Made by a program: the position numbers and the translations under genes | The notes under the pieces: generated by a model | Databases searched by the model: none | Seen by the model: only the letters and a program-made list of their open reading frames with translations | What the model was told of the DNA's origin: nothing | Assembly (NCBI GenBank): GCA_017428945.1 | Contig: JAFRPW010000039.1 | Location: forward strand, 62,001 to 126,000 | From: Bacteroidales bacterium | GTDB taxonomy: Bacteria > Bacteroidota > Bacteroidia > Bacteroidales > UBA932 | Direction of reading: 5' to 3' | DNA: 64,000 bases | Part shown: positions 1-64,000 of the stretch, one piece after another | Layout of the letters: each line of letters opens with the position of its first letter | Numbering within the stretch: position 1 is the first letter of the stretch

Positions 1-1
1 G

Positions 2-55
2 AGCCCCTGCGAGCTTTCCATCGCTCCCGGAGAGTACGTTGTGATTACCAAGTAG
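2..55 (+). CDS. C-terminal tail of an upstream gene (partial)
   Basis: Frame 2 reads SPCELSIAPGEYVVITK and then stops with TAG at 53-55. The composition looks like real protein and the stop lies only 3 bases before the converging stop of the next gene, which fits the end of a gene that starts outside the window. The APGEYVVI pattern is like the end of a beta-sandwich such as a lamin-tail domain, but 17 residues are too few to name a family. Confidence 0.5.
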   Translation, partial: SPCELSIAPGEYVVITK

Positions 56-58
56 GTA

Positions 59-1687
59 TTACTGATACAGATGCCTTTTGATACTCCCTTTGGCCGTGCG
101 CTCGAAGGGAGTATCAACTATTTCTACGGAGAAGATCTGGCTGAAAAGGGGCAGTGAAACATTCGCCTTTGAGCGGATTTCCTCCGCTATGGCACTCTGG
201 GCCTCTTCGTTTACCAGACGGTTTGCGGTCTCAGGGTCAAGGTAAACCATGGCGTAGATTTTTCCGCTTCGGGAAACCACCAGGCACTCCTTTACCACGT
301 GGTTGCGCATTACCACCTGCTCCACTTCCTCCGGGTAGATGTTCTGGCCGGAGGCGCTCAGGATCAGGGCCTTGATGCGGCCGCGGATAAAGACGTTTCC
401 GTCCTCGTCCATGATGCCGAGGTCTCCGGTGCGGAACCAGCCGTCATATGTTCGTGCGGCCATGTCCGCTTCAGGGTTCTTGTAGTAGCCTATGCACAGG
501 TTGGGACCCTTTGTCTGGATCTCTCCCGGAACGCGTTCCGGATCCGGAGACGCAATCCTTACCTTGTGGATTGGCTTGCCGCATGAGCCGGGAACGTATT
601 TGTCCGGATGCTCAAGGCAGATAAGGGGGCATGCCTCCGTCATTCCGTAACCTACGGCGCAGGGGATGCCAAGCTTGTGCAGGTCATTTTCCACCTCAAA
701 GTTAAGAGGAGCTCCGCCCACGATAATATGCTTAATGCGGCCTCCCAGTTCTGCCAGAACCTTCTTTCCTACGGAGTTGTAGAACGCTATCCTGAGCCCC
801 GGAACATTCCTGAGGGCTTTTGCAGAGCCCGTTCGCAGCTGCGGGGCTATGAGGTTGCCATACAGTTTCTCTATCACCAGCGGTACTGTGATAAGAAGCG
901 CCGGTTTCACCTTCTGGAGTGAATCCAGAAGCAGTGACGGGGAAGGAATCTTTCCAAGGAAGTAGATAGTATAGCCGGTGCAGCATGGATAGATAAACTC
1001 CATTGCAAGGCCGTACATATGTGCCAGAGGCAGGTTGGAGACCAGCGTATCCGGTATGTTTCCTATGTTCTGCTGGCAGTACTCAACTATGTCCGACATT
1101 GCGTTGTAGGTGAGCATGACGCCCTTGGGGTCTCCGGAAGTGCCCGATGTATAGTTGATTATGGCGAGGTCCATGGGATTGTCCACCTCATATTCTACAC
1201 CGGCTGTGTCAAAGCCCTCCGGGAACAGCTCTGCAAAAAGTTTCTTGCGGGACGCCCATGCACTTTTAATCTTGTCCGTCCCCCAGAGCATGGAGTCCGA
1301 TTTGACATTTATGACTCCCTTGAGAAGCGGAGTGGAAGCAGGATCCATCTTCTTCCAGATATCGGCCTCGGTGATGAGCATGATGCTCTCCGAGTGGTTT
1401 GTAAGCTGGCTGATGCCCTCCGGTGTGAAGTCTGCAAGAATGGGGACGATGACGGCGCCGTAGGTGTTTACGGCAAGGAAGGAGATTGCCCACCTGGCCG
1501 AGCTTCTGGCACAGAGAGCAATTTTCTGCCCTTTCCGGACGCCTGCGGCTGCAAAAAAGATGTGATACTGTTCTATTGCGGCTGCAACTTCTCCGTAAGT
1601 ATACTCGGAGCCGCCGTAGTCGCAAAGTGCAGGGGTATCCGGACGCTCGTGAACCTGCTGTTCAAACTTCTTGAGGTACTGCTTCAT
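59..1687 (-). CDS. AMP-binding long-chain acyl-CoA ligase
   Basis: A 542-residue member of the ANL adenylate-forming superfamily that activates a carboxylic acid (probably a fatty acid) to acyl-AMP and then acyl-CoA in the cytoplasm. The phosphate-binding loop YTSGTSGDPKG is near residue 180, followed by GYGMTEACPL (A5-type motif), GWFRTGDLG (ATP ribose-binding Asp) and GRIKALILSASGQNIYPEEVE-type hinge sequence. The frame stays open upstream, but MKQYLKKF is chosen as the start because the extension is low-complexity and basic and because a TAnnTTTG promoter box lies at 1712-1719, about 24 bases before this ATG. Its stop faces the stop of the preceding partial gene. Chain-length preference cannot be read from sequence. 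Confidence 0.93.
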   Translation of the reverse strand: MKQYLKKFEQQVHERPDTPALCDYGGSEYTYGEVAAAIEQYHIFFAAAGVRKGQKIALCARSSARWAISFLAVNTYGAVIVPILADFTPEGISQLTNHSESIMLITEADIWKKMDPASTPLLKGVINVKSDSMLWGTDKIKSAWASRKKLFAELFPEGFDTAGVEYEVDNPMDLAIINYTSGTSGDPKGVMLTYNAMSDIVEYCQQNIGNIPDTLVSNLPLAHMYGLAMEFIYPCCTGYTIYFLGKIPSPSLLLDSLQKVKPALLITVPLVIEKLYGNLIAPQLRTGSAKALRNVPGLRIAFYNSVGKKVLAELGGRIKHIIVGGAPLNFEVENDLHKLGIPCAVGYGMTEACPLICLEHPDKYVPGSCGKPIHKVRIASPDPERVPGEIQTKGPNLCIGYYKNPEADMAARTYDGWFRTGDLGIMDEDGNVFIRGRIKALILSASGQNIYPEEVEQVVMRNHVVKECLVVSRSGKIYAMVYLDPETANRLVNEEAQSAIAEEIRSKANVSLPLFSQIFSVEIVDTPFERTAKGSIKRHLYQ

Positions 1688-1711
1688 TATACCATAATAT
1701 AATACGGACTG

Positions 1712-1719
1712 CAAATATA
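1712..1719 (-). promoter_or_regulatory. -7 box (TATATTTG) for the acyl-CoA ligase
   Basis: On the minus strand the sequence TATATTTGC matches the Bacteroides TAnnTTTG box and leaves a leader of about 20 bases. No good TTTG -33 element is seen at the expected distance. Confidence 0.6.
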
Positions 1720-1728
1720 CAAATAATT

Positions 1729-2802
1729 TTACGGACGTGAGAAGTCGGACGTACCTTTGAGTCCGGTGGTGCCGAAGTAGGCTTCCACGATGTTGCCCTT
1801 TACATATATACGCGTTCCGATGAGTTCGGGGTGGTCTACAAGATTCAGGGCCTCGCGGACTTTGCCGGAGGGCAGTTCGACGGCGACGCAGGATGCTTTT
1901 TCCGTTACCGATGAGCGGGATGCCATGGCAAGGTGAGTGCTCTTTGTGATTCCGCTTGTCTTTACGCTTTTCCCGTTGGCCGTGAGGTCTCCTCCCACTA
2001 TGTATCCGTACAGCCATACGCCGTTTTCTCCTATGTGTCTGCCCGCGTCCCCTACGGAAATGGCGCTTGACGTATCAAGGCCGTTATTTCCTTCACCGTT
2101 GTCTCCGCCTATCGTATAATTCTCATAAATCCAGTTTCCCGTGGTGTCTACGGCTACTCCCACTGAGCCGGATGTCTTTGACGGCGCAGATATCTTAATG
2201 GCAAGGATGTCCCGAGCGGTGAGGCTCCTTGTAAGGAGCGTCTGGTCCTTTCCCTGGTTGTGCATGGTGAGCTGGAATTCCCCGGGAAAGAAATAGGCGA
2301 TCCGTTTTTCCGTATACGCATGCATGAGGCGGGTGGAACCCTGTTTCAAAAACAGGACTCCGTCCGGGTAGGAAGTAAGGAAATCGGGCGATATCCGGAG
2401 CGTGACTCCGCAGTTTCTGAGCGTGCAAATGAGGCGTACGGAGACCTGCTTCCCTTCCGGAACCACTATTACCTGCTCGTCCCCATACTGGGGCGTGCCG
2501 AATGCGGGTGAGACGAACTCTGACGACATTGCCTTTACCGTATAGCTTCCGGGCTGCACCTCAAGCGCAGAGGGGGAGTCTCCGTACAAGCCGTGGTAAA
2601 GGATCTTCCCTGAAGCGTCCTTCACGGTCAGGATAAAGTCGTTGGTGTCCGGGATGTCGCTGAGCCCCTTGGTGCTGGAATCGGTCTCTATTCTCCAGCA
2701 TAGCGCTCCGGGATCCGGCAGCGGGGCAAGGAATCCGAAATCGTCACATGAAGCGGCCGCAAGGGCAAGTGAAAGGATGGTGATGATCTTTGTGTTTTTC
2801 AT
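1729..2802 (-). CDS. DUF4493/DUF6359-like lipoprotein
   Basis: A 357-residue predicted outer-membrane lipoprotein. Residues 1-19 form a short signal peptide ending in a lipobox (AAASC), so Cys19 should be lipidated. The N-terminal half contains a DUF4493-like beta-rich segment (FILTVKDASGKILYHG, then EVQPGSYTVKA). The C-terminal part from about residue 240 (GYIVGGD ... VREALNLVDHPELIGTRIYVKGNI ... YFGTTGLKG) looks like the OB-fold DUF6359 module often joined to such proteins in Bacteroidales. The function is unknown; these families are usually secreted surface proteins. The gene stands alone between the ligase and ffh. A weak GAACTTTG box at 2818-2825 may be its promoter. The DUF names come from memory of the family pattern. 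Confidence 0.75.
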   Translation of the reverse strand: MKNTKIITILSLALAAASCDDFGFLAPLPDPGALCWRIETDSSTKGLSDIPDTNDFILTVKDASGKILYHGLYGDSPSALEVQPGSYTVKAMSSEFVSPAFGTPQYGDEQVIVVPEGKQVSVRLICTLRNCGVTLRISPDFLTSYPDGVLFLKQGSTRLMHAYTEKRIAYFFPGEFQLTMHNQGKDQTLLTRSLTARDILAIKISAPSKTSGSVGVAVDTTGNWIYENYTIGGDNGEGNNGLDTSSAISVGDAGRHIGENGVWLYGYIVGGDLTANGKSVKTSGITKSTHLAMASRSSVTEKASCVAVELPSGKVREALNLVDHPELIGTRIYVKGNIVEAYFGTTGLKGTSDFSRP

Positions 2803-2924
2803 GGCTTGAGAGTTTTTTACAAAGTTCGGGACTCCGGACGGGAAAAATCGTTTGAAACGTATAAATCAGCGCTTTTTTTCCACCGCTTATTGTGATACAA
2901 CACCGGCCGATGCGAATTTTTCAG

Positions 2925-2932
2925 TATATTTG
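2925..2932 (+). promoter_or_regulatory. -7 box (TATATTTG) for ffh
   Basis: TATATTTGC lies 24 bases before the chosen ffh ATG, which supports starting at 2957 and not at the upstream in-frame TTG at 2852, since that TTG would lie outside the transcript. No clear -33 TTTG is seen. Confidence 0.65.
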
Positions 2933-2956
2933 CAAACCCATAAAGGAAATGCATAT

Positions 2957-4282
2957 ATGTTCGAGAATCTGAGCGAGAGACTGGAGCGGTCTTTCAAGAT
3001 ACTGAAAGGTGAAGGTAAAATCACCGAAATCAACGTAGCGGAAACCCTCAAGGATATCCGCAAGGCCCTTCTGGATGCCGACGTCAGTTACAAGGTTGCC
3101 AAGGACTTCTGCAATACAGTTAAGGAAAAGGCCATAGGTACGGGCGTCCTCACTGCCGTGAAGCCCCAGCAGATGATGGTCAAGATAATGCACGACGAGC
3201 TCGCCGCTTTCATGGGCGGCGGTGCGTCGGACATCAATGTGAAAGGCAATCCGGGCGTGGTCCTTGTGGCCGGTCTCAACGGTTCCGGTAAGACCACATT
3301 CTCCGGAAAACTGGCCCTTCATCTCAAGTCTAAGAAGGGAATGAAGGTGCTCCTTGCCGCCTGCGATACTTTCCGTCCTGCGGCAATAGACCAGTTGAAA
3401 GTTCTGGGAGAGGGCATCGGGGTGCCGGTATTTACCATTGAAGGAGAGAAAGATCCCGTGAAGATTGCCCAGGAATCCATCCGTAAGGCAAAGGCAGAGG
3501 GCATAAGCGTAGTCATCGTGGATACTGCCGGCCGCCTGGCCGTGGACCAGGAGCTGATGGACGAGATATCGGCCCTCCACAAAGCGGTGAACCCTACGGA
3601 AACCTTGTTCGTGGTAGATGCCATGACCGGTCAGGATGCCGTGGAGACGGCCAGGACCTTCAACGATTACCTGGACTTCGACGGCGTAGTACTCACCAAG
3701 ATGGACGGTGACACCCGTGGAGGTGCCGCCCTCTCCATCAAGGCTGTTGTGGGCAAGCCCATCAAGTTTGTCTCTACCGGAGAGAAGATGGAGGCCCTTG
3801 ACGTATTCCATCCTGAAAGGATAGCGGACCGCATCCTTGGCATGGGTGACGTTGTTTCCCTGGTAGAAAAGGCCCAGGAACAGTTTGACGAGAAACAGGC
3901 ACGCGAACTCCGCAAGAAACTGTCCCGTGACAAATTCACCCTCCAGGATTTCTACGACCAGATCCAGCAGGTGAAGAAAATGGGCAACATCAAGGACCTG
4001 GCCGGAATGATTCCCGGCGTGGGAAAGGCCATCAAGGACGTAGACATAGACAACGACTCCGCCTTCAAGGCCACGGAGGCCATGATACTCTCCATGACCC
4101 CCTTCGAGAGGGAGCACCCTGAGGTGATAAACGGCTCCCGCCGCAAGAGGATTGCCGACGGTTCCGGCACCACCCTGGTGGAGGTGAACCGCCTTCTGAA
4201 GCAGTTCGAAGGCACCAGAAAGGTAATGAAGACGGCCATGACAGGAAATCTTATGCAACAAATGAAAGGTTTCCGTAGATAA
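2957..4282 (+). CDS. ffh: Signal recognition particle GTPase Ffh
   Basis: A 441-residue SRP54-type GTPase that binds signal sequences and 4.5S RNA and delivers ribosomes to the membrane through FtsY. The NG domain comes first, with G1 GLNGSGKTT at residues 106-114, DTFRPAA, DTAGR and the TKMDGDTRGG motif. The methionine-rich M domain follows, with the RNA-binding SRRKRIADGSGT stretch. The length is normal for the family. The frame is open 35 codons upstream, but that segment overlaps the promoter box at 2925-2932 and does not resemble SRP54, so ATG 2957 (MFENLSERL) is used. A GAAATGCAT-type purine-rich leader precedes it. Confidence 0.97.
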   Translation: MFENLSERLERSFKILKGEGKITEINVAETLKDIRKALLDADVSYKVAKDFCNTVKEKAIGTGVLTAVKPQQMMVKIMHDELAAFMGGGASDINVKGNPGVVLVAGLNGSGKTTFSGKLALHLKSKKGMKVLLAACDTFRPAAIDQLKVLGEGIGVPVFTIEGEKDPVKIAQESIRKAKAEGISVVIVDTAGRLAVDQELMDEISALHKAVNPTETLFVVDAMTGQDAVETARTFNDYLDFDGVVLTKMDGDTRGGAALSIKAVVGKPIKFVSTGEKMEALDVFHPERIADRILGMGDVVSLVEKAQEQFDEKQARELRKKLSRDKFTLQDFYDQIQQVKKMGNIKDLAGMIPGVGKAIKDVDIDNDSAFKATEAMILSMTPFEREHPEVINGSRRKRIADGSGTTLVEVNRLLKQFEGTRKVMKTAMTGNLMQQMKGFRR

Positions 4283-4298
4283 TAAAAAAAGTTTTTAT

Positions 4299-4306
4299 TA
4301 TATTTG
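4299..4306 (+). promoter_or_regulatory. -7 box (TATATTTG) for the zapA operon
   Basis: TATATTTGC lies right after the ffh stop and 23 bases before the ATG at 4330. The upstream A/T tract may also act as a weak ffh terminator. Confidence 0.6.
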
Positions 4307-4329
4307 CAAAGGTTTGGCATAAACCGGCC

Positions 4330-4602
4330 ATGCTGGAAGATATACGCAAGCATATTGAAAAGCTGATCGCCCTGTATGAGGCTGAGAAGGCGGAGAACCA
4401 GAGACTTCGCCAGGAGTTACATGCAAGCGAGGAAACCGGTGTTGCCCTCAAGGAACACATTAAAGAACTCGAGTCCGGGATAGAAGCCCGATATCTCGCA
4501 GACGCTTTCTCCGTGGCAGGGGACCCTGTCGCTGCCAGAGAAAGGGTGGATAAACTTATAAGGGAGATAAATAGATGCATCTCCCTGGTGGAGGAATCGT
4601 GA
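4330..4602 (+). CDS. Small coiled-coil protein upstream of zapA
   Basis: A 90-residue charged protein. Residues 1-50 show heptad-like spacing of Leu/Ile with many Glu, Lys and Arg (IEKLIALYEAEKAENQRLRQEL), which predicts a coiled coil. It is translationally coupled to zapA: its TGA overlaps the zapA ATG by one base. A small coiled-coil gene in this place is common in Bacteroidetes and a cell-division role beside ZapA is plausible by context, similar to ZapB, but the sequence is too simple to prove it. Confidence 0.8.
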   Translation: MLEDIRKHIEKLIALYEAEKAENQRLRQELHASEETGVALKEHIKELESGIEARYLADAFSVAGDPVAARERVDKLIREINRCISLVEES

Positions 4603-4886
4603 TGGCGCAGAAGATAAGCTTGAAAATAGCCGGCCACACGTACAACCTCACGGTGGCCTCTGAAGAGCAGGAAGAGCAGTATCGTCTTGCCGCAGAGGCA
4701 ATTAACAGCCGCTTCACCGCATACACCATGAGCCATCCCGGTCATTCGGCCGTAGACATACTGGCTATGGTTGCGCTCAGTGAGACTGCCCACCGTGTGG
4801 GGCTCCAGAAAGAAGTAGAAGCCCTGAAAGAGGGAGAGAAAGCCCTGGAAAGGGATTTGGACAAGTATATTCAGGACCTGAAGTAA
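4602..4886 (+). CDS. zapA: Cell division protein ZapA
   Basis: A 94-residue ZapA-family protein, which binds FtsZ and promotes bundling of the Z ring. The N-terminal beta-rich head (ISLKIAGHTYNLTV, then SEEQEEQYRLAAEAIN) and a C-terminal coiled coil (LQKEVEALKEGEKALERDLDKY) match the family plan. The start is placed at MAQKISLKI; an in-frame ATG nine codons upstream lies inside the previous gene and adds a non-conserved tail. It overlaps the upstream coiled-coil gene by one base, so the two are probably one transcript, followed directly by a structured RNA candidate. Confidence 0.88.
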   Translation: MAQKISLKIAGHTYNLTVASEEQEEQYRLAAEAINSRFTAYTMSHPGHSAVDILAMVALSETAHRVGLQKEVEALKEGEKALERDLDKYIQDLK

Positions 4887-4889
4887 TAT

Positions 4890-5049
4890 AAAGCCGTCAA
4901 CCATCGAATGCTGAAATCAACACTTTTAGCGCACCGGGTTGACTCAGGCAGTGGATGGCGGGCCCGCCCCACAGCGGGATACCAGAATCTGCCGGAACCC
5001 AAATCTTATGAGGAATAAGATTTCTGTCTGGACGGTGACGGCTTTTCTT
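4890..5049 (+). ncRNA. ssrS: Structured RNA, candidate 6S RNA
   Basis: About 160 bases between zapA and rny fold into a rod: a perfect 10-bp closing stem (4890-4899 with 5036-5045), a large open left strand (about 4902-4935), an inner arm built from 4936-4940/4996-5000, 4947-4951/4989-4993 and 4963-4967/4974-4978, and a separate 9-bp hairpin on the right strand (5001-5009/5015-5023). The 3' side ends in a T-rich tract. A closed rod with a central bubble and a small 3' bubble hairpin is the 6S RNA layout, and ssrS follows zapA in proteobacteria. The identity is inferred from shape and place only. No promoter box is obvious, so it might be processed from the zapA transcript. Confidence 0.5.
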
Positions 5050-5052
5050 TTT

Positions 5053-5090
5053 GAGACAGTTTTCCTTGAGGGGAAACTGCCTCATTTGTT
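5053..5090 (+). terminator. Intrinsic terminator after the RNA candidate
   Basis: A 12-13-bp hairpin (GAGACAGTTTTCC ... GGGGAAACTGCCTC, 5053-5083) is followed by ATTTGTTT. It separates the RNA candidate from rny. Confidence 0.65.
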
Positions 5091-5118
5091 TAGGACATAC
5101 TAAAACTATATATATACT

Positions 5119-6660
5119 ATGGATATTATAAGTCTGATTATCGGATTCGTGGCCGGTGCGGTACTCGCAATCGGCCTCTACATAGCCATCCGCCGTGCCA
5201 TTCTCAAGGGCAAGAAGGAAGAAATCCTTGAAAAGGCGGAGATCGAAGGCGAAAAAATCAAGAACGAGCGCATCCTTCAGGCCAAGGAGAAATTCCTCTC
5301 CCTGCGCAGCGAGCATGAAAAAGCTGTCAACGAGAGCAATGCCCGCATAAAGGATGCTGAAAACCGCATCCGCCAGAAAGAGGGCTCCCTGAACCAGAAG
5401 CTTGGAGAGGCAGACCGCCGCACCCATGAGCTTGAGAACCAGAAAAATCAGCTCAAGGCCCGTGAGGAACAGCTTCAGGAAAAGGAGCATGAGTATGAGG
5501 AACTCCGCGGCAAGGCCATCCGTCAGATAGAGTCCATTGCCGGCATGACGGCCCAGGAGGCCAGGGCCCAGCTTGTGGAATCCATGAAGGCAGAGGCCCG
5601 TACGGAAGCCCAGGCATATATCAACGATGCCATCGACGAGGCCCGCCTCAATGCGGCAAAGGAAGCAAAGCGCATAGTGATCAACACTATCCAGCGCACC
5701 GCTACGGAAACCGCAATCGAGAATGCCGTAACTACATTCCCTATAGAGAACGATGAGATCAAGGGCCGCATCATCGGCCGTGAGGGCCGTAACATCCGTG
5801 CCCTGGAGGCCGCTACCGGCGTTGAAATAGTGGTGGACGATACACCGGACGCCATCCTCCTCAGCGCATTCGACCCTGTCCGCAGGGAGGTTGCCCGCCT
5901 TGCCCTCCACCAGCTGGTGATAGACGGCCGCATCCACCCCGCCCGCATCGAGGAAGTGGTTACAAAGGTATCCAAGCAGCTTGAGGAAGAGATTCTGGAA
6001 ACCGGCAAGCGCACCTGCATAGACCTTGGCATCCATGGCCTTTCAATGGAGCTTGTCCGCCTCATCGGCCGCATGAAGTACCGTTCATCCTACGGCCAGA
6101 ACCTCCTGCAGCACTCCAGGGAAGTTGCTAACATCTGCGCCATCCTGGCTTCTGAGCTTGGCCTCAACCCCAAGATTGCCAAGAGGGCCGGCCTCCTGCA
6201 CGATATCGGAAAAGTCTCTGACGAGGATCCGGACCTCCCTCACGCCCTCCTGGGTATGAAACTGGCAGAGCAGTACAAGGAAAAGCCGGAGATATGCAAC
6301 GCCATCGGCGCTCACCATGAAGAGACGGAGATGACCTCCCTCTACGCACCCCTGGTGCTGGTGGGCGACGCCATTTCCGGTGCCCGTCCCGGTGCCCGAA
6401 GGGAAGTTATCGAGAGCTACATCAAGCGTCTCCGCGGCATGGAGAACCTTGCCGCCTCATATCCCGGAGTAACCAAGTCATACGCCATCCAGGCCGGCCG
6501 TGAGCTCCGTGTCATCGTTGGCGCAGAGCAGGTGTCGGATCACGATGCAGAGCTCCTCTCCGCAGAAATTGCCAAACGCATCCAGGACGAGATGACATAT
6601 CCCGGCCAGGTCAAGATTACAGTTATCCGCGAAACCCGTTCCGTAGCATACGCTAAATAA
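5119..6660 (+). CDS. rny: Ribonuclease Y
   Basis: A 513-residue membrane-anchored endoribonuclease that starts mRNA decay. Residues 1-25 form one transmembrane segment ([20 protein letters not shown]). A long charged coiled coil follows to about residue 150, then a KH RNA-binding domain ([15 protein letters not shown], about residues 215-230), then an HD domain with the metal-binding pair in LLHDIGK and downstream AHHEE. The length is typical. The stop overlaps the next start (TAATG), so rny and the antiporter gene are coupled. No TAnnTTTG box is seen immediately upstream; the A/T-rich 5105-5118 region could hold a weak promoter. Confidence 0.97.
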
Positions 6661-8912
6661 TGGGAGAACTTGCCCCGCTTATTGCAGACCTTGCGCTGAT
6701 CCTTATCTGCGCCGGGGTAATGACGCTCATTTTCAAGAGGCTGGGTCAGCCTCTTGTATTGGGTTATATTGTGGCCGGTTTCATAGCCAGTCCGCACTTT
6801 GCCCTCACTCCGTCGGTCATAGATACGGCCAGCATACATGTTTGGTCTGATATCGGCGTTATCTTCCTCCTTTTTGCCCTGGGACTGGAATTCAGCTTCA
6901 AGAAGATTGTGAAAGTGGGCGGGCCGGCCATCATTGCCGCGCTCACCATCATCTTCGGAATGATTTTCCTGGGCTTTACCGTAGGTTCCGCCTTCGGGTG
7001 GAGCAAGATGGACGCCCTTTTCCTTGGAGGCATGATCTCCATGTCTTCCACAACCATCATCTACAAGGCTTTCGAAGACCTTGGCCTGGCAAAGAAAAAG
7101 TTTGCCGGGCTGGTCATGTCCATTCTCATCCTGGAGGACATCCTTGCTGTTGTGCTCATGGTGGTGCTCTCAACGGTTTCCGTGTCTTCTTCGTTTGAAG
7201 GGGGAGCGCTGGTAGGAAGTATTTTCAAACTTGTCTTCTACCTGGTGCTATGGCTTGTGATGGGTATTTATCTGATCCCCCTCATCCTCAGGAAAGCCAA
7301 GAAACTTCTCAGTGACGAAACCCTTCTGGTGGTGTCTCTGGGCCTTTGCTTCATGATGGTTGTAATTGCCGCCAAGACCGGCTTCTCCGCCGCTTTCGGC
7401 GCCTTCATAATGGGCTCTATCCTGGCGGAAACCCTTGAGGCAGAGCATATCGAGCGCCTTGTAAAGCCTGTCAAGGACCTTTTCGGTGCCATATTCTTCG
7501 TGTCCGTGGGCATGATGGTGGATCCTTCGCTCATAGGAAAGTACTGGCTGCCCATCCTGGTTATCACGCTCACCGTCATAATAGGCCAGGCAACCTTCGC
7601 CACGCTTGGCGTGCTGCTTTCCGGCCAGAGGCTCCGTACGGCGATCCAATGCGGATTCTCCCTTACCCAGATAGGTGAGTTTGCGTTTATCATTGCATCG
7701 CTTGGGGTAGCCCTTGGCGTTACCGGAGACTTCCTGTATCCTATTGTGGTGGCTGTATCGGTCATTACCATTTTCCTTACGCCTTATATGATAAGGCTTG
7801 CTGAACCGGCATACAATGTCATATACAAGGCCCTCCCGCAGAAGGCGAAGGACTTCATGGACGGGTACGCGGAGGCGGCGGAGCCCACTGCAGAAAAGGA
7901 CAGCGCATGGAAGCAGTATCTGGGCGGTATAGCAAAGACTGTAATCCTTAACGGAATAGTCTCCATAGCCATCTGTGCACTTGGATTCAGTCTCCTTGCC
8001 CCTCTGGTCCAGCAGTGGATTCCGGGACTATGGGGGAGGGTTGTCACGGCCGTAATCATTCTGGCGGTACTGTCGCCTTTCCTGAGGGCCATCATTGTCA
8101 AGGACAACCGTTCCGCAAGATTCAGGGAACTGTGGGATAAGGACAGGGCAAACCGTGCCCCGCTGGTTGCCGGCGTGGTCCTCCGCTATGCCATAGCAAT
8201 CGGCTTCATATTCTATGTACTTGCAAGGCTATTCCATATCTCCGTCCTCCTCATCTTTGTGATTGCCCTGGTGGTGGTAGGATTCATGATCTTCAACCGC
8301 TGGACAAAGCGCTCTTCCAAGCGCATAGAAGAGACCTTCATGACAAATCTCCGTTCAAGGGAAATGCGCGCCGAGTACCTTGGTGAGAAGAAGCCGGATT
8401 ACGCAACGGCACTTCTGGACAAGGACCTTCACCTTGCCGATTTCGACATCCCGGTCCGGCACCAGTGGGTCGGCCAGGAACTCAAGGCCCTGAATCTTGG
8501 CAAACAGTTCGGCGTGCATATAGTTTCCATCTTAAGGGGCGGTACCCTTCGGATAAATATCCCTAAGGCCTCTGAACGTCTCTATCCTTTGGACCGAGTG
8601 CAGGTAATAGGTACCGATACCGGCCTGGAAGCATTCGGTGCAGAACTGGGGAAGACAGATACAAGCATGCCGGAAGACCTTTCCCGTTCAGAGATGGTCC
8701 TCCGACGCCTCCATCTTGTGGACGGTGCCCCGTTCATCGGCAAGAATCTCAAGGAAAGCGGTATCAGAAACCACTACCACTGCCTTGTTGCCGGTATAGA
8801 GAAACCCGACGGCACGCTTCATATACCCGATCCTACCGTTCCCCTGGAGGAGGGAGATACCGTCTGGATTGTTGGAGAACATAAAGACATAGATGTACTA
8901 ATGACCATATGA
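6660..8912 (+). CDS. CPA2-family monovalent cation:proton antiporter with TrkA-C domains
   Basis: A 750-residue inner-membrane protein. Residues 1 to about 390 are a Na+/H+ exchanger domain with many hydrophobic helices (for example LALILICAGVMTLIF, VLGYIVAGFIASP, ILEDILAVVLMVVL and GEFAFIIASLGVALG). A further block of helices lies at about 425-560. Residues from about 585 form two TrkA-C (RCK-C) modules, VGQELKALNLGKQFGVHIVSI and IGKNLKESGIRNHYHCLVAGI, which in this family bind ligands and gate transport. It resembles KefB/YbaL-type proteins but has no obvious TrkA-N Rossmann domain. It overlaps rny by one base and the next gene by four, so the three form one operon. Ion preference is unknown. 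Confidence 0.9.
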   Translation: MGELAPLIADLALILICAGVMTLIFKRLGQPLVLGYIVAGFIASPHFALTPSVIDTASIHVWSDIGVIFLLFALGLEFSFKKIVKVGGPAIIAALTIIFGMIFLGFTVGSAFGWSKMDALFLGGMISMSSTTIIYKAFEDLGLAKKKFAGLVMSILILEDILAVVLMVVLSTVSVSSSFEGGALVGSIFKLVFYLVLWLVMGIYLIPLILRKAKKLLSDETLLVVSLGLCFMMVVIAAKTGFSAAFGAFIMGSILAETLEAEHIERLVKPVKDLFGAIFFVSVGMMVDPSLIGKYWLPILVITLTVIIGQATFATLGVLLSGQRLRTAIQCGFSLTQIGEFAFIIASLGVALGVTGDFLYPIVVAVSVITIFLTPYMIRLAEPAYNVIYKALPQKAKDFMDGYAEAAEPTAEKDSAWKQYLGGIAKTVILNGIVSIAICALGFSLLAPLVQQWIPGLWGRVVTAVIILAVLSPFLRAIIVKDNRSARFRELWDKDRANRAPLVAGVVLRYAIAIGFIFYVLARLFHISVLLIFVIALVVVGFMIFNRWTKRSSKRIEETFMTNLRSREMRAEYLGEKKPDYATALLDKDLHLADFDIPVRHQWVGQELKALNLGKQFGVHIVSILRGGTLRINIPKASERLYPLDRVQVIGTDTGLEAFGAELGKTDTSMPEDLSRSEMVLRRLHLVDGAPFIGKNLKESGIRNHYHCLVAGIEKPDGTLHIPDPTVPLEEGDTVWIVGEHKDIDVLMTI

Positions 8913-10624
8913 GAAAGATCGTAGTTGCAATCCTTGCGCTTTGGGCGGCGCTTTCCTGCACCAGTACCCTCCGTGACGGGGAATACACCCTCACTGTCCT
9001 TTCAACCAACGATGTCCACGGCACATGGTTCGATTCCACTTACGTGGGGAACGGTATCCGCCGTTCTTTATTTGCCGTTAACCATTATGTGGACAGTGTG
9101 CGGGCTGCCGACGGCGCCGGTAACGTCCTTCTCATAGACGTTGGGGACTGCCTCCAGGGAGACAATGCTGCCTACTACTACAATTATGTGGACACAGTGT
9201 CCCGGCACCTTTTCCCACGCCTTGTCGGGTACATGCAATACGATGCCGTAGTAGCCGGCAACCACGACATAGAGACCGGTCACGGGGTTTATGACCGCGT
9301 GGCGGCGCAGCTTGATAAGGAAGGGGTGCCTTTCCTTGGCGGAAACGTTGTACGCACAGACGGAAAAGGCTCTTATTTCCCTTTGTATAAGGTATTTAAG
9401 AAAGCCGGTCTCAAGGTGGCCGTACTGGGCTATGAGAATGCCAGCATCAAGAGCTGGCTCGGGGAATCCGTCTGGTCAGGAATGGATTTCATACCCATCG
9501 TGGACGTTGTCCAGAAGGACGTGGATTACGTCCGCGCCAAGGAAAAGCCGGATGTGGTCATAGCCGCGATGCATTCAGCCACCGGCAAAGGGGACGGAAG
9601 CGTACTTGAAGCTGAAGGTATGGATGTTTTCAATAAGGTCAAGGGAGTTGACTGGGTGCTCTGCGCACACGACCACGTGCCCTTTGTGGAATCCCGGGAC
9701 ACCTGCGCATTCATCAACTCCGGCAGCCACTGCCGTTTCCTGGGGCATGGCAAGATGAAAATCAAGGTAGAGGGCGGCAAGGTAGTCTCCAAGACCTTCG
9801 TCACAGACCTTATCCCAGTTAAGGCAGAAAAGGCCGATCCAGTCATGCGAGAAGCCTTCCGCAAGGAGTTCCTTACGGTCAAGGATTTTACTCTCAAGGA
9901 TGTGGGAGTCCTTACGGACGATATAGTCACTCGCGAGTCCTATGCCGGCCAGAGTGCATATACCAACGTCCTTCACATGCTCAACCTCAGCTGCGGGATT
10001 GCAGACATCTCCATGGCAGCACCACTTACTTTCAATAAGACAGTAAAAGCCGGACCACTGGTTTTCAACGACCTCTTCACAATCTATCCCTTTGAGAATC
10101 AGCTGTATGTGATAACCATGACTGGAGAGGAAATCCGCCGCTATCTGGAGGCCTCCTATGACCGCTGGATCTGCGCTCCCAACCCTCATGTGATAAAGAT
10201 GCGCAGCGGGGACAATCCTCGTACAGGAGAACGCAGATGGTCCTTTGCCGGTACATCATACAACTTTGATTCTGCCGCCGGCATCAACTATGACGTTGAT
10301 GTCACCAAACCTTTTGGCAGCAGGATAATCATCAAATCCATGGCAGACGGCTCTCCTTTCTGCCTGGACAAGACCTATAACGTGGCTATGACCAGCTACC
10401 GCGCCAACGGCGGCGGCGGTCTCCTGGAAGAAGCCGGGGTGGAGGAGGACGAATCCCGCATAGTTGCCCGCCTCCCAGAAATCCGTAACATCCTCTACGA
10501 CTACCTTATGACCAATGGCACACTGGCCCCTTACTCCTTCGGTTCCATCCTCGGTTCCTGGCAGTTTGTGCCGGAAGCTGCCCGGAAACAGGTAGCTGCA
10601 GACCTGAAGCTGCTGTTCCCTTAA
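8909..10624 (+). CDS. 5'-nucleotidase/UDP-sugar hydrolase-type lipoprotein
   Basis: A 571-residue secreted metallophosphatase. The lipobox LSC at about residue 17 predicts a lipoprotein. The N-terminal calcineurin-like domain carries the full metal-site set: STNDVHGTW, DVGDCLQGD, GNHDIETG, AMHSATG and CAHDHVP. The C-terminal 5'-nucleotidase domain starts near residue 330 (SAYTNVLHMLNLS ... GPLVFNDLFTIYPFENQL) and ends with the substrate loop region (YRANGGGGLLEEAG). It should release nucleosides from nucleotides in the periplasm or at the surface. The two convergent purine nucleoside phosphorylase genes next door fit a salvage route. It overlaps the antiporter gene by four bases (ATGA). Confidence 0.93.
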   Translation: MRKIVVAILALWAALSCTSTLRDGEYTLTVLSTNDVHGTWFDSTYVGNGIRRSLFAVNHYVDSVRAADGAGNVLLIDVGDCLQGDNAAYYYNYVDTVSRHLFPRLVGYMQYDAVVAGNHDIETGHGVYDRVAAQLDKEGVPFLGGNVVRTDGKGSYFPLYKVFKKAGLKVAVLGYENASIKSWLGESVWSGMDFIPIVDVVQKDVDYVRAKEKPDVVIAAMHSATGKGDGSVLEAEGMDVFNKVKGVDWVLCAHDHVPFVESRDTCAFINSGSHCRFLGHGKMKIKVEGGKVVSKTFVTDLIPVKAEKADPVMREAFRKEFLTVKDFTLKDVGVLTDDIVTRESYAGQSAYTNVLHMLNLSCGIADISMAAPLTFNKTVKAGPLVFNDLFTIYPFENQLYVITMTGEEIRRYLEASYDRWICAPNPHVIKMRSGDNPRTGERRWSFAGTSYNFDSAAGINYDVDVTKPFGSRIIIKSMADGSPFCLDKTYNVAMTSYRANGGGGLLEEAGVEEDESRIVARLPEIRNILYDYLMTNGTLAPYSFGSILGSWQFVPEAARKQVAADLKLLFP

Positions 10625-10656
10625 TAAGCCCCTGAGGGCTCCCAAAGGCCAATAAT

Positions 10657-11481
10657 CTATAATTTAGCGATAACGTTCTTGAAGATGGTGGTCATCTTGT
10701 CTGCTGCGGCGTCTGCTGCCGCTACGATGGCCTCGCCGTCCGTGACGTAGTCGTCATCGTCAGTGGCGTGGGCAACGTCGGTGATTACGGACATGCCGAA
10801 TACCGGAATTGAAGAGTGGCGGGCTACGATGACCTCAGACGTAGTACTCATGCCAACGGCATCGGCACCTATGGCGCGGAAGTACCTGTACTCTGCCGGA
10901 GTTTCATAGCAGGGGCCGGTGCAGGCCACGTAAACGCCCTTGCGGAGGTCTATTCCTTCCTTCCTTGCTATCTTTTCCGCCAGGCGGATGAGGGCGGGAT
11001 CGTACGGGCGCGTCATGTCCGGGAAGCGGGGGCCGAAGTCGTCCAGATTGGGCCCGATGAGGGGATTGGGAAGGAGGTTGATGTGGTCCTTGATTATCAT
11101 GAGGTCTCCCACGCGGAAGCCCAGGTTGGTGCCGCCGGCGGCGTTGGAGACAAACAGGTACTGGATGCCGATGACCTTCATGACCCTGATTGGCAGGGTG
11201 ACCAGTGTCATGTCATAGCCCTCGTAGTAGTGGATGCGGCCCTGCATGGCAATCACCGTCTTTCCGCTGAGGGTTCCAACTATAAAACTGCCCTTATGGC
11301 CGATTGCCGTAGACACGGGGAAGCCCGGGATATCACGGTAGGGGATCTCAATAGGGTTCTCAATCTGTTCTGCAAGTTTTCCAAGGCCGCTGCCAAGGAC
11401 TATGCCCACTGTGGGCTGCAAATCTCCTATCTGTTTGCGGACATACGCTGCCGCAGCGTTTATGGTTTCTAAGTAAGTCAT
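10657..11481 (-). CDS. Purine nucleoside phosphorylase paralogue with Asp at the base-recognition site
   Basis: A 274-residue trimeric-type PNP (class with human PNP and MTAP) that splits purine nucleosides with phosphate. Visible motifs: GSGLG phosphate loop, [22 protein letters not shown] (purine-binding Glu) and [12 protein letters not shown]. At residue 235 this copy reads VITD where the tandem neighbour and human-type enzymes have VITN. Asn at this position favours 6-oxopurines; Asp here, as in MTAP and in engineered human PNP, favours 6-aminopurines, so an adenosine-type preference is inferred. The gene overlaps its paralogue by four bases and is last in a three-gene operon. Confidence 0.92.
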
Positions 11482-12305
11482 AGTGTTTCAATCATTTTTC
11501 CGATGAGCATAGTCATCTTGTCTGCCGCCATGTTGGCTGCGGCGACTACATCGTCTCCGTCGTTCTCATAGTCTGCCGCGTAGTCGTCGTGGGCCTCGTT
11601 GGTGATGACGGAGATGCCGAATACGGGAACTCCCGCATGCCTTGCCACGATTACCTCCGGGACGGTGCTCATTCCCACGGCGTCGCCGCCTATGGTGCGG
11701 TAGAACTTATACTCTGCCGGGGTCTCGTACGAAGGACCGGTGTCTGCCACGTAAACGCCTTTCTGCATCTGGTAGCCAAGCTTTCTGGCAAGGCGCTGGG
11801 CCAGGCGTATGAGCGAGGGCTCGTACGGACGAGTCATGTCCGGGAACCTGGGGCCGATCTCGTCCATATTGGGGCCGATGAGGGGGTTTGGCAGGAGGTT
11901 GATGTGGTCCTGGATAATCATGAGGTCTCCTACGTGGAAGCTGAAGTTGATGCCTCCGGCTGCGTTGGACACGAACAGGTACTTGATTCCGGTGCCGATC
12001 ATGACCCTGATGGGAAGCACGACCTTGTCCATGCCGTAGCCTTCGTAATAGTGGATGCGTCCCTGCATGGCGATGACCGTCTTTCCGGACAGCGTACCCA
12101 CTATGAAATTGCCTTTATGGCCGATAGCAGTGGACACGGGGAATCCGGGAATCTCCGAGTAGGGGATTGTGACGGGGTTCTCAATGGCGTCCGCAAGGCG
12201 TCCGAGGCCGCTGCCCAGGACTATTCCCACAAGAGGGCGCAGACCGCCAAGGCGCTCTTTTACCCACGAGGTGGCGTCTTTGATGGTTTTGACTCTGGAA
12301 TCCAT
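11478..12305 (-). CDS. Purine nucleoside phosphorylase, 6-oxopurine type
   Basis: A 275-residue trimeric-type PNP, clearly a tandem duplicate of the next gene, with long identical blocks (GLPNPLIGP-like region, [19 protein letters not shown]). It keeps the standard specificity residues: Glu in SYETPAEYK and Asn236 in VITNEAH, which predicts action on inosine and guanosine. It begins 2 bases after the stop of the DUF3276 gene and overlaps the next PNP by four bases, so the three genes are co-transcribed. With the secreted 5'-nucleotidase opposite, it completes a nucleotide-to-base salvage path. Confidence 0.94.
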
Positions 12306-12307
12306 AA

Positions 12308-12652
12308 CTAGAACTCTTCCTGGTTGTCTTCTTCTTCGCGGGGAGTGTACTGACGGATGGGGGCGTCGTGAAGAAGGTCGTGCTTTATATAATGCACGGC
12401 TTCCTGGAGGCCTTCCGCAAATTTGTCGAAGTCTTCCTTGTAGAGGAAGATCTTGTGCTTGTCGTAGGTGAAGGAACCGTCGCGCTCTGTGCGGCGTTTG
12501 CTTTCCGTGATGGTCAGATAGTAGTCGTTGTTACCCTTCGTTGCCTTTACATCAAAGAAATAGGTACGCTTGCCGGCACGGACCGGTTTTGAGTAAACGT
12601 CTTCCGAGCTCCGCTCCTGGGCGCGCCCGCGCTCAAAATCTTCATTATACAT
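12308..12652 (-). CDS. PUR-alpha-like nucleic-acid-binding protein (DUF3276)
   Basis: A 114-residue protein of the Bacteroidetes DUF3276 group, distantly related to PUR-alpha and Borrelia BpuR, which bind single-stranded DNA and RNA. The core ([26 protein letters not shown] ... [24 protein letters not shown], residues 28-92) has the PUR beta-beta-beta-beta-alpha pattern with aromatic residues in the strands. The acidic C-terminal tail ([12 protein letters not shown]) is disordered. It heads the operon with the two PNP genes. The -7 box at 12680-12687 gives a leader of about 25 bases. The binding role is inferred from the family. Confidence 0.85.
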
Positions 12653-12679
12653 GACGCTTTTCTTTTAGTATTATACTCA

Positions 12680-12687
12680 CAAATTTA
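12680..12687 (-). promoter_or_regulatory. -7 box (TAAATTTG) for the DUF3276-PNP operon
   Basis: The reverse strand reads TAAATTTG, 27 bases before the ATG at 12652. It lies back to back with the nusB promoter. Confidence 0.6.
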
Positions 12688-12708
12688 GGTAATTTATTTA
12701 AAAAACAC

Positions 12709-12716
12709 TAACTTTG
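12709..12716 (+). promoter_or_regulatory. -7 box (TAACTTTG) for nusB
   Basis: TAACTTTGC lies 17 bases before the nusB ATG. It is part of a divergent promoter region with the DUF3276 gene. Confidence 0.65.
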
Positions 12717-12733
12717 CATAAATAATTTGTTCT

Positions 12734-13699
12734 ATGTTAAACCGACGTATTTTGCGCATCAAGGCCTTCAAGGTGCTTTATCAGGCATCGGAGAACGCAG
12801 ACCTCTCCCTGAAGGATGCGCTGGAGTGCCTTAACGTATCCTGTGAGGCCTCAAGAGACCTCTATCTCTATATGCTGGGCGTCATCCCTGCCCTTACATC
12901 GGAAGCTGCTCGCAGGATAGAATCGGCACGTACCAAATTCAACCCTACGCCGGAGGAACTCAGCCCCAACCTCAAGTTCGTCAAGAACGCCGTCTCCGCC
13001 CTTCTGGCCTCGGACCCTGATTTTGAGCGCCTGAATGAGAAAAAGAAGCTCTCCTGGGCCCAGAACGACGCCTTCATAAACACCCTCTGGGAAACCCTCA
13101 AGACAAGGGAATACTTTGCAAAGTACATGGCCTCCGGGTCATCGTCCCTGCAGGAAGACGTCACCCTCTGGAAAACCGTTTTCGCAGAGGAGTTCGAGGA
13201 TAACGATGCCCTCCAGGCCATCCTGGAAGACCTTTCCATCCACTGGGCCGATGACCTTGCATACTGCCTGGGCGCCTGCATCCGTTCCCTTGACGGCATT
13301 GCGCGCACCGGCCGCTGGGATTTCCCGCCCCTGTTCCAGAGCGACTCCCTGGCCGCCCGCGGCAAAGATGCTGACAGCGATTCCGCTTTTGTCAGGAACC
13401 TCCTCACCGCCACCTACGCCGGCAGGGAAGAGTATGCGTCCCTGATATCGGCCTCCGTCTCAAAGTGGGACCTCGACCGCCTTTGCACATCGGACATCAT
13501 CCTTGTGTCCATGGGCCTTGCGGAAGCCCGCACCTTCCCGGAGATTCCCGTCAAGGTTACCATCAACGAGTACGTGGAAATAGCCAAATACTACTCCACA
13601 CCCCGCTCCGGCGCCTTTGTGAACGGCCTTCTGGACCGCCTTGTAAAGGAATATGCCGCAGCCGGCAAGATAGTCAAAACAGGAAAAGGATTAATCTAA
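12734..13699 (+). CDS. nusB: Transcription antitermination factor NusB (long Bacteroidetes form)
   Basis: A 321-residue NusB. The C-terminal 110 residues or so carry the conserved helical NusB core (SKWDLDRLCTSDIILVSMGLAEARTFPEIPVK, then INEYVEIAKYYST and SGAFVNGLLDRL). NusB binds boxA RNA with NusE (S10) and supports rRNA transcription. The N-terminal 200 residues are an extra helical region that Bacteroidetes NusB proteins carry; its start MLNRRILRIKAFKVLYQ already resembles a NusB N-terminus, so the fold is split by an insertion. It leads an operon with yajC, ybbR-like and coaE. Confidence 0.9.
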   Translation: MLNRRILRIKAFKVLYQASENADLSLKDALECLNVSCEASRDLYLYMLGVIPALTSEAARRIESARTKFNPTPEELSPNLKFVKNAVSALLASDPDFERLNEKKKLSWAQNDAFINTLWETLKTREYFAKYMASGSSSLQEDVTLWKTVFAEEFEDNDALQAILEDLSIHWADDLAYCLGACIRSLDGIARTGRWDFPPLFQSDSLAARGKDADSDSAFVRNLLTATYAGREEYASLISASVSKWDLDRLCTSDIILVSMGLAEARTFPEIPVKVTINEYVEIAKYYSTPRSGAFVNGLLDRLVKEYAAAGKIVKTGKGLI

Positions 13700-13707
13700 A
13701 AACAGAT

Positions 13708-14034
13708 ATGAACACACTTTTAGTCTACACACTTCAGGCTTCGGCCCCTGCACAGGGACAGCCCAGCGCCCTCCCTACCATAATCATGTTCGCCGCCATC
13801 ATCCTTGTGATGTGGCTTTTCATGATCCGTCCCCAGCGCAAGCAGCAGAAACAGCTTCAGGAGTTCCGCAACTCCCTCAAGAAGGGTGACAAGGTAGTCA
13901 CCGTCGGCGGCATCTACGGAGAAATCCTGGAAGTCAACGAAAAGACCGCCCTCATCAGGGTGGACGGCGACGTCAAGCTCCGCGTAGACAAGCAGGGCCT
14001 TGTAAAGGACTATTCAGAGGCCGGCCAGAACTAG
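13708..14034 (+). CDS. yajC: Preprotein translocase subunit YajC
   Basis: A 108-residue Sec accessory protein. One transmembrane helix (TIIMFAAIILVMWLFMI, about residues 25-41) is followed by the family motif RPQRKQQKQLQEFRNSLKKGDKVVTVGGIYG and a beta-rich cytoplasmic tail (IRVDGDVKLRVDKQGLV). The ATG at 13708 is chosen because it lies 8 bases after the nusB stop and gives the usual short N-terminus; the frame upstream runs inside nusB. YajC associates with SecDF-YidC in the inner membrane. Confidence 0.94.
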   Translation: MNTLLVYTLQASAPAQGQPSALPTIIMFAAIILVMWLFMIRPQRKQQKQLQEFRNSLKKGDKVVTVGGIYGEILEVNEKTALIRVDGDVKLRVDKQGLVKDYSEAGQN

Positions 14035-14037
14035 CAG

Positions 14038-15006
14038 ATGTCCCTGAGAGACCGTATCCGGCTCCATCTGGGAGGCAGACAGAGGGAATTGGCGTTCATC
14101 GCCTTTTCCCTCGTGCTTGCTGTTGGCATATGGTTTTTCACAAATCTTTCCAAGACTTATTCCGGTACGGTAAGCGTGCCGGTCGTCGCAGAATGCAGCA
14201 TAGACGGCCACCGGGGACGCTCTTCCAACGCAACGGTGGTCAGCGCCCGCTGCAGGGCGGACGGCTTCCGTCTGGTAAGGGAACAGAGCCGCAGGAACAA
14301 GAAAACCGTGGTGGTCAAATTCGAGCGCTCTGACCTCAGGCGCACGGGCCCTGATACCTGGTCCATCTTCGGCAGTGCAAAGAACTCCTACATCAACCAG
14401 ATGTTCGGAGAGGGTATTACTCTGGAGGCATTTATTACGGACACCCTGAGCTTTGTTTTTGCAGAGGAGAACCACAAGAAAGTGCCCGTAGACGTGCCTT
14501 ATACGGCTCAGTACCGCCTCCAGTACATGAAAAGCGGCTCGTTCAAAACCGTTCCGGACTCCGTTACAATCTACGGAGAGGACATCCGTCTGGATGCCAT
14601 AGACAAGATTACGTCACCCCGCCTGAGTTTTACGGATGTGTCTGACTCCCGTCACGGCGTGGTCAAACTGAACAAGCCTGCCGGAATTCGCCTGTCGGTG
14701 GAAGAAGTCGCATACGAGCTTCCTGTTTCCAGATATGTTGAGCTTAAGGGCTCATTCCCAGTGGAAGTATGGAACGCACCTGCCGGCAGGGAGGTGCAGG
14801 TATATCCTCCCATAGCAACGGTATGCCTCCGCTGTGCTTTCCCTCTTGTAAAGGATCCCATGGCCTCTTTCAAGGTCTTCATAGACTACAAAGACTTCTC
14901 CGAGTCCATGTCCGGGAAATGCGTTCCCCGGACCCTGAAACTCACGCAGGGAGTTCTTGACTGCCGCATAGAGCCGGAAGTATTCGACTGCGTGGAGGTC
15001 CTATGA
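14038..15006 (+). CDS. YbbR/CdaR-like domain protein
   Basis: A 322-residue inner-membrane protein with one N-terminal transmembrane segment (ELAFIAFSLVLAVGIWFFTNL, residues 18-37) and an extracytoplasmic part made of YbbR-like beta repeats (SVPVVAECS ..., VPVDVPYTAQYRLQYMKSGSFKTVPDSVTIYGE ...). In Firmicutes such a protein (CdaR) regulates the c-di-AMP cyclase. In this genome the only c-di-AMP-type gene in view is the 7TM-HD phosphodiesterase at 56435, so a similar role is only a guess. It starts 3 bases after yajC and overlaps coaE by four bases. Confidence 0.82.
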   Translation: MSLRDRIRLHLGGRQRELAFIAFSLVLAVGIWFFTNLSKTYSGTVSVPVVAECSIDGHRGRSSNATVVSARCRADGFRLVREQSRRNKKTVVVKFERSDLRRTGPDTWSIFGSAKNSYINQMFGEGITLEAFITDTLSFVFAEENHKKVPVDVPYTAQYRLQYMKSGSFKTVPDSVTIYGEDIRLDAIDKITSPRLSFTDVSDSRHGVVKLNKPAGIRLSVEEVAYELPVSRYVELKGSFPVEVWNAPAGREVQVYPPIATVCLRCAFPLVKDPMASFKVFIDYKDFSESMSGKCVPRTLKLTQGVLDCRIEPEVFDCVEVL

Positions 15007-16034
15007 CAACAGTCCTTCTAACCGGCGGCATAGGCAGCGGAAAATCTGCCGTTGCAGATATCCTAAGAGGCAGGGGAGTCCCCGTATATGACTCTGACTC
15101 TGCTGCAAAGTCCCTCTATACTCCCGCCTTCCTGTCCATGATGGAAAAGGAGTTCGGCACATCCTTTTCTCTTGCCGACGGCTCTCTGGACAAGAAAAAG
15201 TTAAGCGCTCTTATCTTTAGCGACACTTCAGCAAGGGAAAAGCTGGAGGCCCTGCTTTATCCGGCCCTTCGGGAGCACTTCCTCTCATGGCGCGGCAGGC
15301 AGGGCGGCGCTCCTCTTGTAGTGATAGAAAGCGCCATAGCACAGTCCAAGCCGTCATTCGGGCATTTCTGGGACGCAGTGGTTCTTGTGGACGCTTCAAG
15401 GGATGTCCGCATTTCCCGCATAATGGCCCGCGACGGGTCCACTCGCGAGCAGGCCCTTGCCCGCATGGCCTCCCAGCAGCAACCCGGGAATGCAGATGTT
15501 ACTATCCTCAACAACGGCTCCCTCCAGGAGCTTGAAAAGGCTGTTGAGGATGCATTTTTCACGCAAAATGCTTATATTTGTAAGTTATTAAAAGATACAT
15601 CAATGAAAACAGATCTTGCAAAAACTCTCTCTGTCCGTGGTCAGCACGGCCTGTTCAACTATATAGCCCAGTCCCGCACCGGAGCCATTGTGGAAGCTTT
15701 CGAGGACAAGAAGCGCTACAACTTCAGCGCAAACGCCGGCATCACCACCCTGGAGGACATCTCCATCTACACCAGTGAGGGAGAGATGAAGCTCCGCGAG
15801 GTATTCGGAAAGCTTCACGAAGTCCTTGGGGACAACGACGCCCCTGACGCAAAGAAGGCATCGGCGGAGGAGCTCAAGGCCCTCTTTGCAAAGGCCGTCC
15901 CAGAGTACGACGGAGACCGCTTCTATGTGTCACACATGAAGAAGGTGGTGGAGTGGTACAATGCCCTCAAGAAGTACGCATCCCTGGAGTTCGTGACGGA
16001 AGAGGACCGCGAGAAGGAGCAGCCTGAAGCGTAG
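15003..16034 (+). CDS. coaE: Dephospho-CoA kinase fused in frame to a DUF5606-like domain
   Basis: A single 343-residue open frame. Residues 1 to about 190 are dephospho-CoA kinase, the last step of CoA synthesis: P-loop GGIGSGKS at 8-15, YDSDSAAK, and ARDGSTREQALARMASQ in the lid. At residue 201 a Met begins a DUF5606-like unit (MKTDLAKTLSVRGQHGLFNYIAQSRTGAIVEAFEDKKR), which in other Bacteroidales is, as far as I recall, a separate gene. The joint (residues 187-200) is encoded by A/T-rich DNA containing a TATATTTG promoter box, so it looks like a former intergenic spacer that has no stop in this frame. The lost stop may be real or an assembly error. A 200-residue CoaE would have normal length. 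Confidence 0.85.
   Translation: MTTVLLTGGIGSGKSAVADILRGRGVPVYDSDSAAKSLYTPAFLSMMEKEFGTSFSLADGSLDKKKLSALIFSDTSAREKLEALLYPALREHFLSWRGRQGGAPLVVIESAIAQSKPSFGHFWDAVVLVDASRDVRISRIMARDGSTREQALARMASQQQPGNADVTILNNGSLQELEKAVEDAFFTQNAYICKLLKDTSMKTDLAKTLSVRGQHGLFNYIAQSRTGAIVEAFEDKKRYNFSANAGITTLEDISIYTSEGEMKLREVFGKLHEVLGDNDAPDAKKASAEELKALFAKAVPEYDGDRFYVSHMKKVVEWYNALKKYASLEFVTEEDREKEQPEA
15573..15580 (+). promoter_or_regulatory. -7 box (TATATTTG) inside the coaE frame
   Basis: TATATTTG lies 22 bases before the internal ATG at 15603, in an A/T-rich patch. It predicts an independent transcript for the DUF5606-like unit. Confidence 0.6.
15603..16034 (+). CDS. DUF5606-like protein, alternative internal start
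   Basis: The internal ATG at 15603 would give a 143-residue protein of a small, mostly Bacteroidetes family of unknown function. It has a conserved N-terminus (KTLSVRGQHGLFNYIAQSRTGAIVEAFEDKKR) and a helical C-terminal half (YVSHMKKVVEWYNALKKYA). Its own promoter box lies 22 bases upstream. Whether the cell makes this protein alone, the CoaE fusion, or both cannot be decided from sequence. It ends directly against the rimO ATG with no spacer. Confidence 0.7.
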   Translation: MKTDLAKTLSVRGQHGLFNYIAQSRTGAIVEAFEDKKRYNFSANAGITTLEDISIYTSEGEMKLREVFGKLHEVLGDNDAPDAKKASAEELKALFAKAVPEYDGDRFYVSHMKKVVEWYNALKKYASLEFVTEEDREKEQPEA

Positions 16035-17345
16035 ATGCCCACCCTGCAGGTCATAACCCTGGGCTGTTCCAAAAACACGGTAGACACGGAACACCTTCTG
16101 TATCAGGTACGTGATTCATACGAAATCGTGCCCGAAGGAGAAGACCGCCCGGTAGACGTCCAGGCCGTCAACACATGCGGATTCATAGGTGACGCCAAGG
16201 AGCAGTCTGTCAATACCATCCTTGCCGCTGCTCAGCGCAAAAAAGCCGGTCTTGCAGGCCGGCTTCTTGTATTCGGATGCCTCTCCCAGCGTTATGCCCA
16301 TGAGATGCCGGGCCTCATCCCCGAGGTTGACGGCTGGTTCGGCGCTAGGGAGCTGGACAGCCTTGTGAAGGCACTCGGATGCCGGCCGGACCATGGCGGA
16401 GACCATCTTCGTGTCCGCACCGACCATCGGCCGTATGCCTACCTCAAGATTTCCGAAGGATGTGACAGGAGGTGCTCTTACTGCGCTATTCCCTTCATCC
16501 GCGGCGCCCACAGGTCCGTCCCCATGGAAAAACTTGTGGCCGAGGCCCGCTCCCTTGCATCCGAGGGCGTCAGGGAGCTGATAATAATTGCCCAGGACAC
16601 AACTTACTATGGTCTTGACCTTTATCACCGCCGTGCCCTTGCAGAGCTTCTGGACCGGCTGTCTGAGGTAGAAGGCATAGAGCGCATGCGCATCCACTAC
16701 TCCTATCCTCAGGACTTCCCGGAGGACGTCCTGGACCGCATGGCCTCCAATCCCAAGGTATGCAGGTACATGGACATCCCTCTCCAGCATATATCGGACA
16801 AGGTGTTGTCCAACATGCACAGGGGAGTGGACGGTGCCTGGACGCGTGCGCTGGTGAAGAAGATGAGGGAAAAGGTTCCCGGCCTGGTCCTCCGGACAAC
16901 CTTCATAGTTGGGCATCCGGGCGAAGGCCCCGCTGAATTCCGTGAACTCATGGACTTTACCCGCGAGGCCGCTTTCCAGAGGATGGGCGCTTTCACCTAC
17001 TCTGAGGAGGAAGGAACCTTCGGCGCGGAGCATCTGGAAGACACGGTGTCGGCCCGGACCAAAAAAAGCCGCCTTTCGCGCCTTATGGAGCTTCAGCGTG
17101 GCATATCACTTGCATATAACCGTTCCAGGATAGGCACCGTGGAAAAAGTCCTGGTGGACGCATTCACCGACGGCATCCTCGTATGCCGGAGCGAGTTCGA
17201 AAGCCCGGAAGTGGACGGTGAGATCCTTGTCAGGTATTCGGCCGATGTCTTTGACGGACGTGCACCGGAGTCCCTCGTAGGGGAGTTCCTTGACGTCCGC
17301 ATTACCGCGGCCGATGAGTATGACCTTACAGCGGAGGTATTATGA
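16035..17345 (+). CDS. rimO: Ribosomal protein S12 methylthiotransferase RimO
   Basis: A 436-residue radical SAM enzyme that adds a methylthio group to the conserved Asp of ribosomal protein S12. The N-terminal UPF0004 domain supplies three cluster cysteines (LGCSKN, NTCGF, FGCLSQRY). The radical SAM motif is CDRRCSYC within SEGCDRRCSYCAIPFIRG. The sequence ends with a TRAM domain (VEKVLVDAFTDG ... YDLTAEVL). SPEF-like RimO features such as PRFIRGAHRS-type sequence distinguish it from MtaB, which is encoded separately at 22864. It starts right at the stop of the previous frame and overlaps the next gene by four bases. Confidence 0.95.
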   Translation: MPTLQVITLGCSKNTVDTEHLLYQVRDSYEIVPEGEDRPVDVQAVNTCGFIGDAKEQSVNTILAAAQRKKAGLAGRLLVFGCLSQRYAHEMPGLIPEVDGWFGARELDSLVKALGCRPDHGGDHLRVRTDHRPYAYLKISEGCDRRCSYCAIPFIRGAHRSVPMEKLVAEARSLASEGVRELIIIAQDTTYYGLDLYHRRALAELLDRLSEVEGIERMRIHYSYPQDFPEDVLDRMASNPKVCRYMDIPLQHISDKVLSNMHRGVDGAWTRALVKKMREKVPGLVLRTTFIVGHPGEGPAEFRELMDFTREAAFQRMGAFTYSEEEGTFGAEHLEDTVSARTKKSRLSRLMELQRGISLAYNRSRIGTVEKVLVDAFTDGILVCRSEFESPEVDGEILVRYSADVFDGRAPESLVGEFLDVRITAADEYDLTAEVL

Positions 17346-18277
17346 AAAAAAAGATTATTCTTGCAGCAGCAGCTGCAATGCTTCTGACGGCTTGTTCCCC
17401 GGAAATCTACAGGGTATACCTGGATGTGCGCCAGCCGTCGTCATCGGGTTTTAAACTGGCCGGGAAGTCTATGGCCGTGGTATATATGGACGGCCCGCAA
17501 AAGGCAGATTCCTTGCTCTCCGCAGGCGTGGCAGCAAGATTCGCAGAGGCCCTGGAAAAGGATTATTACGGCGGGGAATCGGTTATTGGCATGTACGCAT
17601 GCCCTGCGGCGGACACAATGTCCCTTGATGCCATGCACAGACTTGTCATGGATACCGGGGAAGACGTGGTGTTTGTGGTCAAATCCGTAATAGACAAACC
17701 AGTGACAGGGAAGAACAACCCCTTCCCTAAAGCCACTCATCCGGACTCTGCCTATGTCTATGCCTCAAAGGTCCCTGTGTTTCTGAAGCTGTTTGTATAC
17801 GACAGCATGGACAAGGACGAGGTCAAGTCATTCAAGGGCAGCACGTCCGTCAATGCGGCGGTATTCAACAGCGGAATCATTCCTCAGGAGAACCTTGACC
17901 AGCTGGTGAGTCTCAAGGTGCCGGGCGTGGCTTCGAACAAGATGGGAGAACTCATGTCCAAGTATTTCCTTTCCACCTGGAAGACGGAAACTTTTGCGTT
18001 CTACGGGTTCGATGACCTGGATTCATACAAATGGTTCCAGGCGGTGGGCTGTGTGGAAGAAGGTAAGTTTACCGATGCCATTAAAATCTGGGAGCCCATG
18101 GTGAAGAGCCGTAACAAGTACAAGGCCGCCCATGCGTGCTATAACATGGCCATGGCTTTCTATCTTCTTGGAGACATGCAGCTTGCCTCCAGGTGGCTGG
18201 ATCAGGCGGACAGTCTGGAGAATGTTTCACAGGTTCCCTCCCTTCGAAAAAGGATTGCCAGGAGTTTGGAAAAATGA
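17342..18277 (+). CDS. DUF6340-like lipoprotein
   Basis: A 311-residue predicted lipoprotein with a signal peptide ending LLTAC (Cys18). After the lipobox come EIYRVYLDVRQPSS and a beta-rich region, then a C-terminal helical part (about 235-300: EEGKFTDAIKIWEPMVKSRNKYKAAHACYNMAMAFYLLGDMQLASRWLDQA) that reads as two TPR-like repeats. I recall this layout from the DUF6340 family of Bacteroidales; the function is unknown. It overlaps rimO by four bases. Its last codons carry the -33 element of the pckA promoter. Confidence 0.78.
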   Translation: MKKKIILAAAAAMLLTACSPEIYRVYLDVRQPSSSGFKLAGKSMAVVYMDGPQKADSLLSAGVAARFAEALEKDYYGGESVIGMYACPAADTMSLDAMHRLVMDTGEDVVFVVKSVIDKPVTGKNNPFPKATHPDSAYVYASKVPVFLKLFVYDSMDKDEVKSFKGSTSVNAAVFNSGIIPQENLDQLVSLKVPGVASNKMGELMSKYFLSTWKTETFAFYGFDDLDSYKWFQAVGCVEEGKFTDAIKIWEPMVKSRNKYKAAHACYNMAMAFYLLGDMQLASRWLDQADSLENVSQVPSLRKRIARSLEK

Positions 18278-18296
18278 TGGAAAATGAGTACATTTG
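18265..18296 (+). promoter_or_regulatory. Promoter of pckA (TTTG-20-TACATTTG)
   Basis: TTTG at 18265-18268 and TACATTTG at 18289-18296 are separated by 20 bases, a full match to the Bacteroides consensus. The -33 part lies inside the end of the lipoprotein gene. The leader is about 30 bases. Confidence 0.8.
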
Positions 18297-18331
18297 TAGA
18301 CTTGTTAAAAAACTTTAAAAACTAACATATC

Positions 18332-19948
18332 ATGGCAAACATCAATCTAAGGCAGTACGGCATTACCGGTGTGAAGGAAATCCTTTACAACCCCACGTAC
18401 GAGGTTCTTTACAACGAAGAGACCAAGCCCGGTCTGGAGGGCTTTGACAAAGGTCAGGTAACGGAACTTGGTGCCATCAACGTCATGACCGGCGTTTATA
18501 CCGGCCGTTCTCCCAAAGACAAATACATCGTCTACGACAACACCACCAAGGAAGGCAAGCCCGGTGAAATCTGGTGGACTACTGAAGGCTATCCCAACGA
18601 CAACCACAAGATGTCCGTCGCCACTTGGAAGGCCGTGAAGAAACTTGCCCAGAAGCAGCTCAGCGGCAAGCGCCTTTACGTTGTGGACGGTTTCTGCGGA
18701 ACCCACGCAGACACCCGCATGAAGGTCCGTTTCATCATGGAGGTTGCATGGCAGGCACACTTTGTGACCAACATGTTCATCCGTCCCAAGAACCAGAAAG
18801 AGTTTGACCAGGAGCCTGACTTCGTGGTTTACTGCGCTGCAAAGGCTAAGGTAGACAACTATAAGGAGCTTGGTCTCCGCAGCGAAACCTGCGTTGCATT
18901 CAACGTTACCTCCCGTGAGCAGGTCATCCTCAACACATGGTATGGCGGTGAGATGAAGAAGGGTATGTTCTCAATGATGAACTACTATCTCCCTCTCAAG
19001 GGCATTGCAGCCATGCACTGCTCCGCCAACACCGATATGAACGGCGAGAATACCGCCATCTTCTTCGGCCTCTCCGGTACCGGCAAGACCACCCTTTCCA
19101 CAGACCCCAAGCGCCTCCTCATCGGTGACGACGAGCACGGCTGGGACAACAAGGGCGTCTTCAACTTCGAGGGCGGCTGCTATGCAAAGGTCATCAAGCT
19201 TGACAAAGAGTCCGAACCCGATATCTACAACGCCATCCGCAGGGATGCCCTCCTTGAGAACGTAACCGTAGACAAGGACGGCAAGATAGACTTCAACGAC
19301 AAGAGTGTCACTGAGAACACCCGCGTCAGCTATCCTATCTATCACATTGAGAAGATTGTCCGTCCGGACAGCCACGGACCCGCAGCCAAACAGGTCATCT
19401 TCCTCAGCGCAGATGCATTCGGAGTCCTTCCTCCCGTTTCCATCCTCACCCCTGAGCAGACCAAGTACTACTTCCTCTCCGGCTTCACCGCCAAGCTTGC
19501 AGGTACAGAGCGCGGCATCACCGAGCCCACTCCCACCTTCAGCGCCTGCTTCGGCCAGGCTTTCCTGGAGCTCCATCCCACCAAGTACGCAGAGGAACTG
19601 GTGAAGAAGATGAAAAAGAGCGGTGCCAAGGCATACCTTGTGAACACCGGCTGGAACGGTACCGGAAAGCGCATCAGCATCCGTGACACCCGCGGCATCA
19701 TCGACGCCATCCTGAACGGTGCAATTGACAAGGCTCCCACCAAGGTTATCCCTTACTTCAACTTCACCGTCCCCACCAAGCTGGAAGGTGTTGACACCGG
19801 AATCCTTGACCCTCGCGACACCTACAAGAACGCCGCAGAGTGGGAAGAGAAGGCCAAAGACCTCGCAGGCCGCTTCATCAAGAACTTCCACAAGTATGAG
19901 AGCAACCGCGCCGGCAAGGCCCTTGTAAAGGCTGGTCCCAAGCTCTAA
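18332..19948 (+). CDS. pckA: Phosphoenolpyruvate carboxykinase (ATP)
   Basis: A 538-residue ATP-dependent PEPCK that interconverts oxaloacetate and phosphoenolpyruvate; in gut Bacteroidales it often runs in the carboxylating direction on the succinate route. Motifs: TGRSPKDKY (substrate-binding Arg), the kinase-1a P-loop [11 protein letters not shown] near residue 244, [10 protein letters not shown] (metal-binding Asp pair) and NTRVSYPI. The length is normal. It is transcribed alone from its own strong promoter and ends at a double hairpin. Codon use is biased toward C-ending codons, like gap and other highly expressed genes here. Confidence 0.97.
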
Positions 19949-19970
19949 GTCGCTTATTACTTGACAGAAT

Positions 19971-20004
19971 GTAAAAGGTTCGGTTTTTTTGACCGAACCT
20001 TTTA
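19971..20004 (+). terminator. Hairpin 1 downstream of pckA
   Basis: A perfect 13-bp stem (GTAAAAGGTTCGG with its complement) surrounds a T-rich 8-base loop. It lies between convergent genes and could act in both directions. Confidence 0.7.
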
Positions 20005-20032
20005 CGTTATATGCCATGTATGGCCGTTATGT

Positions 20033-20067
20033 GTAAATGGTTCGGCCATTTTTACCGAACCTTTTAC
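20033..20067 (-). terminator. Hairpin 2, near-copy of hairpin 1, downstream of the acyltransferase gene
   Basis: The stem is the same as hairpin 1 except for one mismatched base (GTAAATGGTTCGG against the same complement). It sits 3 bases after the minus-strand stop and may serve that gene while hairpin 1 serves pckA. Confidence 0.6.
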
Positions 20068-20070
20068 AAT

Positions 20071-20985
20071 TTATGGTTTATGCCAGGTTATGGCCAGGCA
20101 GTCGTAGAAGATGCCATAGGAGAATAGGAACCAGACCACGAGTATGATGGCAAGCCACCATGGAAGGAAAATGAATCCCAGAATAGCGTATATCAGGAAC
20201 AGGATCGGTTCCATGAGGAGTTTCACCAGGAAGCGGACGCTGTTGCAGAAGGCCTTGTCCTTGATTTTGCGGCAAAGGATTTCTGCGGTTAGCCACATGG
20301 GAAGGCTGAGGATGGCGGATACGGGCCAGAAGGGGAGGAGCCACCAGCGGTAGTGCCACTGGGGCGCTTCGTGGAATACCAGGCCGGCCATCTTCTCGTG
20401 AAGGTTCTCCAGGATCTGCTTTTCGTCCATTTCCGGGTCAATCTCCAATGCCGGGCCGTAAACAAGTTCTACAGCGCTTCTGTAGCGGTAGAAATGGGCG
20501 TAATTGATTCCGGTGGGGACAATGTATGTCTTGCGGGTCTTTGCGCTTCTGAGGGCAATTCTGGCTATTCCTTTTCTAAGAGGCTGAACTTCACGTCCGG
20601 GGGTGTGGGTTCCTTCCGGGAACATGCAGAACGGGACGCCGTGGTCAAGGGTGTCTTCAACCTCGTCAAAGGTGCCGTAGCTCTGTCTCAGAGTCTCAAG
20701 ACCATCTCTCTGGCGGGCCATGGGAAGTATCTTCAGGAAGCGCAGGGCCTTGCCTGCCTTGCGGAAGATATCGGCCCTGGCGCCAAATACAGTCCGGTCC
20801 TTGCGGCTCTGCAGCACCACCAGCGCATCCATGAGGGTGTTGGTATGGTTGGGAGACAAAAGCACGGCGCCATCTTCAGGGATGGAGCCTTTCACTTTCA
20901 CACGTCCGTAACTTTCCCTTGTGCAATAATCCACATAGGGCCTCAGGAAAGCGTACCAGCGGTCGCGTTGCCAAATCTTAGCCAT
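20071..20985 (-). CDS. PlsC-like 1-acylglycerol-3-phosphate acyltransferase
   Basis: A 304-residue membrane acyltransferase. The catalytic HX4D motif is NHTNTLMD at about residues 45-52 and the glycerol-phosphate-binding motif is FPEGTHTPG near 115. The C-terminal third has strongly hydrophobic segments (WWLLPFWPVSAILSLPMWL, LLMEPILFLIYAILGFIFLPWWLAIILVVWFLF), more membrane helices than simple PlsC. It may acylate lysophosphatidate or another acceptor; the substrate is unproven. It overlaps the upstream transporter gene by 8 bases and is last in a three-gene minus-strand unit. Confidence 0.87.
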   Translation of the reverse strand: MAKIWQRDRWYAFLRPYVDYCTRESYGRVKVKGSIPEDGAVLLSPNHTNTLMDALVVLQSRKDRTVFGARADIFRKAGKALRFLKILPMARQRDGLETLRQSYGTFDEVEDTLDHGVPFCMFPEGTHTPGREVQPLRKGIARIALRSAKTRKTYIVPTGINYAHFYRYRSAVELVYGPALEIDPEMDEKQILENLHEKMAGLVFHEAPQWHYRWWLLPFWPVSAILSLPMWLTAEILCRKIKDKAFCNSVRFLVKLLMEPILFLIYAILGFIFLPWWLAIILVVWFLFSYGIFYDCLAITWHKP

Positions 20986-21928
20986 TGTTTTTCCTGGAAA
21001 GGTTGAATATTGTTGCTACCGTAAGGCCGGATATGATGTGCCAGATGCCCCACCATGCCGTGATCACAAGCATGCCTCCGTGAGGAGGGAAGTTGGCGAA
21101 CAGTCTGGTTCCAAGCATGAGGGCAAGGCCAAGGCCGGAATTCTGGATGCCGGTCTCAATGGTGAGTGTCCTGCGGTCGCGGAAGGGAATCTTTGCTATG
21201 GTACCGACAGAATAACCAATGCAGAGAGCCAGGAGGTTATGTATCAGAACAACAAGGAATATGTACTTCACGCACTGGAGGAATGCTGCCATGTTGCTTC
21301 TGAAGCTGAGGATTACCATAGCGAAGAAGAACAGGATGGAAATCCACTGCAGGGGCTTCTTGAGGGCGTTTGCCACCTTGGGAAGGTACTGTGAGCAGAG
21401 GATGCCCAGTGTGAGCGGAATGCCAAGCAGGATGAAGATGGTTTTGAAAACATCCCACAGGGGAATAACCAGGCGGGGAACATCTGCCGCCACTGCCGCC
21501 GTGTTCAGATAGAGATTGCCCCAGAGCCAGAAGTTGAACGGGGTCATCAGTATTGCCAGGGCAGTAGAGATGGCTGTAAGCGATACGGAAAGCTCTACAT
21601 TCGCCTTTCCCAGCGAGGACATGAAGTTGGAGATGTTTCCGCCGGGGCAGGCTGCCACCAGGATCATGCCAAGTCCCATCATGGGCGATATCCAGCTGCC
21701 GAACAGGATTGCCAGTCCGCAGGTGAACGCTGGCAGCAGAATAAGCTGGCACAGCATACCCAGGAGTACTGATTTTGGTTTTTTGAAGACGTCGACGAAC
21801 ATCCTGGGCTTTATTCCCAGGGCTACGCCGAACATGACGAAAGCCAGGACGATGTTGATTGTGTTCATTCCTCCGGCATTGAGCTGGACTTCAATGCTGT
21901 CAATAGCGGAGATTGTCTCTTGTGTCAT
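20978..21928 (-). CDS. Bile acid:sodium symporter (BASS) family transporter
   Basis: A 316-residue inner-membrane protein with about nine or ten hydrophobic helices (TINIVLAFVMFGVALGI, LLGMLCQLILLPAFTCGLAILF, WISILFFFAMVILSF). The family signature PGGNISNFMSSLGKANVELSVSLTA and the crossing-helix motif ETGIQNSGLGLAL are both clear. BASS proteins take up organic acids with sodium; bile acid as substrate is only a family name. It starts 11 bases after the metallo-hydrolase gene and overlaps the acyltransferase gene by 8 bases. Confidence 0.9.
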   Translation of the reverse strand: MTQETISAIDSIEVQLNAGGMNTINIVLAFVMFGVALGIKPRMFVDVFKKPKSVLLGMLCQLILLPAFTCGLAILFGSWISPMMGLGMILVAACPGGNISNFMSSLGKANVELSVSLTAISTALAILMTPFNFWLWGNLYLNTAAVAADVPRLVIPLWDVFKTIFILLGIPLTLGILCSQYLPKVANALKKPLQWISILFFFAMVILSFRSNMAAFLQCVKYIFLVVLIHNLLALCIGYSVGTIAKIPFRDRRTLTIETGIQNSGLGLALMLGTRLFANFPPHGGMLVITAWWGIWHIISGLTVATIFNLSRKNNG

Positions 21929-21939
21929 AGGTTATGGTT

Positions 21940-22821
21940 TTAATCGTTAATAGTCAGTCCGTCATATGCCGGCTGCACGGCAGGGGGCAGGTCACGGCAA
22001 AAATCCCTGTGGCAGGGGAATGTATGGCTCAGGTGCGTCAGCCATGTATGTTTTGGGCCGATGCGCTCCGCCAGCTCCAGAGCCTCCTCCAGCGAGAAGT
22101 GGGAGTGGTGCGGCTTGTAGCCCACCGTATTCAGTGTCAAGTGTTCCAGCCCGGTCAGTTTGTCCATTTCCTCTTCCGGTAAACGGCTCATGTCCGTAAT
22201 GTAAGCGATATTGCCAAAGCGGAAGCCAAGTACGGGCATATCGTCGTGGAAACCGCGTATGGGGACGACATTTGCCCCCTGATGCGGCGCTTCCAGTATG
22301 GCGTTGTCCGATGCCTCCAGGCTGCCGTCAGGCTTCCTGTAGAAATAACCCACGTCGTGCACCCATTCCAGCTCTCCGGAATCCTTGTTTGAATCTACCC
22401 TGAAGGGTTTTTCGTCAATAAGGTGGATATGCCATTCCGGCGCGCCGGGGTACTTGTGCTCTGCAAATGCGTAAGCGTAGTCGTTCCTGAGGGTTTTAAG
22501 CACCCTTTCCTCGCAGAAAATCTCTGCGGCTTTCCTGTCGATGTAGTTGAGCGAGCGCACATCGTCAAGGCCTCCTGTGTGGTCCTTGTGGTTGTGGGTA
22601 AGGAGTATTGCATCCAGGTGGCTTACGCCTGCGGCAAGCATCTGGGCCCTGAAGTCTGGCCCTGCATCTATCAGGATGGACAGCCCGTCCATACGGACAA
22701 GAGCGGAGCTTCGGAGCCTCTTGTCCCGGGGATCCGTGCTCTGGCATTTGGCGCACTTGCAACCTATAATTGGCACCCCCTGCGAGGTCCCGGTTCCAAG
22801 AAATGTGAGCTCAACCGACAT
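21940..22821 (-). CDS. Metallo-beta-lactamase-fold hydrolase, PhnP-like
   Basis: A 293-residue MBL-fold enzyme. The metal motif THNHKDHTGG (HXHXDH) is at about residues 75-84, with DAGPDFR before it and HHSHFSLEEALELA plus THLSH near the end. The N-terminal GTGTSQGVPIIGCKCAKC segment with paired cysteines is the mark of the PhnP/YycJ-like branch, where such proteins cleave cyclic phosphodiesters. The exact substrate is unknown. It is first in the operon with the BASS transporter and acyltransferase genes. Confidence 0.88.
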   Translation of the reverse strand: MSVELTFLGTGTSQGVPIIGCKCAKCQSTDPRDKRLRSSALVRMDGLSILIDAGPDFRAQMLAAGVSHLDAILLTHNHKDHTGGLDDVRSLNYIDRKAAEIFCEERVLKTLRNDYAYAFAEHKYPGAPEWHIHLIDEKPFRVDSNKDSGELEWVHDVGYFYRKPDGSLEASDNAILEAPHQGANVVPIRGFHDDMPVLGFRFGNIAYITDMSRLPEEEMDKLTGLEHLTLNTVGYKPHHSHFSLEEALELAERIGPKHTWLTHLSHTFPCHRDFCRDLPPAVQPAYDGLTIND

Positions 22822-22834
22822 GTAACAAAAATGT

Positions 22835-22866
22835 TAAATAATAAAACAAAAATGTTTTATTATTTA
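22835..22866 (-). terminator. A/T-rich 14-bp hairpin at the end of mtaB
   Basis: The 14-bp perfect stem 22835-22848/22853-22866 with a 4-base loop overlaps the mtaB stop. On the minus strand it is followed by an AACATTTTTG tract. It may end the tamB-rsmI-mtaB transcript, though the stem is almost all A-T pairs. Confidence 0.45.
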
Positions 22867-24195
22867 TATATAAATATCTTGCACCGTATTAACCAGCGCC
22901 TTGTCATAATTCTTCTCAACCCGGATGTAATTTCCGGTGTATCCGCCCATCATGCCATTCTTTACGGAAGATTCCCACAGGACCTTCTCCGGAAGTCCTT
23001 TCTGAGAGTCCATAAACTCCTGGTGAAGCTCTTTGCAAAGCTCTTCCAGGGCGGCAACTCTTTCTGTCTTTATCGAGTCCTGTACCTGGTCCGGCCAAGT
23101 AGCGGCGCGGGTGCCGGGACGGCGTGAATAAGGGAAAACATGGATGAAAGCAGGGCGTATTTCGCGGAGGAAACGCACTGTCTCCAGGAACAGTTCTTCC
23201 GTTTCTCCGGGAAGCCCCACAATCACGTCGATGCCGAAGAAGACAGCGCTTTCCCCGGGCTTTTCCATCGCCCTGCGGATGTACTCTATCCGGCTTTTGA
23301 AAAGGGCGGTGTCGTATCTTCTGCCTACTTTTCGCAGAAGTGAGTCGCTTCCGCTCTGCAGCGGAATGTGGAAGTGCCTGCAGAACTTGGTGCCGGATGC
23401 AATCCAGTCTACAATCTCTTCCGTAATCAGATTGGGCTCTATGGACGATATCCTGTAGCGCTCGATGCCCTCCACCTCGTTTAGCGCCTTCAGAAGGTCC
23501 AGAAAGCTTTCCCCGGTGCCGCGTCCGAAGTCTCCGGTGTTCACTCCGGTGAGGACAATCTCCTTTATGCCCTTTGCGGCTATCTCCCGGGCCATTTTCA
23601 CAACTTCGCACACCGGGATGCTGCGGCTTCGTCCACGTGCATAGGGGACCGTGCAGTACGCACAGAAATTGTCGCATCCGTCCTGCACCTTCAGGAAGCT
23701 TCTTGTCCTTTCCCCGCTGGAGTACGCCCCGAAAACATCCGAGGATCCGGAGGGTACACCATCCTGAAACTCCGGCTGTGCCGGCCCCTCCCATAAATGG
23801 GCCCCTCCCTCTAAGCCGAGGGTGGCATTGTTTCCGGACAGTGTACCCTCCGGATCCTCCACGGACTCACGCACATTCGTTACCAGACAGGCTTTCTCCT
23901 TGGCGCCAAACACTTTCCAGACGCCTCCAATGGCCTGAAGCTGCTCTTTACGTAGCTCTGCATAACAACCTGTAACAACAATCTTTGCGTTGGGCGCAGC
24001 TTTGTGGGCGCGGCGGATGTAGTTGCGGGATTTCTTCTCTGCGGTTTCAGTGACTGCGCAGGTGTTCACAAGGTATACGTCGGCTACGCCGCTCCACGGA
24101 ACCACCTCCCATCCTGCGTCCAGGAAGGAGCGCTCCCAGGTGGAAGTCTCTGCATAATTCAGCTTGCAGCCAAGGGTTGTGAACGCTATCTTCAT
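22864..24195 (-). CDS. mtaB: tRNA t6A37 methylthiotransferase MtaB
   Basis: A 443-residue radical SAM methylthiotransferase that converts t6A37 to ms2t6A37 in tRNAs reading ANN codons. The N-terminal domain has LGCKLNYAE, NTCAVTETAEKKSR and VTGCYAE. The radical SAM cluster motif is CDNFCAYC in VQDGCDNFCAYCTVPYARGRSRS. The start is set at MKIAFTTLGCK, which overlaps the RsmI-like gene by four bases; the frame upstream lies inside that gene. Residues 113-152, in the linker between the domains, come from a palindromic insertion (23741-23859) and read as low-homology sequence. The TsaD enzyme that makes its t6A substrate is encoded nearby at 31023. Confidence 0.95.
   Translation of the reverse strand: MKIAFTTLGCKLNYAETSTWERSFLDAGWEVVPWSGVADVYLVNTCAVTETAEKKSRNYIRRAHKAAPNAKIVVTGCYAELRKEQLQAIGGVWKVFGAKEKACLVTNVRESVEDPEGTLSGNNATLGLEGGAHLWEGPAQPEFQDGVPSGSSDVFGAYSSGERTRSFLKVQDGCDNFCAYCTVPYARGRSRSIPVCEVVKMAREIAAKGIKEIVLTGVNTGDFGRGTGESFLDLLKALNEVEGIERYRISSIEPNLITEEIVDWIASGTKFCRHFHIPLQSGSDSLLRKVGRRYDTALFKSRIEYIRRAMEKPGESAVFFGIDVIVGLPGETEELFLETVRFLREIRPAFIHVFPYSRRPGTRAATWPDQVQDSIKTERVAALEELCKELHQEFMDSQKGLPEKVLWESSVKNGMMGGYTGNYIRVEKNYDKALVNTVQDIYI
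23741..23859 (-). repeat. Intragenic palindromic insertion, copy B
   Basis: Perfect 19-bp inverted arms (23741-23759 and 23841-23859) enclose 81 bases. On the minus strand the inside contains GCCACCCTCGGC, then TTAGAGGGAGGGGCCCAT, then ATGGGAGGGG (23784-23826). This is the same core as copy A at 45621-45669, although the arms are unrelated. It is in frame within mtaB and adds the linker sequence EDPEGTL to GVPSGSSD. Confidence 0.8.
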
Positions 24196-24899
24196 ACGGC
24201 CTGGAATATAAACACGCAGGGGCGTTTGCCTATGCTGAAATCTTTCTGTTTCTTCCACTCCGTCACAGTGAGTGTCCTGATAAACTGGTCCGGGCAGGTG
24301 ATGTTTGCAGCTATGCAGAGCCGGGTCTCTCCGGACAGCACCGACAGCATGTCCTGGAACAGGGAATCGTTCCTGTATGGCGTCTCTATGAGGATCTGGC
24401 TCTGGCCGCGGGAGCGTTTTTCGAGGGTTTTGAGGGCTCCCCGGCGCTCCTCGGTCTTTGCCGGGATGTAGCCCACGAAGGCGAAGCTTTGACCGTCCAG
24501 GCCGGATGACATGAGGGCCATCATAAGGGAAGAGGGCCCCACAAAGGGCACTACGTCTATCCCATGCCTGTGGCAGAGGGCAACGAGGCGTGCCCCGGGA
24601 TCCGCTACCGCCGGCAGCCCGGCCTCTGAGATGAGACCTACGTTCCTGCCGTCGTTGAAGAGCTTAACCAGTTCCTGAACTTCCTTGTCCGTAGTGTGCT
24701 CGTTGAGCTGGTGGAACTCAAGATCCTGGATGTGGCCTTTAAGGCCGGCCGACGACAGGAAGCGCCTGGCTGTACGCACTTCCTCCACCACAAAGCAGGT
24801 GAGGGAAGGAAGGAACCCCAGCACGGGTGCAGGAAGCACCTCGGAAGGGGCGCCGTCTCCAAGGGGGGAGGGTATGAGATAGAGTTTGCCTTTTGTCAT
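24192..24899 (-). CDS. RsmI-like SAM-dependent methyltransferase (tetrapyrrole methylase fold)
   Basis: A 235-residue protein of the RsmI/tetrapyrrole methylase superfamily, likely acting on rRNA. Motifs: LYLIPSPLGD at the start (in place of LYVVATPIGN), NVGLISEAGLPAVADPGARLV (SAM loop) and VVPFVGPSSLMMALMSSGLDGQSFAFVGYIP. It lacks the extra C-terminal domain of E. coli RsmI and belongs to the shorter variant common in Bacteroidetes, so the exact methylated base is not certain. It overlaps tamB by four bases and mtaB by four bases. Confidence 0.88.
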   Translation of the reverse strand: MTKGKLYLIPSPLGDGAPSEVLPAPVLGFLPSLTCFVVEEVRTARRFLSSAGLKGHIQDLEFHQLNEHTTDKEVQELVKLFNDGRNVGLISEAGLPAVADPGARLVALCHRHGIDVVPFVGPSSLMMALMSSGLDGQSFAFVGYIPAKTEERRGALKTLEKRSRGQSQILIETPYRNDSLFQDMLSVLSGETRLCIAANITCPDQFIRTLTVTEWKKQKDFSIGKRPCVFIFQAV

Positions 24900-27800
24900 C
24901 GTTTAAGCTTTGTTTTACCGGTGGTATCTACCTGCAGGACAATGCTTCCGGTAGGGTTCAGAAGGGCCTCAATGGCCTCCTGGCGAAGCCTTTCCCTGGG
25001 CGTGAATACTTCATGGGCAAGGCCCCTGAAGGTATCGAACTCCCTCTGGTACGCAACGCCGGCACCGCTTCGCTGGCTGTTGTCCAGGTAAGAGGTGAAC
25101 TGGTCTGCCGAATGGGAGAACAGATTCAGGCGGAGACTGCCGCTGTTGTTGACCTTGATTTCCACGTCCACGTCGCCTGCGACCTCGTTGGTGGTCATGC
25201 CGTACTGCTGTTTATTGCCGATATTGCCGTTCACTATGACCCTGTTGTTGAACAGCTGGGTGGAAAGGGCCACGTCAAACAGGTCGTTTCCGGTGTCGGT
25301 GGAGCGGTAGTTGAGACCGACGTCGACAGGGATGTCAAGCTTCTGGAAAATGTTGTTTATCTGGCTTGCCATTATGCCCGATACATTGGAGAACAGGGTT
25401 GACGTGCCTGCCTGGGTCACACCCGTGTCGTCTTCCGGCAGGAAGTTGCCTGTGACCAGCAGGGCAAGGAACTGTTTCTGCATCTTGTCCTCTGTGTTCA
25501 GTGCACTTTCCACCATGGCCTGGGTGCTTGGATTCAGGTCAGGGACCTCTACTCGGAAGCCCAGGAGAGGGTTCCGGAGCTTGTCCGTAAGGCTCAGGAG
25601 GCACTGTACTGTGCGGCGCGTGGTGGCGGTTTCATCGGCAATGAGACTGGCCAGGGAGGTCTTGGTGATGTACATGCCGTTCACATCAAGATCCGTATCC
25701 CAGATGTCTCCGTTGAGGCGGACCGAGCTGCCATCCAGTATTTCAAAGTCGCGGCTTACAAGGCCCATGGCGCTGAAGTGGAAGTTGCCCTGGGTGAAAG
25801 TGTAGTCGCCGTTAAGGTTGAGGACGTTCTGTGATGCGATGCTCTCAAGCTCGATTGTGCCGGAACCGGATCCGTTCAGGGAATTGTCGTCGCCCAGTTC
25901 TAAGAAGAGAGCCACGTCGGGGGTTGCGGTCATCTTCAGGTGGACGTTCAGGTTGCTGGCCCTCTGGATTTCTTCCTTGACGCCTCCGCTTAACATTTCC
26001 ATGTATTCCGGAGCAGCATCCCTGGGAGGTTCAGTAAAGGTGAGAAGCTGCGTAGAACGGCTTGACCCAGAGGACGATATGGGTATGTGCACATTGCCGG
26101 CTCCGACGGTTTCGGCGTCGACGTCAAGATTGATAGAATGCATGGGGCCGATGATATCCACCCTGCCGGTGGCGGAGACATCGCCGTAAAGGGTGCTGTT
26201 GACGCCGCGGTCAAGGGAAATCACATGCATGCGGTCAAAGTTCACATGAGTGTCAAGTCCCATGTTTTTGAAACCTCCCCAGAGGACGCTTCCGTCCACG
26301 GTACCCGTACCTCCGTTGCCGTCAGCAAGTTTCATGTCGTCAAAGTGCAGGCCGAAATTGTCAAGCGACAGATTGCCTTCCACGTTGTATGGAACACGGG
26401 TGAAGTCAACTTCCATTATGCCGTCGTCAAGGTGCAGACCGCGGCTGGAGAGCTGGATGTCGTCCAGTTTTCCGCCCACACCAACCTCTCCGCTGATGGC
26501 GCCTTCAAGGCGGGAGAAAACGTCGTCCAGGATAAAACTGGCATAGCCAAGGTCAAGTTTAAGCAATTTGGCCGTGGCGGCTATCTCCTTTGTGGATGGC
26601 TTCAGGTAGCCCTCAACGTTGATATTGCTGATGGCTTCCAGACGGTTGCTCAAGTTGAATTCAAATGCCTGCTGCAATGCGTTCCATCGGCTTTCCAGGT
26701 TCACCGTCCCCGCCTTGCGGCCGTCGACGGTGGTGTTGTCGCAGACTATGGATGCAAGAAGGCCTGGGGCGGGGGAGAACGGAGACAGAATGAGTGCGCT
26801 GCCGGTTGCCCTGCCGCCAAGAGACGGCTGAGCTCCGGTGAAACTGTCCAGGAGGGAAAGGTTGAACTTCTCCAGGTTGACGGAGAGGGTGTCCTTCCTG
26901 GATTTGGAAAAGCCGCCGTTTACCAGGAGGGCTTCCTCGTCGTGCCTTGCCAAAAGATGGTCTACCTTGATGTCTCCACCCTTGATCACTATGTTGCCGG
27001 AACTGAGGCCCCAGCCGTCGCCATCGTAGTAAATGTTTGAAGGGAGGGCTTTTGCAACTATTCCAAGGCCGTGCCTGTCACGGGAGATGTCTCCGGAGAG
27101 ATAGACCTCGGCGCGGGTTTCACGCTCGGTGTCATTGTCAAACGAATAGCCAAGGCCTATGTGGTTGTTCCGGGCGCTGGCCGTGAGGGAATTGTTCCTG
27201 AGTTCCGCTCCGGAAATGAACATTGCCGAGCTCTCCAGCCGTGCCAGAAGGCCTCCCGAGCCGTTGTCCAGGGAAAGGTTTACGTCCCGGAGGTACTTTC
27301 CGTTCCAGGAGAGGAAGTCCGATGTGAGACCGCCAGTCACCCTGCCGTCACCGCCTACCTTGACGGAGAGGGAAGAACCATCGGCAATGTAAATGCCCGG
27401 TGCGAAGAAATTCAGTATCTCCCTGGCTTTCTGTACCTTGATGTTAAAATCATAAGTGCTTCCGGACCAGCCGTCCGCATGCTCCCTGGACAGAGACGGG
27501 AGTTCCTTGTCCACCGTGAGGCTGCGGATGTCGTTTATGAATGAGAGTATGTTCTTCTCTCCGACGAACCGGCCTTTCAGGAAGCCGGACTCGAACTGTA
27601 TGCGGGACAGGTCCGCGCCGTTGGAGTGGGAACTTATCCGGATGCCGCCCACGTCGTTGCGGCCGTTGTCGCTGTCCAGGGTGAGGTTGGATACGTAAAT
27701 GTCTCCGAGGATATCTCCCTGAGAGGTTTTCAGGAAGTCTGCCTGAGAGTAAAACTGCATCCTGGACGTAGGCCTGGGATCCAGGTGGAGGGCATGAAGG

Positions 27801-29443
27801 TCTGCGTTGGCCAGGGTGACGTAGAAGTTGTAGTATGCGTTCTTTGTCCTCGGGGAAAGGTTGAACAGTCCCTGGAAGAGGAAATCCAGGTTTGGATCGT
27901 TGGAGACGATTTTACCGTTGAAGGCGCTTTCGCGGTAGTTTCCGTTGGCCGATATGCCGGTATAGTCGTAGTTGAGGGCATTGAGGCGGGATATTTTCAG
28001 GGCTATGGTATCCAGCACCGTCTCTTCCTTGCCCAGCGTTGCCTGAAGCGTGGTTTCAAGGGACAGGGGGCCCAGGGACTCCGTGTCCAGGATCCGGCCA
28101 AGGTCAAGGTCCATGGTGCTGACGCTGCCGCCTATCTTTATGGGTCTTGTGGCATCTACCGTATTGCGGACCGTGAGCCCGGCCTTGATCCCGCCTATCC
28201 GGGACGATACTTTCCCGTTGACTCCCAGGCGGTTGAGCGGGCCCCTGGCGGTTCCGGCAAAGGTGAACCTTTCTCCTCGGGCAATCTTCTTGAGGTCGAG
28301 GTCCGTGTCCGGAGAGACGCTCTTGACGAAGCGGGAGAGGCCGTCCATGGTGAAAGACAGGCTCTTTACGCTGAGGTCGAAGAGGCTGCCCTGGATATTC
28401 ACTACGTCCATGATGTTGCCGCTCACTTTTCCGCTGACGCCGCTGCCGTGCTCCCTGAAGGAGAAGCTATCCAGGTCAAAATCCCTTACGTAGCCTTCGA
28501 CTTTACCGCTGAGATCGGCCTTGAAGGTCATCCTGTCTATTTCGGGGCCGAAGTGGCTTATGGTTGCCATCGAGAGGACGGATCCCTGGCGGATCTTTGC
28601 GCCGATGCGGATATCGTCCAGGAATTGGGAGTATCGGCTAATTGGACCGTCCATCTGGAACCGGTCCATCCAAATGTCTGAATCACCGTCAGTCAGGTGG
28701 AAGTTGTCCACCCTGACCCTTTCCTTGCCAACTCTTACTTTTCCGGAGGTCAGAAGATCCAGGCCGGTGTCCTTTTCGTGGATGGAGAGGGTGTCCACTG
28801 TGCCGTGGATATAACTGTCCTTGATTTTCAGGTGCCTGACTTTCAGTTTTTCGATCTCAAGATGCAGATTGTCCCAGTCTATTACGCCTGGGTAGTATTC
28901 CGATTCTCCGACGGAGTAAGGGTTGAGCATCGTGAAGCGGAAATTCTCTATGTCCAGACGGCCGGCGCTGAGGATGTTGCCCCAGCCTTTTTTGTCGCTT
29001 TCCTCGTCGCCGATACGGAAAATGCGCATGATACTGGGATTTGTGCCGGATTCCGAAAGGGAGTCCTGCTCAAAGGCGAGGACAAAGCCTGCGTCCCTGA
29101 GTGTGGCGTGGCTTATGTAGGCCCCGTCACCGTTCAAAAGGCCTTTGACAGAGAACTTTGCAGAGAGGAGGCCGATGGTAGCGACGGTGTCTGCCCCTGC
29201 TATCCGGGGAGCCTTGTCCACAACGGTAACGTCCTTGAGTACAATAGCTTCCGGGAAACGGACGCTTAGCTCTGAAAAGGATATGGCGGCATCTGTCCGG
29301 CCTTCAAGCACCTTGACGGCGCGCTTCCCAAGTTTTTCCTGAATGCGGGGGGACTGCACTGCAACTGTGCCTGCAAGCAGAAGCAGGACCAGAACAAGAA
29401 GGACGATACCGAGTGCCTTCAGTATTTTCAGTGCAGTCTTCAC
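24896..29443 (-). CDS. tamB: TamB-like outer-membrane translocation/assembly protein
   Basis: A 1515-residue protein with one N-terminal membrane anchor (LGIVLLVLVLLLLAGTVAV, residues 11-30), then a very long repetitive beta-rich body and a C-terminal TamB (DUF490) domain over about the last 350 residues (VYLDFALSLTDKLRNPLLGFRVEVPDL-like region, FNNRVIVNGNIGNKQQYG, VDVEIKVNNSGSLRLNLFSHS). TamB spans the periplasm and helps lipid transport or outer-membrane protein assembly; in Bacteroidetes it works without a canonical TamA neighbour. The start codon is GTG at 29441-29443, only 6 bases after a TATCTTTG box, which predicts a leaderless mRNA. It heads the tamB-rsmI-mtaB unit. Confidence 0.92.
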   Translation of the reverse strand: MKTALKILKALGIVLLVLVLLLLAGTVAVQSPRIQEKLGKRAVKVLEGRTDAAISFSELSVRFPEAIVLKDVTVVDKAPRIAGADTVATIGLLSAKFSVKGLLNGDGAYISHATLRDAGFVLAFEQDSLSESGTNPSIMRIFRIGDEESDKKGWGNILSAGRLDIENFRFTMLNPYSVGESEYYPGVIDWDNLHLEIEKLKVRHLKIKDSYIHGTVDTLSIHEKDTGLDLLTSGKVRVGKERVRVDNFHLTDGDSDIWMDRFQMDGPISRYSQFLDDIRIGAKIRQGSVLSMATISHFGPEIDRMTFKADLSGKVEGYVRDFDLDSFSFREHGSGVSGKVSGNIMDVVNIQGSLFDLSVKSLSFTMDGLSRFVKSVSPDTDLDLKKIARGERFTFAGTARGPLNRLGVNGKVSSRIGGIKAGLTVRNTVDATRPIKIGGSVSTMDLDLGRILDTESLGPLSLETTLQATLGKEETVLDTIALKISRLNALNYDYTGISANGNYRESAFNGKIVSNDPNLDFLFQGLFNLSPRTKNAYYNFYVTLANADLHALHLDPRPTSRMQFYSQADFLKTSQGDILGDIYVSNLTLDSDNGRNDVGGIRISSHSNGADLSRIQFESGFLKGRFVGEKNILSFINDIRSLTVDKELPSLSREHADGWSGSTYDFNIKVQKAREILNFFAPGIYIADGSSLSVKVGGDGRVTGGLTSDFLSWNGKYLRDVNLSLDNGSGGLLARLESSAMFISGAELRNNSLTASARNNHIGLGYSFDNDTERETRAEVYLSGDISRDRHGLGIVAKALPSNIYYDGDGWGLSSGNIVIKGGDIKVDHLLARHDEEALLVNGGFSKSRKDTLSVNLEKFNLSLLDSFTGAQPSLGGRATGSALILSPFSPAPGLLASIVCDNTTVDGRKAGTVNLESRWNALQQAFEFNLSNRLEAISNINVEGYLKPSTKEIAATAKLLKLDLGYASFILDDVFSRLEGAISGEVGVGGKLDDIQLSSRGLHLDDGIMEVDFTRVPYNVEGNLSLDNFGLHFDDMKLADGNGGTGTVDGSVLWGGFKNMGLDTHVNFDRMHVISLDRGVNSTLYGDVSATGRVDIIGPMHSINLDVDAETVGAGNVHIPISSSGSSRSTQLLTFTEPPRDAAPEYMEMLSGGVKEEIQRASNLNVHLKMTATPDVALFLELGDDNSLNGSGSGTIELESIASQNVLNLNGDYTFTQGNFHFSAMGLVSRDFEILDGSSVRLNGDIWDTDLDVNGMYITKTSLASLIADETATTRRTVQCLLSLTDKLRNPLLGFRVEVPDLNPSTQAMVESALNTEDKMQKQFLALLVTGNFLPEDDTGVTQAGTSTLFSNVSGIMASQINNIFQKLDIPVDVGLNYRSTDTGNDLFDVALSTQLFNNRVIVNGNIGNKQQYGMTTNEVAGDVDVEIKVNNSGSLRLNLFSHSADQFTSYLDNSQRSGAGVAYQREFDTFRGLAHEVFTPRERLRQEAIEALLNPTGSIVLQVDTTGKTKLKR

Positions 29444-29449
29444 AGACTA

Positions 29450-29457
29450 CAAAGATA
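29450..29457 (-). promoter_or_regulatory. -7 box (TATCTTTG) for tamB, inside a palindrome
   Basis: The minus strand reads TATCTTTG 6 bases before the GTG start. The box is one arm of a perfect palindrome (29450-29458/29462-29470), so a TATCTTTG also occurs on the plus strand, where no gene follows. Confidence 0.6.
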
Positions 29458-29485
29458 AAAATTATCTTTGAAAAACGAATACCCC

Positions 29486-31018
29486 CTACTTGCCGATGTG
29501 TTCCGCGCAGTTGATGCCGTCAAGCGCCGACGAAACGATTCCTCCGGCATAACCGGCTCCTTCACCGCAGGGATATAAGCCTGGAACGTCCACATGCTCA
29601 AGTGTTTCCGGATTTCGCGGCAGGCGCACGGGGGACGATGTACGGGACTCCGTGCCAAGAAGCAGGGCATCGTTGGTGTAGTAGCCGTGCATCTGCCTGT
29701 CCACCTGGGGGAAGGCGCGCCTCAGGCGCATGGAAACGTGCTCCGGAAGCAGCTCATGGAGCGGAGAGGAAAGCGCTCCGGGGTGATATGAAGTCTTTGG
29801 AAGATCTTTGGAGACAATGCCCCTGCAGAAATCCTTCATCCTCTGCGCAGGTGCTGTGAAAGGGTGTTTTCCGCCATGGGTGCTGGCGTACTCATACATC
29901 TTGCGCTCAATGTCCCTCTGGAAATCCATGAGGGCAAAGGGGCCGGTGTATTCCGCCGGCTGGTCTCCGGGTTCTATCTGGACCACGACGCCGGAATTGG
30001 CCCACTTTGAGTTGCGGGCTGCGTTGGACATGCCGTTCAGGACAACGGTTCCCTCTTCAGTTGATGACGGGACCAGTATCCCGCCCGGACACATGCAGAA
30101 AGAGAACACTCCGCGCTCTTCCACCTGCTGCACAAAGGAGTACTCTGCAGTTGGCATAAACGGCTGGTACTTACCGTGATACCTTATCTGGTTAATCATC
30201 CACTGGGGGTGCTCCACACGTACTCCAAGGGCAAATCCCTTGGCCTCTATGGCCCAGCCTTTCCGCTGGAAGATTTCATATATGTCACGTGCGGAATGGC
30301 CGCTTGCAAGAATAACCTTGGAAGCCTTGTACACTGTGTCTCCGCAGCTTACAGTGAAGCCTGGCTCGATATCCGTCACGCGGGAGTCGAAATGGTACTC
30401 ACCGCCGTGGTCTTCAATGCATTTCCGGATATTCTTGACTATTTCCGGAAGCCTGTCCGTACCTATGTGTGGATGCGCGTCGATAAGGATGTCAGGATGT
30501 GCACCAAATGCCACCAGCTGGTGAAGGACCTCGCGGATATCGCCCCTCTTGGACGATCGGGTGAAGAGTTTACCGTCGGAGAAAGCACCGGCTCCGCCCT
30601 CACCGTAGCAGTAATTGGAATCAGGGTCCAGGACGCCGTCCGTGGAGAGTTTTGCCATGTCCACCTTGCGCCTTTCAACGTCCTTTCCGCGCTCCAGGAC
30701 AATGGGTTTGAACCCCCTTTGCAGGAGCTTCAGGGAAGCGAACATTCCGGCGGGTCCGGCGCCTATCACAATGACAGGTTCCGCACCATGAACATCCTGG
30801 TATGGATCCACCTTGAAAGGGACGAATTCTTCGCCCTTCCGGTATGCCTGGATACGGTATCTGTAAAGTATGTCCTGGCGGGCATCGACACTGCGTCTGA
30901 CTATCTCAATATGGCCAAGATTATCAAGCTTGACACCAAGTGCTTTAGAGGCGGCAGCCTTAAGTTCTGCTTCAGGTATTTCACGGCCGATTTTCACGGC
31001 TATCTCGAACTCTTTCAT
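29486..31018 (-). CDS. FAD-dependent dehydrogenase (COG2509-like)
   Basis: A 510-residue flavoprotein. Residues 1 to about 85 are a small ferredoxin-like N-terminal domain (FEIAVKIGREIPEAELKAAASKALGVK). The dinucleotide-binding motif VIVIGAGPAGMFASLKLLQRG follows near residue 93, then NYCYGEGGAGAFSDGKL, VILASGHSARDIYE and the C-terminal FAD motif PGLYPCGEGAGYAGGIVSSALDG. This layout matches the widespread but uncharacterised COG2509 group. The Met at 31018 (MKEFEIAV) is chosen; the 12 codons upstream run into tsaD. It starts 4 bases after the tsaD stop, so the two are co-transcribed. The substrate is unknown. Confidence 0.88.
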   Translation of the reverse strand: MKEFEIAVKIGREIPEAELKAAASKALGVKLDNLGHIEIVRRSVDARQDILYRYRIQAYRKGEEFVPFKVDPYQDVHGAEPVIVIGAGPAGMFASLKLLQRGFKPIVLERGKDVERRKVDMAKLSTDGVLDPDSNYCYGEGGAGAFSDGKLFTRSSKRGDIREVLHQLVAFGAHPDILIDAHPHIGTDRLPEIVKNIRKCIEDHGGEYHFDSRVTDIEPGFTVSCGDTVYKASKVILASGHSARDIYEIFQRKGWAIEAKGFALGVRVEHPQWMINQIRYHGKYQPFMPTAEYSFVQQVEERGVFSFCMCPGGILVPSSTEEGTVVLNGMSNAARNSKWANSGVVVQIEPGDQPAEYTGPFALMDFQRDIERKMYEYASTHGGKHPFTAPAQRMKDFCRGIVSKDLPKTSYHPGALSSPLHELLPEHVSMRLRRAFPQVDRQMHGYYTNDALLLGTESRTSSPVRLPRNPETLEHVDVPGLYPCGEGAGYAGGIVSSALDGINCAEHIGK

Positions 31019-31022
31019 AGGG

Positions 31023-32045
31023 CTAAAAATCGGCCATTCTGGACACCGGCGCAACGTCCAGCGGGGCGCGCATTCCGGCCCTGAAAGCGAACCATCCGGC
31101 GACGGCTATCATGGCCGCATTGTCAGTGGTGAATTTGAACTCCGGGAGGTATGTGTTCCAATGCCTTTTCCGCCCCTCCTCAACTATCCTTTCACGAAGC
31201 CCGCTGTTGGCGGAAACGCCGCCCCCGATGGTTATCTCCCTTATGCCGGTTTCCTTTGCAGCGCGGATGAGTTTTTTCATGAGGATGTCGATGAGCGTTT
31301 TCTGGAAACTGGCGCAAAGGTCTTCCTTGTTATTCTCCAGGAAATCAGGGTCGATGGCTATCTGGTCCCTTACAAAATACAGAAGTGAAGTCTTTATTCC
31401 GGAGAAGCTGTAATCCAGACCGGGGATGTTTGGCTTTGCGAAAGTGAAGCGGTTTGGATCTCCCTGCTTTGCCAGGCGGTCTATTATGGGGCCGCCAGGA
31501 TATCCCAGGCCAAGCATCTTGGAGCACTTGTCAAAGGCCTCGCCAACGGCATCGTCAATGGTCTGGCCAAGGATTTCATAGTCCAGGGGGCCTGTAACCT
31601 TCACAATCTGGGAGTTTCCGCCGGAAACCAGGAGGCACAGATAGGGGAATGACGGCTCTCTTACGGGAACGCCTTCCTGCCTTATGAAATTGGCCAGTAT
31701 ATGCCCCTGGAGGTGGTTCACCATGACCATGGGGATGTCCAGGGAGAGGGAGAGGGCCTTGGCGAAAGAGGTCCCTACCAGCAACGATCCAAGAAGCCCC
31801 GGACCCCTGGTGAACGCTATTGCCGTAAGGTCTTCCTGCCGTACTCCGGCTTTCCTGAGGGCCTCCGACACTACGGGTACGATATTAAGCTCGTGGGCAC
31901 GCGAAGCCAGTTCCGGCACCACGCCCCCGAAGTCCTTATGCACCTGCTGCGACGCTATCACGTTGGACAGCAGCACCCCGTCACGGATAACGGCTGCCGA
32001 GGTGTCGTCGCACGATGATTCTATACCCAGTATTATGTCTGCCAT
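31023..32045 (-). CDS. tsaD: tRNA N6-threonylcarbamoyladenosine transferase TsaD
   Basis: A 340-residue ASKHA-fold enzyme that transfers threonylcarbamoyl from TC-AMP to A37 of tRNA, with TsaB and TsaE. Motifs: GIESSCDDTSAAV at the start, the metal-binding HELNIVPVV and VNHLQGHILANF histidine motifs, the LCLLVSGGNSQIV nucleotide loop and TIGGGVSANSGLRE. The ATG at 32045 is used because the frame upstream is A/T-rich promoter sequence; AAAAGGAAAG before it is a possible ribosome-binding site. Product t6A is the substrate for MtaB encoded a few genes away. Confidence 0.96.
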   Translation of the reverse strand: MADIILGIESSCDDTSAAVIRDGVLLSNVIASQQVHKDFGGVVPELASRAHELNIVPVVSEALRKAGVRQEDLTAIAFTRGPGLLGSLLVGTSFAKALSLSLDIPMVMVNHLQGHILANFIRQEGVPVREPSFPYLCLLVSGGNSQIVKVTGPLDYEILGQTIDDAVGEAFDKCSKMLGLGYPGGPIIDRLAKQGDPNRFTFAKPNIPGLDYSFSGIKTSLLYFVRDQIAIDPDFLENNKEDLCASFQKTLIDILMKKLIRAAKETGIREITIGGGVSANSGLRERIVEEGRKRHWNTYLPEFKFTTDNAAMIAVAGWFAFRAGMRAPLDVAPVSRMADF

Positions 32046-32064
32046 AGCTTTCCTTTTGACGCTG

Positions 32065-32072
32065 CAAAGATA
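32065..32072 (-). promoter_or_regulatory. -7 box (TATCTTTG) for tsaD
   Basis: The minus strand reads TATCTTTGC, 19 bases before the tsaD ATG, in an A/T-rich tract. Confidence 0.65.
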
Positions 32073-32108
32073 GTACAAATAATTAAAAAGACAGTACATG
32101 GTCCTCCA

Positions 32109-32134
32109 TCCACCGATTTGGCGTTTTTGGTGGA
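32109..32134. repeat. Mini-hairpin repeat, copy 3 (intergenic)
   Basis: A 26-base element, TCCACC stem, loop with GGCGTTTTT, GGTGGA stem, followed by TAAG. It matches the copy at 46303-46328 in 22 of 26 positions. It lies between the recG stop and the tsaD promoter. Confidence 0.7.
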
Positions 32135-32140
32135 TAAGAT

Positions 32141-34270
32141 CTATGAAATCTGGGAGTAATCTTTTACAAGATACTTGTCGCGGCGGAGTTCGGCGGTAAG
32201 GGGGGCGTTTGCCGGAGCGGTCAGGCCCGGATCCTTGTCCAGGATAAGCTGTGCGTAGGAACGGGCATCGTTCAGGATGAGGCCGTCCTTGGCAAGGGAG
32301 GCGATGTTGAGGGATATGGGAAGGCCGCTCTGCTGGGTGCCTTCAAGGTCACCGGGGCCGCGGAGTTTCATGTCTTCCTCTGCAAGGACAAAGCCGTTTT
32401 CAGTCTCGCACAGAAGGTCAAGGCGTTTTTGGGACTCCTTGGATATTTTATACCCCCTCATGAGGATGCAGTAGGAGCGCTCTGCACCTCGTCCCACGCG
32501 GCCGCGGAGCTGGTGTAGCTGGCTCAGGCCGAACCTTTCTGCGCTTTCAATGACCATAACGGATGCGTTGGGAACATCTACACCCACCTCTATGACAGTT
32601 GTTGAAACCAGGATATTGGCTCTACCGGCAACAAAAGCGTCCATGTTGAATGCCTTTTCCGCGGGAGTCTGCTGACCATGGACTATCGCCACCTTGTAAT
32701 CCGGCAGAGGGAATGCCTTCACAATCTCTTCATATCCCAGTTCCAGGTTCTTGTAGTCCAGTTTCTCGCTTTCGAAAATGAGCGGGTACACTATGAACGC
32801 CTGACGGCCTTTGGCTATCTCTTCCCGGATAAAGTTGTGCATGGCGTGACGCTTGTTCTCACCAACACAGAGCGTCTGGACAGGCTTTCTTCCCGGCGGC
32901 ATCTCGTCAATGACGGAAACGTCGAGGTCTCCGTACAGGGTCATGGCAAGGGTACGCGGAATGGGGGTTGCAGTCATGACAAGGACGTGCGGATGAATAC
33001 CGCCAAAACCCTTGGACCACAGGCGTGCCCTCTGGTCCACTCCAAAGCGGTGCTGCTCGTCTATTACTGCAAGACCCAGGGCCCTGAACTGGACGGTGTC
33101 TTCTATGAGGGCGTGGGTTCCGATGAGTACGCCGACGCTTCCGTCCCGAAGGCCTTCATGGATGCGGCGGCGGTCTTTGATTCCCGTTGTTCCGGTAAGT
33201 AGCTCGACACGTACGCCAGTGGGTGCGAGGTACTTGGATACATTTGCAAAATGCTGCTGTGCAAGCACTTCCGTAGGGGCCATTATGCATGCCTGATAAC
33301 CATTTCCCACTGCAATGAGCGCTGTGAGAACGGCAACCATTGTCTTGCCGCTGCCCACATCACCCTGGAGCAGGCGGTTCATCTGATGGCCGCTCTTCAT
33401 GTCTTCCCGGATCTCACGGATTACGCGCTTCTGGGCATTTGTGAGCTGGTATGGAAGGGCTTCGTAGCATCTGTTGAAAGGCTCTCCCACAAGTGGCATC
33501 TTCAGGCCCTGGATGCTCCTGGAGCGAATGTATTTCTGCTTTAGCAGGGAAAGCTGAAGAAGGAACAGTTCCTCGAACTTCAGGCGGTACGATGCCTTGC
33601 CAAGTGCGCTCTGGTCCTGAGGGAAGTGAATCTGGCGCAGGGCATAGGAAAGCGGCACAAGGCCTTTCTCCTTCAGCACATAGTCCGGAAGTGTTTCTTC
33701 AAGCGTTGGAAGCACTCCGTCCAATGCCGTAGCCATGAGCTTCAGCATTACCTTGCCGGTGAACCCACTGTTCTTGAGGCGTTCCGTAGATGTATATACC
33801 CCCGTAAGGACACCAGTAGTGCCGCTGTCCGGGGCGTCAACCTCCGGATGCACCATGTTGAGACGTGTCCCAAAAACGGCCGGCTTGCCGAAGAAAATGA
33901 AGGTGTGCCCCGGAACCAGCCTCTGGTACATCCATTTCACGCCTTTGAAGAACACCATCTCCATCTCTCCCGTGTTGTCGCTTACCATGGCGCTCAGGCG
34001 GGAGACCATGTTGAACTTGAGTTTTTCCGGCGGGAGTTCAGCACCGTTCTTGGCATATAGACGGACCTTTGTCACAGTTGCTTTCACCTGCACCTGGGCG
34101 AGGTCCGGCTGAACGTTTGCAATGGGTACTATGGTGCTGCGGTCTATGTAACGGAACGGATACAGGTGCAGAAGATCTCCCACAGTTCGTATTCCCAGCT
34201 CCTTTTCCAGCAGCTGAGCCCTCTTTTCTCCTACACCCTTGAGATACTGTATGCCCGTATCCATATTCAT
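32141..34270 (-). CDS. recG: ATP-dependent DNA helicase RecG
   Basis: A 709-residue branched-DNA helicase that remodels stalled replication forks. The N-terminal wedge domain begins IQYLKGVGEKRAQLL; the helicase part has Walker A LLQGDVGSGKTMVA, APTEVLAQQH, VIDEQHRFGV (DEQH box), VMTATPIPRTLAM and the C-terminal motifs IEVGVDVPNASVMVIESAERFGLSQLHQLRGRVGRG. Start choice: ATG at 34268-34270 (MNMDTG) or 34262-34264 (MDTG). The -7 box at 34277-34284 is only 6 bases upstream of the first, so the mRNA is probably leaderless and starts there; an upstream TTG would lie inside the promoter. Confidence 0.96.
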   Translation of the reverse strand: MNMDTGIQYLKGVGEKRAQLLEKELGIRTVGDLLHLYPFRYIDRSTIVPIANVQPDLAQVQVKATVTKVRLYAKNGAELPPEKLKFNMVSRLSAMVSDNTGEMEMVFFKGVKWMYQRLVPGHTFIFFGKPAVFGTRLNMVHPEVDAPDSGTTGVLTGVYTSTERLKNSGFTGKVMLKLMATALDGVLPTLEETLPDYVLKEKGLVPLSYALRQIHFPQDQSALGKASYRLKFEELFLLQLSLLKQKYIRSRSIQGLKMPLVGEPFNRCYEALPYQLTNAQKRVIREIREDMKSGHQMNRLLQGDVGSGKTMVAVLTALIAVGNGYQACIMAPTEVLAQQHFANVSKYLAPTGVRVELLTGTTGIKDRRRIHEGLRDGSVGVLIGTHALIEDTVQFRALGLAVIDEQHRFGVDQRARLWSKGFGGIHPHVLVMTATPIPRTLAMTLYGDLDVSVIDEMPPGRKPVQTLCVGENKRHAMHNFIREEIAKGRQAFIVYPLIFESEKLDYKNLELGYEEIVKAFPLPDYKVAIVHGQQTPAEKAFNMDAFVAGRANILVSTTVIEVGVDVPNASVMVIESAERFGLSQLHQLRGRVGRGAERSYCILMRGYKISKESQKRLDLLCETENGFVLAEEDMKLRGPGDLEGTQQSGLPISLNIASLAKDGLILNDARSYAQLILDKDPGLTAPANAPLTAELRRDKYLVKDYSQIS

Positions 34271-34276
34271 AGCATA

Positions 34277-34284
34277 CAAATATA
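34277..34284 (-). promoter_or_regulatory. -7 box (TATATTTG) for recG
   Basis: The minus strand reads TATATTTG, ending 6 bases before the chosen recG ATG. This spacing places the transcript start at or next to the start codon. Confidence 0.6.
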
Positions 34285-34324
34285 GTCATTTTCACCAAAC
34301 ATCACACGCTTCCGTGGCCCAGAC

Positions 34325-34368
34325 GTCACGCCAGGCCACAAAAACGCCAGAAAACGTGGCCGCGGATG
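34325..34368. repeat. Tandem hairpin repeat unit 1
   Basis: A 44-base unit containing GGCCAC, then AAAAACGCCAGAAAAC, then GTGGCC, which folds as a hairpin. Unit 2 follows at a 52-base period with 41 of 44 positions the same. Read on the minus strand the loop holds GGCGTTTTTG, the core of the mini-hairpin family. Confidence 0.8.
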
Positions 34369-34376
34369 ACAGACAT

Positions 34377-34420
34377 GTCGCGCCAGGCCACAAAAACGCC
34401 GGTAAACGTGGCCGCGGATG
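34377..34420. repeat. Tandem hairpin repeat unit 2
   Basis: The second 44-base unit, with the same GGCCAC/GTGGCC stem. It differs from unit 1 at three positions. Both lie in the divergent gap between recG and the WYL regulator gene and upstream of the -33 box at 34449. Confidence 0.8.
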
Positions 34421-34448
34421 TAATGGGGCAGATGGTCAGGAAGTTTAT

Positions 34449-34479
34449 TTTGAATTCCGACTGAATTTGACTATCTTTG
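34449..34479 (+). promoter_or_regulatory. Promoter of the WYL-led operon (TTTG-19-TATCTTTG)
   Basis: TTTG at 34449-34452 and TATCTTTG at 34472-34479 are 19 bases apart, an exact consensus match. The ATG follows after 6 bases, so the mRNA should be leaderless. Confidence 0.8.
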
Positions 34480-34485
34480 TGAGTA

Positions 34486-35376
34486 ATGGTTCCGGAACTT
34501 GTGGACAAATATCTTTTCCTGGTGCAGAGCTTCGTGGATGCGGGCTCCAGGGGGTTGTCGCTGCAGGAGGTTTCGTCCCGCTGGGAAGCCCGATACGGAG
34601 AGCCGTACCCGCGGAGGAGTTTCCTGAATCACAGGGGAGCCATAGAGGACATATTCGGCATTGTCATCGGCTGCGACCGCAGCACCAACCGTTACCGCAT
34701 AGACCAGGCGGAAAGCGCTGTGGACAAGCGCCAGGCGGCGGACTACCTTATCAACACCTTTACGGTAAACAGCCTCCTCACCCTTGGCCGGGAGCGTCTC
34801 AGCGGCAGGGTTGCCGTAGAGGACGTACCGTCGGGCCAGATGTATCTTACGGAGACCATGCAGGCCATGCTGGATGGCGCTGTCCTCGGGATAGAATACC
34901 GCAAATACCTCAGCACCGAAACAGAGGTGCGCACCATACGCCCTTACGCTGTCAAGGAGTTCGAAAAACGCTGGTACATCGTTGCCTACAGCGAGGAAGC
35001 CGATGCCCTCAGGACCTACGCCATGGACCGCATAGTCTCCATGCAGCGTACTGGCAGGACCTTCCGCATGCCGCCAGGATTCAATGTAGACGACCTGTTC
35101 GAAGGCAGTTACGGAATATACCTCCCGGAGCAGGAGAAGCCCGTCATCATAAAGATTAAGGCAACGGAAAGGGAAGCCGCATACCTCAGGGACCTTCCCC
35201 TTCACCATTCCCAGATGGAACTTGACGACGGCCTGTTTGCCCTTAGGCTCATCCCCAATCCCAATTTCGTCATGGAGCTCTGCAAGAGGGGAGCCGGTCT
35301 CACGGTCCTGGAACCCATGGAACTGCGCGACACCGTAAAAGAGAATCTGAAAAAAGCACTGGATGCCTATGAATAA
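34486..35376 (+). CDS. WYL-domain transcriptional regulator
   Basis: A 296-residue regulator. The N-terminal 75 residues form a winged helix-turn-helix-like region (GLSLQEVSSRWEARYGEPYPRRSFLNHRGAIEDIFGI). The WYL ligand-sensing domain spans about residues 125-200 (MLDGAVLGIEYRKYLSTETEVRTIRPYAVKEFEKRWYIVAYSEEADALRTYAMDRI), with RWYIVAY in place of the name-giving WYL. A WCX-type C-terminal extension follows. WYL proteins sense nucleotides or nucleic acids and control defence, repair or stress genes. It leads the operon and its last 14 bases overlap the S9 peptidase gene, so it may regulate that unit. Confidence 0.88.
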   Translation: MVPELVDKYLFLVQSFVDAGSRGLSLQEVSSRWEARYGEPYPRRSFLNHRGAIEDIFGIVIGCDRSTNRYRIDQAESAVDKRQAADYLINTFTVNSLLTLGRERLSGRVAVEDVPSGQMYLTETMQAMLDGAVLGIEYRKYLSTETEVRTIRPYAVKEFEKRWYIVAYSEEADALRTYAMDRIVSMQRTGRTFRMPPGFNVDDLFEGSYGIYLPEQEKPVIIKIKATEREAAYLRDLPLHHSQMELDDGLFALRLIPNPNFVMELCKRGAGLTVLEPMELRDTVKENLKKALDAYE

Positions 35377-37588
35377 AAGAGTATTATTGTCGATGATGGC
35401 CCTTCTTGGCCTTCTCGCCTGCAAAAATTCCCAGATGAAACCCCAGCAAGGCTACATCGGCCCTTCGGACATTGAGATTACCGACGGCCGAATGACTCCG
35501 GAGGTGCTCCTTTCCCTTGGACGCCTGTCGGATCCCCAGCTTTCCCCGGACGGGAAAACCATCCTGTACGGCGTCAGCTACACCTCTATCCAGGACAACC
35601 GCAGCGTCCGCAACCTTTATGTGATTCCCGTCGCCGGCGGTGCTCCCACGGCCCTCACCAAGGACGGCAAGAGCATATCGGCCGCTAAATGGAACGCCGA
35701 TGGCTCCGCGGTCTATTTCCTCCAGGGCGGCCAGCTCTGGAAGGCCCCGTACAAGGCCGGAAAGCTTGGAAAGAGGGAACAGCTCACGGACGTGGAAAAA
35801 GGCATTGACGACTATGCAATCTCCCCGGACGGCAACCAGCTCATGTATGTCTCTTCCATCCACAGCGCAGTGGAAGTTCCTTCTGACACGGACCCTATGC
35901 TGGACAAGGCCAGCGCCTACGCTACGGAAGACCTCATGTACCGTCACTGGGACCACTGGGTGACGGATATTCCCCGTACCTTCATCGCCCCCCTTGCCAA
36001 CGGTATCGTCAAGGAAGGGATGGATATCCTGGGTGAAGAGCCGTACCAGCTTCCAAACGGTCCTTTCGGCGGCATCGAGCAGCTTGCATGGAGCCCCGAC
36101 GGCAGGTACATCGCATATTCCTGCAAGAAGCTTACGGGAAAGCAGTACGCCTTCTCCACAAATACCGGCATCTACATCTACTGCCCGCTTACCGGAGAGA
36201 CCACCCAGGTCACATTTGACGGCGGCTACGACACCAACCCCGTCTGGAGTCCTGACGGCTCCCGCCTGGCCTGGCTCTCAATGCCCCGCGACGGATATGA
36301 GGCCGACAAGGTCCGCCTCATGGTTGCCGATGTAGTATACCAGGAGGAAGGTGAAGGCCAGTGCTCCAACCCTGAGGTACTTGACATCCGTGACCTCACG
36401 GAGAACTTTAAGTATAATGCCGACGGCCCCGTCTGGGCCCAGGACAGCAAGTCCATCTATTTCAACGCCCTTACGGAAGGTATCCAGTCCATCTGGAGCG
36501 TTGTAGTGGATGGGGAGACGGACTTCTTCCGCCACACCGCAGACAACCTGTGGTTCGACTTCGGTTCACCTTTCGGCATCCTTCAGGACGGAACCATCCT
36601 CACCACATACATGTCCATGGATTTCCCCACGGAACTTGTTGCCGTGAACGACAATTCCATCCAGCAGATAACCTTCGAGAACGAGCACATCCTCTCCAAG
36701 CTTGAAAAGCACGAGACGGAGGCCCGCTGGCTCAATACCGTAGACGGAGAGAAGATGCTCACCTGGGTGCTGTATCCTCCGCGCTTCGACTCTTCAAAGA
36801 GTTATCCCGCCATTGAAATCTGCCTTGGAGGCCCCCAGGGCACCCTTTCCCAGGGATGGAGCTACAGGTGGAACTACCTTCTCATGTGCCATCAGGACTA
36901 CGTGGTGGTCCTCCCTAACAGGCGCGGCACGACGGCCTTCGGCCAGCCCTGGTGCGAGGAGATTTCCGGAGACTACATCGGCCTTAACATGCAGGATTAC
37001 CTCACTGCCGCAAAAGCCATAAAGGCAGAGCCTTACGTGAGCGGTGTCGCTGCATGCGGCGCCTCCTACGGCGGTTACAGCGTCTATTACCTTGCCGGTA
37101 TCCACAAGGATGTGTACGACTGCTTCATCGCCCATGCAGGCATTTTCAACGAGGAGCACATGTACATGGAGACGGAGGAGATGTGGTTCCCCAACTGGGA
37201 CAACGGCGGGCTTCAGGAGTACGCTTATGAGCCTGGCCAGATTGGAGCAAAGGGAGACGGCGTCACCTTCGGAGGCATGCAGCAGGCAGGTTCTCCCTGG
37301 TCATCGGCCCCCAAGGCCAAGCGCCACTACGACAATTCTCCCCACAAGCTTGTCAAGAACTGGCACACGCCCATCCTCTGCATCCACGGAGGAATGGATT
37401 TCCGTGTTCCGTACGACGAGGGCATGGCTGCATTCAACGCGGCCCAGATGATGGGAGTTCCTTCCAAACTCATAGTTTTCCCGGAAGAGAACCACTGGAT
37501 ACTGAAGCCCCAGAACGCCCTCTACTGGCACCGCAGCTACTTCGGCTGGCTTGACCGTTGGATGAAACCCCAGCCTCAGGAGGAATAA
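35363..37588 (+). CDS. S9-family prolyl oligopeptidase-like lipoprotein
   Basis: A 741-residue serine peptidase exported as a lipoprotein (lipobox LLGLLAC near residue 20). The N-terminal beta-propeller has WD40-like PD40 repeats (LSPDGKTILYGVSY, WSPDGRYIAYSCK, WSPDGSRLAWLSM). The C-terminal alpha/beta-hydrolase domain has the nucleophile GASYGGYSV, the Asp in HGGMDFRVPYDE and the His in EENHWI, so the triad is complete. It should cleave peptides in the periplasm. Two starts are possible, 35363 and 35369 (MNKRV); both overlap the WYL gene. Its last codons form the AGGAGG sequence before the next gene. Confidence 0.93.
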   Translation: MPMNKRVLLSMMALLGLLACKNSQMKPQQGYIGPSDIEITDGRMTPEVLLSLGRLSDPQLSPDGKTILYGVSYTSIQDNRSVRNLYVIPVAGGAPTALTKDGKSISAAKWNADGSAVYFLQGGQLWKAPYKAGKLGKREQLTDVEKGIDDYAISPDGNQLMYVSSIHSAVEVPSDTDPMLDKASAYATEDLMYRHWDHWVTDIPRTFIAPLANGIVKEGMDILGEEPYQLPNGPFGGIEQLAWSPDGRYIAYSCKKLTGKQYAFSTNTGIYIYCPLTGETTQVTFDGGYDTNPVWSPDGSRLAWLSMPRDGYEADKVRLMVADVVYQEEGEGQCSNPEVLDIRDLTENFKYNADGPVWAQDSKSIYFNALTEGIQSIWSVVVDGETDFFRHTADNLWFDFGSPFGILQDGTILTTYMSMDFPTELVAVNDNSIQQITFENEHILSKLEKHETEARWLNTVDGEKMLTWVLYPPRFDSSKSYPAIEICLGGPQGTLSQGWSYRWNYLLMCHQDYVVVLPNRRGTTAFGQPWCEEISGDYIGLNMQDYLTAAKAIKAEPYVSGVAACGASYGGYSVYYLAGIHKDVYDCFIAHAGIFNEEHMYMETEEMWFPNWDNGGLQEYAYEPGQIGAKGDGVTFGGMQQAGSPWSSAPKAKRHYDNSPHKLVKNWHTPILCIHGGMDFRVPYDEGMAAFNAAQMMGVPSKLIVFPEENHWILKPQNALYWHRSYFGWLDRWMKPQPQEE

Positions 37589-37591
37589 CCC

Positions 37592-38083
37592 ATGACAAAG
37601 ATGGTGGTACATAACGACGAGTTCTTCGCCCAGGTGCTTGCCCGCCTGGACGAGGGCCTCACCACCACCATCCCCGTAAAAGGGTACAGCATGCTGCCCT
37701 TCATCCGCGGCGGCAAGGATCTCGTGGTCCTGGAAAAGGCCTCCGGGGACATTGTAAAGGACGATATAGTCCTTTTCCGCTACGGCGGCCGGTACGTCAT
37801 GCACCGCGTCCTGAGTACGGAAGATGGCAGGTACGACATCCAGGGTGACGGCGTATGGCTTGGCCACGAGTACCCTGTAAGGGAACAGATCCTTGCAAAG
37901 GCAACATGCATACTCAGGGCTGGAAAGAAGCCCGTGGACCCATACTCTCCCGCCCAGCTCCGCCAGGTTCACGCCTGGCAGCGCCTGGGGTGGTTAAGAA
38001 GGTATATTTTGTTTATTTACAGGCATCTTCCCTGGAACAGGGGATGGCTTAAGGAAAACCAAGTACAGATTAATGAAAATTAA
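37592..38083 (+). CDS. S24/S26-like signal peptidase (SipW-type Ser/His)
   Basis: A 163-residue protein of the signal-peptidase-like S24/S26 group. The nucleophile region KGYSMLPFIRGGKD is at residues 30-43 and the second motif YVMHRVLSTEDGRYDIQGDG near 68-87. The general base position reads His (MHRV), as in SipW/ER-type signal peptidases, and not the Lys of bacterial type I enzymes. There is no N-terminal membrane anchor; a mildly hydrophobic patch (RRYILFIYRHLPW) lies at the C-terminus. It starts 3 bases after the S9 gene behind AGGAGG and overlaps the PqqD gene by 11 bases, so it probably processes a substrate together with PqqD and the ABC exporter. Confidence 0.85.
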   Translation: MTKMVVHNDEFFAQVLARLDEGLTTTIPVKGYSMLPFIRGGKDLVVLEKASGDIVKDDIVLFRYGGRYVMHRVLSTEDGRYDIQGDGVWLGHEYPVREQILAKATCILRAGKKPVDPYSPAQLRQVHAWQRLGWLRRYILFIYRHLPWNRGWLKENQVQINEN

Positions 38084-38339
38084 GGAAGGATTCGTTCTCC
38101 GCACCATCTGCGGCCAGAATGTCATCTCGGGAGAGGGAAGTGCAAACGTCAATTACTCTTCCCTCATCAGTCTCAACGAAACTGCAGCATACCTCTTCAA
38201 GGAGCTGCAGGGCAAGGAATTCACGGAAGAGACAGCAGTAGACCTGCTTCTTGACCAATATGAGGTAGACCGTGATACGGCTGCCAAAGATGTGAAGGCC
38301 CTGCTGGCCAAATGGAAGGAGATAGGACTTTCAGAATAA
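38073..38339 (+). CDS. PqqD-family peptide-binding protein
   Basis: An 88-residue protein with the PqqD fold: a winged-helix RiPP recognition element that holds leader peptides. Seen here are the beta strands FVLRTICGQNVISGEG and YSSLISLNETAAYLFKELQG, the typical xNxTA pattern, followed by EETAVDLLLDQYEVDRDTAAKDVKALLAKWKEIGL. No radical SAM enzyme or short precursor gene is visible nearby. It lies between the S26-like peptidase gene (11-base overlap) and the ABC exporter gene (no spacer), so the three products probably work on one peptide substrate. Confidence 0.87.
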   Translation: MKIKEGFVLRTICGQNVISGEGSANVNYSSLISLNETAAYLFKELQGKEFTEETAVDLLLDQYEVDRDTAAKDVKALLAKWKEIGLSE

Positions 38340-39965
38340 ATGAAAAATGCCCTCAAATACCTAAAGTGGCTTTACGTTCACTCGAAAGGGGCGCGCTGGC
38401 AACTGACCGCCAACGTGCTTCTGGGCACGGTGAATGTGGCCCTTAACATGGCCTTCATCCTGGTGTGCAAGCACCTGGTGGACCTTGCTACGGGTGTTGC
38501 GGAGGGCTCGCTCCTGACCTGGGCTGTCTGGGCCGGAATTCTCATCGTCTCGCGCCTTGCCGTATCGGCCCTCAACGTCAGGATAGAGAACCTGGTGAAT
38601 TCCAGGATGAACTTTGCCATAAGGGCGGAGCTTTACGGAAACCTCATGCAGGCGGAGTGGCTTGGCAAGGAAAAGCGCCACAGCGGAGACGTGATAAACC
38701 GCCTGGAGCAGGACGTGACCAAGGTTACGGACGTCATCTGTTCCGATGTTCCGCAGATATTCACAACCCTTGTCCAGATGGTTGCAGCCGTGGTCATCCT
38801 GTGCACCATGGACTGGAAACTGGCTGTCCTCCTGGTCCTGATTACGCCTCTTTTCATGCTCTTTTCCAAGCTGTTCTTCCGCAAGATGCGCAGGATGACC
38901 CTTGGCATCCGCGAAAGCGAGAGCAAGATCCAGAGCCACCTTCAGGAGAGTTTCCGCCACAGGGTGATGATACGTTCCATGGAAGGGGAGTCCCGTATGA
39001 TGGACCGCCTTGACAGCCTCCAGAGCATGGAATACGGGCAGGTTGTGGAACGTACCAACTTCAATGTCTTTGCCCGTACCATGGTGTCGGCCAGCTTTGC
39101 CTTCGGTTATCTGGCTGCGTTCCTCTGGGGCGTGTTCGGTATCGCCAGGCGGGGCATGACCTTCGGTATCATGACCAGCTTCCTGCAGCTCGTTGGGCAG
39201 ATCCAGCGTCCGGTCGTGAACCTGATGCACCAGATCCCCAATTTCATCTATGCCACGGCATCCATAGACAGGCTTATTGAGCTTGAAGATACTCCAAAGG
39301 AGAGCGCCCAGACGCCCGTGAAGCTGGAAGGCCCCGTAGGCATACGCGTAAAGGACCTTCACTACAGGTATCCGGACGGAGAGAAAGAGGTCCTGAGAGG
39401 GCTCAGCTTCGATTTTCCTCCCCTCAGCCGCACTGCCATAGTAGGTGAGACAGGCGCAGGAAAATCTACTCTCATCAGAATAATGATGGCTCTTCTGAAG
39501 CCATCGGCAGGGGAGGTGAAGCTGTATAACAAGGATAAGGAAATCCCCGCCTCCGGGGCAACCAGGTGCAATATCGTTTACGTTCCCCAGGGGAATTCCC
39601 TCCTTTCCGGCACCATCCGGGAAAACCTCCTAATGGGAAACCCCACCGCATCTGAGGACGATATGTGGAAGGCGCTCCGGACGGCATCGGCAGATTTTGT
39701 GGAGAGCCTGGACGATGAATGCGGCGAGGGCGGTGCGGGTCTCAGCGAAGGCCAGGCACAGCGTATTGCCATTGCCCGCGGCCTCCTGAGGGAAGGCGAC
39801 ATTCTCCTTCTGGACGAGTTCTCATCGTCCCTGGACCCGGAGACGGAAGAGCGCCTCATGGAAGGCCTTATACAGAATGCGGCGGGTAAGACGCTTATCT
39901 TCATCACCCACCGCGAAAGGATTTCCGATTACTGCCAGCTTCACTGCCGGGTTTCCAAGTACTGA
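38340..39965 (+). CDS. ABC exporter (fused membrane and ATPase domains)
   Basis: A 541-residue half-transporter, which would act as a dimer. The membrane domain (residues 1 to about 310) has the six-helix exporter pattern (LTANVLLGTVNVALNMAFILVC, LLTWAVWAGILIVSRLAVSAL, VQMVAAVVILCTM, LAVLLVLITPLFMLF). The ATPase domain has Walker A GETGAGKST, Q-loop YVPQGNS, signature LSEGQAQRIAIARGLL, Walker B ILLLDEF and the switch His in FITHRE. No C39 peptidase domain is fused, so the neighbouring S26-like peptidase may supply cleavage. It begins right at the PqqD stop and its 3' end overlaps pdxA on the other strand by 25 bases. Confidence 0.93.
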   Translation: MKNALKYLKWLYVHSKGARWQLTANVLLGTVNVALNMAFILVCKHLVDLATGVAEGSLLTWAVWAGILIVSRLAVSALNVRIENLVNSRMNFAIRAELYGNLMQAEWLGKEKRHSGDVINRLEQDVTKVTDVICSDVPQIFTTLVQMVAAVVILCTMDWKLAVLLVLITPLFMLFSKLFFRKMRRMTLGIRESESKIQSHLQESFRHRVMIRSMEGESRMMDRLDSLQSMEYGQVVERTNFNVFARTMVSASFAFGYLAAFLWGVFGIARRGMTFGIMTSFLQLVGQIQRPVVNLMHQIPNFIYATASIDRLIELEDTPKESAQTPVKLEGPVGIRVKDLHYRYPDGEKEVLRGLSFDFPPLSRTAIVGETGAGKSTLIRIMMALLKPSAGEVKLYNKDKEIPASGATRCNIVYVPQGNSLLSGTIRENLLMGNPTASEDDMWKALRTASADFVESLDDECGEGGAGLSEGQAQRIAIARGLLREGDILLLDEFSSSLDPETEERLMEGLIQNAAGKTLIFITHRERISDYCQLHCRVSKY

Positions 39966-40963
39966 AGCCTGTGGCGGAAGATATCTATCGCAGTATAAAT
40001 CGATTGCATCATTGACCTGGGGTCCGCTTCGTCGCGGCCGGCGAGGTCGTATCCGGTACCGTGGTCCGGGGAAGTGCGCACTATGGGAAGGCCCGCGGTG
40101 AAGTTGACGCCGTCGGCAAAGGAGATGGACTTGAAGGGGGCCAGGCCCTGGTCGTGGTACATGGCAAGGGTGGCGTCAAATCGGCTGTAATGGCCAAGGC
40201 CGAAGAATCCGTCCGGGGAATAGGGGCCGAATGCCTGGATGCCTTCCTTCTGGGCAGCCTGCACTGCCGGAAGGATTATGTTCTGCTCTTCGTCGCCGAT
40301 TAGGCCGCCGTCGCCGCAGTGGGGGTTGAGGCCCAGCACCGCAATCTTGGGCTCGATGACGCCGAAGTCCATCATGAGGGTCTTTTTCATGATGCGGAGT
40401 TTGGAAAGGATGGCCTCCTGGGTTATGCGTAAGGGCACTTCCCTGAGGGGAATATGGCCTGTGACAACGCCAACCCTGAGCTGCTCGCTTACCATGAACA
40501 TCATGGCGTTATTCACGCCGAACTCGTGCTCCAGGTATTCTGTGTGACCGGTGTAGTTGAAACCGCTCAGGTTCATGCCTCTCTTGTTGATGGGACCGGT
40601 TACAAGGACGTCCAGGAGCTCGTCCTTGATGTCTTTCACGGCGCATTCAAGGGACTTGACGGCCGCCTTGGCAGAATCTGGAGTGCTCTGGCCGGGTTCT
40701 GCGTACACGCTGTCCGGAAGGCAGTTCACAAGGTTTATGGTGCGGGGCTTGGCGTCCCGTGCGTTCTGGATCACGTTGACGTCCAGCTTTTCTATGTTGT
40801 GGAGGGTTTTCTTGTAAAAGCCCAGCAGTTTGGAGGACCCGTAGATCACCGGGGTGAAGGAGTCCAGTATGCGCTCGTCGGCCAGGGACTTTATGATGAC
40901 CTCGTATCCGATGCCGTTGCTGTCTCCCTGGGTAATTCCAACTACAAGTTTAGGTAAGCTCAT
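39941..40963 (-). CDS. pdxA: 4-hydroxythreonine-4-phosphate dehydrogenase PdxA
   Basis: A 340-residue enzyme of the pyridoxal 5'-phosphate pathway that oxidises 4-phosphohydroxy-L-threonine. Visible motifs: GITQGDSNGIGYEVI at the start, the metal-binding His in NYTGHTEYL, GHIPLREVP, LNPHCGDGGLIGDEE and MYHDQGLAPFKSISF. Start MSLPKLVVG is set by the four-base overlap with rnhA; the long upstream frame is inside rnhA. Its 3' end crosses the stop of the ABC exporter gene, so the two convergent genes share 25 bases and no room is left for a terminator. Confidence 0.95.
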   Translation of the reverse strand: MSLPKLVVGITQGDSNGIGYEVIIKSLADERILDSFTPVIYGSSKLLGFYKKTLHNIEKLDVNVIQNARDAKPRTINLVNCLPDSVYAEPGQSTPDSAKAAVKSLECAVKDIKDELLDVLVTGPINKRGMNLSGFNYTGHTEYLEHEFGVNNAMMFMVSEQLRVGVVTGHIPLREVPLRITQEAILSKLRIMKKTLMMDFGVIEPKIAVLGLNPHCGDGGLIGDEEQNIILPAVQAAQKEGIQAFGPYSPDGFFGLGHYSRFDATLAMYHDQGLAPFKSISFADGVNFTAGLPIVRTSPDHGTGYDLAGRDEADPRSMMQSIYTAIDIFRHRLQYLETRQ

Positions 40964-41445
40964 ATAAGTGTCGTTTGTTGCTCTTGAATATATCCTGTAT
41001 CTTCCGGAAGGCCCGTCTGATGGTATGCGGCTACCGCAAGGGCGTCGCAGCGCTCGTTCTCCGGGTGGCCGGCGTGGCCCTTTATCCAGTGAAATGCCAC
41101 TCTGTGCCGATGGTAGACGGTGTCGAATCTGAGCCACAGGTCCACGTTCTTTTTCTTCTTGAACCCCTGGCGCTTCCAGGTTTCCAGCCAGCCTTCGTTG
41201 AGGGCCTTTACCACGTAGGAGGAATCGCTTACCACGTGCACCTCCGCATTCTCCCACTTTATCTGCTCAAGGCCGATTATTACGGCCAGGAGTTCCATGC
41301 GGTTGTTGGTGGTGAGGGCAAAACCTCCGGACAGCTCTTTCTGGTAGCTGCCGCAGCGGAGGACTATCCCATAGCCCCCCGGGCCCGGGTTTCCGCTTGC
41401 GGCGCCGTCCGTAAACAGCCAGATGGGCGGTTTTTTCTCTTCCAT
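40960..41445 (-). CDS. rnhA: Ribonuclease HI
   Basis: A 161-residue RNase H that degrades RNA in RNA-DNA hybrids. The four acidic active-site residues can be seen in FTDGAASGNPGPGG (Asp), NNRMELLAVI (Glu), VVSDSSYVV (Asp) and RCDALAVAA (Asp), and the basic handle region KRQGFKKKKNVDLW is present. The ATG at 41445 is chosen by homology and because the -7 box (TACCTTTG) ends 5 bases before it; this spacing predicts a leaderless mRNA. It overlaps pdxA by four bases (ATGA) and is divergent from gmhA with a 39-base gap. Confidence 0.95.
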   Translation of the reverse strand: MEEKKPPIWLFTDGAASGNPGPGGYGIVLRCGSYQKELSGGFALTTNNRMELLAVIIGLEQIKWENAEVHVVSDSSYVVKALNEGWLETWKRQGFKKKKNVDLWLRFDTVYHRHRVAFHWIKGHAGHPENERCDALAVAAYHQTGLPEDTGYIQEQQTTLI

Positions 41446-41450
41446 ATTTA

Positions 41451-41458
41451 CAAAGGTA
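41451..41458 (-). promoter_or_regulatory. -7 box (TACCTTTG) for rnhA-pdxA
   Basis: It lies 5 bases before the rnhA ATG on the minus strand. It also falls where the gmhA promoter would place its -33 contact, so the two promoters overlap. Confidence 0.6.
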
Positions 41459-41470
41459 TGAATTTTTTTG

Positions 41471-41478
41471 TAATTTTG
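41471..41478 (+). promoter_or_regulatory. -7 box (TAATTTTG) for gmhA
   Basis: It matches TAnnTTTG and ends 6 bases before the gmhA ATG at 41485, again predicting a leaderless transcript. Confidence 0.6.
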
Positions 41479-41484
41479 TACGAT

Positions 41485-42063
41485 ATGAATGACTACATAA
41501 AACAGCAGATAACTAAGTCCATAAGTGTCAAGCAGGCCATGCTGGATTCGCAGGAGATTCTTGACGGATTGCATCAGATATCCCAGTTGACAGTTAACGC
41601 CCTCAAGGCCGGCCATAAGGTACTGTGGGCAGGGAATGGCGGCAGCGCTGCGGATGCGCAGCACATGGCGGCGGAGCTGGTGAACAAGTTCCGCCTGGAC
41701 AGGCCGGGGCTTTGCTCAATTGCGCTTACGACGGATACGTCGATACTTACGTCCATCGGCAACGATTATGGCTTCCAGAGGGTGTTTGCCCGGCAGGTGG
41801 AGGCAGTCGGCGCTGCGGGGGACGTATTCATCGGCATATCAACTTCCGGGAATTCGGAGAACCTTGTGCTGGCAGGGGAGGAGTGCAGGCGCAAGGGCAT
41901 TGTTTCCGTTGCCCTGGTGGGGGAGAAGCCGTGCAAGATGGATATGTATGACCATGTGATTCACGTGCCTTCATCGGACACCCCGCGCATTCAGGAATGC
42001 CAGACCCTTATCGGCCACATTCTGTGCGACTTGGTTGAGAAATCGTTATTCGGAACATTGTAA
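41485..42063 (+). CDS. gmhA: Sedoheptulose-7-phosphate isomerase GmhA
   Basis: A 192-residue SIS-domain isomerase, the first step toward ADP-heptose for lipopolysaccharide core. Motifs: LWAGNGGSAADAQHMAAELVNKF (phosphate loop), ALTTDTSILTSIGNDYGF and GISTSGNSENLVLAGE, with the C-terminal QECQTLIGHILCDLVE helix. All fit GmhA better than general SIS proteins such as DiaA. The start MNDYIKQQ follows the promoter by 6 bases; the upstream open frame covers rnhA on the other strand. It lies before gap but is separated from it by gap's own promoter. Confidence 0.92.
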   Translation: MNDYIKQQITKSISVKQAMLDSQEILDGLHQISQLTVNALKAGHKVLWAGNGGSAADAQHMAAELVNKFRLDRPGLCSIALTTDTSILTSIGNDYGFQRVFARQVEAVGAAGDVFIGISTSGNSENLVLAGEECRRKGIVSVALVGEKPCKMDMYDHVIHVPSSDTPRIQECQTLIGHILCDLVEKSLFGTL

Positions 42064-42088
42064 TAATTAAAAATTTTTCGTAAATTTG
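42058..42088 (+). promoter_or_regulatory. Promoter of gap (TTG-20-TAAATTTG)
   Basis: TTG at 42058-42060 (inside the end of gmhA) and TAAATTTG at 42081-42088 are 20 bases apart. The leader is about 40 bases and A/T-rich. Confidence 0.75.
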
Positions 42089-42125
42089 CGGCGCTTGAAT
42101 AAATATTGTTCATTTATATAATTAA

Positions 42126-43130
<1,005 letters not shown>

Positions 43131-43144
43131 CCAAACTTCCATTT

Positions 43145-43173
43145 AAGCCGGACGGTTTCGTCCGGCTTTTTTT
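43145..43173 (+). terminator. Intrinsic terminator of gap
   Basis: A 10-bp stem (AAGCCGGACG with its complement, 43145-43168), GTTT loop, then seven T. The T tract runs directly into the surE promoter. Confidence 0.9.
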
Positions 43174-43174
43174 G

Positions 43175-43182
43175 TATATTTG
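43175..43182 (+). promoter_or_regulatory. -7 box (TATATTTG) for surE
   Basis: It starts one base after the T tract of the gap terminator and ends 4 bases before the surE ATG, so terminator, promoter and start codon are packed into 43 bases. Confidence 0.65.
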
Positions 43183-43186
43183 CGTC

Positions 43187-44005
43187 ATGAAGATTCTCTT
43201 GTGCAACGACGACGGCTACAAGGCCGAAGGAATCCATGTCCTGGCAAGGATCATGGCTCAGTTCGGGGATATTACAGTTGTCTCCCCAAAATCTCCCCAG
43301 AGTGCCATGTCAATGGCCGTCTCCCTTGGGAGAAGAAAGATATCCTACAAGCCCATTCTCAAGCTTACACCCGGCTCCTGGCACTATCTGGACGCAACTC
43401 CGGCATCGTGTGTAAAATTCGGCCTGGAGTACTTTTACGAGAAACGTAATCCGGATCTTGTGGTAACCGGGATCAATCATGGTTCCAATGCGTCCACTGC
43501 GGCAAACTATTCCGGAACCATGGGTGCCGCGGAAGAGGCCGCCATCAACGGCGTCAAGGCCATCGGCGTTTCCATCTGCAATTTCTCTCCGGACGCAGAC
43601 TTCACAATTGTGGAGAAGTTCCTTCCCGGAATAATAAAGAGGCTCCTGGACAACTGGCCGGAGGACAGTTACGGCCTTTACTACAACGTCAATTTCCCCG
43701 ACGTGACGGAGCCCAAGGGCATCCGCGTAACCCGCCAGGGCCGCGGTCACTGGGAAAAGGAGTTCGTGGAATGGGACGAGGACGGGTACGACCCCAATTC
43801 CTCCACCTTCGGCCTTGGCTCCCATTACGTGAACCTTGAACCGGACGAAAAGGCTTTCATGATGGTAGGAGAATTCATTGACGATGAGCCCGGCTGTCTT
43901 GACGCAGACCACGTGGCCAACGAGTCCGGCTGGATAACCATCACTCCCTGCAATCTGGACCAGACGGATTATAAGGAGTACAAGCGTCTATGCGGTATTA
44001 TATAA
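43187..44005 (+). CDS. surE: 5'/3'-nucleotidase SurE
   Basis: A 272-residue cytoplasmic acid phosphatase acting on nucleoside 5'- and 3'-monophosphates. It has the family start ILLCNDDGYKAEGI with the metal-binding Asp pair, SPKSPQSAMSMAVSL, TPASCVKFGLEYF, VVTGINHGSNAS with the metal-binding Asn, and SGTMGAAEEAAINGVKAIGVS. Start 43187 is fixed by the NDDG motif and by the adjacent promoter; the mRNA should be leaderless. The upstream in-frame extension overlaps gap. Its last 16 bases overlap lpxB, so the two genes are co-translated. Confidence 0.95.
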   Translation: MKILLCNDDGYKAEGIHVLARIMAQFGDITVVSPKSPQSAMSMAVSLGRRKISYKPILKLTPGSWHYLDATPASCVKFGLEYFYEKRNPDLVVTGINHGSNASTAANYSGTMGAAEEAAINGVKAIGVSICNFSPDADFTIVEKFLPGIIKRLLDNWPEDSYGLYYNVNFPDVTEPKGIRVTRQGRGHWEKEFVEWDEDGYDPNSSTFGLGSHYVNLEPDEKAFMMVGEFIDDEPGCLDADHVANESGWITITPCNLDQTDYKEYKRLCGII

Positions 44006-45129
44006 TTGCAGGAGAGGCTTCCGGGGATTTGCATGGGAGCAATCTGATAAAGGGTCTTGTGGCGGAGGATCCGGGGGCGGAGTTCCGTTTTTGGGGCGGG
44101 CCGCTGATGGCGGCTGCTGCTGGGTGTGAGCCGGTGGTGGATTACCGGCAGAATGCCGTCATGGGGTATCTGGAGGTGCTTCTGAAGAGCTTTACCATAA
44201 TGAAGAACCTGTCCCTTTGCAAAAGGGATATAGCTTCCTGGAAGCCGGATGTGGTGATTCTTATAGACTATCCCGGATTCAACTTCAAGGTGGCAAAGTT
44301 TGCCCATGAGGCCGGTTTTAAGGTGTTTTGGTATATTGCGCCCAAGGTGTGGGCTTCAAGGGAGGGGAGGATCAGGAAACTGAAAGCCTATGTAGATAAG
44401 CTGTTCATAGTTTTCCCGTTCGAGAAGCCGTATTTCGATGCCCGTGGGGTTTCTTACGTGTACGCCGGGAATCCCCTTGTGGATGCCGTGGACGGCTCTC
44501 CTTCGCTGTCAGAGCCCCGGTCTTCATTCCTTGAGCGATGCTCACTTCCGGATGTTCCGTACATGGCTCTTCTGGCCGGTTCCAGGAACATGGAGATCGG
44601 CAATATGATGCCCACTTTCATGGAGTTTGCCGACTCCTGGCATGCCAGCCATCCGGAGTATCATTTTGTAGTTGCGGCTGCTCCGTCCCGTACAATGGAG
44701 GACTATTCAAAGTTCCTTGGCGGCAGGGACTTTGTGCATGTTGTTTTTGGGGAAACCTACGCTGCCATGAAGCATGCAACTGCTGCTGTAATCAACTCTG
44801 GTACAGCATCTTTGGAGGCAGCTCTTATCGGTACTCCCCAGATCGTGGGGTACAAGGTTGCCGCCGCCAGCGCCTTTATCATGAGGCGCATAATCAAGGT
44901 CCGCTACGTGTCCCTGGCAAACCTTATAGTGGACCGTCTCTGTTTCAAGGAGTTCCTTCAGGAGAACTTCACCGTTCAGAATCTCATGAGAGAAATGGAG
45001 ACAATCCAGTCAGACTCTTCCTACCGGGCAAAAATGCTTTCAGACTACTCTGAGGTTCGTGAACTTCTTGGCGGCACCGGCGCCTCCCGAAGCGTTGCCC
45101 GTGCTATGCTTGACACGCTTAAAGCGTGA
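43990..45129 (+). CDS. lpxB: Lipid-A-disaccharide synthase LpxB
   Basis: A 379-residue GT-B glycosyltransferase (GT19) that joins UDP-diacylglucosamine and lipid X during lipid A synthesis. The start YYIIAGEASGDLHGSNLIKGL, FRFWGGPLMAAAAG, VVILIDYPGFNFKVAKFA, FWYIAPKVWASREGR, MALLAGSRNMEI and the donor-site INSGTASLEAALIGTPQIVGYK are all typical. Length is normal. It overlaps surE by 16 bases, which pairs them in one transcript. The stop TGA (45127-45129) lies inside the left arm of a long inverted repeat. Confidence 0.96.
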   Translation: MRYYIIAGEASGDLHGSNLIKGLVAEDPGAEFRFWGGPLMAAAAGCEPVVDYRQNAVMGYLEVLLKSFTIMKNLSLCKRDIASWKPDVVILIDYPGFNFKVAKFAHEAGFKVFWYIAPKVWASREGRIRKLKAYVDKLFIVFPFEKPYFDARGVSYVYAGNPLVDAVDGSPSLSEPRSSFLERCSLPDVPYMALLAGSRNMEIGNMMPTFMEFADSWHASHPEYHFVVAAAPSRTMEDYSKFLGGRDFVHVVFGETYAAMKHATAAVINSGTASLEAALIGTPQIVGYKVAAASAFIMRRIIKVRYVSLANLIVDRLCFKEFLQENFTVQNLMREMETIQSDSSYRAKMLSDYSEVRELLGGTGASRSVARAMLDTLKA

Positions 45130-45229
45130 CAGGAAGTGATTGAGTATAAGGCTATTAAGTAAATGTCCTTAGTCTATTTAGTCCAAGGACAATATGTTAG
45201 ATTCCTGAAAATCAATCACTTATTGTCAC
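45126..45229. repeat. 104-base inverted repeat spanning both convergent stop codons
   Basis: Outer arms 45126-45143 and 45212-45229 match in 16 of 18 positions (two adjacent mismatches). A second, nested 7-bp stem joins 45164-45170 with 45185-45191. The left arm contains the lpxB stop and the right arm contains the stop of the methyltransferase gene. It may act as a two-way terminator or be a remnant of a palindromic element. Confidence 0.65.
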
Positions 45230-46592
45230 GGCAGATAATGAGAACCCGACCTTCAGAATCACTATGGGTGCCAAAAATGTGAATTGTGCCGTCGCCGGGC
45301 TTTACGCCAAGGCGTTTTGCAAGTTCCTCTGATGTCATTGGGATGTTGCGGGCTGTGACATCGGCCTTTGGGTAGCGTTTACCGGCTTCTTTCATGGTTT
45401 TGCCGGAAAGAGGGAGTATATCCAATATCTCAAAGCACTTACCAAAAGATGCAAGATCTTCAGGAATTGCCTTTTGGCTTACATACAGGTGTGTATGTCT
45501 GCTTAGTTTGCAGAGTCCGTAGTCACACGGCAAATCAAACGCCCCGGCCTTCAGCAGCGCCTTACCTGGCTCAAATAAGAATTCACCAGAGGAGATGGTA
45601 GTGATATCCACAAACCTGTGGCCACCCTCGGCCGCATAAGAGGGAGGGGCCCATCGCAGATGGGAGGGGTCGCGAAGCGACGGTTTGTGGATATCACTAC
45701 CATCTCCTCCTCCATATACTAATGAAGCGCCTGAATCAATAATAACCGTAATGTGGCAACCTGTATAGCCCTTTTCCAGCAGAAGAAGCAGTTCCTTGCA
45801 CTCGCCGCCGGTGGCAACTACGTGCACTTCACGTACTCCGGGAAGTTGTTTGCACACCAGTGTGATATCAGCCATAGGGGAGAGCTTGAACATGATGTTA
45901 GGGCATGCGTCATACAGCTCCGGAAGCAGTTCAAGCACGTTTGGAGAGCAGTCTTCCAGGCGGAAAACCTTGCGTCCGCCGTCACCGCGCCTTGCCGGAT
46001 CCAGGAACAATACATCCGGTTCAAAGCCACCAAGGATATCCTTGACTGCACCAGGTTCAACCATCCTATTCCTGACCACGACATTCTTCACTCCAAGTTC
46101 CTTGAAGTTGTGTTCTGCCGCCCTGCATAGTTCAGTATCCATCTCATTGTAAAGTACCTCCTCTGCAACCTGGCAGAACGTCCACGCATCCACACCCAAC
46201 CCGCCGGTAAGGTCCGCCACCCTCAATCCTTCCACCACCCCGTCCGGTTTATCCACGGAAACGGGGTGTTTTGGTGGACAAGTGGGCGATTCCCCGGGTT
46301 TGTCCACGGAAATGGCGGTTTTGGTGGATAAGTTGGGGAAGTGAGACAGGAGGGAGGCTTTGTACCGGGCGGTTTCCGTGGAGGAGCACTGTTCTGCGGA
46401 CAGGACTTTGGGATATTGCAAAGAGGGGACAGCGTGCCACTGAGGGACTTTGTGACGAAGCTTTGAGCGGGCCTCCAGTGTGCTCAGGGCAAGGTTCCAG
46501 TCTTCAACTTCAGCTGAGAGGCGTCCGCGCTGCATAGCAAGCGAGGCAATGTCACAGCCGTCGTGGGCAAGTATGAATTCTTTGAAATCCAT
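45216..46592 (-). CDS. THUMP-like class I SAM-dependent methyltransferase, invaded by palindromic repeats
   Basis: A 458-residue protein of a Bacteroidetes methyltransferase group whose C-terminal end resembles a THUMP-like domain, likely modifying RNA. The SAM-binding core is GLRVADLTGGLGVDAWTF, followed by NEMDTELCRAAEHNFKELG and the DPARRGDGGRKVFRLEDCSPN catalytic region. The C-terminal EFLFEPGKALLKAGAFDL and THLYVS motifs are family-typical. Two stretches look foreign: residues 89-114 (SVDKPG repeats, from mini-hairpins 46252-46328) and residues 295-335 (from palindrome 45589-45709). Without them about 391 residues remain, nearer to the homologue length I recall. The -7 box ends 4 bases before the ATG, so the mRNA should be leaderless. 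Confidence 0.85.
   Translation of the reverse strand: MDFKEFILAHDGCDIASLAMQRGRLSAEVEDWNLALSTLEARSKLRHKVPQWHAVPSLQYPKVLSAEQCSSTETARYKASLLSHFPNLSTKTAISVDKPGESPTCPPKHPVSVDKPDGVVEGLRVADLTGGLGVDAWTFCQVAEEVLYNEMDTELCRAAEHNFKELGVKNVVVRNRMVEPGAVKDILGGFEPDVLFLDPARRGDGGRKVFRLEDCSPNVLELLPELYDACPNIMFKLSPMADITLVCKQLPGVREVHVVATGGECKELLLLLEKGYTGCHITVIIDSGASLVYGGGDGSDIHKPSLRDPSHLRWAPPSYAAEGGHRFVDITTISSGEFLFEPGKALLKAGAFDLPCDYGLCKLSRHTHLYVSQKAIPEDLASFGKCFEILDILPLSGKTMKEAGKRYPKADVTARNIPMTSEELAKRLGVKPGDGTIHIFGTHSDSEGRVLIICRDNK
45589..45709 (+). repeat. Intragenic palindromic insertion, copy A
   Basis: Perfect 28-bp inverted arms (45589-45616 and 45682-45709) enclose a 65-base centre. The core 45621-45669 reads GCCACCCTCGGC, then TAAGAGGGAGGGGCCCAT, then ATGGGAGGGG on the plus strand and matches copy B in mtaB. 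Inner hairpins CCCATC/GATGGG and GTCGC/GCGAC are also present. It lies in frame within the methyltransferase gene, in the opposite orientation relative to its host gene from that of copy B. Confidence 0.85.
46252..46278. repeat. Mini-hairpin repeat, copy 1 (in coding sequence)
   Basis: A 27-base element, TCCACGGAAACGGGG to TTTTGGTGGA, with a 5-bp TCCAC/GTGGA stem. It encodes part of the KHPVSVDKP segment and precedes copy 2 at a 51-base period. Confidence 0.75.
46303..46328. repeat. Mini-hairpin repeat, copy 2 (in coding sequence)
   Basis: A 26-base element, TCCACGGAAATGGCGG to TTTTGGTGGA, followed by TAAG like the intergenic copy at 32109. It encodes part of the LSTKTAISVDKP segment. Confidence 0.75.
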
Positions 46593-46596
46593 ATTG

Positions 46597-46604
46597 CAAA
46601 AGTA
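46597..46604 (-). promoter_or_regulatory. -7 box (TACTTTTG) for the methyltransferase gene
   Basis: The minus strand reads TACTTTTG, ending 4 bases before the ATG at 46592. Confidence 0.6.
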
Positions 46605-46616
46605 CTGAATATTTTT

Positions 46617-46624
46617 TATTTTTG
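46617..46624 (+). promoter_or_regulatory. -7 box (TATTTTTG) for the phosphohexomutase gene
   Basis: TATTTTTG lies 31 bases before the ATG at 46656, back to back with the divergent methyltransferase promoter. Confidence 0.6.
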
Positions 46625-46655
46625 TGGATACGATTAAACACTAAGACACAAAGAT

Positions 46656-48320
46656 ATGGCAGATTACAAAACCGTAGCTCAAAGCTGGATTGACGGCAAC
46701 TTTGACGCTGAGACCAAAGCGGAAGTAAAGCACCTCATGGAAACAGATCCCGTTGGGCTTGAAGACGCCTTCTACCGTAACCTGGAGTTCGGTACCGGCG
46801 GCCTCCGCGGCATCATGGGCGCCGGCACCAACCGCATGAACAAGTACACCGTGGGCATGGCCACCCAGGGCCTTGCAAACTACATCAAGGCCAATGTGAA
46901 GGGCGCTGCCAGTGTGTGCATAAGCCACGACAGCCGCAACAATTCGCGCCTTTTCGCAGAGATATCGGCGGAGGTCCTTTCCAACAACGGCATCAAGGTC
47001 TATCTGTTCGAAGACCTCCGTCCCACTCCGGAACTCAGTTACTCCATCCGCCTCAAGAAGGCCACTGCCGGCATCATGGTAACCGCCAGCCACAACCCCA
47101 AGGAGTACAACGGCTACAAGGTGTTCTGGGAGGACGGCGGCCAGATTACCGCTCCCGTAGACAAGGATATCGTCAATGAGGTCGGCAAGATTGCAGACCC
47201 TGCCGATGTCCGCTTCGCTCCGGTACCCGGAGAGCCCAAGGCCCCCATCGAGATCATGGGCGCAGAGGTTGACGAGTGCTACCTCAGGGACCAGCTTTCC
47301 CTCATGCTCTCCCCGGAAGCTGTCAAGAAGCATGCAGACCTCAAGATTGTATATACGCCCCTCCACGGCTGCGGCGTACGCCTTATGCCCGAAGCCCTGA
47401 AGCGCATCGGCTTCACCAATATTATCCATGTCCCGGAGCAGGAAGTCCCGGATGGCAATTTCCCCACCGTGGCATCGCCAAATCCTGAAGAGCCCGCCGC
47501 CATGGCCATGGCCCTTGCCAAGGCCGATGAAACCGGCGCAGACCTTGTCCTGGCCACGGACCCGGACGCAGACCGCCTTGGAATAGCCGTCCGTAACGAT
47601 GAAGGCAAGATGGTCCAGCTCACCGGCAACCAGACCTGGAGCTTCCTTACCTACTACATCCTCACCCGCTGGAAAGAGCTTGGAAAGCTTGACGGCAAGC
47701 AGTACTGCGTCAAGACCATCGTCACATCGGAACTCATAGCCGCAATCTGCAAGAGCTTCGGCGTGAAGTGCTACAACGTCCTTACCGGCTTCAAGTACAT
47801 AGCAGAGATTCAGAAGCAGCAGGAAGGCAAGGCATCTTTCATCTGCGGCGGAGAGGAAAGCTACGGCTTCAACCTTGGAGACTTCGTGCGTGACAAATGC
47901 GCCCAGGTGGCAGGCTGTGCCGTCGCAGAGTGCGCCGCATGGGCGGCAGAGCAGGGCATGACCCTCTGGCAGCTACTGCAGAAGGTGTACAAGGAATACG
48001 GCCTTTACGTAGAGAAGATGGTCTACATCGTCCGCAAGGGAAAATCCGGCGCGGAGGAAATCCAGAAGATCATGGCCGATTACCGCGCCTGCCCTCCCAA
48101 GGTCATTGCAGGAAGCCCCCTTGCCAAGGTCATCGACTACAACAAGCCGGAAGAAACCGGTCTTCCCAAGAGCAATGTGCTGCAGTTCTTCAACGAGGCC
48201 GGCGATGTGGTCTCCGTACGTCCTTCCGGCACTGAGCCCAAGATCAAGTTCTACTTCGGCGCAACCGGTTCCACGGCTCCGGACAAGATAGAACAGCTAA
48301 AGGCACAGTTCATCAACTAA
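46656..48320 (+). CDS. Phosphoglucomutase/phosphomannomutase family protein
   Basis: A 554-residue alpha-D-phosphohexomutase that moves phosphate between C1 and C6 of glucose or mannose. Key sites: FGTGGLRGIMGAGTNRMN at the start, the phosphoserine loop in VTASHNPKEYNGYK, the metal loop DPDADRLGIAV, the sugar-binding GGEESYGF and the C-terminal RPSGTEPKIKFYF phosphate loop. The length fits the PGM2-like long branch. It is transcribed alone with a clear promoter and terminator. Sugar preference is not decided by sequence. Confidence 0.95.
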   Translation: MADYKTVAQSWIDGNFDAETKAEVKHLMETDPVGLEDAFYRNLEFGTGGLRGIMGAGTNRMNKYTVGMATQGLANYIKANVKGAASVCISHDSRNNSRLFAEISAEVLSNNGIKVYLFEDLRPTPELSYSIRLKKATAGIMVTASHNPKEYNGYKVFWEDGGQITAPVDKDIVNEVGKIADPADVRFAPVPGEPKAPIEIMGAEVDECYLRDQLSLMLSPEAVKKHADLKIVYTPLHGCGVRLMPEALKRIGFTNIIHVPEQEVPDGNFPTVASPNPEEPAAMAMALAKADETGADLVLATDPDADRLGIAVRNDEGKMVQLTGNQTWSFLTYYILTRWKELGKLDGKQYCVKTIVTSELIAAICKSFGVKCYNVLTGFKYIAEIQKQQEGKASFICGGEESYGFNLGDFVRDKCAQVAGCAVAECAAWAAEQGMTLWQLLQKVYKEYGLYVEKMVYIVRKGKSGAEEIQKIMADYRACPPKVIAGSPLAKVIDYNKPEETGLPKSNVLQFFNEAGDVVSVRPSGTEPKIKFYFGATGSTAPDKIEQLKAQFIN

Positions 48321-48325
48321 AATAT

Positions 48326-48357
48326 CGGGATTTCTTGCAACTTTGCAGGAAATCCCG
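48326..48357 (+). terminator. Terminator of the phosphohexomutase gene
   Basis: A 14-bp hairpin (CGGGATTTCTTGCA with its complement, one G-T pair, ACTT loop) followed by TATTTTTG. The T tract doubles as the -7 box of the tRNA gene. Confidence 0.85.
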
Positions 48358-48365
48358 TATTTTTG
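48358..48365 (+). promoter_or_regulatory. -7 box (TATTTTTG) for tRNA-Ala
   Basis: The box begins at the base right after the terminator stem and ends 14 bases before the tRNA. Confidence 0.6.
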
Positions 48366-48379
48366 CAGTCCTTTTTGCT

Positions 48380-48452
48380 GGGGTATTAGCTCAGTTGGTA
48401 GAGCGATAGGTTCGCAATCTATAGGTCAGGGGTTCGAATCCCCTATGCTCCA
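48380..48452 (+). tRNA. tRNA-Ala (anticodon CGC)
   Basis: A 73-base cloverleaf: 7-bp acceptor stem 48380-48386/48445-48451 with the G3-U70 pair that marks tRNA-Ala, D arm GCTC/GAGC, anticodon stem ATAGG/TCTAT with loop TTCGCAA (anticodon CGC, reads GCG), T arm AGGGG/CCCCT with TTCGAAT loop. CCA is not encoded. The last 10 bases overlap the 3' end of nth on the other strand. Confidence 0.95.
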
Positions 48453-49078
48453 CAAGGATATTCACGGCACCATGATGCGAGGGGACAGCCCTCGCATTTC
48501 GGTTTTCTGGCCGTGCAGATGTAGCGGCCGTGGAGGATGAGCCAGTGGTGGGCCGTGGCGCGCTTTTCCAGGGGGATGTGACGCTCGAGGTCCTGCTCAA
48601 CCTCATAAGGGGTTTTGCCGTCGGAAAGGCCAAGGCGGTGGGCAACCCTGAATACATGGGTGTCAACTGCTATTACAGGTTTGTCGTAAACAATTGATGC
48701 AATGACGTTCGCTGTCTTTCTGCCAACTCCGGGGAGGGACATCAGGGCGTCTATGTCAGAGGGCACGGAGCCGCCAAAATCGGCAAGTAGTTTCCGGGCC
48801 ATGTCAATGAGATGCTGAGTCTTGGAATTGGGGTAGGACACGCTTTTGACGTAGGGGAAAACATCGTCAAATGAAGCCGCTGCAAGGGCTTCAGGAGTGG
48901 GAAAGGCCTGGAAAAGGGGAGGGGTAACCATGTTCACCCTTTTGTCCGTGCACTGGGCACTGAGGATCACTGCCACAAGAAGCTGGAAGGGGTTATCGTA
49001 GTGAAGCTCTGAACGGACCTCCGGCTGGTTCACGGAGAACCACTCCACAATAGCGTTGAAACGTTCTTTCCTGTTCAT
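48443..49078 (-). CDS. nth: Endonuclease III
   Basis: A 211-residue DNA glycosylase/AP lyase for oxidised pyrimidines. The helix-hairpin-helix LPGVGRKTANVIA carries the catalytic Lys and VDTHVFRVAHRLGL carries the catalytic Asp. The C-terminal iron-sulphur loop has the exact spacing C-X6-C-X2-C-X5-C (CTARKPKCEGCPLASWC). The length is normal. Its final codons (REYPCGA and stop) run into the tRNA-Ala gene, so the stop codon and the last two codons lie within the tRNA's acceptor stem and tail in antisense. It probably follows the FtsE-like gene in one transcript. Confidence 0.96.
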   Translation of the reverse strand: MNRKERFNAIVEWFSVNQPEVRSELHYDNPFQLLVAVILSAQCTDKRVNMVTPPLFQAFPTPEALAAASFDDVFPYVKSVSYPNSKTQHLIDMARKLLADFGGSVPSDIDALMSLPGVGRKTANVIASIVYDKPVIAVDTHVFRVAHRLGLSDGKTPYEVEQDLERHIPLEKRATAHHWLILHGRYICTARKPKCEGCPLASWCREYPCGA

Positions 49079-49085
49079 ATCAGAG

Positions 49086-49107
49086 ATTCCCGGTGAGGCC
49101 CGGGAAT
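49086..49107. repeat. REP-like palindrome ATTCCCGG/CCGGGAAT
   Basis: An 8-bp stem with a 6-base loop in the 34-base gap between nth and the FtsE-like gene, followed by GACGG. Sequences of the type ATTCCCGG-loop-CCGGGAAT-GAC are common dispersed repeats in bacteria. It has no T tract on the minus strand, so it is probably not a terminator. Confidence 0.5.
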
Positions 49108-49112
49108 GACGG

Positions 49113-49808
49113 TTAAAGTACTACGTCTATACCTTCGTCGATGACCTCAGTGCAGGATTCTCCCTCGCAGGAAAAAACGCGGCCGGGGTATTTTTCAAAG
49201 ATGGCGCGGTTGTGGGTTACCATGACTATGGCCGTACCTTCCTTGTTCAGGGACTGGAGGAGCTGGAGAATCTCGTCCGCCGTCTCTCCGTCAAGGTTGC
49301 CGGTAGGTTCATCGGCAAGGATTATGGACGGTTTGTTAAGGAGGGCGCGGGCTATGGCAATACGCTGCTGCTCGCCGCCGGAAAGCTGGTGGGGATGCTT
49401 GTGGGCCTTGGTCTGCATGCCCACGGACTCAAGGACGTCCAGGATTCTGCGGTCAATGGCGCCGCGGTCTTTCCATCCTGTTGAACGGAGGACAAACTCC
49501 AGGTTCTCCTCCACGGTCCTGTCCTGTAGCAGCTGGAAATCCTGGAAGATGACGCCCATGCTGCGCCTGAGGTAGGGGATGTCCCTGGATTTGATTCCGC
49601 GCAGGTTATAACCGCAGGCGGTTCCTTCACCGCTCAGAAGCTTGTTCTCTGCCGTTACGGTACGGATGATGGAGGTTTTTCCGGAGCCCACTTTTCCTAC
49701 GATGTACACGAAGTCTCCCGGCATTACGTCCATGTTGAGGCCGTAAATAACGGGGCTTTCGCCGTTGAGGATTTCGGCGTCTTTGAAGTGTATTAAGCTT
49801 TCCGTCAT
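49113..49808 (-). CDS. FtsE-like ABC ATPase
   Basis: A 231-residue cytoplasmic ATPase of the FtsE/LolD-type group. Walker [11 protein letters not shown]-loop [16 protein letters not shown], signature [16 protein letters not shown], Walker [14 protein letters not shown] and switch His in VMVTHNRAI. The pattern LSGGEQQR plus DEPTGNLD is usual for FtsE, which drives cell-wall hydrolases through FtsX at division. No ftsX-like membrane gene is next to it, so pairing is unproven and it may be a related export ATPase. The promoter box is 17 bases upstream and nth lies downstream on the same strand. Confidence 0.87.
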
Positions 49809-49825
49809 ATTTTCAATAATTAGTG

Positions 49826-49833
49826 CAAATATA
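49826..49833 (-). promoter_or_regulatory. -7 box (TATATTTG) for the FtsE-like gene
   Basis: The minus strand reads TATATTTGC, ending 17 bases before the ATG at 49808. It lies 14 bases from the divergent TPR-gene box. Confidence 0.6.
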
Positions 49834-49847
49834 ATCAGATTTTTTTG

Positions 49848-49855
49848 TAAATTTG
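49848..49855 (+). promoter_or_regulatory. -7 box (TAAATTTG) for the TPR gene
   Basis: It ends 6 bases before the ATG at 49862, which again predicts a leaderless mRNA. Confidence 0.6.
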
Positions 49856-49861
49856 TAGGTT

Positions 49862-52786
49862 ATGAAAAGAATCATTATAGCGGCGGCGGCCGCACTCCTT
49901 GCCCTATCGGCAGGAGCCCAGGATATTTCTAAAGCCAAGGAACTCTACCAGGCCGGAATGTACAGCCAGGCAATGTCTGCGCTGGAAGGCATTCCCGGGG
50001 AAATGGCCCAGGGCTACCGTACTCTCTGTGCCCTTTCAATGGGCTCTGACGGGGCCTATGCCATGGCCGGAAGGTTCGTGAACGCCTATCCGGAGTGCAT
50101 CCTCACCCCTCAGGTCCGTTTCCTCTGGGGCGTAGACCTCTTTGACGCGGAAAGGTATGAGGAAGCCCTTACCCAGCTAAATTCCATAACGGCAAAGGAT
50201 ATCTTTACCAGCCGTATCCCCGAGTATACTTATAAGCTTGGCTACAGCGCCTATGGCGTTGGAGAATGGGAGCGTGCGAAGAGCATACTCAAGCGCATGC
50301 GCTCCATTCCGGAAAGCGACTACACCGCCCCTGCATACTATGCGCTGGGTTTCATCAGCTATTCACAGGGCAATTTCCGCGAGGCATCGGACTGGTTCCT
50401 CCTGGCCGCCAAGGACTACCGTTTCCGTGATCTGGCAAACTACTACATCCTTGAGTGCCGCTTCAATGAGAAAGATTACAAATACGTAGTCCAGTTCGGT
50501 GAGGATCTGTTTGACAAGGTTCCCGCAGACCGCCAGCCCCACATGGCCCGCATCATGAGCGAGTCCTATCTAGTTCTTGGCAACGCTGAAAAAGCCCGTA
50601 CGTACTATGTAGAGAATCTCCGCAGCAAGGCCGCCCGCACAAGGGCAGACTACTTCTACGCCGGAGAGGTCCTTTACATGGTGGAAGACTGGCAGGGTTC
50701 CGTGGACAACTTCATGCAGATGGGAGAAAGAAGGGATTCGATTGGCCAGATAGCTTCCTACCAGCTTGGCTATGCCAATATAAAAACCAGAAACAAGGTT
50801 GCTGCAATGCAGGCATTCAAGGAAGCTGCCGACCTGGATTACTCAAAGGAAATCAAGGAAGACGCCTACTACAACTATGCCAAGCTCGCATTCGACCTTG
50901 GCGGCGATACCGCTCCCTTCCAGGAGTACCTCCGCCGCTACGGTACAGGCGCCAAAGGAGACAGAATCTACTCTTACATGGCCCTGGCAGCCCTCAAGAA
51001 CCATGACTACGAGGGCGCAGTGGCCGCATATGACAACATCGAGAACCTTGAGCCCCGCATGCAGTACAACTACATGAAGGCGTATTTCCTCAGGGCCATG
51101 GAACTCATGGAAAACGGCTCGTGGAGGGCTGCTGTGCCACATCTGAAGGCGGCCGCATACTACAGCCACCGCCGCGACGGCTTTAACCAGCTTGCCCGCT
51201 ACTACCTTGCAGAGGCTTACTACCGTGACGGCAAGTACTCCGAAGCCAGGAACATACTCAAGGACCTTTACAACCTCTCCGCGCTTCCCAAACGTACGGA
51301 AGGTGACCTCATCTCCTACCAGATGGCATACACCTACTTCAAGGAAGGGGACTATGAGAACGCAATAAAGTGGTTCGACAATTACATCTCCCTGGACAAG
51401 GTTACCATGGGCTCCGACGCAGAGACCAGGATTGCCGACAGCTATTTCTTCAGCGGCAACTATGAGATCGCCGTCCTTGCGTACGAGCGCCAGATGGCCA
51501 ACTATCCCAACCCGGACAACCTCTATCCCGCATACCGCGCCGGCCTTGCCGCCGGTCTGCAGGGGGACGATTCCCGGAAGATAGAATTCCTTGAGAACGC
51601 CAAGACTGCAAATCCCGCCGCCCCTTACTACGGAGAGTCCATGCTTGAACTTGGCAGGGCCTATATGGCCGTCCAGGACAACGAAGACGCGGAAAGGACC
51701 TTCCGCACCCTACGCAAGAACACCACAGATCCCACCCTGGACGCCAGGGCGCTGCTGGAACTTGGCACCATAGCAAGGGCAAACGGTTCCACGGACGATG
51801 CCCTTGACTGCTACAAGAGGGTGGTGGAACTTCGCGGAACATACACGGAGGACGCCCTCCTTGCCATAGAATCCATCTACCGCACCAGGGAAGATCCGGA
51901 GGCCTATATCGCCTATGTCAACTCCCTGGGAAGCCTTGCAAACCGCACGGACGCCCAGAAGGAAGAGGTCTACTTCTCCAGCGCGGAGCAGGTTTACCTA
52001 TCCGGCCAGTGGCAGAAGGCAATAAATACCCTCGGGGCATACCTGGAGGCCTATCCCGGCAGTTCCAACTTTGCCAAGGCGCATTTCTACATTGCAGACA
52101 GCTACCGCAACCTTGGCAGCAACCAGGCCGCTGCGGATGAGTATCAGATAGCGCTTGAGAGTGGTCTTTCAGGCGCCATGGAAGAAACGGCAACCCTCAA
52201 TTACGCCCGGACCAACTATGCACTTGGCAACTACGCAAAGGCCTTCACATCGTACCGCAGGCTGTCGGAGATTGCCCGTATGGAAGAGAATGTCCAGGCT
52301 GCCCAGACCGGCCTGATGCGCAGTTCCTACCGTGCACGCCAGTGGGAAGACGCCCTTGCGTGCTCCGATGCCGTCCTCCGCAAATCCGGTCTTCCGGAAG
52401 ATCTTTCACGCGAAGCCCGTTACATACGTGCCAAGTCTCTCCTCAGCACGTCCAGGCGGTCCGAGGCCTTGCCTCTGCTTCAGGAACTTTCCCAGAAGCC
52501 ATCCACGGCAGAGGGTGCTGAAGCATCGTACCTGATTATCCAGGACCAGTACGACCGCGCAGAGTTCGACGGCATCCAGGAGAAGGTTTACGCCTTCGCC
52601 TCCGGTGCAGGAGACCAGAATTACTGGCTCGCCAAGGCCTTCATAGTCCTTGGAGACACATTCGTCGAGCAGGGCAACCTTGCCCAGGCCCGTGCCACAT
52701 TCGACAGCATCCGCAGCGGCTATGAGCCTTCAGGCGCCGCAGACGATGTCCTTGACCAGGTAGAGCAGCGTATGCGTAAACTTTAG
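49862..52786 (+). CDS. Large periplasmic TPR-repeat protein
   Basis: A 974-residue secreted protein with a signal peptide (IIIAAAAALLALSAGAQ) and more than fifteen tetratricopeptide-like repeats through its length, for example DISKAKELYQAGMYSQAMSALEG, APAYYALGFISYSQGNFREASDWFLLAA and YGESMLELGRAYMAVQDNEDAERTF. TPR solenoids bind partner proteins. It is followed after 4 bases by a gene for an outer-membrane barrel protein, and this pair occurs together in other Bacteroidales, so the TPR protein may serve the barrel in the periplasm. The role is unknown. Confidence 0.85.
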   Translation: MKRIIIAAAAALLALSAGAQDISKAKELYQAGMYSQAMSALEGIPGEMAQGYRTLCALSMGSDGAYAMAGRFVNAYPECILTPQVRFLWGVDLFDAERYEEALTQLNSITAKDIFTSRIPEYTYKLGYSAYGVGEWERAKSILKRMRSIPESDYTAPAYYALGFISYSQGNFREASDWFLLAAKDYRFRDLANYYILECRFNEKDYKYVVQFGEDLFDKVPADRQPHMARIMSESYLVLGNAEKARTYYVENLRSKAARTRADYFYAGEVLYMVEDWQGSVDNFMQMGERRDSIGQIASYQLGYANIKTRNKVAAMQAFKEAADLDYSKEIKEDAYYNYAKLAFDLGGDTAPFQEYLRRYGTGAKGDRIYSYMALAALKNHDYEGAVAAYDNIENLEPRMQYNYMKAYFLRAMELMENGSWRAAVPHLKAAAYYSHRRDGFNQLARYYLAEAYYRDGKYSEARNILKDLYNLSALPKRTEGDLISYQMAYTYFKEGDYENAIKWFDNYISLDKVTMGSDAETRIADSYFFSGNYEIAVLAYERQMANYPNPDNLYPAYRAGLAAGLQGDDSRKIEFLENAKTANPAAPYYGESMLELGRAYMAVQDNEDAERTFRTLRKNTTDPTLDARALLELGTIARANGSTDDALDCYKRVVELRGTYTEDALLAIESIYRTREDPEAYIAYVNSLGSLANRTDAQKEEVYFSSAEQVYLSGQWQKAINTLGAYLEAYPGSSNFAKAHFYIADSYRNLGSNQAAADEYQIALESGLSGAMEETATLNYARTNYALGNYAKAFTSYRRLSEIARMEENVQAAQTGLMRSSYRARQWEDALACSDAVLRKSGLPEDLSREARYIRAKSLLSTSRRSEALPLLQELSQKPSTAEGAEASYLIIQDQYDRAEFDGIQEKVYAFASGAGDQNYWLAKAFIVLGDTFVEQGNLAQARATFDSIRSGYEPSGAADDVLDQVEQRMRKL

Positions 52787-52790
52787 AGAA

Positions 52791-54425
52791 ATGAAGAAAA
52801 CTGCATATACACTGGCGCTCCTTGCGCTTAGCATCGGAGCTGCCGCACAGAACCTGAATCCCACTGTTGAGGTAACCAACACCTACAGGCGGGAAGCTTC
52901 CGGAATAGAGAAACCGGACCAGCTGCTCCCCCTGCCGGATTCCGTTTCCCGTTTCAACTACGATTTCGACTACACCGTCCGCAGTACCCCGTACCGCGGC
53001 TCGTACGAGTTCAAGCCCTACAACGTCCAGCTGCGCCCCAACGCCCGTCCTGATACACAGAACAGGCTGTACGCCAGACTTGGTGCCGGCATCGGCTTCC
53101 ATCCGGAGGCTCTGGCGGTCTGGACTCCCGTTCAGGGAAGCGCCCTTCACATGAACGTATATGGGAGTTACAACGCTTATCTGGGACGCTATCGTGACAT
53201 CCAGTTCGACGCCGCCGAGGGCCTGTTTACGGATGCAGGAATCAGGAACGACGGCTGGAAGGACAGGCTTGCCGTGGTTGGTACGGACCTCCGCTGGGAG
53301 TGGAACGGCGGTGCCCTCACTGCCGATGTCCGCTACACCGCAACGGCCGGTTCTGATGCCTGGGCCAGCGTGAACAATAACGGTCTCAGTGCCGATGCCG
53401 GTGTTTCCGGAACCATTGGGTCTTCTTTCCGCTACTTCGTCTCGGAGCATCTGAATTATACCTCCAATCCCACCCTGGAAGAGGTCCACAGCAAGACAGA
53501 CCTCCGTTTCGGCCTTCCTGTGAAGGACGGTTTTGCAAGCCTTGGCCTGAGCGCCCAGGTGCTCAACCACAACGGCTCCGTCCAGGGGGTTGCCGGAAAT
53601 TTCGCCATCACTCCCGCGTATGCCGTGTCCTATCGCCGTCTCAGTCTCAGCGTAGGAATCAAGGTAGGATTCATGCTCAGGGACGATGCCTCTTTCTGCC
53701 CCGGCAAGGCCGGATTGATCTATCCGGACATCAAGGCCAATTACAGCCTCATTGAAGACGCTCTGGTGCTCCAGGCCACGGTTACGGGCGGCAACACCAT
53801 AAGCACTTACGAGGAGCTCCTTTCCAGGAATCATTTCATGGGAAGTTTCTCTTTCGCTCCTGACGTTTACAGGGAAAACATAAACATCATGGCAGGAGTC
53901 CGCGGCAACGTGCGTGAACGCCTGCATTACAATGTGAAAGCCGGTTTCAAGAGTCTCAGCAACATGGTCTCCTGGGGGTTCAGCACCGCCGGTCCCGGTT
54001 ACATCCCGCTGGTTGGCTATATGAGCCCCCTCAGCACATTCTACGCCGGCTCTGAGCTTGGTTGGAAGAGCGACCACCTGGACATCGACGCCAGGCTGAT
54101 GTACCAGTACAGCATCCTTTCCAAGAGCGGACTCAAGACCAATCTGTTCGGCCCTCCTGCCTTTGCGGCATCGTTAAGGGCGGCATATGTCCTTGCCGGG
54201 CGTTTCATTCCTGCAGTTACCCTGGATTCCAGGACCGCCTGCCCCGGAGTGGATGCAACACTTCCCGGATACGCAGACCTGGGCCTTGAGTGCAGCTTTG
54301 TGGTGAACCGTTTCTGGAATGCATGGCTAAAGGTGGGCAATCTCCTGAACCAGAGCGTCCAGAGGGTACCTTTCCATGCTGAAAAAGGCATTTATTTCAG
54401 CATCGGCGCAAGTTTGAATTTTTAA
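52791..54425 (+). CDS. Outer-membrane beta-barrel protein
   Basis: A 544-residue protein with a signal peptide (YTLALLALSIGAAAQ). Most of the chain after residue 75 is made of alternating-pattern strands ending in aromatic residues (LYARLGAGIGFHPEALAVWTP, ALHMNVYGSYNAYLG, FWNAWLKVGNLLNQSVQRVPFHAEKGIYFSIGASLNF), and the final residue is Phe, as in outer-membrane barrels. It looks like a TonB-dependent receptor barrel without the plug domain. It starts 4 bases after the TPR gene; gyrB begins 19 bases downstream. Substrate and role are not known. Confidence 0.83.
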   Translation: MKKTAYTLALLALSIGAAAQNLNPTVEVTNTYRREASGIEKPDQLLPLPDSVSRFNYDFDYTVRSTPYRGSYEFKPYNVQLRPNARPDTQNRLYARLGAGIGFHPEALAVWTPVQGSALHMNVYGSYNAYLGRYRDIQFDAAEGLFTDAGIRNDGWKDRLAVVGTDLRWEWNGGALTADVRYTATAGSDAWASVNNNGLSADAGVSGTIGSSFRYFVSEHLNYTSNPTLEEVHSKTDLRFGLPVKDGFASLGLSAQVLNHNGSVQGVAGNFAITPAYAVSYRRLSLSVGIKVGFMLRDDASFCPGKAGLIYPDIKANYSLIEDALVLQATVTGGNTISTYEELLSRNHFMGSFSFAPDVYRENINIMAGVRGNVRERLHYNVKAGFKSLSNMVSWGFSTAGPGYIPLVGYMSPLSTFYAGSELGWKSDHLDIDARLMYQYSILSKSGLKTNLFGPPAFAASLRAAYVLAGRFIPAVTLDSRTACPGVDATLPGYADLGLECSFVVNRFWNAWLKVGNLLNQSVQRVPFHAEKGIYFSIGASLNF

Positions 54426-54438
54426 ACAACATATATAG

Positions 54439-58480
<4,042 letters not shown>

Positions 58481-58517
58481 CTTTGCCGTCCTTTTGAAAT
58501 AAACCATACAATTATAT

Positions 58518-59834
58518 ATGAAAGTAACGAACAAACAGCCTGATGCACTGAATTATCAGGTTACAGTAGAGATTGCAGCAGCAGATTATGCAGAGCCGCT
58601 GAAAAAGCGCCTCAATGAGTACAAGCGCAAGGCGGACATCAAAGGTTTCCGCAGGGGAATGGCCCCCATCGGCATGATCAAGCGTTTTTACGGGGAGCAG
58701 GCCCTTTACGAGAGCGTAAACGCCATCCTCTCCGAGCAGCTTGACAAATTCATCGACGACAACAAGATCCGCGTAGTTGGCGAGCCCCTTCCTTCTGAGG
58801 ACCAGCCCCAGCTGTCCTGGACAGAGGGTTCGGACTTCACTTTCAAGTTCGATATCGCCCAGACCCCGGAGCTTGACTTCACCGTGGGCAAGGAGGACAA
58901 GATAGTCTACTACGACATCAACGTCACCGCAGACCAGAAGAAGGCCACCCGTGAGCAGATGCTCCAGCAGTACGGCAGCCTCCAGGAAGGCAAGAAGGCC
59001 GGCGAGGAAGACTACATCGTTGCCGATATCGCCAATGAAGGCCACAAGGCAGAGGGCGTATATGTATCCATCAAGCAGGTGGCTGAAGAGGCCCGTGGAG
59101 CTTTCATCGGAAAGAAGGCAGGGGAGAAGTTCACCATCGACGTAAATGCCGCTTTCCCCAACGAGACAGACCGTGCAGCCATGCTCAAGGTAGACAAGGC
59201 AAAGCTTGCAGAACTTGATCCCATGTTCGAGTTCACCGTGGTCAACGTAAAGACTTTCGTCGCTGCAGAAGCCAACCAGGAAACCTGGGACAAGATGTTC
59301 GGCGAGGGCACCGTCACCACCGAGGAGCAGTTCGAGGAGAAGATTGTGGAGCGCATCAAGGCCGGTCACGAGCAGGATGCCAACTACCGCTTTGGCGCCG
59401 ATGTGCGCAAGTACTTCCTTGACAAGGCCAAGATCCAGCTCCCCGAGGCATTCCTCAAGCGCTGGCTCATCTCCGTCAACGAGGGCAAGTTCACCGCCGA
59501 TCAGGTAGAGAAGGAATTCCCCGGCTTCCTTGAAGACTTCAAGTGGCAGATGGTCCGCGGCTACATCATGAAGAAGTTCGACCTCAAGGTGAGCCGTGAA
59601 GACATCCTGAATGCAGCACGCAGTTTCGTCACTTACCAGTACGCAATGTACGGCATGGCCGGAATGCCCCAGAATCTTATCGATTCCGCAGCAGAGAACA
59701 TGCTTCAGGACAAGAATCAGTACAACCGTCTGGAAGAGCAGTGCGAGGACAACGCCGCAATTGCACGCGTCCGAGAGGAAGTCACTCTCCAGAACAAGAA
59801 GATTTCACTTGACAAATTCCGTGAACTCAAATAA
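58518..59834 (+). CDS. tig: Trigger factor
   Basis: A 438-residue ribosome-bound chaperone. The N-terminal ribosome-binding domain has the docking motif GFRRGMAPIGMI (for GFRxGxxP) near residue 45, then SEQLDKFI. The middle PPIase-like region is divergent in Bacteroidetes (QEGKKAGEEDYIVADIANEGHKAEG), so isomerase activity is doubtful. The helical C-terminal part (ILNAARSFVTYQYAMYGM, NRLEEQCEDNAAIARVREEVTLQNKKISLDKFREL) forms the cradle. It leads the tig-clpP-clpX operon, a widely conserved order. Confidence 0.95.
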   Translation: MKVTNKQPDALNYQVTVEIAAADYAEPLKKRLNEYKRKADIKGFRRGMAPIGMIKRFYGEQALYESVNAILSEQLDKFIDDNKIRVVGEPLPSEDQPQLSWTEGSDFTFKFDIAQTPELDFTVGKEDKIVYYDINVTADQKKATREQMLQQYGSLQEGKKAGEEDYIVADIANEGHKAEGVYVSIKQVAEEARGAFIGKKAGEKFTIDVNAAFPNETDRAAMLKVDKAKLAELDPMFEFTVVNVKTFVAAEANQETWDKMFGEGTVTTEEQFEEKIVERIKAGHEQDANYRFGADVRKYFLDKAKIQLPEAFLKRWLISVNEGKFTADQVEKEFPGFLEDFKWQMVRGYIMKKFDLKVSREDILNAARSFVTYQYAMYGMAGMPQNLIDSAAENMLQDKNQYNRLEEQCEDNAAIARVREEVTLQNKKISLDKFRELK

Positions 59835-59836
59835 GG

Positions 59837-60505
59837 ATGAAAGAATTTGATAAGTTTGCAGTGAAGGGAAGGGGCATCAGTTCGATGACCCTTTCTCGTT
59901 ATTCGTCCATATATGACGGATACATCAACCCCACCATCACCGAGGAGCGCAAGCTCAACGTGGCCCAGATGGACGTTTTCTCCCGCCTGATGATGGACCG
60001 TATCATCTTCCTTGGCGTTCCCATCGACGATGACGTTGCCAACATCATCCAGGCCCAGCTTCTGTTCCTGGCCGCCCAGGATCCGGGTGCCGATATCACC
60101 ATGTACCTGAACACCCCCGGCGGGCAGGTGACCTCCGGCCTTGCAATTTACGACACCATGCAGCTTGTCCAGCCCGAGGTTGCAACCGTATGCACCGGCA
60201 TGGCCGCCAGCATGGGAGCAGTGCTCCTTTGCGCAGGCGAAAAAGGCAAGCGCTCCGCCCTTCCTCACTCCAGGGTCCTTATCCATCAGCCCCTTGGCGG
60301 TGCCCAGGGCCAGGCTACGGAAATCCTTATCGCCGCAAAGGAGATTGAGAAAACCCGTACGGAGCTGTTCAATATCATATCGGCCCACACCGGCCAGCCT
60401 TTCGAGAAGGTTGCCGCCGACGGCGAGCGTGACTATTGGATGACCTCTGAGGAAGCCCTTGCCTATGGCATGGTTGACGAAATCCTCAAAAAGCGCCAGC
60501 GCTAA
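59837..60505 (+). CDS. clpP: ATP-dependent Clp protease proteolytic subunit
   Basis: A 222-residue serine protease that forms the tetradecameric barrel working with ClpX. The catalytic Ser is in [13 protein letters not shown], the His in [19 protein letters not shown] and the Asp in the TERDYWM-equivalent [23 protein letters not shown]. It starts 2 bases after the tig stop and lies before clpX, so assembly with ClpX is supported by both family and place. The N-terminal 25 residues ([18 protein letters not shown]) are the propeptide-like extension common in Bacteroidetes. Confidence 0.97.
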
Positions 60506-60510
60506 AGCAT

Positions 60511-61746
60511 ATGCCCGTAAAGAAAGACAAGGGCGGCAACAGCCCTAAGAACCGCTGCATGTTCTGCGGCAGGAGTGACAGCGAGGTCCCGTTCCTAATG
60601 CAGGGCCTTCACGGCCACATCTGCCCGGACTGTGCGCGCCTTGCCGCACAGTATGCAGACGAAGTTGAAGGAGTAGGGAAGAGTGCCCCGGGGAAGGCCC
60701 CTGTTATGGGGAAAGCCCCCAAACCGGCAGAGATAAAGGCCTATCTGGACCAGTATATCATCGGCCAGGACAGGGCCAAGAAAGTGCTTTCCGTTGCGGT
60801 ATACAACCATTATAAGAGGATAAGCCACAATCTGGACCAGAAGCCGGACGACGGCGTGGAACTGGAAAAGAGCAACATCCTCCTTGTGGGCCCCACCGGA
60901 ACCGGAAAAACCCTCCTTGCCCGCACCATAGCCAAGATGCTGGACGTCCCGTTCACGATAGTGGACGCAACCGTCCTCACTGAAGCCGGCTATGTGGGAG
61001 AAGACGTAGAGAGTATACTCACCAGACTCCTCCAGGAGGCCGATTTCGACCTTGCCCGCGCAGAAAGGGGCATAGTCTTCATCGACGAGATTGACAAGAT
61101 TGCCCGAAAGAGCGACAACCCATCCATCACTCGTGACGTTTCCGGCGAAGGCGTGCAGCAGGCAATGCTCAAGCTCCTGGAAGGCAGCATAGTGAACGTC
61201 CCCCCCAAAGGTGGCCGCAAACACCCTGAGCAGGAGTTCGTGCACGTGAATACGCAGAACATCCTCTTTATCTGCGGAGGAGCTTTCGAGGGCATTGAAA
61301 GGCATATCGCCCTCAGGAAGAACACCCGGATAATAGGCTTTACCGCGGAGGAGAAACAGCGAATTTCTGCCGATAATCTTCTTGAGTATGTCGACGCCAT
61401 GGACCTCAGGGCCTATGGCCTTATTCCGGAGATTGTGGGACGTCTCCCGGTCATCACTTATCTTGACCAGTTGGACCGCGATTCCCTCAAACGTATACTT
61501 ACGGAGCCCAAAAACGCCATTCTGCGCCAGTACAGCAAGCTTTTCGAGATAGACGGCATAAAGCTGGAAATAGATCCCGAGGTGCTGGATCTCATCGTGG
61601 ACACGTCAATAGAGAACAAACTTGGCGCCCGCGGCCTTCGCAGTATCTGCGAAAAACTCATGTCGGACGCCATGTTCGATGCCCCTGGCTCCAGGAAGAA
61701 GACATTCCATCTTACGCTGGAGTACGCGCGGGAGAAGCTGGGCTAA
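60511..61746 (+). CDS. clpX: ATP-dependent Clp protease ATP-binding subunit ClpX
   Basis: A 411-residue AAA+ unfoldase that feeds ClpP. The N-terminal zinc-binding domain has [11 protein letters not shown] and CPDCARL (four Cys, residues 12-39). The AAA+ part has Walker [25 protein letters not shown] (pore loop), Walker [14 protein letters not shown] and the RKxHP segment [10 protein letters not shown]. The ClpP-contact IGF loop is present as IIGFTAEEK. The C-terminal sensor 2 lies in [13 protein letters not shown]. It starts 5 bases after clpP. Confidence 0.97.
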
Positions 61747-61752
61747 AAAAGT

Positions 61753-61783
61753 TTTGCAAATACAAAGTTTTTGTCTATCTTTG
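61753..61783 (+). promoter_or_regulatory. Promoter of tRNA-Val (TTTG-19-TATCTTTG)
   Basis: TTTG at 61753-61756 and TATCTTTG at 61776-61783 are exactly 19 bases apart, one of the best consensus matches in the window. It starts 7 bases after the clpX stop. Confidence 0.85.
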
Positions 61784-61798
61784 CATTCCCAAAACAAT

Positions 61799-61876
61799 GA
61801 GGGCTTAGCTCAGTTGGTTTAGAGCGCTTGCTTGACAGGCAAGAGGTCGGCAGTTCAAATCTGCCAGTCCTCACCA
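61799..61876 (+). tRNA. tRNA-Val (anticodon GAC), CCA encoded
   Basis: Acceptor stem GAGGGCT (61799-61805) pairs with AGTCCTC (61866-61872). D arm GCTC/GAGC, anticodon stem CTTGC/GCAAG with loop TTGACAG (anticodon GAC, reads GUC), T arm GGCAG/CTGCC with TTCAAAT loop. Discriminator A at 61873 and encoded CCA at 61874-61876, unlike the tRNA-Ala in this window. Confidence 0.96.
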
Positions 61877-61877
61877 G

Positions 61878-61906
61878 AAAAAGAGTCCGTAAGGTCTCTT
61901 TTTTTT
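61878..61906 (+). terminator. Terminator of tRNA-Val
   Basis: A hairpin from AAAAAGAG-T-CC, GTAA loop, GG-T-CTCTTTTT with a T tract to 61906. The T tract also supplies the TTTG of the next promoter. Confidence 0.8.
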
Positions 61907-61935
61907 GCATCATTACAAGATTTGAATTATATTTG
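61904..61935 (+). promoter_or_regulatory. Promoter of the phosphoribosyltransferase-permease operon (TTTG-20-TATATTTG)
   Basis: TTTG at 61904-61907 and TATATTTG at 61928-61935 are 20 bases apart. The -33 part lies in the terminator tail of tRNA-Val. Confidence 0.78.
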
Positions 61936-61936
61936 T

Positions 61937-61965
61937 ATCCCGGTTGAATCTAATCGGGATTTTTT
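61937..61965 (+). promoter_or_regulatory. Terminator-like hairpin filling the mRNA leader
   Basis: A 9-bp stem (61937-61945 with 61952-61960, one G-T pair) and 6-base loop are followed by TTTTTT (61960-61965) that touches the ATG at 61966. The predicted transcript start is at or next to the hairpin, so nearly the whole leader is this structure. It may limit translation or early elongation of the salvage operon. Confidence 0.55.
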
Positions 61966-63054
61966 ATGTCCACAGCTATCAGGGGCGCGAACCTTCGTCA
62001 TGTTGGTTCGCAGACAGATGCAAACATATACCAGCTGAGCGCACCGCAGCTGAGCAACAAGTACTTCATTATCAGTGGAGAAGGGACCCGCCGCCTGATG
62101 GCCTTCCCCGAGGTCATCGGCTTCGATTCCTACCTTGCAATGCTCCCTGAAACCATCGCCGCCCTCCGTTACCTTTTCCCTTCCGGTTCGGAGGGCGACG
62201 TCGATATACTCACCATCCTCCGCGGCGGTCTCAATTATCCAATAGAGGAAGCCTGCCACCGCGTCGGCATACGGGTAAGGGACATGCACTTCATATCCTG
62301 CGAGCGAAGGATAGAGGAGCATATAATCACCGGCCTTGACATAAAGTACGAAAAGCTTCGCATAACAAAGGACCGTACCCTTGTCATTGGCGATATCATT
62401 GCCACCGGAGACACCCTGAGGATGTGCCTTGACCAGGTTGTAGACCGTTTCCGCAGAAAAGGCGGCAGTATACGGAAGATCATCTTCTTCACCATTGGCG
62501 GTACGCGTGCAATTCCCCTCATGGAAAGGATGGCGGAGCAGATAAGCGCCTGGTTCCCGGAGTTCGAAGGTTTCCAGTGCTTCTTCTACGAAGGCATCTT
62601 TTCCGTATATAAAGATAAAGGAGTAAGCGGGATCAACGTCCCGGACATAGACTTCGGCTGGAGTGACGGCATCGTCTCCCCGGAATTCCGCCGATATGTG
62701 ATAGACAGGATTGATCCGCTCTTCGAGAAGTGCATCATCTATGACGGCGGCGCCCGCCGGTACGAGATTCCCGTCCACTTTGAGGAAGTGCTCGAATACT
62801 GGAACGGTATCCTTGAAAGGGCCGATAGTATAGACATGAAGGCCCTGGTGGCAGAGAAACTCGGCTATGAAGGCCCTCTGGACTACACATCCTGGCTGCA
62901 GGCAACAAGTCTTTCAGACCTGCCTCAGGAAGGTCTTCCTCAACTGTGGGAGAAAGAACAGGAGCTTTGCCGCATGGCAGCCGGGCTCTCGCTCCGTACA
63001 ATTGCAGAACGCAGAATTAATGAATTAACCAAAATATCCCCAAATTATGAGTAA
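61966..63054 (+). CDS. Phosphoribosyltransferase-family protein
   Basis: A 362-residue protein. Residues about 75-200 hold a type I phosphoribosyltransferase-like fold: ILTILRGGLNYPIEEACHRVG (substrate side) and the PRPP loop LVIGDIIATGDTLRM near residue 140, which matches the family signature. The flanks are not those of Upp, Hpt or Apt: there is an N-terminal 60-residue region and a C-terminal 160-residue extension (GVSGINVPDIDFGWSDGIVSPEFRRYVIDRIDPLFEKCIIYDGGARRYEIPVH in part). The natural base is unknown. It overlaps a nucleobase permease gene by 8 bases, which points to salvage of an imported base or to its regulation. Confidence 0.8.
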   Translation: MSTAIRGANLRHVGSQTDANIYQLSAPQLSNKYFIISGEGTRRLMAFPEVIGFDSYLAMLPETIAALRYLFPSGSEGDVDILTILRGGLNYPIEEACHRVGIRVRDMHFISCERRIEEHIITGLDIKYEKLRITKDRTLVIGDIIATGDTLRMCLDQVVDRFRRKGGSIRKIIFFTIGGTRAIPLMERMAEQISAWFPEFEGFQCFFYEGIFSVYKDKGVSGINVPDIDFGWSDGIVSPEFRRYVIDRIDPLFEKCIIYDGGARRYEIPVHFEEVLEYWNGILERADSIDMKALVAEKLGYEGPLDYTSWLQATSLSDLPQEGLPQLWEKEQELCRMAAGLSLRTIAERRINELTKISPNYE

Positions 63055-64000
63055 ACAGAAAGGCATTGACGCCGATTACACGTCAAAGGCGGTAGACCGC
63101 GCAGGTCGCAAGAGCAACCTCAGCATGTTCATGGTGATGCTTGGCTTCACCTTCTTCAGCGCAAGCATGTGGGTAGGACAGCAGCTTGCTGCAGGCCTCA
63201 ATTTCAGCGGTTTTGTATGGGCTCTGCTCCTTGGCGGCCTCATCCTGGCAGCATACACCGGTGCCCTTGGATGGATTGGCGCAGAGAGCGGCCTGTCGCT
63301 TGACATGCTGGCTCACAGGAGCTTCGGCAAAAAAGGAAGCTGGCTTCCCAGCGCCATGATCAGTTTCACCCAGATTGGCTGGTTCGGCGTTGGCCTTGCC
63401 ATGTTCGCAATCCCCGTGGCAAAGGAACTCCTTGGCCTGGAAGTTACTCCGGACCACATGCCATGGCAGGGTTATCTCCTTGTTGCAATAGCCGGTATCC
63501 TCATGACCGGAAGCGCCTACTACGGTATCAAGAGCCTTACTATAATAAGCTACATCGCGGTTCCTGCAGTTGCCATACTTGGTACCGTGGCAATGGTAAT
63601 GGCTGTCAACAAAGGGGACCTCGGACTCATTGAGCAGTTCAACCAGGGAACCAAGAGCCTTGGCATCATAGCAGGTGCAGGCCTGGTTGTGGGAAGCTTT
63701 ATCTCCGGCGGTACTGCAACGCCAAACTTCACGCGCTTTGCAAAGAGCGGCAAGGTTGGCCTCTGGACAACTGTTGTGGCATTCTTCATCGGCAACAGCC
63801 TCATGTTCTGCTTCGGTGCAGTTTCCAGCATATATGCAGGCGGTAACGATATCTTCGAGGTGATGCTTAACCTGAACCTCTTCTACCTGGCAGTCCTTGT
63901 GCTTGGCCTCAATATCTGGACTACCAACGACAACGCCCTCTACACCGGCGGCCTTGGCCTTTCAAATATCTTCGGCCTCAGCAAGAAGGCCATGGTTCTC
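63047..64000 (+). CDS. NCS1-family nucleobase (cytosine-like) permease, 3' end missing
   Basis: The first 318 codons of an inner-membrane permease; the frame is open at the window end. About eight helices are seen (LSMFMVMLGFTFFSASMWVG, FVWALLLGGLILAAYTGALG, YLLVAIAGILMTGSAYYG, LTIISYIAVPAVAILGTVAMVMAV, VGLWTTVVAFFIGNSLMFCFGA, LFYLAVLVLGLNIWTTNDNALYTGGL). The WTTNDNALYTGGL and GGTATPNFTRFAKS stretches are close to CodB, the cytosine:proton symporter, so cytosine or a related base is likely. It overlaps the phosphoribosyltransferase gene by 8 bases and shares its promoter. Confidence 0.9.
   Translation, partial: MSKQKGIDADYTSKAVDRAGRKSNLSMFMVMLGFTFFSASMWVGQQLAAGLNFSGFVWALLLGGLILAAYTGALGWIGAESGLSLDMLAHRSFGKKGSWLPSAMISFTQIGWFGVGLAMFAIPVAKELLGLEVTPDHMPWQGYLLVAIAGILMTGSAYYGIKSLTIISYIAVPAVAILGTVAMVMAVNKGDLGLIEQFNQGTKSLGIIAGAGLVVGSFISGGTATPNFTRFAKSGKVGLWTTVVAFFIGNSLMFCFGAVSSIYAGGNDIFEVMLNLNLFYLAVLVLGLNIWTTNDNALYTGGLGLSNIFGLSKKAMVL

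Follow-up and report, generated by a model that had tools for sequence, protein, structure and literature searches.

The repeat family described here, core-A, is best explained as a mobile palindrome that is non-autonomous, has a conserved core and carries its own arms, which need only to pair with each other. We give this reading a probability of about 0.5. Core-A recurs in many rumen and gut bacterial genomes, often inside open genes. The observations behind the reading are this spread, a structure with covarying pairs, clean empty sites that hold no arms, paired changes in the two arms, inversion of the core, exchange between alleles and partial deletion. More tentatively, and at less than even odds, we propose that the element has almost no fixed end sequence, that a pseudoknotted core and pairing arms would be required, and that the arms would be rewritten together while the core flips.

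The element in the window and its family

The window, the whole 64,000-nt stretch of DNA that was analysed, was searched throughout by a script for inverted repeats whose arms match exactly over 14 nt or more and stand up to 250 nt apart. Five pairs were found, including one in a gene that we read from its sequence as a methyltransferase and one in a gene that is presumably mtaB, the name given to it in the original prediction. The script confirmed the predicted exact 28-bp inverted arms (100% complementary) around a 65-nt centre in the open methyltransferase frame (Table 1). As predicted, that frame is free of stops and gains about 40 residues (295-335, numbered by hand from the coordinates), which lie in a variable loop of the host protein. 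The core was expected to be common to the mtaB element, and GCCACCCTCGGC, GAGGGAGGGGCCCAT and TATGGGAGGGG do occur there in the same order, on the minus strand at 23785-23826. The accompanying claim that the arms of the two elements are unrelated holds insofar as arms vary, and fails insofar as the family shares a weak arm consensus and some groups of copies share much more. Folded as single-stranded DNA, the whole 121-nt element reaches -44.2 kcal/mol (shuffles mean -16.9; z -10.7), a strength due mainly to the arms. The core alone, folded as RNA, is no better than its shuffles (z -0.25), so the case for a core structure rests on covariation.

Table 1. Features of the two core-A elements in the window and of the gene that hosts the first.
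Feature	Positions	Strand	Description	Basis
Left arm of window element	45589..45616	+	28 nt, exact reverse complement of right arm	
Right arm of window element	45682..45709	+	28 nt	
Core, family A	45617..45681	+	65 nt, oriented +; host gene on opposite strand	
P1 hairpin	45617..45636	+	TGTGGCC-ACCCTC-GGCCGCA	Fold; pair outside GCC/GGC standard in 270/285
Predicted pseudoknot	45625..45644	+	Loop CCCTC (45625-45629) with GAGGG (45640-45644)	Covariation
P2 hairpin	45650..45664	+	CCCATC-GCA-GATGGG	Fold and covariation
P3 hairpin	45669..45681	+	GTCGC-GAA-GCGAC	Fold only
Host ORF	45216..46592	-	458 aa, open	Pfam PG_1098_Fer and Thump_like
Arm of second family A element (mtaB)	23741..23759	.		Inverted-repeat script
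Second element (mtaB)	23760..23840	-	Core and imperfect inner parts of arms	Core comparison
Other arm of second element (mtaB)	23841..23859	.		Inverted-repeat script

The window element is also present, with an identical core and paired arms, on contig C39 of genome G262, and the otherwise close genome G051 has a different repeat in that loop of the methyltransferase. No empty allele was found at the window site, so neither arm can be named native, including the one encoding VDITTISSG that had been taken for native protein. In some other species it is the linker at residues 83-123 of the methyltransferase that has a core-A element. As a whole-genome neighbour G262 was rejected: it looks chimeric, contig C39 being 90-92% alike and other contigs 73-78%. 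A hairpin unit of the form TTTATCCAC-GGAAACGGGGTGTTTTG-GTGGACAAG occurs twice elsewhere in the same methyltransferase gene (window 46240-46340), and four times in tandem in G262; units like these also adjoin locus L003, in a stretch that matched several places in G051.

A 64-nt element query gave nine matches in the element's own genome at E ≤ 10. Seven are core-A copies, each with its own flanking sequence, and another core query also gave 7 core matches, at E ≤ 0.001. The original prediction of a mobile core, unlike repeats with constant arms, agrees with this recurrence across the genome in 7 copies with different arms, and with its recurrence in relatives, where arms differ too. Among the own-genome copies, the arm script found no exact arm of at least 10 nt at L003 and a short arm only at L007. 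The two remaining matches share the last hairpin only and belong to a second, smaller family of the same design, with the core GCATTTGCCCGTACAGGGTCGCGAAGCGACGCGGA, the P3 hairpin in common and arms that differ by site. Five of its 7 places are convincing, namely L006 (G000:C34:27163), L008 (G000:C16:92663), L109, L390 and L471, the last two with similar arms. Within core-A, a core subfamily with CTTGTCCACCCCCGGACAAG and GTAGGGGGAGGGGCCC (L375, L388, L477, L480, L383) mostly has a long P2 hairpin holding CAAGCTTGCTTG; L383 is a related long-P2 form.

Core matches at E ≤ 0.001 occur in 61 of 101 sampled genomes of the genus, the element's own included, and a strict pattern was found in at least 119 stretches of named genome contigs. 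A single genome can have up to 23 matches. Among the 80 matches listed, the organisms are Bacteroidales or Bacteroidia, many from ruminant stomachs, with one Candidatus Coprenecus. Judging by size, fragmentation and titles, most or all of the genomes are metagenome assemblies, in which palindromes assemble poorly, and the copies are not independent. Phages and viral contigs gave no core match at E ≤ 0.01 and 0 stretches with the strict pattern. A search of Rfam 15 with 7 core loci (E ≤ 1) matched no family; its hits were one tRNA gene and, with scores well under their gathering thresholds, three miRNA models, two of them on the hairpin itself. No description of the core-A family was found in the full text of open-licence papers. 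In 1.7 Mb of retrieved loci there are 135 inverted-repeat pairs whose arms match exactly over 15 nt or more. Of these, 122 are core-A-like, and several of the 13 others are diverged core-A; the set is biased, since core-A was the reason for retrieving most of the loci.

Arms measure 5-39 nt in the 121 parsed copies and 20-30 nt in 79 of them. Inside ORFs of at least 80 aa lie 64 of the 121, and inside ORFs of at least 180 aa 56; the coding strand bears the core in 26 of these 56, and insertions use several frames and both strands. Genes are not preferred, since elements lie inside stop-free frames of at least 180 aa less often (64/121) than random windows of the same size from the same loci (522/605). 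Six host proteins were recognised by Pfam: TruB_N, Flavokinase/FAD_syn, Methyltransf_4, Ala_racemase_N, Radical_SAM_N and the PG_1098/THUMP-like pair. Hosts among them probably correspond to TrmB, RibF, YggS and YgiQ.

Structure and change of core and arms

Covariation was assessed over 285 places, one per distinct flank, which are not independent by descent. In the pseudoknot, the two variable CCCnn/nnGGG pairs are both standard in 283 of 285 places (1000 shuffles: mean 236, maximum 245). The P2 hairpin varies in length and sequence within the family, and its first two variable pairs are standard in 222/277 (shuffles mean 92, maximum 113). In P1 the pair directly outside GCC/GGC is standard in 270 places. 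The predicted core consists of P1, the pseudoknot, P2 and P3 with covarying pairs. Mismatch within arms was counted at the 134 sites whose arms reach 18 nt or more. Counting from the inside, at most 3% are unpaired at positions 8-19, a low figure that is partly by construction, arms being detected by their pairing. At the same sites mismatches reach 12% at position 6 and 7% at position 7, often as G-A, and climb to about half by positions 29-30. The arms follow a loose consensus (G-rich, about 5 nt, CYTTCC, GRAAACC), and no constant letters were found across copies at their outer ends. A fixed dyad inside each arm, as a hairpin target, was rejected: over 28 centres its pairing was no better than column composition (z -3.1 to 2.2).

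For copies at different sites, arms are on average 0.33 identical when cores are 0.7 identical; the mean runs from 0.36 to 0.50 with no steady rise at core identities of 0.8-0.98, and stands at 0.56 for cores 0.99 alike (4 pairs) and 0.58 for identical cores (19 pairs). L072, L115 and L161 have identical cores and arms 0.88-0.96 alike at sites that the flank test separates, and six copies in G088 have an arm motif in common, as judged by eye. Among the 14 distinct pairs with identical cores, four have arms with an identity of just 0.25-0.42, against a background of 0.33-0.37, and these count against element-borne arms. In G014, L341 and L344 share arms, and L342, L343 and L345 have near-identical cores with different arms; because of the latter, arms may be made anew at insertion.

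Changes at orthologous sites often affect both arms. The window element and its G262 counterpart, with their identical cores, differ by one both-sided arm change and two one-sided changes at the outer edge. Four both-sided changes and one that unpairs separate L414 from L424, and the ygiQ copies L054 and L078 differ by six both-sided changes, two that unpair and one one-sided change. These comparisons come from seven orthologous pairs chosen by hand, two of which have no both-sided change. Core orientation was compared in 37 orthologous pairs from 16 sites in four related genomes, with both flanks matched. The core is inverted in 2 of the 13 pairs with arms at least 85% alike, in 15 of the 23 with arms at most 75% alike and in the 1 pair between. 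Different arms with inverted cores could also come from independent insertions, of either orientation, at the same tolerant place. Exchange is seen in ribF, where L395 (G183) is a natural recombinant of the L394 (G288) and L404 (G264) alleles, with left arm and P1 from one allele, P2, P3 and right arm from the other, and mismatched arms.

Empty sites, one-armed alleles and the origin of the arms

A total of 82 places came from G056/G252, taken as a pair, and from four genomes related to one another (G183, G264, G220, G288); they were parsed into 72 elements at 70 loci. For 13 sites, counterparts were sought in the other three of the four genomes, with two or three for each. Site A (L368) is empty in G183 and G288, site B (L376) in G183, G220 and G288, and site C (L393) in G183, G288 and G264. 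All 8 of these empty relatives have neither arm, with flanks 85-97% alike. Overlap at the junction is 2 nt at A, 0 at B and 1-2 nt at C, and at B a further 17 nt next to the left arm are absent. Site D (L397), with a poorly aligned left flank, agrees in having neither arm in G220 and G288. No stop-free frame longer than 109 aa runs across sites A-D. The armless empties at A-C indicate that arms come with the element rather than from the host, and the predicted arrangement of one native arm and its inverted copy was thus not borne out at the cleanest sites. The other counterparts are more complex. At L407, three hold 10 or 31 nt that are unlike the arms, as judged by eye. At L396, two are copies with a part deleted (L474, L476), and L480 belongs to another core subfamily; those of L409, L382 and L421 are other core subfamilies or longer relatives; and L411, L415 and L426 have as counterparts REP-like repeats, a recombinant (L472) and a longer element (L457).

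The foremost alternative, which we consider unlikely, is that snap-back synthesis makes an inverted copy of the neighbouring 20-30 nt of host DNA when the core inserts. It looked strongly supported by trmB in G148 and by truB, and then failed at the clean empty sites. In trmB, G148 has one arm and no core where G063 has the core and both arms, one the inverted copy of the other (flanks 92-93% alike). G068 carries the same insertion as G063, yet G148 is nearer to G063 (93.3% vs 86.7%). The piece that G148 lacks is flanked by GAAAA at either end, and deleting it yields the exact G148 sequence; G148 therefore reads as a loss. At L413 (G183), core-less G264 (L453) has a left-arm-like stretch (p 0.012) and core-less G288 (L451) a right-arm-like one (p below 0.002, 0/500 shuffles as good). 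These one-armed alleles raise the odds for host-derived arms and lower those for element-borne arms, but the two remnants lie in opposite orientation to each other, so at most one can be native. We tentatively read the three core-less one-armed alleles at the coding sites trmB and L413 as deletion remnants. The truB allele of G051 fits the right arm (p 0.055) better than the left (0.76), and may lean towards a native right arm, which would count against element-borne arms. Identical cores with different arms also favour host derivation; the arms common to copies at different sites, like the 8 armless empties at three loci, speak against it. Host-derived arms, as originally predicted, are not borne out at clean sites outside long ORFs and retain some backing from the core-less one-armed alleles at trmB and L413. 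On these sequence comparisons, arms appear to arrive with the element at the cleanest sites, and the coding sites are mixed.

Filled and empty alleles were also compared by a shuffle test of 50 pairs, most of them uninformative. Its rows L009/L016 (the same place) and L174/L232 (a truncated copy, not an empty site) are artefacts. Comparisons of trmB with L318, L319 and L326 reached p ≤ 0.005 for one or both arms in some cases; they were dropped, since these alleles themselves hold palindromes. Other repeats occupy such places as well. In the trmB loop, L306 and L307 hold repeated TGGACCAGGTCCA / TGGACCTGGTCCA palindromes, a further repeat family. REP-like repeats of the GTCATTCCCGG...CCGGGAATC and TCGAAATGACA type (L233, L257, L464, L454, L447) occupy, in relatives, the very loops that elsewhere hold core-A or the second family. 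It seems that different repeat families land in the same protein loops.

Improbable, in our estimate, is a selected structured RNA or regulatory stem, in which selection on the transcript keeps the pairing and mobility is secondary. Its attractions are a core more conserved than its flanks (identical in G262, where flanks are 87-92% alike), the paired arm changes at orthologous sites, the covariation of the pseudoknot and the recurrent, often G-A, mismatch at arm positions 6-7. It sits poorly with insertion in both gene orientations (26/56 on the coding strand), with cores inverted between relatives, with absence of the element from relatives at several sites, with the empty Rfam result and with a core that, as RNA, does not outdo its shuffles. 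Least probable is that the core enters pre-existing hairpins, both arms being old host sequence: five core-less trmB alleles (L318, L319, L321, L322, L326) have 6-12 bp palindromes at the same place, and cores of different subfamily and orientation stand between related arms, but empty sites A, B and C have no stretch resembling either arm, and partly deleted copies keep arm remnants (L474, L476), so that short palindromes may be remnants too.

Relation to known repeats and a possible mode of movement

The arms of Rickettsia palindromic elements (RPE) are constant. The portion of the RPE literature consulted describes palindromic repeats of about 150 bp, in frame in genes, with nearly half of the copies in ORFs and a conserved peptide said to be encoded (PMC10969869). 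Core-A resembles them in its apparent in-frame insertion in genes, with 56/121 copies in ORFs of at least 180 aa and host proteins of conserved families. Compared by description only, it differs in its conserved centre and variable arms, its Bacteroidales hosts and its use of several frames and strands. REP-type repeats are described, in the extract at hand, by conserved stems and end tags (PMC3733652). Like REPs and REPINs, core-A elements are small, hairpin-forming, non-autonomous repeats in many copies, in a genus where 53 of the 101 sampled genomes have a Y1_Tnp match (E ≤ 1e-5). Unlike REP/REPIN-RAYT systems, core-A lacks a constant terminal tag or stem, its arms vary, and conservation lies on the loop side, in 60-130 nt that include a pseudoknot; a 20-40 bp palindrome with a constant GTAG/CGTC tag at one end, which defines REPs, is not what core-A presents. 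MITEs are likewise short, non-autonomous and mobile, with inverted repeats at their ends, but core-A has no constant terminal inverted repeat, its arms are not conserved across copies, and no clear target-site duplication is seen (overlap 0-2 nt at sites A-C). On the best reading, the core-A family is a REP/RPE/MITE-like kind with a conserved folded centre and variable matching arms. Perfect inverted repeats are also known within translated genes of Nematomorpha mitochondria, where, in the account as excerpted, both arms encode conserved protein (PMC6649704); core-A shares the inverted repeats within translated genes, but sits in variable loops and has a core common to its copies.

On the preferred reading of a mobile element with its own arms, the conserved part would be a single-strand structure of 60-130 nt made up of P1, the pseudoknot, P2 and P3. 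The 20-30 bp arms would be part of the element and subject to one rule, mutual pairing, and arms and core would insert as a whole unit. A polymerase would then copy one arm from the other by template switching, which would make the arms perfect and would also flip the core; such switching would explain, with no need for capture of host DNA, both the flipping of cores and the joint drift of arms that stay perfect, and selection for pairing may add to arm matching. Template switching between the arms of an inverted repeat is described as homogenising the arms and inverting the spacer (Abraham and Hazkani-Covo 2021, PMC8604942, in the part available), and switching at inverted repeats also figures in an excerpt of PMC7202029. 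Patterns between close relatives suggest that such events have occurred in core-A, and arm homogenisation and spacer inversion are what core-A shares with the PMC8604942 cases; those, in the extract, are single short yeast repeats with spacer inversions of 2-5 bp substitutions, whereas core-A is a dispersed mobile family with a spacer of 60-130 nt.

The element might be moved by an enzyme acting on hairpin single-stranded DNA, perhaps a Y1/HUH transposase. Y1_Tnp is found in 40 of the 61 genomes with the element and in 13 of the 40 others (element only 21, neither 27; Fisher p 0.002, a value that ignores completeness and kinship). G014 and G088, which hold several copies with near-identical cores, have no Y1_Tnp match at E ≤ 1e-5, and they count against Y1 as the mover. 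No autonomous partner of the element was encountered. Within genes, the element would persist only at tolerant protein loops, so that the same places would be reused and resemble hot spots.

In REP-type repeats, as excerpted in PMC3733652, the stems are conserved; in core-A the centre is conserved and the stems drift. Paired arms of this kind can be mistaken for host-derived sequence, and if the arms did prove host-derived, the family would illustrate the capture of host DNA. Sites at which close relatives differ serve as natural replicates for the perfection of inverted repeats, the inversion of spacers and the gain of protein loops. If ends defined by shape alone are the right reading, core-A would amount to a REPIN turned inside out, recognised by its single-strand shape and not by terminal sequence, and would keep supplying housekeeping enzymes with in-frame loop insertions.
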